Shown: in pieces, positions 1 through 34,584 of the stretch
Layout: each line of letters opens with the position of its first letter
How positions within the stretch are numbered: the first letter of the stretch is position 1
Assembly: GCA_021816965.1 (NCBI GenBank)
Contig: JAKAWU010000009.1
Location: 1-34,584, forward strand
Reading direction: 5' to 3'
DNA length: 34,584 bases
Origin: Thermoplasmata archaeon
Lineage (GTDB): Archaea; Thermoplasmatota; Thermoplasmata; Thermoplasmatales; Thermoplasmataceae
Program-made: the position numbers and the translations under genes
Notes under the pieces: generated by a model
Told to the model about the DNA's origin: nothing
The model's database searches: none
The model's input: the letters and a program-made list of their open reading frames with translations, nothing else

Positions 1-37
1 CGAATAGAAAAAATATTAAAGTGTTATTGATAAAGGT

Positions 38-344
38 CTACCGAACTTGATTGGAGGGGTAGGCGCCCTCTGTGACCCAAAGTCTATACGTGGGGATGAC
101 TTCCTGGCCAGGTAAACCTGGCCTCTGTGAAGCTTTCAATGCCCGATGAAATTTCGCACCAGTAGATCGGAGGTCATATGATCATGAATCAAAGGAATCA
201 TGGTCATATGTCTGTCTGAAAATCCGCCAGGTCCGGAAGGGAGCAACGGTAATCAGAACTTACGGTGCTTCTGGAGAGCGGGGTTGAGGGAATTGAAGGG
301 CAAACTTCACAGGACGTCAGGCCCGAACCAGGTGTGTTCGGTAT
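38..344 (+). ncRNA. Archaeal SRP (7S) RNA
   Basis: Domain IV signature CCAGGTCCGGAAGGGAGCAACGG at ~229-251. Terminal helix TACCGAAC (39-46) pairs perfectly with GTTCGGTA (336-343). Helix-6-like hairpin around 174-211. AT-rich TATA-like sequence at ~8-18. Boundaries estimated from the closing helix. Confidence 0.9.
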
Positions 345-355
345 TGAGATTCAAC

Positions 356-1489
356 ATGTTTAAGATAATACAGGACCCAATCTGGGGCCCCATAGAGGTC
401 AAGCCTGAATTTCTCCAGATAATCGATACAAAGGAATTTCAGAGGCTTCACTGGATTGGCCAGCTTGGCCTGTGCCATATGGTTTTTCCAGGTGCCACAC
501 ATACAAGATTCCAGCATTCCCTTGGAACCATGCACATTGCTGAGAAAATGGGAGAAAAACTCAATTCAAAATACATTGGTGAATTAAAAGCCGCTGCTCT
601 TCTGCATGATATAGGGCATTTTCCATTCAGCCATTCATTCGAGAGTTTTTTCATGGAGAAATATGGGATTTCGCATGAAAGTGCTTCAATGGACATTATA
701 AGTGGCAGGGCAGGATCAGGACAGATCAAGGAGATTATGGAAAAGCACCATATAGACCCGGACACTGTCGTTTCCATACTCGCAAAATCAGGAGAGTTTC
801 CACTTGAAGAGAGAATTGTTAGCGGGCCAATAGATTCCGATGAGATAGATTATCTTGCCAGGGACAGTTATTTTACAGGTGTCAACCTGCTACCATTTGA
901 TTTCAGGAGAATTGTTTCAGTCCTGATGACAGATGGTGAAAGTATATTTATCGAACAAAAAGGTATTCCTGCAATTGAATCACTTCTGATATCCAGATTT
1001 CTCATGTACAAGTCTGTCTACTTTCACAAGACAGTGAGAATTATTCAAAAAATGGTAAGCAGGGCAGTTGATATGGAATATCCTGAGAAAAGAACTTCTT
1101 CAATGAAGGATATTCAATTTCTCGACCTTCTGGAACGTGGAAAGGGTGGAGATATTATCAGAAGTGTGGAGCGAAGAGATCTGGCAAAGCTCATAGCCCA
1201 GCATGAGATCAGCAAAGAATCTGAAGAAAAAGCATTCAGAAAAGTAATGAAGGAGAAATTTCCAGAATTTTATATTGATGTAGTTCCTCCCTTCAGTTTC
1301 AAAAACGATGACAGAGTCAAGAACAGGATAGAAGTGATGGCACATGGGAAATATCTCGACATACGAACAATTTCTCCGCTTCTTCATTCCCTTTACGGAA
1401 GCTTCAACATGAGAAAAATTTTCATCTATGGGGAATCAGGTCAAAAGAAAGAGATAGACAATTTCACTTCAAACTTTTTTTCATCCTGA
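356..1489 (+). CDS. HD-domain phosphohydrolase (dGTPase-like HD superfamily)
   Basis: ORF 200-1489 contains H..R, HD (LLHDIGHFPFSHSFE) and D (SDEIDYLARDS) motifs. Start moved to ATG 356 (MFKIIQDPIWGPIEV) because the upstream part of the ORF lies in SRP RNA. Confidence 0.85.
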   Translation: MFKIIQDPIWGPIEVKPEFLQIIDTKEFQRLHWIGQLGLCHMVFPGATHTRFQHSLGTMHIAEKMGEKLNSKYIGELKAAALLHDIGHFPFSHSFESFFMEKYGISHESASMDIISGRAGSGQIKEIMEKHHIDPDTVVSILAKSGEFPLEERIVSGPIDSDEIDYLARDSYFTGVNLLPFDFRRIVSVLMTDGESIFIEQKGIPAIESLLISRFLMYKSVYFHKTVRIIQKMVSRAVDMEYPEKRTSSMKDIQFLDLLERGKGGDIIRSVERRDLAKLIAQHEISKESEEKAFRKVMKEKFPEFYIDVVPPFSFKNDDRVKNRIEVMAHGKYLDIRTISPLLHSLYGSFNMRKIFIYGESGQKKEIDNFTSNFFSS

Positions 1490-1919
1490 TTGCATTTCTG
1501 CTCCCTTCAAGTTCTCCTTCATAAAAGTTCGGAAGTACTTTTACGAAAATATACCCTGCCTTTTCATACATTGCAATGGCGCCCCTGTTATGTTCTCTCA
1601 CCTCAAGAACCGCTTCTGTAAATCCTCTCTCCTTCATTTTCTGTTCAATGGATGAGAGAAGCCTTATTCCGATACCTTTCCCGCGAAATCCGGGATCAAC
1701 ACATATGCTCTCAATATCCGCCTTCCTATTAGGCATACCAATCGCAATTGAATATCCTGCAGGTTTACCATCATATTCTGCTATAACGGACATTCCTTCA
1801 CTTTCCATAATTGCAGTCAGAAGCATCTCAACATCATAAGCGTCATGAAGGAATGCCCTGTCTTCCAACAACTTTACTATTTTAATATCTTTTTCAGTTG
1901 CATCTCTTATATTCAGCAT
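1464..1919 (-). CDS. GNAT N-acetyltransferase (RimI-like)
   Basis: 151 aa; acetyl-CoA binding motif VDPGFRGKGIGIRLL and C-terminal ALEVREHNRGAIAMYEKAGY-type motif. Confidence 0.85.
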   Translation of the reverse strand: MLNIRDATEKDIKIVKLLEDRAFLHDAYDVEMLLTAIMESEGMSVIAEYDGKPAGYSIAIGMPNRKADIESICVDPGFRGKGIGIRLLSSIEQKMKERGFTEAVLEVREHNRGAIAMYEKAGYIFVKVLPNFYEGELEGSRNAIRMKKSLK

Positions 1920-1935
1920 AATAACAACTCATAAA

Positions 1936-1949
1936 TTGGTAATTACCAA
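1936..1949. promoter_or_regulatory. Perfect 14-bp palindrome TTGGTAATTACCAA directly upstream of the ribB TATA box; candidate riboflavin-regulator operator
   Basis: Self-complementary sequence; TATA-like AATATTTAT follows at ~1951-1959, about 25 nt before ATG 1981. Confidence 0.5.
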
Positions 1950-1980
1950 AAATATTTATCCACTCATGAAATAACTCTTC

Positions 1981-2697
1981 ATGATGAAAGAGTACGGATT
2001 GCAGGAATCAGTGAAATATGAGCTTGAATCAGGTAAACCGGTGCTGATATTCGACCATGAGAAGAGGGAAGGCGAAACAGACATGGTCTTCGCTTCACAA
2101 TTCGTAGACTTCAATGCCATAAAAATGCTGAGAAAGGAATCTGGAGGGCTTATTTGTACCACCATAAAGGAATCTCAAGCTAATATTTTAAGCATGCCAT
2201 TCCTGGAGGAGTTGTATTCAAGATTTCTTCCATATGGAAAAAAGGCAATATATTCAGGAGATATGAAATACGATTCACATTCTTCATTCACATTCACTAT
2301 CAATTCAAGATCAACTTTTACAGGAATAAGTGACATTGACAGGGCAACAACGATCCATGAATTTGTTCAGTTTATTGAAAATTTGAATAAATATGGAAAC
2401 CCGGTGGAATCATTCTATGAGAAATTCAGGATTCCAGGACATGTAAGTGTGCTTATTGCTAGGGAAGGGTATTTTGATAAAAGGAGAGGTCACACGGAAC
2501 TTGCAACATATATTGTTGAATCTGCAGGATTATTTCCATCCGCTACCATAGCAGAGATGCTTGGAGATGATGGAAAATCAATGTCAAGAAATGACGCTGA
2601 AAAATATGCTGAAAACCATGACTTAATATTTATAGAGGGGAAAGAAATTATCCGCCAGTGGGCAAATGAAAAAGGTAATGGCAACGGGGGTTTTTGA
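1981..2697 (+). CDS. ribB: 3,4-dihydroxy-2-butanone 4-phosphate synthase
   Basis: RibB motifs FDHEKREGETDMVFAS and GHVSVLIAREGYFDKRRGHTELA; first gene of a rib cluster. Confidence 0.93.
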   Translation: MMKEYGLQESVKYELESGKPVLIFDHEKREGETDMVFASQFVDFNAIKMLRKESGGLICTTIKESQANILSMPFLEELYSRFLPYGKKAIYSGDMKYDSHSSFTFTINSRSTFTGISDIDRATTIHEFVQFIENLNKYGNPVESFYEKFRIPGHVSVLIAREGYFDKRRGHTELATYIVESAGLFPSATIAEMLGDDGKSMSRNDAEKYAENHDLIFIEGKEIIRQWANEKGNGNGGF

Positions 2698-3097
2698 TAT
2701 CATACATCTTGGGCATATCCACTATCTTGAAGAATCAAAAAAGCAGGGCGACAGGCTCATTGTCGTCATAGCATCTGATGAGAACGCAAGAAAAAATGGA
2801 AAGGCACTTTTATTCTCTCAGGAAACAAGAAGAAGAGTTGTGGAAGCCCTTAAGCCAGTTGATGAGGCAATTATTGGTGGAACTGGAAACATCTTTGATA
2901 CAATATCAAGCGTCCGGCCCGACGTAATAACTCTTGGTTTCGATCAGAAGTTCGATCCTGATGTGATCATAGAGGAATCAAGGAAGAGGGGCGTAAATAC
3001 AGAAGTATACAGATGCTCTCTATTTGAGCTGGAAACAGAGGAACCCCTTGGCACAAGAAAAATAAGGAAAAAGATACTGGAAATAGATGGAAAATGA
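2666..3097 (+). CDS. ribL: FAD synthetase, archaeal cytidylyltransferase-type
   Basis: GVFDIIHLGHIHYLEESKKQGD nucleotidyltransferase HxGH motif; RTRK-like GTRKIRKK near C-term; overlaps ribB by 32 nt. Confidence 0.85.
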   Translation: MKKVMATGVFDIIHLGHIHYLEESKKQGDRLIVVIASDENARKNGKALLFSQETRRRVVEALKPVDEAIIGGTGNIFDTISSVRPDVITLGFDQKFDPDVIIEESRKRGVNTEVYRCSLFELETEEPLGTRKIRKKILEIDGK

Positions 3098-3585
3098 AGA
3101 TCATTGGCATTGCAGACACTACTTTCGCTCGATATGATATGGGCAGATCTGCTGAAGATGAACTGGGAAGGACTGGAACAGGATTCAGGATAATAAAATA
3201 TACTGTTCCTGGAATAAAGGACCTCCCTGTTGCCTCCCTGATCCTGTTCAAAAGGAATGCGGATGTGGTGATCGCCTGCGGTATGCCAGGCAAAAAGCCT
3301 GTGGATAAGATATCGGCCCAGATAGCATCCACGGGACTTATGGAGGTTCAGCTCAAGGTGGAAAAACACATCATTGAGGTGTTCGTCCATGAGGATGAAG
3401 CAGAAAATGACACAGAACTTTCATGGCTGTGCGACATGAGGGCGAGGGAACATGCAGTAAATGCATACAATATCCTCTTTTTCCCGGAAAAACTGGCACA
3501 GAACAAAGGGAAAGGATTGAGGCAGGGATTTGAGGATGTTGGAAGCACAATGGGAGACGGAAAGGGAAGCACCATAAGACACTAA
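3094..3585 (+). CDS. ribC: Archaeal-type riboflavin synthase
   Basis: KIIGIADTTFARYDMGRSAEDEL...IACGMPGKKPVDK...VFVHEDEA, resembling archaeal RibC; ATGA overlap with ribL and followed by ribH. Confidence 0.85.
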   Translation: MKIIGIADTTFARYDMGRSAEDELGRTGTGFRIIKYTVPGIKDLPVASLILFKRNADVVIACGMPGKKPVDKISAQIASTGLMEVQLKVEKHIIEVFVHEDEAENDTELSWLCDMRAREHAVNAYNILFFPEKLAQNKGKGLRQGFEDVGSTMGDGKGSTIRH

Positions 3586-3597
3586 AAGGTGAGATAA

Positions 3598-4011
3598 ATG
3601 AAAATTGGAATAGTTGTTTCAGAATATAACTACGATATAACAATGATGATGTTGCAGAGGGCCACAGAACATGCAGAATTTCTCGGCGCAAAGGTTGAGA
3701 AAGTTCTCAAGGTACCGGGTACCTTTGAGATACCACTTGGAGTATTGAAACTGCTGAAGACAGGGAAGATTGATGGTGTTGTTACCCTTGGTGCAGTAAT
3801 GCAGGGTGAAACAGATCATGACGACATAATAATGCAGAACACCGCGAGAAAGATCATGGACATATCTATTTCTGAAGGTAAGCCTGTGTCTCTTGGCATT
3901 TCTGGCCCCGGTGAAACAAGGCTCCAGGCTGAGGCAAGGATTGAAATGGCAAAGGATGCAGTTGAGTCAGTTGTGAAAATGCTTAAAAGAATTGATTCTC
4001 TGAATCAATAA
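3598..4011 (+). CDS. ribH: 6,7-dimethyl-8-ribityllumazine synthase
   Basis: 137 aa with GTFEIPLGVLKLLKTGKIDGVVTLGAVMQGETDHDD, the lumazine synthase core. Confidence 0.93.
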   Translation: MKIGIVVSEYNYDITMMMLQRATEHAEFLGAKVEKVLKVPGTFEIPLGVLKLLKTGKIDGVVTLGAVMQGETDHDDIIMQNTARKIMDISISEGKPVSLGISGPGETRLQAEARIEMAKDAVESVVKMLKRIDSLNQ

Positions 4012-4182
4012 GCATTATTTCACAAAATAATCTGTTCAAAGGGTGCAGATTGTTGCTTATCTCTATATTTTCTTCATATAATTCTGCCCTGCCTAAAATC
4101 ATACTGTTCAATATGGATTATAACTCTGAAAATTTTTCCGGAATCCAAAAATTATTAAGTGAATTGAACTTTTCACCTGAAA

Positions 4183-5270
4183 ATGAGATTCGAATTCAGG
4201 CGTGAGATTGCTTTAAGAATCAGGAATATCTCCTATCCTGAACTGGCAGTCATTATTGGGGTAATTCTGAACTCTTTGATGTGGAGCGTTATTTCCCTGC
4301 TGAGATATTATTCAATGATGGACAGTGTTTTTGATTCAGGAATAATTTCCCTCACACTGGGATACATTCTTCATTACACAAATATCCCGTACTTAATGTA
4401 TATGTCAGGCTTTTCACTTGACAGGATCTTATTTTCTCCGCTGATACTGATTGATGGGATACCTGCAATGCTTGTCATTCAGGAAATAACTCTAAGCATT
4501 CCTGCCTATATTATATTCAAATTAGCACAAATGAAAATAAAAGATAATATTTCCTCAATGCTGATCTCTTTATCATACCTGATCTATTTTCCACTAGCAG
4601 GAGCATTCTATTTTGATTATCATTTTCAATCGTTCTTCATCATGTTTTTTCTGCTTGGAATATACCTGTTTGAAACACGACATTATAAACTATCCACTCT
4701 TTCACTTTTTCTTGCAGGCTCGGTCAGGTTCCCTTTCATGGTCTTCCCTTTCCTGTTTGTATTTTTAATTTTTTCAAAGGTCATTCTCAATAAAGGTGAA
4801 ATTGAAGATAGAGTTAAAAAATTTGCAATCCTGAATACCCTGTTAATGGGTGGAATTTTAATAATTTCTTATTTCCTCGTTTCTGATTCATATTTTTTAA
4901 ATGTACAAAAAGTACATTCTTCCAGTTCCCTCACAGGATATTTTCATATTCTTGGATATTCCTTCCTTGACTATTTAACACAGAATATTGAAAATAAAAT
5001 ATTAACCATCGTCCTTATTTTTTCGCCATTTCTCTATATTCCAATCAGGAAGTTTAAATGGCTTATATTCACATTTCCATATCTTGCTTTACTGTTTCTC
5101 AATAATTATGGCCCTTACATTTACCCGTATTTTAACCATTATATTTATTCAACCCTTTATATCCCATTCCTTTTCCTTCTAATTCTGGATAATATCAAAT
5201 TGCCTGAACAGAATAATGAAATTTTTGAACAGAAAAAGAGTTCAATAAAAAAAATATTTTATATTTTAAC
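4183..5270 (+). pseudogene. 5' part of a DUF2079-like multi-pass membrane protein gene, split by IS200/IS605 insertion
   Basis: Multi-TM ORF ends 2-4 nt inside the predicted element; the remainder continues in frame at 7021-7849 after removal of 1750 bp. Confidence 0.75.
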
Positions 5271-5287
5271 ATAAGCGAGTGGGAATT

Positions 5288-5307
5288 CCCCTTTCGCAAG
5301 AGAGGGG
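5288..5307 (+). repeat. Left-end hairpin of the IS200/IS605 element (8-bp stem, GCAA loop)
   Basis: CCCCTTTCGCAAGAGAGGGG folds with one G-T wobble. Confidence 0.7.
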
Positions 5308-5354
5308 GTGAAAGCGAGCGAAATGTTTATGCTATATGGATTATTACCATAACT

Positions 5355-5777
5355 ATGCCCTACGAACTGGATAAAGGTGCGCATTCAGTACATTCATTAT
5401 CCTACCACTTCATCCAGGTCGTGAAATACAGGAAGAAAGTATTCATCAATGATGCCATTGTGGATCTTCTTAAGACAAAGACAAGGGAAATTGCTGAAAC
5501 GTTCAATGTTGATGTACTTGAGATAGAATGCGATAAAGATCACTTCCACATGCTTTTCAAAGCTTCACCGTTACTCAACATACCGCAGTTCATCAATGCT
5601 GTAAAGACAATAACATCAAGGGAAATACAGCGAAGATTTCCCGATGTTAAGAGAGAACTGTGGAAAGGGAAATTCTGGGCACCCTCATACTTTCTTGCAA
5701 CATCAGGGCAGGTTACGCTTGATGTCATGAAAAGATATGTGGATTCTCAGGAGGTAAAACGCAATGAGAACCTTTAG
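5355..5777 (+). CDS. tnpA: IS200/IS605 family Y1 HUH transposase
   Basis: 140 aa; HUH motif (CDKDHFHMLF) and C-terminal catalytic Tyr region (VTLDVMKRYVDSQ). Confidence 0.95.
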   Translation: MPYELDKGAHSVHSLSYHFIQVVKYRKKVFINDAIVDLLKTKTREIAETFNVDVLEIECDKDHFHMLFKASPLLNIPQFINAVKTITSREIQRRFPDVKRELWKGKFWAPSYFLATSGQVTLDVMKRYVDSQEVKRNENL

Positions 5778-7005
5778 GTTCAGGATATATCCGTCGGATG
5801 CGCAGATCGGCATCCTGAACTCCACCCTCGATCTCTGCCGTGAATTCTACAACGCAATGCTTCAGCAGCGGATATACGCTTACAGATCCGGAAAAAAGGT
5901 AAACTACTTTTCACAGCAGGACGAAATACCTGAGATAAAGAATGCATTTCCGGAATACCGAAGCATCCACTCGCTTGTCGTACAGGACGTTGCAAGGAGA
6001 CTGGATAAGGCATACGACAACTTCTTCAGAAGGATAAAAGAGAAAAAGAACGGGAAAAGCACAAAGGTGGGATTTCCAAGATTCAAATCCGGGGACAGGT
6101 ATAATTCCATCACATACACGCAGTCTGGATTCAGGATACTGGACAACGGTCATGTGTGGTTATCAAAGATCGGTAAAGTGAGGATGTTCATGCACCGATC
6201 CGTCACGGGAGAGATCAGGACGCTTTCAATAAAGCGTGATTCCGTGGGGGACTGGTTCATATCCATCACTACGGATCAATACATGGGTGGTGGAACCGAA
6301 GCATGGGGAGAGAGGAACGAGGAAGAGCCCTATGTCAATTCCCCTGAGTTCACAAATCCTGCAGGTATAGATCTCGGTCTCAAGGCACTGATCACAACAA
6401 GCGGCGGAGAGCAGATCGAGCCCCCCCGTTTCCTGAGAAAATCGGAGAGGATACTCAAGAAAGCGCAGAGGAATCTGTCCAGAAAAAAGAAAGGATCTGG
6501 AAAGCGGAAGAAGGCAGAGAAAAGGGTCGCCATAATCGACCGGAAGATTGCGAGGCAGAGGGATGATTTCACACATAAGCTCTCCAATAAGCTTGTCAAT
6601 GAACATGATCTGATTGCGCTTGAGGATCTGAACATTGCAGGAATGGTGAAGAATCACCACCTGTCAAAGAGTATAGAGGATGCATCATGGAACAGGATCA
6701 TCCAGTATACAACGTACAAGGCTGAAAGTGCTGGTGCTGTTGTTGTACTGGTAGATCCCATGCATACGTCACAGAAATGCTCAAGGTGCAGCAACATAAA
6801 GCATGATCTGAAACTATCGGATCGCATATATCATTGCGATATCTGTAAGCATACAATGGATAGGGACCTGAACGCCGCAATAAATATCCGGAGTGCCGGA
6901 TTGATCGCTGTAGGGAGGGGCACTCCCGAATTCACGCCCGTGGAGATCAGATCAATACCCGCGAGGGCAAATCAGGTCGTTGAAACGGGAAGCTCCCTGC
7001 GTTAG
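5764..7005 (+). CDS. tnpB: RNA-guided nuclease TnpB (IS605 OrfB)
   Basis: 413 aa; RuvC residues in GIDLGLKAL, IALEDLNIAGM and MDRDLNAAINI; zinc finger CSRC...CDIC; 14-nt overlap with tnpA. Confidence 0.95.
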   Translation: MRTFRFRIYPSDAQIGILNSTLDLCREFYNAMLQQRIYAYRSGKKVNYFSQQDEIPEIKNAFPEYRSIHSLVVQDVARRLDKAYDNFFRRIKEKKNGKSTKVGFPRFKSGDRYNSITYTQSGFRILDNGHVWLSKIGKVRMFMHRSVTGEIRTLSIKRDSVGDWFISITTDQYMGGGTEAWGERNEEEPYVNSPEFTNPAGIDLGLKALITTSGGEQIEPPRFLRKSERILKKAQRNLSRKKKGSGKRKKAEKRVAIIDRKIARQRDDFTHKLSNKLVNEHDLIALEDLNIAGMVKNHHLSKSIEDASWNRIIQYTTYKAESAGAVVVLVDPMHTSQKCSRCSNIKHDLKLSDRIYHCDICKHTMDRDLNAAINIRSAGLIAVGRGTPEFTPVEIRSIPARANQVVETGSSLR

Positions 7006-7040
7006 CTGGGGGAGGATGTCACAGTCGCAGTTTAGAAAAA
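6900..7040 (+). ncRNA. Predicted omega (reRNA) covering tnpB 3' end and RE, with guide from the host right flank (7021-~7040)
   Basis: Position by analogy to characterised TnpB systems, where the scaffold is the tnpB 3' end/RE and the guide is the adjacent flank. 5' boundary not determinable here. Confidence 0.4.
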
Positions 7041-7849
7041 GAAGAGGGCCGGTTGTATTTTTTATTATAATAATCCTCACTGCCGTAGTATTCCAGCCTT
7101 ACAGCCCCCTCAACAGTTACAGCCCCAATAAATTTAACATGAATATCTATCCTCCAAGCATGGCTAATTTTGAAGACTACGTCAAGGTGGTTAACCTCAT
7201 ACCACAGAATGATCCATATGTTCTGTACCAGGGCAATCTTCCTTATGTGGATGTTCACGATCCTGCCCTCTCCTGTCTTGATGCTTATAGGCTCATAGAG
7301 CAATCATCAAATTACAGTGAGATCATGCTCATGAACGGTTCAATTTCAAGCAGGGTTGATTATGTTATTGGTTATTTATATGGAAACCAATTATCCTTTA
7401 ATTTTTCAAATGCAATAAGCAAATATTACTCAAGCGGTTCCTATGGAGTTGAAGCTTTCCTTGGTGGATTTTTGCTTCTTGCAAAAAATTATACAAAACC
7501 GCCTGTTTATCTTTCGCAGGTACCGGTACAAAATTCAAATATATCTATTTTTAACAGTACTGTTTCAGATCTTACAATTCCAAAACTCACTCCAGGAATA
7601 TATAATTTCAATTTTTCCACAAATACATCTGCCTCATTGATAAATATCATAAATTTTAACACATGCAATGGGATAGATGTGAATTTTTCAGTGTTGAGTG
7701 AAAAGATTTATCACGGGAAAAATCTGAACTATGTAAACGTCACTGTGAATGTGGAATCATTCGTCATTGAGGGATATGCTCTTTTCAATTCAACATATAA
7801 TCTGAAATTTCAAAACGTCTCTATTTTCGGTCCTTATTACCATAACTGA
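7021..7849 (+). pseudogene. 3' part of the split DUF2079-like membrane protein gene
   Basis: Starts in frame (..T|QSQFRKRRGPVVFFIIIILTAVVFQ) when joined to 5270. ORF call 6980-7849 uses IS sequence for its start. Confidence 0.75.
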
Positions 7850-7935
7850 ATCACTAGAAGAATTAATAAAATTCATTTCAACCTTACGGAATGATTGCAT
7901 AAAAAAATATATATTATCTTTATAATTACAGAAAT

Positions 7936-8481
7936 ATGCAGAATGGTGATAGCCATGATATACGAAATGACGTTGAGGATAACAGATCCATTCTCAAGAA
8001 AATCCAATTTTTAGTCCCTGGTTTTTCTGGTTACAGGCAGAAGGAAGATATCAGGATTGCAGATCAACTACTCAGGTCACAGGTGTCAGGAATATTCCAT
8101 AATTGTATAGATATTATGTTAAATATGAGACAGAGTTTAAGCCAGTGTTTTAAAATGTCAAATTTTATGGGGCTTGCAGATCTTATTTCCATATTGCAGT
8201 CAACGGATGGAGACATTCTGCATGCTGAACAGGGCTATTCAGGATTTGCTGCACCTATTAAAATTAATGAATCAAATCTCGACAGAATATACGACTTTGA
8301 TTTTTCTTTTATAAACTCCGGGCAAGAAATAGGCAATCTACTTGAAACAATCACGGATCCCTGCTCCATGGATGATCAGGAACTTTCATCTCTTCTGGCT
8401 AAATCAAAATCCCTTGTTCTACAGTGCAGGGAATCATGGTCTCATAGATTGGAAGAAATAGAGAAAATCAGGGTGAAGTAA
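7936..8481 (+). CDS. Conserved hypothetical helical protein, first gene of the SPFH/zinc-ribbon cluster
   Basis: 181 aa ORF, TATA-like AAAAAAATATATATTATC at ~7901, tightly followed by the SPFH gene. Confidence 0.6.
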   Translation: MQNGDSHDIRNDVEDNRSILKKIQFLVPGFSGYRQKEDIRIADQLLRSQVSGIFHNCIDIMLNMRQSLSQCFKMSNFMGLADLISILQSTDGDILHAEQGYSGFAAPIKINESNLDRIYDFDFSFINSGQEIGNLLETITDPCSMDDQELSSLLAKSKSLVLQCRESWSHRLEEIEKIRVK

Positions 8482-8482
8482 T

Positions 8483-9646
8483 ATGTTTGGCAAGAAATCG
8501 GATAAAATCCCCTATAAGGGGGGAAGTGTTGGTGGATCAATTACCATTGCATGGGAGACACAGTTTAAGGAAAACAATGCAATGTGGAAGGTTCCAAGGC
8601 TGATCAGATTAAATGATAATATTGTGGTCAGGGAAGATGAGACTGCCGTGTTTTTCAGGGATGGCAAAGTGCTCACATATTTCGACAAGGCTGGAAGATA
8701 CGCACTTACAGATTTCAACGCCCCGGTTGTTGGAGAGTTGTTGAAATTTTTTACAGGTGTGCAACAGCAGGCTGAAGTCTATTACATCCAGAAGAGAATA
8801 ATGGATGGAAAATATGGAAGCCAGAGCCCTTACCAGTTCATGGACCCAACCTTTGGAATCGTCAATCTCAGGGTATTTGGACAATACAGATGGCAGATTA
8901 CCGATCCTTCACTTTTTATAAATCAGTTTGTTGGCACATTCAATGCTGCGACTTCAGGTGACGTGGAATCAAGGTTGAGGGATCAGGTCGTGGTATTGAT
9001 CTACAATGTTCTTGGAAAAATGAAAGAAACTGGTACAAAAATCACTGATATTCCTTCAAATCTATTGAATATTGAACAGGCAACCCTTGGCCTTGCCACA
9101 CAGAATTTCCAGCAGTACGGAATAGAGATCTCAAAGCTTCAGGGAATCAATATATCCCTTCCAGAAGAAGTCCAGAAAGCCATAGATACCAGATCTGAAA
9201 TGTCTGTCCTTGGAGTGAATTATCTCCAGTATCAGGCAGGTCAGGCAATGGTTGATGCCTCAAAGAATCAGGGAGGAATGGCAGGTCTGGGTGCTGGACT
9301 TGGTGTAGGCATGGGAGCAGGAGCTGGAATGGGATACGCAATGTCAGGAGGAATTGCAGGTCAGTGGCAAACACAGAATACTCCATGTCCAAAATGCGGA
9401 ACACTGGTCCCTGCTGGTTCCAGATTCTGTCCATCATGTGGGAATGACATGAACAGAGTGCAGGAAAAACCAAAGCAAGCCTCTGTCAAGTGCCCTAAAT
9501 GTGGTTCTGATGTCCCGGAAGGGAGCAAGTTCTGCCCTAACTGTGGAGAGCATATCCAGCAGAACTCCAGTGCTAAATGCCAGAAGTGCGGCACAGAATC
9601 ACCTTCTGGAACAAAGTTTTGCCCAAATTGTGGAGAAAAATTGTAG
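8483..9646 (+). CDS. SPFH/Band-7 domain protein with three C-terminal zinc ribbons (YdjI-like)
   Basis: N-term SPFH-like region (VVREDETAVFFRDGKVLTYFDKAGRYALT...); Gly/Met/Ala-rich linker; three CPKCGxxxPxGxxFCPxCG-type ribbons. Confidence 0.85.
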   Translation: MFGKKSDKIPYKGGSVGGSITIAWETQFKENNAMWKVPRLIRLNDNIVVREDETAVFFRDGKVLTYFDKAGRYALTDFNAPVVGELLKFFTGVQQQAEVYYIQKRIMDGKYGSQSPYQFMDPTFGIVNLRVFGQYRWQITDPSLFINQFVGTFNAATSGDVESRLRDQVVVLIYNVLGKMKETGTKITDIPSNLLNIEQATLGLATQNFQQYGIEISKLQGINISLPEEVQKAIDTRSEMSVLGVNYLQYQAGQAMVDASKNQGGMAGLGAGLGVGMGAGAGMGYAMSGGIAGQWQTQNTPCPKCGTLVPAGSRFCPSCGNDMNRVQEKPKQASVKCPKCGSDVPEGSKFCPNCGEHIQQNSSAKCQKCGTESPSGTKFCPNCGEKL

Positions 9647-10678
9647 GTGAAAAATATGTTTTGTGTAAAATGTGGAACTGAACTACCGGATGACGCGGTC
9701 TTTTGCTCTAAGTGTGGATACAGGATGGCTCCTACTGCAGGGAATGCTGCAGGACACAGCAGTCCCCAGAATTCAGGAGTTTCTCAAAGAGAGACCATTG
9801 CGGGTTCAGGTGTTACGGAATTGAAATGCCCTGGATGCGGGGCCCCAATAAAGCCTCAGCAGGGTGAAACAGTAATGACCTGCGAATATTGCGGGAGCAG
9901 TGTCAGTTTGGGGAATCTGGGATGGCAGAATGTCTCTAAGCATTCTATGCTCTCCATATCAATTGATGATACTGAAAAATTGAATCTCATTGTAAGAAAA
10001 CACATGGATCACGGGCTTATGGAAAGACATTCTTTTGAGGAATCTAAGGAAGAGAGTTCAGAATTATCATATGTACCATACTGGATCGTTCCTGTCAGTG
10101 CCACGTCCAGCTATAAATATCTGGATATGGGTGCTGAGATGGGAAACCTTGCACTTGATGCAGCAATGATTGGGGCAGCAGAGGAGATGGGTGGAAGAGG
10201 AAGAGGAATGGGTTCAGGCATGATGGATGGCATGTTTATTGGAGGAATGGTTGGTGGTGGAATGGGTGGAAATAACGCCATAAGGGGAGGCACATTCTCA
10301 CATAATTATGAATGCCCTGTTGTGTCTATTAAGGGAAGGGAGCACCTTCAGCCCATCTCATACTCATTTGATCTGGATCACAGGTCCCAGTTTGACAGGA
10401 CAAAGATCATTAACAGTATTAAGATTCTAAACGGAGACATAGACGAAAACACCGCAAGGAACATGGCTCAGTCATTCACCAACCAGGAACAGGAAAAGGC
10501 CATAAGGGCAAAGCACCACCATATACAGTCCCTGAACACTCAGAGCCAGCCTGGAACTCCTGAACTCCTTCATGTTCCAGTATGGATAACAAAGTATACG
10601 GGGAAGAAGAAATCCTATACCTTCGTAATTGACGCATCCAATGGCGGAATCATAAAATCAGAAGAAATAAAACATTAA
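9647..10678 (+). CDS. Double zinc-ribbon protein with Gly/Met-rich segment (YdjG-like)
   Basis: CVKCGTELPDDAVFCSKCG, then CPGCGAPI...CEYCGSSV; GGRGRGMGSGMMDGMFIGGMVGGGMGG segment; C-terminal HVPVWITKYTGKKKSYTFVIDASNGGI. Confidence 0.7.
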   Translation: MKNMFCVKCGTELPDDAVFCSKCGYRMAPTAGNAAGHSSPQNSGVSQRETIAGSGVTELKCPGCGAPIKPQQGETVMTCEYCGSSVSLGNLGWQNVSKHSMLSISIDDTEKLNLIVRKHMDHGLMERHSFEESKEESSELSYVPYWIVPVSATSSYKYLDMGAEMGNLALDAAMIGAAEEMGGRGRGMGSGMMDGMFIGGMVGGGMGGNNAIRGGTFSHNYECPVVSIKGREHLQPISYSFDLDHRSQFDRTKIINSIKILNGDIDENTARNMAQSFTNQEQEKAIRAKHHHIQSLNTQSQPGTPELLHVPVWITKYTGKKKSYTFVIDASNGGIIKSEEIKH

Positions 10679-10736
10679 AAATTCATTTTTTCATTTTCAT
10701 TTCTGTCGAATATGTTTAGATAGTATTTGCTTATGT

Positions 10737-11987
10737 ATGTATTGTATGGCCAGAACTGTTATGAAAATCCCTCCATCGCTCTGCCTGAAGTGCAGGGGAG
10801 CATCCATGCTCTGTGGGTTATCTTACTGTCCTATTCAGGTCAAACTTTCCGTAAAATCAAAATCAGATCAGTTCAGGGGAAAGTCATTCTCAGGTTCATC
10901 CCCGCCTGGAATTTTTGTTGGAAGATATGGGTATCCCAATATCAAGATGTATCCTTCTGCTCCACCTGAGCATGGTGATACGGGAAGGTATGAGGAACCG
11001 TCAGAATGGATAGGTTTGCCAATGGAACAGTTTCTTTCAATGAGATTGTCAATGGCAAGGGGAAGTGTTTCGGTGAAGGTATCTGATGCTGTTTCCCCTG
11101 AACGTCTTTTTCAGGAAATACAGGCAATGGCTTTATCCGGGAAATCTGTGGATATAGAGATGGATTTTGAGAAACCTCTCGCAGGTGGGGATGCTCTTCT
11201 TGATGAACACGTGCCTCCCATGGGCCCTTCGGCGCCATTGAAAAAGATCAATATAGGAAATTCTGCACCTAAGAGAAGTGTTGACAGAGTTCACAGCGAT
11301 ACTGACATGAAAGCCATGGATGCCATGGAATACCTGTACAGATCAGGAATAGATGTGTATGAAATATCCAAGATAATGAGCGTCGGGGCCATAGGTAATG
11401 GAAATGCGAGGAAAGCTGTTCCAACCAGATGGTCTATCACTGCTGCGGACAAGAACGTTTCAGATATATTAGTTGAAAAAGTAAAGGACCTTCCCCAGAT
11501 AGACAAGTATTATGCTTATGTTAGAAAAACTCCAGGGAATCTCTTCATGGGAATACTTGTGCCATGGGTCTGGATATACGAATGGGGTGAAGCATGGTTT
11601 CCTGGAAGCACGTGGAATCAGTGGAGCCATGAGCCCTATGTGGAAATCGATAATGAGGACTATTACGGCAGGAAAACATATCCTGACATTGGAGGATGTT
11701 ACTACTCCACAAGGCTTGCAGTTGCAGAAAAATATATGGAGATGAAGAGAGGCGGAGGGGCCATTACATGGAGGGAAATTTATCCCGGATTCAACCTTCC
11801 TGTTGGTGTCTGGTATGTGAGAGAAAACATGAGGGAATTGTTCAGAATCAAGCCTGAAATATTTGACACTCTGGATGATGCTATTAAATACATATCTCAG
11901 TTTATGGTTGTGAACCCTGACAAATGGAAGGAAAACTCAAAAGTGATACCCTCTGTCAAATACGATAACCTTTACAGGTTCATGTGA
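10737..11987 (+). CDS. Nre-family archaeal DNA repair protein (DUF650/DUF651)
   Basis: N-term Cys cluster PPSLCLKCRGASMLCGLSYCP; GIFVGRYGYPN; WLTxxWxYEWGEAWFPGSTW-like C-term region. Start may be 10737 or 10746. Confidence 0.85.
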   Translation: MYCMARTVMKIPPSLCLKCRGASMLCGLSYCPIQVKLSVKSKSDQFRGKSFSGSSPPGIFVGRYGYPNIKMYPSAPPEHGDTGRYEEPSEWIGLPMEQFLSMRLSMARGSVSVKVSDAVSPERLFQEIQAMALSGKSVDIEMDFEKPLAGGDALLDEHVPPMGPSAPLKKINIGNSAPKRSVDRVHSDTDMKAMDAMEYLYRSGIDVYEISKIMSVGAIGNGNARKAVPTRWSITAADKNVSDILVEKVKDLPQIDKYYAYVRKTPGNLFMGILVPWVWIYEWGEAWFPGSTWNQWSHEPYVEIDNEDYYGRKTYPDIGGCYYSTRLAVAEKYMEMKRGGGAITWREIYPGFNLPVGVWYVRENMRELFRIKPEIFDTLDDAIKYISQFMVVNPDKWKENSKVIPSVKYDNLYRFM

Positions 11988-12031
11988 TAGAGTCAATCAC
12001 AATTATAGATGACCCCATTGGGAGGGATTAG

Positions 12032-12871
12032 ATGAAAATCATAGAATATATGGCTTCAACTGCTCTTGGAAAATCGGGAATGAAGGAATTGAATTACACA
12101 CTCAATCCATATTCTGGATGTTTCCATGGATGTGTTTACTGTTATGCCATAGATATGACTGGTAAAAAGGATGCTGCTGAAAACTGGGGAGATGTTGTTT
12201 ATGTGAAGACAAATCTCATAGAACTTCTCCGGAAGGAAATAATAGGGAAAAAACGTGGAATGGTAGGTATTTCGAGCATAACTGATCCATACCAGGCTAT
12301 AGAATCCAAATACAGGTTAACAAGAAATGCCATAGAAATTCTACTTAAGAATGGATTCAGAATAACTGTACAGACAAAATCTCCACTTGTGGTCAGGGAT
12401 ATTGATATCTTTTCAAGATACAGGTCATACTGTGATGTCGGAATGACAATCACAACCATGGACAGAAATACTGCCCTCACCATTGAGCCTCATGCACCGT
12501 CTCCCGAAGCAAGATCAGTTGCACTGCGAAAACTTGCAGATGAAAAGATTAAGATATGGATATTTGCGGGCCCCATCATAAGAGGTATAAACGACTCGCA
12601 GGACAGCATTGAAAAAATTTTCAGGCTTGCATCAAGCACAGGTGCAAGAATAATATTTGACACTTATGTTCCATACAGGGGCGCATCTACACTTATGCAA
12701 AAAACTGTGAATGGGGCAGGAAAATCCAATGCGTATTATGCAGACAGGATATGGGCAGGCGTTATCAGGGATACTTTTGAAAAATTCAGTGAAGAGTATT
12801 CCGTCAGGGTGAATGGCGAGGATGAGGAATGGCTTGTGGAGTACCAGAATGATTTCAGGACATTCACCTGA
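12032..12871 (+). CDS. Radical SAM protein, SplB-like/Rv2578c-like family
   Basis: Cx3Cx2C motif CFHGCVYCYA; YTLNPYSGC; GISSITDPYQAIE. Confidence 0.88.
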   Translation: MKIIEYMASTALGKSGMKELNYTLNPYSGCFHGCVYCYAIDMTGKKDAAENWGDVVYVKTNLIELLRKEIIGKKRGMVGISSITDPYQAIESKYRLTRNAIEILLKNGFRITVQTKSPLVVRDIDIFSRYRSYCDVGMTITTMDRNTALTIEPHAPSPEARSVALRKLADEKIKIWIFAGPIIRGINDSQDSIEKIFRLASSTGARIIFDTYVPYRGASTLMQKTVNGAGKSNAYYADRIWAGVIRDTFEKFSEEYSVRVNGEDEEWLVEYQNDFRTFT

Positions 12872-12928
12872 TAATGAAATAAGATAAAATTTTGGATAAC
12901 AATTTAAGCCTTGACCACATGATAATTC

Positions 12929-14254
12929 ATGGCTATCACAACATTCAATCCTTTCAATGGAAAAGAGATAAAAAGTTATGAAGAACACGATGAAGAAACA
13001 GTGAGGAACATTTTTAATTCAGTATCCAGAGAACAGGAAACTTGGAAAAAAAGCATAGATGAACGAATAAATTTTATCATGAAGGAAGTTGTCCCCAGAT
13101 TCAGGAAAGGGAGGGAGTCTCTGGCACTCATCATGTCTTCAGAAATGGGAAAGCCCATAACACAGAGCAGGGCAGAGATTGACAAATGCATATCAACAAT
13201 GGAGTTTTTCTGTAGAGAGGGAAAAAAACTCCTATCAGACAACATTATTGAAACAGAGGCAAGAAAGAGCTTTGTGAGATTTGAACCTCTTGGGACCATA
13301 TTTCTTGTAATGCCATGGAATTTTCCACTCTGGCAGGCCATGAGGGCAGCCATACCTGCAATGATTGCAGGCAACGGAATCGTACTCAAGCATGCATCCA
13401 TTGTAACAGGAAGTGCTCTGAAGATGGAAGAACTTTTCAACACACCACTTTTCAGGGTTATACTTGTTCAGGGCTCAAAGGCACTATCTGCAATTAAATT
13501 TTCTGACGGAGTTTCATTCACAGGTTCTGAGCAGGCTGGAATTGCTATTGCTTCGGAGGCTGGAAAGAACCTTAAAAAATCTGTTTTGGAACTGGGAGGC
13601 TCTGATCCATTTATTGTACTTGAGGATGCAAATCTTGAGGAGACAGCAAAACAGAGCACTTTTGCAAGACTACAGAACAATGGACAGAGTTGCATAGCAT
13701 CCAAGAGATTCATTGTAAGCAAAAAAATAGTTGATGCATTTTCCGAATTGATGGCTGAAAACTTCCAAAAAGTCGTTATGGGCGATCAGCTTGAAGAGAA
13801 GACATACCTTGGGCCCCTCTCTTCTAATTCACAGGCAGAAACCGTAAAAAAACAGGTTCATGAACTTGAAAAAATTGGAAAGGTTGAGACTTATGGAAAA
13901 CAGTCAGGCAACATGGTCCCGCCTACTATTGTGAAGACAGAATCCCCATTCCTTGAGGAGGTTTTTGGGCCTGTGGCCATATTCAAGACTTTCAACTCTA
14001 TGGAAGAAGCTGGAAGGCTTGCAAATGAAACAGATTTTGGACTTGGTGCATCCATCTGGGGAAGTGTGGAAAAATCAGAGGAGCTTATACCATATGTAAA
14101 GTCAGGAATGGTCTTTGTGAACAGAGTTGTTGCATCTGATCCAAGGCTTCCCTTTGGTGGAATTAAAAGGAGTGGCTATGGAAGGGAACTTTCCAGATTT
14201 GGCATTCTAGAATTCACCAATATCAGGACAGTTTGGATTCAGGACAGGCCATGA
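12929..14254 (+). CDS. NAD(P)-dependent aldehyde dehydrogenase (succinate-semialdehyde or glyceraldehyde dehydrogenase type)
   Basis: ALDH motifs: MPWNFPLWQ, LELGGSDPFIVLEDA, NNGQSCIASKRF, FGGIKRSGYGREL. Confidence 0.9.
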   Translation: MAITTFNPFNGKEIKSYEEHDEETVRNIFNSVSREQETWKKSIDERINFIMKEVVPRFRKGRESLALIMSSEMGKPITQSRAEIDKCISTMEFFCREGKKLLSDNIIETEARKSFVRFEPLGTIFLVMPWNFPLWQAMRAAIPAMIAGNGIVLKHASIVTGSALKMEELFNTPLFRVILVQGSKALSAIKFSDGVSFTGSEQAGIAIASEAGKNLKKSVLELGGSDPFIVLEDANLEETAKQSTFARLQNNGQSCIASKRFIVSKKIVDAFSELMAENFQKVVMGDQLEEKTYLGPLSSNSQAETVKKQVHELEKIGKVETYGKQSGNMVPPTIVKTESPFLEEVFGPVAIFKTFNSMEEAGRLANETDFGLGASIWGSVEKSEELIPYVKSGMVFVNRVVASDPRLPFGGIKRSGYGRELSRFGILEFTNIRTVWIQDRP

Positions 14255-14318
14255 TTCATTTTGAGCAATTATGCCAATTTTTAACCAATATTTATAAAAT
14301 CCAATATGTTATACTATC

Positions 14319-15902
14319 ATGAAAGGCAGCGATCTTTTTACACGAGCACTCCTGCATGAAGGAGTTTCACACATCTTTGGCCTCCCGGGAGAAGAGAATA
14401 TAGACCTTCTCGATTCAATATCCCGGACAGAGATTGAATTCATTCTCACAAGGCATGAACAGGGTGCAGCGTTCATGGCTGACGCATATGGAAGGGTGAA
14501 GAAGGTTCCAGGGGTCTGTTTATCCACTCTGGGGCCCGGAGCCACTAATCTTCTTACTGGCGTTGCCAACGCCCACCTGGACAGGGTTCCTCTTGTAGCC
14601 ATAACTGCACAGGCATCAAGAGACCGCCTCCATAAGGAATCCCATCAGAATGTTGATACTGTTGCCCTATTCTCCGGAATAACTAAGTATAACAGATCAA
14701 TAATTGTTCCGGACAGCATTCCCGAGATTGTAAGGAAAGCTTTCAGTTCATCCATGAAGGAACAGCCCGGAGCATCTCATATACAGCTTCCTGAGGATAT
14801 AGGCACAATGGAAATGGAAGAATTAAGGATGATACCCATACCTGAAGAGGCCATATATGAAGCAAATGGAGACATTGTGAACAGGGCTGCAGATGTCATA
14901 AATGGTAGCAAAAATCCTATCATACTGGCTGGAAACGGAGTGATCAGGTCCTCATCATGGGATAATGTTTCCAAATTCATACATCAAAGCGGCATCCCGA
15001 TAGTAAGCACTTTCATGGCAAAGGGCATAGTACCATATGATGATCCTCATAATCTTTACATTGTTGGAGGAAGACCCTTCCCAAAAGAATTGAGGCCACT
15101 TATAAATTCGGATCTGGTGATTGCAATCGGTTTTGATATGGTGGAGTATGATCCTGTGATCTGGAATAACGATTCCTCAAGAAAGGTCATAAATATAGCG
15201 ACGACTGTTGCAGAAACTGATGAACACTTTCCAGTAGAATTTGATCTGGTTGGAAATATAGGAATAACATTAGAATTGCTATGCAAAAAAGTACACAAAA
15301 GGAAAATTTCAGATGAATTCATTGAAATAAGGAACAGAAGGAGGGCATTCCTTGATTCAGAAGGAAAGGGAAAAGAAATTATTCCAAAATCGGTTATTAA
15401 GACACTTTCAGAAAACAACGGGAAAAACACTCTGGTGATTTCTGATGTGGGGTTGCATAAAATCTGGATGAGCAGATACTACCAGCCAAGATTCCCTGAC
15501 AGGACAATAATATACAATGGTTTTGCATCCATGGGCGGTTCCCTGCCCGGGGCTATAGGGGCCCTCAAGGCAAACAGCGAACTGGAAGTGGTGTCTGTGA
15601 TGGGCGATGGAGGATTCCTGATGAATTCTCAGGAACTCGAAACGGCTTACAGGCTCGGGCTTTCATTCACTGTTGTTGTATTCAACGATCACACATACAG
15701 CCTTATAGAGAAGCATCAGGAGGACTCAGGACTGCCTCCAAAGTATATTCATTTCACGAATCCTGACTTTGAGATGCTTGCAAAAAGTTTCCACTGCAAT
15801 TATTACAGTGCACAGGATAACATGGAATTTCTCAAGGCGTTCACAGATTCAAGAAAAAATGACAGGGTCAATTTAATCGAGATAAAGTTGAATGAAAGCT
15901 GA
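14319..15902 (+). CDS. Thiamine-diphosphate enzyme, acetolactate synthase large-subunit-like
   Basis: HIFGLPGEENIDLLDS, RHEQGAAFMADAYGR, GPGATNLLTGVANAHLDRVPLVAITAQ and TPP motif GDGGFLMNSQELETA...FNDHTY. Confidence 0.88.
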   Translation: MKGSDLFTRALLHEGVSHIFGLPGEENIDLLDSISRTEIEFILTRHEQGAAFMADAYGRVKKVPGVCLSTLGPGATNLLTGVANAHLDRVPLVAITAQASRDRLHKESHQNVDTVALFSGITKYNRSIIVPDSIPEIVRKAFSSSMKEQPGASHIQLPEDIGTMEMEELRMIPIPEEAIYEANGDIVNRAADVINGSKNPIILAGNGVIRSSSWDNVSKFIHQSGIPIVSTFMAKGIVPYDDPHNLYIVGGRPFPKELRPLINSDLVIAIGFDMVEYDPVIWNNDSSRKVINIATTVAETDEHFPVEFDLVGNIGITLELLCKKVHKRKISDEFIEIRNRRRAFLDSEGKGKEIIPKSVIKTLSENNGKNTLVISDVGLHKIWMSRYYQPRFPDRTIIYNGFASMGGSLPGAIGALKANSELEVVSVMGDGGFLMNSQELETAYRLGLSFTVVVFNDHTYSLIEKHQEDSGLPPKYIHFTNPDFEMLAKSFHCNYYSAQDNMEFLKAFTDSRKNDRVNLIEIKLNES

Positions 15903-16030
15903 TATTATGATTGAAACATATGTTTTGGAAAATACGTATTCATATAACCAGTCACTTTTCCAATTCTTTTGATCAATCTTTCCTGTGAAACAGTTCTCAA
16001 TTGGAACAAATCTACTACTGATCATTTAGC

Positions 16031-16069
16031 TGACATCCTCTGCACCCTGAAGGTCGGAGATTTCTTGAT
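16031..16069 (-). mobile_element. Putative relic of an IS605-type right end with tnpB C-terminal tail
   Basis: Minus strand reads ATCAAGAAATCTCCGACCTTCAGGGTGCAGAGGATGTCA: encodes IKKSPTFRVQ, like TnpB tails of the KQEAPTFRxG type, forms a short hairpin, and ends GAGGATGTCA like the intact element at 7012-7021. Confidence 0.45.
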
Positions 16070-16295
16070 CAGAAGAATGTAATTGGAGCCATAACCTTCA
16101 GTGGCAGAACACCAATTTCATTGCTGTTTAAAATGACACAATGTCTGGTTTTTGTGATCTCAGATCCAATTGTAGGAGAAAGATTCACCAGCCAATTTAT
16201 TGCTTGTTTCAATATAATAACTCAACCACAAAATCTTGGGAATCAAATGAAATAATGGACTTTGGGTCGCCTACATGTTCATAATATTTTATCAG

Positions 16296-16445
16296 TTAGG
16301 CTGCTTTTTTCTTCACTTCTCTTTTTATGTCATTCACATCTTTCTTTCTGACTGATTCTTCCAGAAACTCTGATTTATTTTTCTTTGTCTTAAGTATTTC
16401 TGATATTTCTCCATGCAGGGTAATATTGAGTCTCTGAGTTGGCAC
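16296..16445 (-). CDS. Ribbon-helix-helix (CopG/Arc-like) antitoxin-like small protein
   Basis: Uncalled 49-aa GTG-start ORF: MPTQRLNITLHGEISEILKTKKNKSEFLEESVRKKDVNDIKREVKKKAA. Beta strand + helix + NKSEF(L/I) turn typical of RHH; TATA-like TTTTAAAAATATG ~25 nt upstream on the minus strand. Confidence 0.65.
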   Translation of the reverse strand: MPTQRLNITLHGEISEILKTKKNKSEFLEESVRKKDVNDIKREVKKKAA

Positions 16446-16696
16446 AAATATATATGTGCTTCAATTGTACATATTTTTAAAAGCTCACCACACGAATGTT
16501 ATTGCATTTTTAAAATATGTATGAAACCAAATACACTGTTGATATTTCGCTAAACAAACTTCAGCATTGACTTTTTAAAAACCAAATAATATTAAAACAT
16601 GCGTCTTCATGCAAAAAAACGGAAACATATTGCTGGCTATTATCAAATCAAGTGAGATTGTTGATACAAAAATAATTAAATATCTATCAACATCGG

Positions 16697-17890
16697 TTGA
16701 TCGTAATGGATAATGTTAAACTGGTCGCAATTTCATCGGCCATAAGGGGTCTTGGCTTTTCTTCAATCTGGATTTACAGTTCGATTTATATGTACGGAAT
16801 ACTCGGAGTCCCAACATTCTTTATCTCACTGGTTTTTATGGTTGGTGGAACAATTTCTTCCTTTGCAATGTATGCAGGTGGAAAGCTTGGCGACATCATG
16901 GGGCACAAACTCGTATATTCATTATTCCTGCTGGTAATTTCAGCGGTCAGCCTGCTGTATTCATTCGACAGGAATGTGATTGTGTCTGCAGTATTTTATC
17001 CGGTGGTTTTTGGAATCATACTGATTCTCAACGGTATGCAATCGCCGTCTTCCAATGCACTTGTATCCAGATCAAGCAATGTACAGCTTAAGGGTTTTTC
17101 AATCCTCAGGGTTGGCGGTAATCTTGGATGGGGATTGGGGCCCGCAATAGGAGGCTTTCTTCTTTCATTCTATGGCTTCGGCTACCTGTTCCTATTTTTC
17201 ACATTCACCTCATTTCTTTCTTTTCTGGTATCTCTGCTGGTCAGGGAAGTTGCAGTGAAAACTCCAGAAAGGAAGTCTAATTTCAGGACAAGCAACCTTG
17301 CCCTGATCCTCCTTTCCTTTTCAGGGATGTTCCTTTTCATGGTACAGGCACAGGAGACAATTTCGTTATCCATCTATTCCAATACCATATTTTCAGGTAC
17401 ATTCTATGAGATAGGCATAGTCTATATGACAAATGGAATTCTCGTAATACTGACACAGCCCATATTCTACAAGATTTCATCGAAAATAGGGGAATACTCT
17501 TCTCTTGTCATTGGGGGCATCGTATACACATTTGGTTTTTTCACATATGGATTTGATTTCAACCTTTCACAGATGATCATATCCACCGCAATTCTCACAA
17601 TGGGAGAAAACCTTGCATTTCCATCCGGATACTCAATCGTTGCTTCTATTTCAAGGAAGAACAGGATTGGAACTAACATGGGAATATACAATGCATTCAT
17701 ATCCATGGGCAGGGCAACAGGCCCCCTCCTTGGGGGATATTTCATTCCACTGGTTACCAATCATGTCCTCTTCTGGTTTTATGTGACTTTTCCAGGTTTA
17801 ATTTCAACAGTCATTTTGCTGCTTGCATATAACATTATCCGGGAATACAGGAAAAGATTTACTCTGGCAGAACAGGCCATTGCAGGATAA
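16697..17890 (+). CDS. MFS transporter
   Basis: ~12 TM segments; MFS loop GGKLGDIMGHKLVYS. Start may be 16706. Confidence 0.85.
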   Translation: MIVMDNVKLVAISSAIRGLGFSSIWIYSSIYMYGILGVPTFFISLVFMVGGTISSFAMYAGGKLGDIMGHKLVYSLFLLVISAVSLLYSFDRNVIVSAVFYPVVFGIILILNGMQSPSSNALVSRSSNVQLKGFSILRVGGNLGWGLGPAIGGFLLSFYGFGYLFLFFTFTSFLSFLVSLLVREVAVKTPERKSNFRTSNLALILLSFSGMFLFMVQAQETISLSIYSNTIFSGTFYEIGIVYMTNGILVILTQPIFYKISSKIGEYSSLVIGGIVYTFGFFTYGFDFNLSQMIISTAILTMGENLAFPSGYSIVASISRKNRIGTNMGIYNAFISMGRATGPLLGGYFIPLVTNHVLFWFYVTFPGLISTVILLLAYNIIREYRKRFTLAEQAIAG

Positions 17891-17900
17891 ATATATGGAA

Positions 17901-19724
17901 TTATTTTTGAAGGAGTTTAACCTTCGCGTTATTTAATTTGCATATAGCTCGAATCACACCTAAGTGGGTGATTGCCTGTGGGAAATTTCCGATTGGTTCG
18001 TGTGTTTCCACATCCACTTCCTCAGAAAACAGATGAAGGTGGTTTCCGTAACCAACAAGTTTATTCAGTACTTTCTCAGCTTCATCCAGGTCTCCTATCT
18101 CTGTTAGGTATTCAACGTACCAGAATGACATCAGAAGGAATGCATTGTCTTTGCACGACAGGCCATCATCATTACTGTATCTCCTGAAAAGGTATCCATC
18201 GCTCATGAGTTCATCTTTTATTCTTTCCACTGTTTTAATCGCAATGGAATCATCCGGTGGAATAAATCCTGTAAGTGGAATCCTGATCAGGGAGCTGTCC
18301 ACATCCTCTGAGCCATAATACTGTGTAAAGGAACCTGTTTTCCAGTCAATTCCATTATCCATGATATTCTTCTTTATGATATCCCTGATCTTTTCCCAGT
18401 TTTCATAATTTCCATTGAACCCTAGCAACCTGCCAAGTTTTATGGCTCTGTCATACCCGAGCCAGCACATTATCTTGGAATATGTATAATGTCTTGGTTC
18501 TGTCCTGAATTCCCATATGCTTGAATCTGGAATATTCCATACATGCTCTATTTTCTCGAGCATTTCTACAACAAAATCCCACATGTATGAATTCACTATG
18601 CCACCTATTTCTGCAAGGTTGTAAATGGCATTGATAATCGATCCATATACATCCAACTGGAATTGATCTGAGGCAAGGTTTCCCATCCTCACAGGTGGAG
18701 AGTTCAAGTATCCACTGTAGTCTATGGATTTTTCCTTCAATTCGGAATTTCTGTCGACACCATAGAGCACCTTGATATCGCCCTGTGATTCGATAATATC
18801 CATCATGTCATAGAGATAGTTGGTTGACACATCTTTGAAGCCCATCATTGCAAGTGACTGTATTACATAAGATGTATCCCTGACCCATGAAAACCTGTAA
18901 TCCCAGTTCCTCTCTCCCCCAATGCATTCTGGCAGGCTTGATGTGGGTGCTGCTACCATCATTCCCGATGGATCATGGAATAATGATCTCAAAGTCAATG
19001 CCGACCTGAGGGCCACATCCTTCATGTATCCGTTATATGTGCTTTTAGAAGAGAATTCTTTCCAGTATTGAGCAGTCTCTTTGAGCCTCAATTCACATTT
19101 GTAATTCTCTATGGTATCATCTTCCCGCATTCCATAAGAAATCACCAAGAATATTTTTTCTCCCTTTTCAGTTTTCATATATCCTAACCCGTTGCTGTCT
19201 TTCCAGGCAATATCTATCGAACTGAACAGACCAACTGTTCTCCCGTTCTTGTTGAAAATTGCTTTTCTTGGACCAGGGCTGAATCTAATGGGGGAAAGCA
19301 TATAATCAAGGGTAGGACGAAATTTTATTTCAATTTCACATGTTTCATACGTTTCTATTATCCTGTGGAATTCTGGAAAATTTATGCTCGAATAGTTTGT
19401 AACAGGCATGAAATCTTTCATTGAGCATATTTTTTTATTCCCTGAAAAAAATTCTGTAATAAGTACCATTGTATCCTTTTCATAATGCTGGCTTGCATGG
19501 ACGTCTTTATGATTCTTCAGTTCAATATGAAAAGAACCACCTTTTTCACAATCAAGAATAGAATCAAAAATCGGATCTGAAGAAAAATTAGGGAGGCAAA
19601 GCCAGTCTACTGTCCCATCCATTCCCACCAAAGCTGCACTTCTGTTATTAGCGACAATTCCATGATTCTTTATTTTTACATATCCATTTTCCTTTATTTC
19701 ACCAAATTTAATACGCTCCGGCAT
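17901..19724 (-). CDS. Glycoside hydrolase family 15 (glucoamylase/trehalase-like)
   Basis: GH15 hallmarks: ALVGMDGTVDWLCLPNFSSDPIFDSIL and GGERNWDYRFSWVRDTSYVIQSL; 607 aa. Confidence 0.9.
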   Translation of the reverse strand: MPERIKFGEIKENGYVKIKNHGIVANNRSAALVGMDGTVDWLCLPNFSSDPIFDSILDCEKGGSFHIELKNHKDVHASQHYEKDTMVLITEFFSGNKKICSMKDFMPVTNYSSINFPEFHRIIETYETCEIEIKFRPTLDYMLSPIRFSPGPRKAIFNKNGRTVGLFSSIDIAWKDSNGLGYMKTEKGEKIFLVISYGMREDDTIENYKCELRLKETAQYWKEFSSKSTYNGYMKDVALRSALTLRSLFHDPSGMMVAAPTSSLPECIGGERNWDYRFSWVRDTSYVIQSLAMMGFKDVSTNYLYDMMDIIESQGDIKVLYGVDRNSELKEKSIDYSGYLNSPPVRMGNLASDQFQLDVYGSIINAIYNLAEIGGIVNSYMWDFVVEMLEKIEHVWNIPDSSIWEFRTEPRHYTYSKIMCWLGYDRAIKLGRLLGFNGNYENWEKIRDIIKKNIMDNGIDWKTGSFTQYYGSEDVDSSLIRIPLTGFIPPDDSIAIKTVERIKDELMSDGYLFRRYSNDDGLSCKDNAFLLMSFWYVEYLTEIGDLDEAEKVLNKLVGYGNHLHLFSEEVDVETHEPIGNFPQAITHLGVIRAICKLNNAKVKLLQK

Positions 19725-19825
19725 AATTTTTTATGCTCTCATGCATTATAAAAATTTTCTTATTTTTCCTTATTTTAGAATGCACAATGCAAAAATATTT
19801 TTATAATCTAATGATTACGGGAAGA

Positions 19826-19928
19826 CCCGGCTTAGCTCAGTTGGTAGAGCGACGGACTGTAGAGGGTAGTACGGTGTGTATAATCCGCCGTAATCCGTAG
19901 GTCTCTGGTTCAAATCCGGAAGCCGGGA
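19826..19928 (+). tRNA. tRNA-Tyr (GUA anticodon) with a ~30-nt intron after position 37
   Basis: Acceptor CCCGGCT/AGCCGGG; D arm TAGCTCAGTTGGTAGAGC; anticodon stem ACGGA/TCCGT with loop CT-GTA-G-[intron 19863-19892]-A; T arm TCTGG-TTCAAAT-CCGGA. Confidence 0.93.
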
Positions 19929-20118
19929 TTTTTCTTTTTGAAGGGGGGCCCCTTACCCGGAATAGTGATAAAAGTGGGCACAGTTATGGTATGAGGGAAT
20001 CCATTTATCAATCTCATGTTTTCAATTATACTGAAACTTCCCAAGGAAAGATGGTTTCTGGAAACAGGAAGACAATTCGGGGAAACACGACAGATGGTTA
20101 TGGGTTATGATGTTACAT

Positions 20119-20191
20119 GGTTCAATGAATACATGCCTGTGTGCACGGGAATGTCAGCAACAATACCTTTCCTGCAGGGAGAGGTAGTTGA
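20119..20191 (+). mobile_element. Degenerate IS605-like right-end copy (copy B)
   Basis: GGTTCAATGAATACATGCCTGTG...AGCAACAA...CAGGGAGAGGTAGTTGA aligns with 20952-21025. Confidence 0.55.
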
Positions 20192-20359
20192 AAGTGCCTG
20201 ATTATTGATATTTCATATAGACTCTGTTGTTTTGAAGCATAGTAATAACTGAATACAAATATCTTTCATAGGATTTCAATCAATTATGCGAGAATTTCTC
20301 CCGCAAAGGAAGAGGAATATTAAAATTGTATAATCTGTTTCTTTTGTGATGAAATCGTT

Positions 20360-20623
20360 TTGATTTTAAAACTTAAAGTTGGAAAAAATTGATATGTAAT
20401 AATCCCAAAGGCCATAAGAGAAGCTGCAGGAGTGGAGGAAGGGGATGAATTGATTGTTACACTGAATGATGGAATAACACTGACACCTGCTAAGAGATTC
20501 AACAGGGAGGCCTTTGAAAAAGCAGCCGAGAAACATAGAAGAACAATTTTCTCTCTCAGGGATGCAACATATCCTGTATCTCACGAAGTTTCAAATTATT
20601 CAATGGAGGATGAATCTGACTAA
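20360..20623 (+). pseudogene. vapB: AbrB/SpoVT-type VapB antitoxin with in-frame stop
   Basis: Frame reads LILKLKVGKN*YVIIPKAIREAAGVEEGDELIVTLNDGITLTPAKRF; TGA at 20390-20392 sits where this family usually has Gly (GGA), one substitution away. Confidence 0.8.
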
Positions 20624-20660
20624 CCTGTTCATCGATACCAATCTCCTGGTTTATCTGATG
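20610..20660 (+). pseudogene. vapC: 5' fragment of PIN-domain VapC toxin gene
   Basis: MNLTNLFIDTNLLVYLM, first PIN aspartate motif; interrupted at 20658-20661. Confidence 0.8.
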
Positions 20661-21025
20661 TGAGCGTGAAGACCCCTTGACCTGGAAAGGTGATGAATGC
20701 GAACCTTCTAATAATCCCATTCAATGAATGTTCTGTCCACACCTGAAATGGTAAGGCACTCTCCTGAAGAGTAAGACGGTTAAGTTAGATAGTTCGCAAG
20801 AACACATTGGTTACAGCGGCATTTTCTCCATAAGTAGAAGGGATACACGCCTCAAGACCTCTGCTGGAACCAGGCTGTGGAGCAGTGCCCGAAAGGGATA
20901 ATGAATAGTCTCCTTCCCCTGGCAGGGGAATGTCAATCAGCCAATCGTTGCGGTTCGATGAATCCATGCCCACGGGCATGAGGGAGACCAGCAGCAAGCC
21001 ACTTCGTCAGGGAGGGGTAGTTGAC
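20658..21025 (+). mobile_element. 368-bp non-autonomous IS605-like element (copy A) inserted in vapC
   Basis: Flanked by ATG at 20658 and ATG at 21026; removing 368 bp restores the PIN reading frame. 3' end GGTTCGATGAATCCATGCCCACGGGCATG...CAGGGAGGGGTAGTTGAC shared with copy B. No full tnpA/tnpB inside. Confidence 0.7.
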
Positions 21026-21243
21026 ATGAATACTCCAGGAAAGGATTATGACAAGTATATCTCTTATTATGAAGATCAATTGAGAGACAACAGGTTGTAT
21101 ATTAACATAATTGTGCTTGACGAACTGTTATACATCAGTCAGAGTAAATACAAGATTCCATACGGGGATACCTTTGAATTCATTGAGTCAATGATTCTAC
21201 CTTTTGTTAATATGATTCCACTGGATCAGGAAGATTACGGAAT
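21026..21243 (+). pseudogene. vapC: 3' fragment of VapC, missing the C-terminal PIN region
   Basis: MNTPGKDYDKYISYYEDQLRDNRLYINIIVLDELLYISQSKYKIPYGDTFEFIESMILPFVNMIPLDQEDYG; PIN similarity ends where the convergent methyltransferase gene begins. Confidence 0.75.
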
Positions 21244-21981
21244 ATTCGCTTTCAGGAAATCAATTCTCTTTTTTGCAATTTCATAATATTCAGTATTTTT
21301 TTCAATACCTATGGAGTTCCTTTTAAGTGACTCTGCTACAACAGAGGTTGTTCCGCTGCCAAGAAACGGATCTAAAATCGTGTCACCTTCTTTTGAGGAA
21401 GATAAGATTATCCTTTCAAGGAGGGCAATTGGTTTCTGTGTCGGGTGCTCACCAAATTCTTTTTCTTTTTTTGGAGTTAAAGGTATTTCCCAGACATTTC
21501 TCATCTGTTTCCCATTATTCATTCTCTTCATTTCTTCATAATTGAAGATCCATCTCTCTCTTGAATCATTTTTCACACTCCATATGAGATGTTCAGTGCT
21601 TTCAGTGAACATTCTGCAGGTAATATTCGGCTGGGCATTTGGTTTGAACCATACTATACTGTTATTTATCTTCACATTCAGGTGCTGGAGGATGAAACCT
21701 ATCTGGTATATATTGTGAAATGACCCACTCACCCAGAAACTTCCTCCACTTTTCAGGGTTCTGAGCGATTCGGATATCCAGTCAAGATTAAACTTAAAAA
21801 GATCATCTTTCTTGAAAATATCCCATGTTTCCTGTAAGGTGATGTGTTTGCTGTATTTCCATCCCAGCCCATTTTTCTTTGCCAGCCCATAGGGTGGATC
21901 AGCATATATAATATCAACTGAGGAATCTGGGATTTCTTTCAATATTTCCAGGCAATCGCCAAGATAAAGTTCATGATTCAT
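21235..21981 (-). CDS. DNA adenine-N6 methyltransferase, beta-class order (DPPY before FLGSGTT)
   Basis: DIIYADPPYG at N-term; HPTQKPIALLERIILSSSKEGDTILDPFLGSGTTSVVAESLKRNSIGIE. Confidence 0.92.
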   Translation of the reverse strand: MNHELYLGDCLEILKEIPDSSVDIIYADPPYGLAKKNGLGWKYSKHITLQETWDIFKKDDLFKFNLDWISESLRTLKSGGSFWVSGSFHNIYQIGFILQHLNVKINNSIVWFKPNAQPNITCRMFTESTEHLIWSVKNDSRERWIFNYEEMKRMNNGKQMRNVWEIPLTPKKEKEFGEHPTQKPIALLERIILSSSKEGDTILDPFLGSGTTSVVAESLKRNSIGIEKNTEYYEIAKKRIDFLKANIP

Positions 21982-22090
21982 TTTTCATGCTCCGGATTTA
22001 ATTTGTATCTCATGCTTTGATATAAAGGGTTTCTCATTGGGGATATAAGTAATTACTGAACAAATGACTGAAGAGAAATCGCACATAAAA

Positions 22091-22678
22091 TTACACTAAT
22101 TGTAAAATCTCTGATATTTCCGTGATTTTTTTATCATAAACTTTAATATCTCTCTCAATGCCGTGAGTCACCAGTATTGCTTTCATTCCCATTTTCATGG
22201 CTGGAATCATGTCATTAACTGAATCACCAACAACAATGGTATTGTCTTTTCCTGTTTTCATCCTGCTTAGAGCCAGTTCATAAGGTTCAGTGGACGGTTT
22301 TCCATAAATAACATCATCTATTGTGATAATTTTCTCCTGTTCAACCGGAAGAAGGGAAACGAATGATCTTCTTGACGATGTGACAATCATCCATTGTACT
22401 TTTGTTTCATCCAGTTTGTTCAACGTTGGCCAGACATCTTCAAAGAATGCATTGGCATGTATCTTTTCCCTGAATATCTCCTCCTCATCATGTTCTATTT
22501 TTTCAGGTGTATTACAGAAATAGGATGCTAGCACAAGTCCCGGAATACCAATCAATGGTTTGATTTCTTCAACATTAACCTGAACATTATTCATTTTGAA
22601 TGCAGAATACCATGATTCCACCCTAAGGGAAAAGGAATCAAGTAGTGTTCCATCAAGATCAAATATAATACCATTCAT
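22091..22678 (-). CDS. HAD-superfamily hydrolase (phosphoglycolate-phosphatase-like)
   Basis: IIFDLDGTLLDS, VTSSRR, GDSVNDMIPAMKMGMKAILVTHG. Confidence 0.9.
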   Translation of the reverse strand: MNGIIFDLDGTLLDSFSLRVESWYSAFKMNNVQVNVEEIKPLIGIPGLVLASYFCNTPEKIEHDEEEIFREKIHANAFFEDVWPTLNKLDETKVQWMIVTSSRRSFVSLLPVEQEKIITIDDVIYGKPSTEPYELALSRMKTGKDNTIVVGDSVNDMIPAMKMGMKAILVTHGIERDIKVYDKKITEISEILQLV

Positions 22679-22682
22679 TCTT

Positions 22683-23387
22683 TCAGTATATCTGTCTTCC
22701 CTTTATCTTTTTATCTTCCAGAAGAGGATATTCATGTCCTGCACAGACTGAGCATCCTGGATTTATATCGATTCTAATCCTTTCAACAGACATTTTGCCA
22801 AATTCAATAAACATAAGATCACCAGATACCTGTTTGCCTGAAAGGAATGATGCAATCATGGAAGTGGACAATACGGACACTCCCTGAGGGGCATAAGGTT
22901 CCACACTGTCATAATGGCAGTTCATGGGAATCAGGTTGCGTCCATTTATCATGCATCCAAGACATGAAGTTTTTTCAGGAAATATGAACTTGATCTGTCC
23001 CATATCACCATAACTCGCAGTCATTATCCATGGAATTCCTTTTTTCACAGAGTATTCATTTATAAGTTCTCTAGTCCTGATAGAATCAGTTCCATCCAGC
23101 ACAATATCCGACCCAGAAAGAATTTCTTCAATGTTGTATGAATCAAGGTAAAAATTATAAGAGACAACATTTTTCAATCCATTCAATTCTTCAATTTTAT
23201 TCCTGCATGTTTCTGCCTTGTTGAATCCCAGATCATTTCTCGAATAGAGGCTCTGTCTTCCAAGATCAGTCTCGGATATGGTGTCACCGTCTATAACGGA
23301 TATCTGTTCAAATCCCATAGATGACAAAACCTGGGCAGCAAGAAGACCATTTCCCCCACAACCTACAATGCTGATTTTACCTTTCAA
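22683..23387 (-). CDS. ThiF/MoeB/HesA-type E1-like adenylyltransferase
   Basis: GCGGNGLLAAQVLSSMGFEQISVIDGDTISETDLGRQSLY; DGTDSIRTRELIN; CLGC...CSVC zinc-binding pairs. Confidence 0.88.
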   Translation of the reverse strand: MKGKISIVGCGGNGLLAAQVLSSMGFEQISVIDGDTISETDLGRQSLYSRNDLGFNKAETCRNKIEELNGLKNVVSYNFYLDSYNIEEILSGSDIVLDGTDSIRTRELINEYSVKKGIPWIMTASYGDMGQIKFIFPEKTSCLGCMINGRNLIPMNCHYDSVEPYAPQGVSVLSTSMIASFLSGKQVSGDLMFIEFGKMSVERIRIDINPGCSVCAGHEYPLLEDKKIKGRQIY

Positions 23388-23437
23388 TCATTTAAAGTAA
23401 TGAGCAATGAATAAATATAGATTAAGGTTAGCCAACC

Positions 23438-24454
23438 ATGGAAGCAGCAGTCCTGAATGGCATTGGAAAAGAACTGGAAATGGAGGAACGTGAAATTCCC
23501 ACTCCTGAGGGAAATGAAATACTTATCAAACAGAAGTTCACCGGAATATGCTACAGGGACATCCTTACAAAGGAAGGGTTTTTCCCAAGAGTATCTCTGC
23601 CAATGATTCCGGGGCATGAACTATCAGGAACGATTGTGAAAATTGGAGCAGATGTGGAATACTTCAAAGAGGGAGACCGCGTTTCATCCCTGATCTATGT
23701 CCCGTGTGGACACTGCGAAAATTGTATTTCTGGGAATGAAAATCTCTGCGCATTCAAGAAAACAATGGGGGAGAATATACAGGGAACTTACAGGGAGTAT
23801 GTATCGATTAACCAAAGGGCACTTGTGAAGGTTCAACAAGGCGTTCCTGAAGAGCTTGCAACAATTGCAGCATGCGTTACTGGCATGGCAACGCATGCGC
23901 TGGATTCAGTGGCAGGAATATCACCAGGTAAGAGGGTATTGATAACAGGTGCGGGAGGTGGAGTGGGTTCACATGCAATCCAGATTGCCAGGGCATATGG
24001 TGCGGAGGTTACAGCAGTAACAAGTTCGCAGTGGAAATCTGATGAACTTTACAAACTTGGTGCAGATCATGTGATCATTGCTTCAGATTCCTTTAGCAAA
24101 GATCTTAAAGGAATATGGTCAGAAGGTGCAAATATTGTAATGGAAAATACCGGAAGCGCCACATTTAAGGAATCATTCAGGTCACTAGCTTTTGGCGGAA
24201 AGATGGTTGTGCCAGGAAACCTTTCTCCAGCATCACCAGAAATTCCTCTCGGAATACTGATCCTTAAGGGGAATACTGTTGCAGGTAGTATTTCTTCCAC
24301 AAGAAATGACATGGAAAAAGCACTTCTATTATCTCTCAAAGGAAAAATTAAACCAGTGATCTGGGATAAGATTGGTCTGAAAGATGTTAACACAGCATTG
24401 AAAAATATAAAGGAAAAAAAGAATGTGGGAAGGGTTCTGATAAAATTCTCATAA
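23438..24454 (+). CDS. Zinc-type alcohol dehydrogenase / MDR oxidoreductase
   Basis: GHELSGTIVKIG, structural-zinc CGHCENCISGNENLC, GAGGGVGSHAIQIA Rossmann motif. Confidence 0.9.
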   Translation: MEAAVLNGIGKELEMEEREIPTPEGNEILIKQKFTGICYRDILTKEGFFPRVSLPMIPGHELSGTIVKIGADVEYFKEGDRVSSLIYVPCGHCENCISGNENLCAFKKTMGENIQGTYREYVSINQRALVKVQQGVPEELATIAACVTGMATHALDSVAGISPGKRVLITGAGGGVGSHAIQIARAYGAEVTAVTSSQWKSDELYKLGADHVIIASDSFSKDLKGIWSEGANIVMENTGSATFKESFRSLAFGGKMVVPGNLSPASPEIPLGILILKGNTVAGSISSTRNDMEKALLLSLKGKIKPVIWDKIGLKDVNTALKNIKEKKNVGRVLIKFS

Positions 24455-24457
24455 ATC

Positions 24458-25132
24458 CTAGATCTGCCACATGGATCCTGCAAACATAAAACTTGCATTA
24501 TTCATCTGGCTCGAAGTAATGGCAAGGTTTCCGAAAAGGGACACATTGCCTGATATCATGTTTGACTGGGTTGCGGGTGTCATGTTCCCAACGAACTCAT
24601 TTCCAACATATATTGCAACATAGAAGAACTGTGAAACTATTGGTAGAAGATTAGTCATCACCAGTTTATATTTTCCAGAATTGTTCACATCAAAAAGCTG
24701 TGCACTGCTGAAAAATGGAGGGATGATAGCAGAGTAATTTTTATTCGAAGTGGAAATATTAAATCCGCCCATCAGTTCAGAAATTACAATGTTCATAAAA
24801 AGTGAAAAGTCACTCATGGGCCAACCATTGTTCTGGAATTGTGTCATATTTGCAGGAATTGTAAAATTGCCTAAAAGGCTGGATTCTGGATTGACAGTAA
24901 ATTTATTATTCATCACCATCACAGTGGATGGAAGGAATCCGGAATTTGAGCCGTTCACCTTCATCACGGCATACGCTGTACCATTTCCACTTACGATAAG
25001 ATGAGAGAAATCCACTTCAAGTGATTTGAGATCATTTTCAGTGGTGATATAGACAGACGAGGCTGAAATGACCAGAAAAGTGGCAAGTGCTGCAAAAGCG
25101 GTGATAAATATGGTCTTTCCTAACTTCACCAT
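24458..25132 (-). CDS. Hypothetical secreted/membrane-anchored protein
   Basis: N-terminal hydrophobic segment TIFITAFAALATFLVISASSVYI, then an Asn/Ser-rich extracellular-type region. Confidence 0.6.
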   Translation of the reverse strand: MVKLGKTIFITAFAALATFLVISASSVYITTENDLKSLEVDFSHLIVSGNGTAYAVMKVNGSNSGFLPSTVMVMNNKFTVNPESSLLGNFTIPANMTQFQNNGWPMSDFSLFMNIVISELMGGFNISTSNKNYSAIIPPFFSSAQLFDVNNSGKYKLVMTNLLPIVSQFFYVAIYVGNEFVGNMTPATQSNMISGNVSLFGNLAITSSQMNNASFMFAGSMWQI

Positions 25133-25260
25133 ATAAATATAATTAAATCATGATTAATTAATTTTGCCTGTTTATTTTGAAAAAAATAACTGATACACCG
25201 TGTATTCGATAAGAACCTTTTTACAGAAATCCTTTATATTTGAGTAACAATTATTGATAC

Positions 25261-26307
25261 ATGTCAGGTGAATTGTCAGATAATGTTTCAAATTACGGTG
25301 AATTGATGAATAAAGATAAATACGTTATAGAAACAGATAAATTGGCAAAAACTTATCGTGGAGGAATAAAGGCAGTCAAAGGCATAGACATGAAAATACA
25401 GAAGGGACAGATCTACGGATTTCTTGGCCCTAATGGGGCTGGCAAAACTACCACAATCAAGATGCTTTCCACGTCAATAAAGCCCACGTCCGGCTCTGCC
25501 AGGGTCATGGGTTATGATATTTCAGCCGATTCGATGAAAGTAAGAAAGGAAATTGGTGTAGTCCCTCAGGACCTTACAACTGATGAGGATCTAAAGGGAA
25601 TTGAAAATCTTGAACTGGTGGCAAGGTTCTATGATGTTCCTCCACGAGAAGCACGAAGAAAGGCGGAAGAACTTCTGGATCTTGTAGATCTCAAGGAATT
25701 TGGAGATAAATACGTGGGCACATACTCAGGTGGAATGAGAAAACGCCTCGAACTGATTGTTGGACTCATACATAATCCAAAGGTCCTTTTCCTTGATGAA
25801 CCAACTCTTGGGCTCGATGTCCAGACAAGAACTAAAATGTGGGAGTATATCAGGAAAGTGAAGGAAGAGTTTGGAATGACCATTGTTCTCACAAGCCATT
25901 ATTTGGAGGAAGTGGATGAACTTGCGGATATTATCTCAATCATAGATCATGGCCAGATCATTGTTACTGGAACACCTGAAGAGTTAAAGAACAGTCTTCA
26001 GGGTGATATAATTGAAGCCACATTTTCTGATTCTACGCAATCAAAAAAATTTGGGGAATACAGCAAAAGCATTGATGTGACATATCCAAGGGATAATGTT
26101 GTAAGGATGAAAGTTAAGGATTCTGATCGGGAAGTTCCCCATATTATGAAATATATGTCTGATAACAACCTTTCCCCTATTAGATTCAATATAAGCAAAC
26201 CATCTCTTGACCAGGTTTTCCTCGATTACACTGGCAGGGAAATCAGGGAGGAGGAAGCAGGAGACACAAGAAAGGTACAAATGAATATGAGGAGATTGAG
26301 AAAATGA
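25261..26307 (+). CDS. ABC transporter ATP-binding protein (DrrA-like)
   Basis: Walker A GPNGAGKTTT, signature YSGGMRKRLEL, Walker B LFLDEPTLGLD. Confidence 0.92.
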   Translation: MSGELSDNVSNYGELMNKDKYVIETDKLAKTYRGGIKAVKGIDMKIQKGQIYGFLGPNGAGKTTTIKMLSTSIKPTSGSARVMGYDISADSMKVRKEIGVVPQDLTTDEDLKGIENLELVARFYDVPPREARRKAEELLDLVDLKEFGDKYVGTYSGGMRKRLELIVGLIHNPKVLFLDEPTLGLDVQTRTKMWEYIRKVKEEFGMTIVLTSHYLEEVDELADIISIIDHGQIIVTGTPEELKNSLQGDIIEATFSDSTQSKKFGEYSKSIDVTYPRDNVVRMKVKDSDREVPHIMKYMSDNNLSPIRFNISKPSLDQVFLDYTGREIREEEAGDTRKVQMNMRRLRK

Positions 26308-27107
26308 GCGGCCTACTACCACTTACCGGAAGGGAGCTGAAGAAATGGTACAGAAACATGGTATTTTTCATCACCGGTCTTCTGCAACCTATATTCTGGA
26401 TTGCATTATTTGGCAGTGCATTTGATATTGCCAAGTTTCTACCTACTGCTGCTTTGAAAAATACCTTTGGAACTACAAGTTACATAACATTCATCATTGG
26501 CGGAGTGCTCACGACTACCAGCCTTTTCACGGCAATGTTTTCTGGAACAAGCATCATTTTTGATAGAAGGCTTGGAAATATGGCAAGATTTCTAGTATCA
26601 CCAATTCACAGAAGTTCCATAGTTTTTGCAAAAGTTCTCTCTACTACAGTCAGGATACTGGTTCAGGCAGTTATTCTCATAGGAGTCGCATTCATAATTC
26701 CAAATGGTCTTATTCTTTCCAACGGAATGAGTTTATTTGGCCTTTTCATAATTTCTGCAGCTCTCATAATGGTTGCTTTTTCATTTTCTTCCATATTCAG
26801 TATAATTGCAATCAGATTGAAAAGACAGGAAACTATTTTCGGGATAATAAATCTTATAAATCTCCCTCTCCTTTTTGCAAGCTATGCCTTATTTCCTCCC
26901 AGTTTCATGCCATCCTGGCTCAGGAATGTGGCAGCATACAACCCTGTATCATGGTCATCCCAGGCGATCAGGAATGTGATCCTTAATGGAACACTTACCG
27001 GTTCAGTTCTGAGCACAACACTGGAATACATGCTCTACCTGCTTCTTTTGACTATTTTCATGCTTGTTCTTGTTTATTTTGTATCTGAAAAAGAGATAAG
27101 AGATTGA
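26304..27107 (+). CDS. ABC-2 type transporter permease
   Basis: ~6 TM segments, ABC-2 layout; ATGA overlap with the ATPase gene. Confidence 0.88.
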   Translation: MSGLLPLTGRELKKWYRNMVFFITGLLQPIFWIALFGSAFDIAKFLPTAALKNTFGTTSYITFIIGGVLTTTSLFTAMFSGTSIIFDRRLGNMARFLVSPIHRSSIVFAKVLSTTVRILVQAVILIGVAFIIPNGLILSNGMSLFGLFIISAALIMVAFSFSSIFSIIAIRLKRQETIFGIINLINLPLLFASYALFPPSFMPSWLRNVAAYNPVSWSSQAIRNVILNGTLTGSVLSTTLEYMLYLLLLTIFMLVLVYFVSEKEIRD

Positions 27108-27237
27108 AAATTTCTAAATTTACCTTTAGTTTAATAAACATTTTTCCATGAGAGCAAATATTAACAAATTTTTGTAATTTTTATATCATTTTTCAAGCAA
27201 AGTCTTAATACTTTTTTTTTAATCAGTACCTGTGGTT

Positions 27238-29184
27238 ATGGAAATAGAATCTGTTGAAGAATGGGTACAGAAGGAAGGCGTCACAAATACAAAAGACGTA
27301 GAGGTGCCCAAGATTCTCTTTGATCAGGTAATAGGTCAGGAGGATGCCCGAGAAGTTGTGAAGAAAGCAGCTTTGCAGAAGAGGCACATCATGCTTATAG
27401 GCGAACCCGGAACCGGGAAATCGATGCTTGCGCAGTCAATGGTTGATTTTCTTCCAAAGGAAGAGCTTGAAGACATAGTGGTTTTTCAAAATACTGAGGA
27501 TAATAACAAGCCGAAAATAAAGACATTTCCAGCAGGAAAGGGGAAGGAAATAGTCAGGCAATACCAGATAAGAGCGGAACAGGAGAAAAAAGACAGATCA
27601 AGGCTCTTTGTTACAATGGTATTCGGAATCATTCTTATCGGAATAATAATGGCAATTCTTTCAGGGCAGTATTACATTATATTTCTTGCCGTAATAGCGG
27701 CTGCATCCATCTATATATTATCCGCATTCAACCCTGCAATGAGAGCAGAAAGGGCCATGGTGCCTAAAGTTATTGTCTCCCATACTCCAAATGATAAACC
27801 ACCTTTCATAGACTCTACAGGAACACATTCAGGGGCCCTTCTTGGGGACGTAAGGCATGACCCGTTCCAGTCAGGCGGGCTTGAAACACCATCGCATGAC
27901 AGGGTAGAAGCAGGAAACATACATAAGGCAAACAAGGGTGTTCTTTTCATTGATGAGATAAACCTTCTAAGGCCAGAAAGCCAGCAGGCACTTTTGACTG
28001 CAATGCAGGAAAAGAAATTCCCGATTTCTGGGCAGAGCGAAAGAAGTACAGGGGCCCTTGTCCAGTCAGAACCGGTTCCATGCGATTTTGTGCTTGTAGC
28101 TGCGGGAAATGTTGACGCAATACAGGGAATGCATCCTGCCCTGAGATCAAGAATCAGGGGATATGGTTATGAAGTATACGTGCACGATTCCATGGAGGAC
28201 AATGATGAAAACAGGAGAAAAATAGTTCAGTTTATCGCACAGGAAGTCATAAAAGATAAGAAAATACCGCATTTTGACAATTCCGCGATTATTGAAATAA
28301 TAAAGGAAGCACAGAAAAGGGCAGGAAGAAGGGGAAAACTTACATTGAGGCTCAGGGAGCTTGGAGGTCTCATAAGAGCTGCAGGCGATGTGGCCATAGG
28401 AAAGAAAGAATCAATTGTCACAGGAGAAGATGTTATAGCTGCCAAGGCTTTCAGCAAGCCTCTGGAACAGCAGATTGCAGACAGGGCAATGGAAGTTAAG
28501 AAGATCTACAACACATTCAGAAATGAAGGGTCTGCAGTTGGAATGGTTAATGGACTTGCAGTCATGGGAGGCAGTTCAGGCATGTCAGAATTCACAGGCA
28601 TAGTAATGCCCATAGTTGCTGAAGTAACTCCAACACAGACTAAAGGGCATGGATCTGTCATAGCCACTGGAAAACTTGGGGAAATTGCAAAGGAAGCCGT
28701 ACAGAATGTATCTGCAGTCTTCAAGAAAATAAGTGGAAAAGATTTATCCGACATGGATGTGCACATACAGTTCGTGGGAACATATGAAGGTGTTGAAGGA
28801 GACAGTGCGAGTGTTTCCATAGCAACAGCCGTAATATCCGCCATAGAAGATATACCCATAAACCAGAATGTTGCAATGACTGGTTCTCTTAATGTTAGGG
28901 GCCATGTATTGCCTGTTGGGGGTGTAACTGCAAAAGTGGAGGCAGCTATAGATGCAGGAATTGAGAAGGTAATTGTGCCACTGCTCAACTTGCAGGATAT
29001 TATACTGGACAAGAACCATATGGACCGGATAATCATAGTTCCTGTGAGCAATATTGAAGAGGTTCTGGAAGAGGCCCTTGTAAAATCAGACTCCACCGAT
29101 AACCTCATAAAGAGGATTGCTGCACTATTTATTGGCTCATCCGGTAAGGGAAGCAAGGGAAGGGCCGGCCCAAGTGCCATATGA
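27238..29184 (+). CDS. lonB: Archaeal membrane-bound LonB protease
   Basis: AAA+ Walker [11 protein letters not shown] insertion ([19 protein letters not shown]...), FIDEINLL, Ser-Lys protease motif GDSASVSIA. Track start 27232 is an alternative GTG. Confidence 0.93.
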
Positions 29185-29269
29185 TGCATCACTTGCAACG
29201 GTACCATCAGGCATAGGAAATGCATTGGGTTGCCTGAAAAAATATAATTTTTTTCATCAGTTTTTTTTC

Positions 29270-29578
29270 ATGGAGACTCCATTTCCTGAGGAATATATTC
29301 TGGAAGCTTGCAGAAGATCAGAGAAATTTAACAGGACATCCATACGGGACCAGGGAGCATATTTTATGTGCCTTGTCGCAGGAAGAAGAAATATCTCCGA
29401 TGCAATGAAATTAGTGGGATGTGGGATGAATGATACGGTTGCTTTTATTGCATTTGAATCAGGACATGAAAATGAATTGAAGAATTGCGGAGTTATTACT
29501 GAAACATATTTATTTCCCAAAGACAGCAGGGAAATATACGGACAGATGACAATGACAGAAATGGAGCTGATAAATTGA
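29270..29578 (+). CDS. KEOPS subunit Cgi121-like protein
   Basis: Start moved from 29117 to ATG 29270. RDQGAYFMCLVAGRRNISDAMKLVG fits the Cgi121 core pattern; short (102 aa). Confidence 0.5.
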   Translation: METPFPEEYILEACRRSEKFNRTSIRDQGAYFMCLVAGRRNISDAMKLVGCGMNDTVAFIAFESGHENELKNCGVITETYLFPKDSREIYGQMTMTEMELIN

Positions 29579-30474
29579 CAGAAAGTAAATTTCTTGCTTA
29601 TGCAGGGCATATAAATGTGGATGTGGTGATGAGTGTTGATAAGCTGACTGATGACATAACAAACAGTGTTTCCAGCGTGGAAGAACAATTCGGTGGCACT
29701 GCCGGGAATTTTGCCATTGTAGCTTCAAAGCTTGGCTATCCATTCAGGATTTATTCTACTGTATCAAGAAAGAGCCATGATTCTTACATTCACTATCTCA
29801 AAGGCTTGAAAATCAATCTGGATGGAATTACAATTAAGGAAAACGGGTATGGCCCCATCTGTTATGCAGTCAATGATGGAAAAAAACAGAAATATTTCAT
29901 GGCAGAAGGGCCCATGACTGGAATAAGGTATAATATTCAGGATGAACACTACGGATATCTCCATTTGAGCACTGGAGATCCTGAAACCAACATGGACCTT
30001 CTGGAGAGATCAATCCATGATCGGGCTGTTTTTGATCCATCGCAGGAAATTTTCTATAAATATGACAGAGAGCAGATACAGAATTTTGTTAAAAAATCAG
30101 ACATAATCATGGGTAACAGTGACGAGATAAATTACATGAAAGTCAAAGGTGGAATTTCACTGGAACAGGAAATTTCATCAGGAAAAATATTCATAGAAAC
30201 AAAGGGCCAATTAGGCACATTACTTCATGGAAAAAAGGAATCACTCATCCATTCAATAAACGCTACGGGCAAGGTGAACACTCTTGGTGCTGGTGATTCT
30301 TTCAGGGCTGGCTTCTATTTCGGGTTATTCAGGAATATGGACTTTGAACATTCTATTGCTTGCGGAAATGTGGTTGCATATGAATCAGTTACGAATGGAT
30401 TGATGAATATTTCACTAACAGAAGAGTCTATAATAAGAAGGGCAAAGATGTTATGCGATAACAGAATTCCCTGA
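29575..30474 (+). CDS. PfkB-family carbohydrate/nucleoside kinase
   Basis: GGTAGNFAIVASKLG and NTLGAGDSFRAGFYFG; TTG start within the preceding stop overlap (aaTTGA). Confidence 0.88.
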   Translation: MTESKFLAYAGHINVDVVMSVDKLTDDITNSVSSVEEQFGGTAGNFAIVASKLGYPFRIYSTVSRKSHDSYIHYLKGLKINLDGITIKENGYGPICYAVNDGKKQKYFMAEGPMTGIRYNIQDEHYGYLHLSTGDPETNMDLLERSIHDRAVFDPSQEIFYKYDREQIQNFVKKSDIIMGNSDEINYMKVKGGISLEQEISSGKIFIETKGQLGTLLHGKKESLIHSINATGKVNTLGAGDSFRAGFYFGLFRNMDFEHSIACGNVVAYESVTNGLMNISLTEESIIRRAKMLCDNRIP

Positions 30475-30476
30475 TC

Positions 30477-31004
30477 ATGGCAGTTTTTTCCTTTGAAGAC
30501 AGGAAGCCTCAGATTGATCAGAGGGCATACATATTTCATAATGCCACCATAATTGGAGACGTCAGAATACTTGGTGAAGTTTGGGTTGGCCCCGGTGCAG
30601 TTATCCGTGGTGATTACGGTACTGTAATTATAGGCTCTGGAACAGCAGTTGAAGATAATGTTGTTATACATGCACGGCCAGGTAAAACTACAACGATTGG
30701 AGAAAGAGTCACGCTTGGGCATTCTGCTGTGATACATACTGCAACCATAGGTGATAGTGCAGTCATTGGCATGCATTCAACAATCACGGATTTTGCAGAA
30801 GTCGGAGAATGGGCTGTAGTTGCGGAGAATGCTCTGGTCAAGACAGGGCAAAAAGTGGAACAGGGCACCATAGTGGGTGGAGTCCCATCAAAATTCATAA
30901 AGAATGTTGATGAAGAATACAAAAAACTCTGGAGTGAGTACAAGAATAAGTATATATCATTTTGCAAAAGATACAGGGAAAACCTGATCGAATTTGATCA
31001 ATAA
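30477..31004 (+). CDS. Gamma-carbonic-anhydrase-like hexapeptide-repeat protein
   Basis: Left-handed beta-helix hexads; VWVGPGAVIRGDYG, VIHARPGKTTTIGERVTLGHSAVIHT. Confidence 0.85.
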   Translation: MAVFSFEDRKPQIDQRAYIFHNATIIGDVRILGEVWVGPGAVIRGDYGTVIIGSGTAVEDNVVIHARPGKTTTIGERVTLGHSAVIHTATIGDSAVIGMHSTITDFAEVGEWAVVAENALVKTGQKVEQGTIVGGVPSKFIKNVDEEYKKLWSEYKNKYISFCKRYRENLIEFDQ

Positions 31005-31081
31005 CAAAATTCAGCAGTTAATTTTTAACTTTTTTTTTCAAATCTGGAAAAAGGTATAAGTAATGAAAAAAATAACCAACC

Positions 31082-32296
31082 ATGGAAAATAAGTTTGAGA
31101 TAGAAAACTCATCCATGCGGCTGGTGCTCGATTCAAGAGGAAACAGGACAGTTGAGGCAACAATCAGATTGAAAGGTGGTTCCACAGGAACATGTTCTGC
31201 TCCTTCAGGTGCAAGCACAGGGGCCACTGAAGTTAAATCATTCAGAAACTCAAGCGCGGAGGAGAGTGTTAAATATTTCAACAGAACAGTAAGGCAATCC
31301 ATATCCGGTTTCAACGGGCTTAACCAGTCAGGATTTGATGATCTTCTGAAAAAAATTGATGGAACAAATGATTTTTCAGAAATGGGGGGAAATGCTTCCA
31401 CAGCTTTGTCCATAGCACTTGCAAAGGCTGTTTCTATCCAGTCCGGAATTCCACTTTACAGGTATGCAGGTGGCTCCTTTAAGGGGAAGATGCCAAAACC
31501 GCTGGGTAATGTAATTGGCGGGGGCAAGCACGCAATCAACGGCACAACCATTCAGGAGTTCTTCATATCCAACGATTCAAAATCTTTTCTGAAGGCTATG
31601 GAATTCAATGTGGCTGTCCACAGGAGAATTGGGCAGATGGCAAAGGAAATATTCAAGGACGTGAGTATAGGGGTTGGAGATGAAAAAGCGTGGGCTCTCT
31701 CCATTGATGACACCCAGGCAATGGAAATGCTGAAGGAGGCTGCCATGCAGGTATCAAAAGAATTGAAAGCCAACCACATTCTAGGGTTTGACGCAGCAGC
31801 ATCCAGTTTTTTCGAAAATGGAAAATACGTTTACAAAGATCATACAAAAACAAGGGATGAGCAGATTGATTTTGTCATAGAATCCCATAAGAAATATGGG
31901 TTTACCGTATTAGAGGATCCAATGGATGAGAACGACTTTGATGGGCATGCTGCCATAACACATGCAATAGGGAAGAATGCACTCATAGTGGGAGATGATC
32001 TTTACACTACAAATGCTGAAAGAATAAGGGAAGGCATAAAGAAAAAAGCTACAAATGCTGTATTGATAAAGGTTAACCAGATAGGTACACTTTCAGATAC
32101 ATGGGACGCAGTCAAAACAGCAACTGAAGCCTCAATGAAGAACGTTATATCACACAGAAGTGGCGAAACAGAAGACAACTTCATCGCACATCTGTCCATC
32201 GCATTCTCATCTGACTATATCAAATCCGGAGCAATAGGCGGAGAGAGGCTTGCAAAACTGAACGAGCTTGTAAGGATCCAGGAGGATATGGATTGA
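31082..32296 (+). CDS. eno: Enolase
   Basis: LDSRGNRTVEATI, PSGASTGATE, GNVIGGGKHA, VLEDPMDENDFDG, SHRSGETEDNFIAHL. Confidence 0.95.
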   Translation: MENKFEIENSSMRLVLDSRGNRTVEATIRLKGGSTGTCSAPSGASTGATEVKSFRNSSAEESVKYFNRTVRQSISGFNGLNQSGFDDLLKKIDGTNDFSEMGGNASTALSIALAKAVSIQSGIPLYRYAGGSFKGKMPKPLGNVIGGGKHAINGTTIQEFFISNDSKSFLKAMEFNVAVHRRIGQMAKEIFKDVSIGVGDEKAWALSIDDTQAMEMLKEAAMQVSKELKANHILGFDAAASSFFENGKYVYKDHTKTRDEQIDFVIESHKKYGFTVLEDPMDENDFDGHAAITHAIGKNALIVGDDLYTTNAERIREGIKKKATNAVLIKVNQIGTLSDTWDAVKTATEASMKNVISHRSGETEDNFIAHLSIAFSSDYIKSGAIGGERLAKLNELVRIQEDMD

Positions 32297-33072
32297 CCTT
32301 TCATCTCCTTGGTATTGGTCTCAGAGGTACACGGTCAATAACAATAGAAGAAAATGAAGTTCTGAAAAAATGCAGTAAAATATACATCGACACCTACACA
32401 TCCATTTTTCCTGAAAATTTTATAAATGATCTATCCCACATATACAGTGGTGAAATAATTCCTCTTGAAAGGGAGGAACTGGAGTCGATGGCTTTTATCA
32501 AAAATGAGGAAACTGATTCTTCACTCATTGTTTCTGGTGATCCTTTTGGCTCCACAACACATATGAGTATTGCAAGGGAGTGTATTGATAAAAAGATTGA
32601 TCTGAAAATATATGAAAATGCATCAATAATCAGTATCATATGGGGGAGAACCGGCCTATCCGCATACAGGTCTGGGAGTGTCGTTTCCATTCCAGATTTT
32701 GGGAATGAGTATGTCCCTGCAAGCCCCTATGAGAAAATACTACAGAACATATCCATGGGCCTGCACACATTAGTGCTTGTTGACCTGAAGAATGGAAAGA
32801 ATATAGATTCTTCAAGACTCATGGAAATATTCATCCTGATGAGGGACAGGAATAGCCTGGAGGACATTATGAAGAGGATATCTTTTTCCATTGAGAGAGC
32901 AGGATGGAATGATGAGGCAATTCATCTGGATTCACTTGAAAATATTCTCAGAAAAAACCTGAGGAGCCCATACTGCATTGTTATACCGGGAAAGATAGAT
33001 TTTAATGAGAGAGAGAATATAAAGGCGCTTTTTCAGGATTGCATCAGGGTACTGGATGGAGCGATTTCTTGA
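32293..33072 (+). CDS. dphB: Diphthine synthase
   Basis: TFHLLGIGLRG, YIDTYTS, SGDPFGSTTH, SAYRSGSVVSIP; TTG start overlapping the enolase stop (gaTTGA). Confidence 0.9.
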   Translation: MTFHLLGIGLRGTRSITIEENEVLKKCSKIYIDTYTSIFPENFINDLSHIYSGEIIPLEREELESMAFIKNEETDSSLIVSGDPFGSTTHMSIARECIDKKIDLKIYENASIISIIWGRTGLSAYRSGSVVSIPDFGNEYVPASPYEKILQNISMGLHTLVLVDLKNGKNIDSSRLMEIFILMRDRNSLEDIMKRISFSIERAGWNDEAIHLDSLENILRKNLRSPYCIVIPGKIDFNERENIKALFQDCIRVLDGAIS

Positions 33073-33123
33073 CAGCATCCCTCAACACCCTGATCAGAAG
33101 CTGTTGCATGATTTCATTATTAT

Positions 33124-33258
33124 ATGAAGAGCAACTTGGAAAATGTCATTAAATTATTGATCGTGTCGAATGCAGAAGTGGATCGAAGAATGATTGAGCT
33201 AAATAACGAGAAATTAAAACTTCTCCAGGAGCAGAAAAATAGGTATTCAAGAAACTGA
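33124..33258 (+). CDS. Possible 44-aa small protein (coiled-coil-like)
   Basis: MKSNLENVIKLLIVSNAEVDRRMIELNNEKLKLLQEQKNRYSRN; may be a frameshifted remnant. Confidence 0.3.
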   Translation: MKSNLENVIKLLIVSNAEVDRRMIELNNEKLKLLQEQKNRYSRN

Positions 33259-33334
33259 TGGAAAAATCAGGGATAAGCAGATCAAATCACGCGGAAAGTA
33301 AGTTTAAAGTATATGCATAGCCTACTAATACTAT

Positions 33335-34531
33335 ATGAGACTTCTTTTGAATAATTTTCGCTCTATAAAGAAAGAGACTCTGGAGATTGCACCTCTTACG
33401 ATTATGTATGGAAGCAATGGTTCTGGAAAATCAAGTTTTATGTATTCTTTGATGACATTGAAAAATCTGGTTTTAAATCCAAATCAATCTCTTGACGGCT
33501 TTTTCAATTATCAGTTTATATCAATTGGTGGCTATGATCAGGTTGTTTATTCGCACAATTCAAAAAATCACATAGGAATAGAGATAGAGTTGGACGAACC
33601 TGTTAAATCTAGTTTTAAAATTCAATTTCTTTCAAAAAATGAGGGGCAATTTACTTATACTAATGAAAAGTACAAAGTTAATGTCAATTTAAGAACAACC
33701 TTCCCATACCCTTTGAACCAACCTGTTAGCTTCTTCATAGAGATGTCTAAGGAACCAAATCAAAGAGTGGAATTTTTCTGGAACGGGCAGACTTTCAACA
33801 TCAAAGGCACCGTTAGCCCCCAGATGCAACAGGAAGTTACAGAACTTCAAACTAACCTTAACAACTATCTGGAGACTATCAAGAAAATACAGATTGTTCC
33901 TGTTAAACGTGGTTTTTTCAAGCCGTCTTATTCACAGGTTGGAACATCAAGTTTTTCACTCTCTGAAGATGAGATTGCAACAAGACTTGCACAATACAAA
34001 TACTTGGAGTATGATGTTTCGCATTATTTGGAGAAAGTTCTTGATAAAGAACTGCGAGTGAGGGCACAGATAGGCACGGGTATATTCAGCCTAGATGCTT
34101 TGGAAAGATCAGGCGATAACTCCTCAGAACTGGTTAATGAAGGATTCGGTCTCAACCAATTAGTTTATTTATTGGCCAAGGTCTTGGATACTGAATCGGA
34201 GATAATTATGATCGAGGAGCCAGAGATTCATCTTCATCCTAAGGCTTGTATAAAACTGATAGAGGTTCTGGCAGATATTGCAACAAAAAGAAATAAGAAA
34301 ATATTAATTTCGACTCACAGTGAAATATTAGTTTCATCGGCTCTCAACCTTATAACCGAAACAAAAATTACTCCAGACCAGATTAAATTTTATTGGACCA
34401 AGAAAGAGCAAGGTGTTACAAAGCTGGAATTGCAAGAATCAAATGAAAATGGTCAACTATCAGGAGGATTAGAAAATTTCCTTGAAGCTGAACTCGAAGT
34501 GTTAAAAAAGTTTACAAAATCACGTACTTAG
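33335..34531 (+). CDS. AAA15-type/OLD-like ABC-ATPase
   Basis: MRLLLNNFRSIKKETLEIAPLTIMYGSNGSGKSS (Walker A), IIMIEEPEIHLHPKA (Walker B), ILISTHSEILVSSALNLI. Confidence 0.88.
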   Translation: MRLLLNNFRSIKKETLEIAPLTIMYGSNGSGKSSFMYSLMTLKNLVLNPNQSLDGFFNYQFISIGGYDQVVYSHNSKNHIGIEIELDEPVKSSFKIQFLSKNEGQFTYTNEKYKVNVNLRTTFPYPLNQPVSFFIEMSKEPNQRVEFFWNGQTFNIKGTVSPQMQQEVTELQTNLNNYLETIKKIQIVPVKRGFFKPSYSQVGTSSFSLSEDEIATRLAQYKYLEYDVSHYLEKVLDKELRVRAQIGTGIFSLDALERSGDNSSELVNEGFGLNQLVYLLAKVLDTESEIIMIEEPEIHLHPKACIKLIEVLADIATKRNKKILISTHSEILVSSALNLITETKITPDQIKFYWTKKEQGVTKLELQESNENGQLSGGLENFLEAELEVLKKFTKSRT

Positions 34532-34584
34532 TGGGGATTTTTATTGCATAATTTAATCATAAACGAATGGATTTTTCATGATTT

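What the first reader, a model, noticed from the sequence alone, without database searches (positions are those of the whole stretch)
20658..21025. 368-bp non-autonomous IS605-like element inside a vapC toxin gene
MNLTNLFIDTNLLVYL-M stops at TGA 20661, and MNTPGKDYDKYISYY...VLDELLYISQSKYKIPYG resumes at 21026. Removing 368 bp gives a continuous PIN domain (..NLLVYLMNTPGKDYDKY..). The element lacks complete tnpA or tnpB but ends in a conserved RE/omega-like 3' region. It could be a mobilised minimal (guide-RNA-only) derivative or an internally deleted tnpB element.
Basis: partly seen in the sequence, partly recalled or inferred. Interest (0 to 1): 0.72.

Follow-up and report, generated by a model that had tools for sequence, protein, structure and literature searches.

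The report
Protein-free transposon carrying a guide-like RNA
A 371-base jumping element with no protein gene has inserted into an archaeal toxin-antitoxin gene; most of it encodes an undescribed, strongly conserved structured RNA that resembles an enlarged version of the guide RNA used by TnpB, the ancestor of CRISPR-Cas12, and probably relies on proteins made elsewhere in the cell.

Summary
The insertion is real. Its exact limits are 20655-21025 (371 bp, not 368), directly 3' of TTTAT. Uninterrupted vapC orthologues in nine other genomes read ...VY|MNTP..., which fixes both ends.

It is a multicopy, protein-free IS605/IS1341-type element. Its ends match intact tnpB elements in the same genome. 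Two ~140-bp end-only copies also exist.

The interior is not a tnpB remnant. Bases 20735-21025 encode a ~290-nt RNA with 14 helices and a pseudoknot, supported by strong covariation: 31 of 70 pairs show double changes, and 90 double-change cells compare with 23 in shuffles. Rfam gives no match. Relatives occur in 28 of 117 genomes of the order, in three further families of the class and in one Hodarchaeota genome. All are protein-free and lie between IS605-type ends.

The 3' ~95 nt equals the right end of tnpB elements and tracks the host genome's own tnpB (1 of 5040 permutations as good). The 5' ~200 nt is an expansion that tnpB copies lack.

Best reading: a PATE-like element carrying an enlarged omega RNA, moved by TnpA in trans and used by TnpB in trans. 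Use by TnpB is inferred. Insertions are mostly intergenic, which argues against an intron.

The parts
20650..20654 (+). TTTAT target site / presumed transposon-associated motif (TAM)
   Evidence: TTTAT followed by C precedes the left end in most LE1-type copies in this and other genomes; the empty site in vapC relatives ends in TAT/TAC just before the insertion point.
20655..21025 (+). Whole protein-free IS605/IS1341-type element, 371 bp
   Evidence: Limits fixed by vapC orthologues without the insert; further copies in the same genome.
20655..20704 (+). Left end (LE1) with subterminal hairpin (CCCC 20673-20676, loop, AAAGG 20686-20690; decayed here)
   Evidence: Shared with the tnpB elements on C35 and C74, the minimal copies on C61 and C34 and a lone left end on C64.
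20735..20872 (+). 5' RNA domain: three-way junction (P1 20735-20739/20786-20790, two inner hairpins, conserved AAGGCAC and ACGGUUAAG strands), a GUUC/GAAC hairpin, then a long branched stem
   Evidence: Model R1 built from 23 sequences; model alignment A4 of 32 sequences has 164 double-change cells against 44 in shuffles. Absent from tnpB-bearing copies.
20873..20931 (+). GGCUG strand (20873-20877) of the GGCUG/CAGCC stem, plus extra hairpins that lie in its loop
   Evidence: Alignment A1 helices 8-11; in tnpB copies the same stem has a loop of only about 8 nt.
20932..21025 (+). Right end and omega-RNA-like scaffold; pseudoknot GUCAAU 20932-20937 with GUUGAC 21020-21025
   Evidence: Pseudoknot covaries (A-U to G-C) across homologues; same sequence ends the tnpB elements and tracks the host genome's own tnpB.
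21026..21041 (+). Presumed guide segment (about 16 nt of flanking vapC DNA immediately 3' of the right end)
   Evidence: Inference by analogy with ISDra2 reRNA, whose last ~16 nt come from flanking DNA (PMC8612924); not tested here.
20610..20654 (+). vapC 5' fragment (interrupted PIN toxin of a toxin-antitoxin pair)
   Evidence: Matches the N-termini of uninterrupted vapC orthologues in other genomes.
21026..21286 (+). vapC 3' fragment, itself truncated at its 3' end
   Evidence: PIN domain PF01850, E 0.028, below cut-off; 53-72% identical to orthologues over the first 67-74 aa.
5355..7005 (+). Complete IS605 element (tnpA 5355-5777, tnpB 5764-7005) with a left end of similar design; possible source of TnpA in trans
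   Evidence: Y1_Tnp E 2e-37; OrfB_IS605 and TNB domains; left-end comparison.

Best explanation
The feature is a non-autonomous, protein-free member of an IS605/IS1341-type (tnpB-only) transposon family, comparable to archaeal PATEs. SHOWN: it has the family's left end, right end and TTTAT target; it inserted without target duplication into vapC; and it carries a ~290-nt RNA conserved as structure across many archaeal genomes, whose 3' third is the tnpB right-end RNA. INFERRED: a Y1 transposase (TnpA) encoded elsewhere excises and inserts it as single-stranded DNA. The RNA is transcribed, probably from a promoter in or just after the left end, through the right end into flanking DNA. A TnpB of the matching subfamily (such as that on contig C35) binds the RNA in trans. 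The complex cuts element-free sites (TTTAT plus the flanking guide sequence), so that repair copies the element back. The extra 5' domain probably stabilises the RNA or improves TnpB binding once the RNA no longer has to double as coding sequence.
For: Copies and ends. Exact boundaries from vapC relatives. RNA conservation and covariation with shuffle and slide controls. Spread within and beyond the order; Hodarchaeota copy with its own LE hairpin and a compensated pseudoknot (GTCAAT/ATTGAC). The right end of RNA elements matches the tnpB right end of the same genome, best in 6 of 7 genomes and as good in only 1 of 5040 permutations. TnpB copies also have a hairpin 5' of the GGCUG stem, where the RNA elements have their long stem. 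Matching TnpB subfamily, intact in some genomes with the conserved RuvC/zinc-finger region. TnpA present in the window's own genome and in 9 of 13 RNA-bearing genomes tested. A+T peak 21-32 nt upstream of the RNA start, where an archaeal TATA box would lie. ISDra2 TnpB uses a right-end RNA with ~16 nt of flanking DNA as guide: PMC8612924.
Against: No transcription, TnpB binding or cleavage data. Shared right ends are also expected if the element is only mobilised by TnpA and the RNA does something else. Some genomes with the RNA lack a close TnpB in the assembly: G099 (99% complete) has no TnpB match, and G001 and G113 have only weak ones. Some lack any Y1 transposase: G350 (99% complete, 8 copies) and G085. 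The fold of the window copy alone is no more stable than shuffles (z -0.08), so the structure rests on covariation. The window copy has several substitutions that weaken pairs, so this copy may be decayed.
Confidence: 0.62

Rival explanations
1. Plain PATE/MITE: only the ends matter, TnpA moves the element in trans, and the interior is passenger DNA without function.
For: End-only ~140-bp copies exist and lack the RNA domain (C61, C34, G056:C90, G111:C79), so the RNA domain is not needed for mobility.
Against: Compensatory changes throughout a 290-nt structure across many genera and several families are not expected of passenger DNA.
Confidence: 0.08
2. IStron-like element: the 5' domain is a self-splicing intron that removes the element from the host transcript and spares the interrupted gene.
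For: Layout (upstream structured RNA, downstream omega-like end) resembles IStrons, and ORF-less IStrons are known (PMC4227781). The window copy lies in sense inside a gene.
Against: No group I or II intron match in Rfam at E up to 5. Nearly all other copies have no open reading frame entering from both sides. The element ends in C, not the terminal G of group I introns. The survey found no archaeal IStrons. The vapC gene is truncated anyway.
Confidence: 0.05
3. The RNA serves a different, unidentified protein (or represses TnpB/TnpA) and shares only the right end with tnpB elements because both use the same transposase.
For: RNA elements persist where no close TnpB is found (G099; only weak matches in G001 and G113). 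The 5' domain has highly conserved unpaired strands typical of a protein- or ligand-binding site.
Against: The pseudoknot and the GGCUG and GUUGC stems of the TnpB right-end RNA are retained and covary; no other gene accompanies the element in any copy examined.
Confidence: 0.22
4. Internally deleted tnpB element: the interior is decayed tnpB sequence.
For: Deleted tnpB relics do exist nearby: the ORF at 20016-20201 joins a TnpB N-terminus-like stretch to a right-end-like stretch.
Against: The interior matches the ends of tnpB elements only; it is conserved as a separate RNA in genomes with different left ends.
Confidence: 0.02

Closest known systems
PATEs (palindrome-associated transposable elements) of Haloquadratum walsbyi (PMC3119063)
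   Same: Archaeal, transposase-free, IS605-derived, near-terminal palindromes, no terminal inverted repeats or target duplication, moved in trans.
   Different: PATEs are described as fused transposon termini; here ~290 nt of conserved structured RNA sits between and into the ends. The ~140-bp copies on C61 and C34 fit PATEs better.
TnpB omega RNA / reRNA of ISDra2 and IS1341-type elements (PMC8612924; archaeal sotRNAs, Rfam RF02656/RF02657 as cited in PMC12558985)
   Same: RNA ends at the transposon right end, with flanking DNA as the presumed guide; same right-end sequence as tnpB elements of the same genome.
   Different: Not overlapped by a tnpB gene; about 200 nt of extra 5' structure; no Rfam match.
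ORF-less IStrons (PMC4227781)
   Same: Protein-free IS605/IS607-related element dominated by a structured RNA.
   Different: No group I intron features, mostly intergenic, archaeal.
RAGATH-18 reRNAs of IS607 TnpB (PMC11061315)
   Same: A conserved structured RNA used as a TnpB scaffold; 64% lie next to a TnpB, so part of them do not.
   Different: Bacterial, IS607; RAGATH-18 motif about 73 nt; no similarity detected here through Rfam.

Membership tests
IS200/IS605 (IS1341-type) transposon, non-autonomous member (PATE) | Same ends as an autonomous or tnpB-bearing family member | tested here: met
   Left end shared with C35, C74 and C64; right end 96% identical to the C35 tnpB element
IS200/IS605 (IS1341-type) transposon, non-autonomous member (PATE) | Insertion 3' of a short fixed target, without target duplication or terminal inverted repeats | tested here: met
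   TTTAT before most LE1 copies; vapC relatives without the insert show no duplicated bases; no inverted repeat pairs at the ends
IS200/IS605 (IS1341-type) transposon, non-autonomous member (PATE) | Excision and insertion by Y1 TnpA | not testable with these tools
   TnpA genes exist in the genome but activity on these ends is untested
TnpB omega RNA (reRNA) | Right-end RNA scaffold with pseudoknot, ending exactly at the element boundary | tested here: met
TnpB omega RNA (reRNA) | Overlaps the 3' end of a tnpB gene in cis | tested here: not met
   No tnpB in this or any other copy carrying the 5' RNA domain
TnpB omega RNA (reRNA) | Binds TnpB and guides cleavage of TAM-flanked DNA | not testable with these tools
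   Needs biochemistry or in vivo interference assay
IStron / group I or II intron | Matches a group I or II intron covariance model | tested here: not met
   No Rfam match at E up to 5 on 20600-21060
IStron / group I or II intron | Insertions within genes tolerated by splicing | tested here: inconclusive
   Most of 37 copies are not inside an open frame; splicing itself not testable
Classical MITE | Terminal inverted repeats and target duplication | tested here: not met

The most novel reading that the evidence does not exclude
The enlarged RNA defines a class of RNA-only mobile element in archaea whose 5' domain has an activity of its own (a ribozyme, or an RNA that takes over part of TnpB's task or blocks TnpB), so that the element persists without any cognate TnpB, as in the near-complete genome G099.
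Probability: 0.08. Interest if true: 0.92.

Novelty: new variant of a known kind. Interest (0 to 1): 0.68.

Why it matters
If right, TnpB guide RNAs can separate from their nuclease gene and evolve as independent, protein-free mobile elements with an elaborated scaffold, a natural parallel to the later split between Cas12 nucleases and their guide loci. It gives a ready-made natural experiment on what an omega RNA becomes once it no longer has to code for protein, a new RNA family with strong covariation for annotation, and possible improved scaffolds for compact TnpB editors. It also means that copies annotated as junk IS fragments in archaeal genomes can be functional RNA genes.

Tried and rejected
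Single-sequence folding gave no excess stability. Rfam at gathering and at E up to 5 gave nothing for this region. Plasmid and phage collections: no match. The viral-contig pattern scan gave six hits, none confirmed by the RNA model. One bacterial hit (L208) sits in coding sequence and was dismissed. Model R2 gave no match in the Hodarchaeota genome, and in that phylum the motif pattern found only the one copy (1 of 228 genomes); that copy is accepted on its downstream right end and compensated pseudoknot, with lower confidence. R1 hits in G069 (L123) and part of those in G049 are weak and not relied on. Internally deleted tnpB, intron, classical MITE and passenger-DNA readings were considered and set aside for the reasons listed. 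No structure prediction was run, because no protein lies in the element.

Full report
OBSERVATION. The vapC reading frame stops at TGA 20661 and resumes at ATG 21026. A search of the window's own genome (G000, 1.36 Mb, 77 contigs, 86% complete) with 20600-21100 gives twelve places. One is a 97% copy on C51, one a 77% copy on C43, and the rest match only the left or right end.

EXACT LIMITS. The vapC 3' part has orthologues in ten other genomes of the family. Nine loci without the insert were read. All nine pass directly from ...VY (TAT or TAC) to MNTP or INTP, with no extra codon. The inserted segment is therefore 20655-21025, 371 bp, immediately 3' of TTTAT 20650-20654, without duplication. 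In the sister genome G056 a right end abuts the same vapC codon (L199), so the insertion is either shared by descent or was made twice at the same site. The two vapC flanks of the window were not joined; natural relatives served instead. The window's vapC 3' part is also truncated, so the gene was probably already lost.

FAMILY OF COPIES. The same left end (GTGAGCGGGAAGACCCC-hairpin) and right end (GUCAAC...GUUGAC) bound several kinds of element in this genome: an intact tnpB-only element (C35, 401-aa TnpB whose stop codon lies in the last four bases of the element), a broken one (C74), a truncated one (C43, first end), three ~370-bp RNA elements (C16, C51, C43) and two ~140-bp end-only elements (C61, C34). 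The last resemble the PATEs described in Haloquadratum (PMC3119063).

THE INTERIOR IS AN RNA. The interior (20706-20911) matches 28 of 117 genomes of the order, in 13 genera, as a block that stays constant while the left end changes (LE1 or LE2). An alignment of 23 copies (A1) and RNAalifold show compensatory changes. A 14-helix structure including a pseudoknot keeps 92.8% of cells paired; 31 of 70 pairs have double changes, and 90 double-change cells compare with 23 in shuffles, with no shuffle reaching the observed value. Sliding the partners drops pairing to 32-51%. A model alignment of 32 sequences including two further families gives 164 double-change cells against 44 (this alignment leans towards the model's structure). 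Rfam has no match at E up to 5. The fold of the window copy alone is not more stable than shuffles, so the claim rests on covariation.

ARCHITECTURE. The 5' domain starts with a three-way junction: a closing stem, ACC...GGU and CUC...GAG hairpins, and conserved unpaired AAGGCA and ACGGUURAAG. A small hairpin and a long branched stem follow. Then comes a GGCUG/CAGCC stem whose loop contains extra hairpins and the 5' strand of the pseudoknot GUCAAC/GUUGAC. Last are the right-end hairpins. The tnpB elements contain the GGCUG/CAGCC stem with a loop of about eight bases, the pseudoknot and the right-end hairpins, and a 9-bp hairpin in coding sequence just upstream of GGCUG (110 of 117 cells paired), in the place of the long stem. 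The element RNA thus looks like an omega RNA enlarged at its 5' side and in one loop. That homology of position is an inference from order and shared motifs.

SPREAD. Model R1 finds it in 17 of 390 genomes of the phylum and model R2 confirms this with better scores for the distant ones: family f1, another family of the order (f5), and families f7, f9 (eight copies) and f12 of the class. In copies of f7, f9 and f12 the RNA lies between an IS605-like left-end hairpin and a right end ending in ...TTGAC or a near variant, without a tnpA or tnpB gene. A pattern scan of GTDB genomes names Thermoplasmata MAGs, a Thermoplasma sp. and one Hodarchaeota MAG. The Hodarchaeota copy (L202 2712-2922) has a left-end hairpin, a right-end hairpin and a compensated pseudoknot GTCAAT/ATTGAC. 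It scores only weakly with the model (not found), so I hold it with less confidence.

LINK TO TNPB. Fifteen of 16 RNA-bearing genomes searched have a TnpB match, many of the C35 subfamily at 61-81% identity (47% in G350), some intact. In seven genomes with both kinds of element, the right end of the RNA element is most similar to the right end of the tnpB element of the same genome in six, and only 1 of 5040 reassignments (the true one) is as good. In G093 both share the same loss of an inner hairpin. This fits use of the local TnpB, but also fits shared transposase or gene conversion. TnpA genes are present in 9 of 13 RNA-bearing genomes but not in G350 (near complete) or G085.

INTRON RIVAL. 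Of 37 copies examined, almost none has open frames entering from both sides, the ends do not fit a group I intron, and no intron model matches. IStrons were not found in archaea in the published survey (PMC4227781).

EXPRESSION. A+T content peaks 21-32 nt upstream of the RNA start over 36 copies, as for an archaeal TATA box. This is suggestive only, because many copies are related.

CONCLUSION. Identity as a protein-free IS605-type element: near certain. Conserved structured RNA: near certain. RNA acting as a TnpB guide in trans: likely, about 0.6. The finding is a new variant of a known kind: a PATE-like element with a covariation-supported, enlarged omega RNA that is not in Rfam. I found no paper in the library describing it, though most subscription journals are missing from that library.

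Noticed in passing
window 20016-20201: Relic of another element of the tnpB family: an ORF in which a TnpB N-terminus-like stretch (ETGRQF) runs directly into a right-end-like stretch (FNEYMPVCTGM...GEVVES); a true internally deleted tnpB copy, just downstream of an intron-containing tRNA gene.
   Followed up: partly
window 5278-7020: Complete IS605 element with tnpA and tnpB; its left end (GCGAGTGGGAATTCCCC-hairpin) resembles LE1, and a second complete copy lies on contig C13.
   Followed up: partly
L055, L058, L059, L056 (genus g4 genomes): Degenerate single remnants of the RNA sit at the same place upstream of a ribosomal protein S6e-like gene in several related genomes: an old shared insertion.
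   Followed up: partly
G350 (L118, L131, L168-L170): At least eight RNA elements in a near-complete genome with no detectable Y1 transposase.
   Followed up: partly
G091 contigs C34, C47, C50, C51: Four near-identical RNA elements, three lying at or near contig ends: recent mobility and assembly breaks at the repeat.
   Followed up: no
window 20432-20623: MazE/AbrB-like antitoxin fragment (vapB) upstream of the interrupted vapC; its start appears decayed.
   Followed up: no
window 39-343: Archaeal SRP RNA (Rfam RF01857, 162 bits).
   Followed up: no
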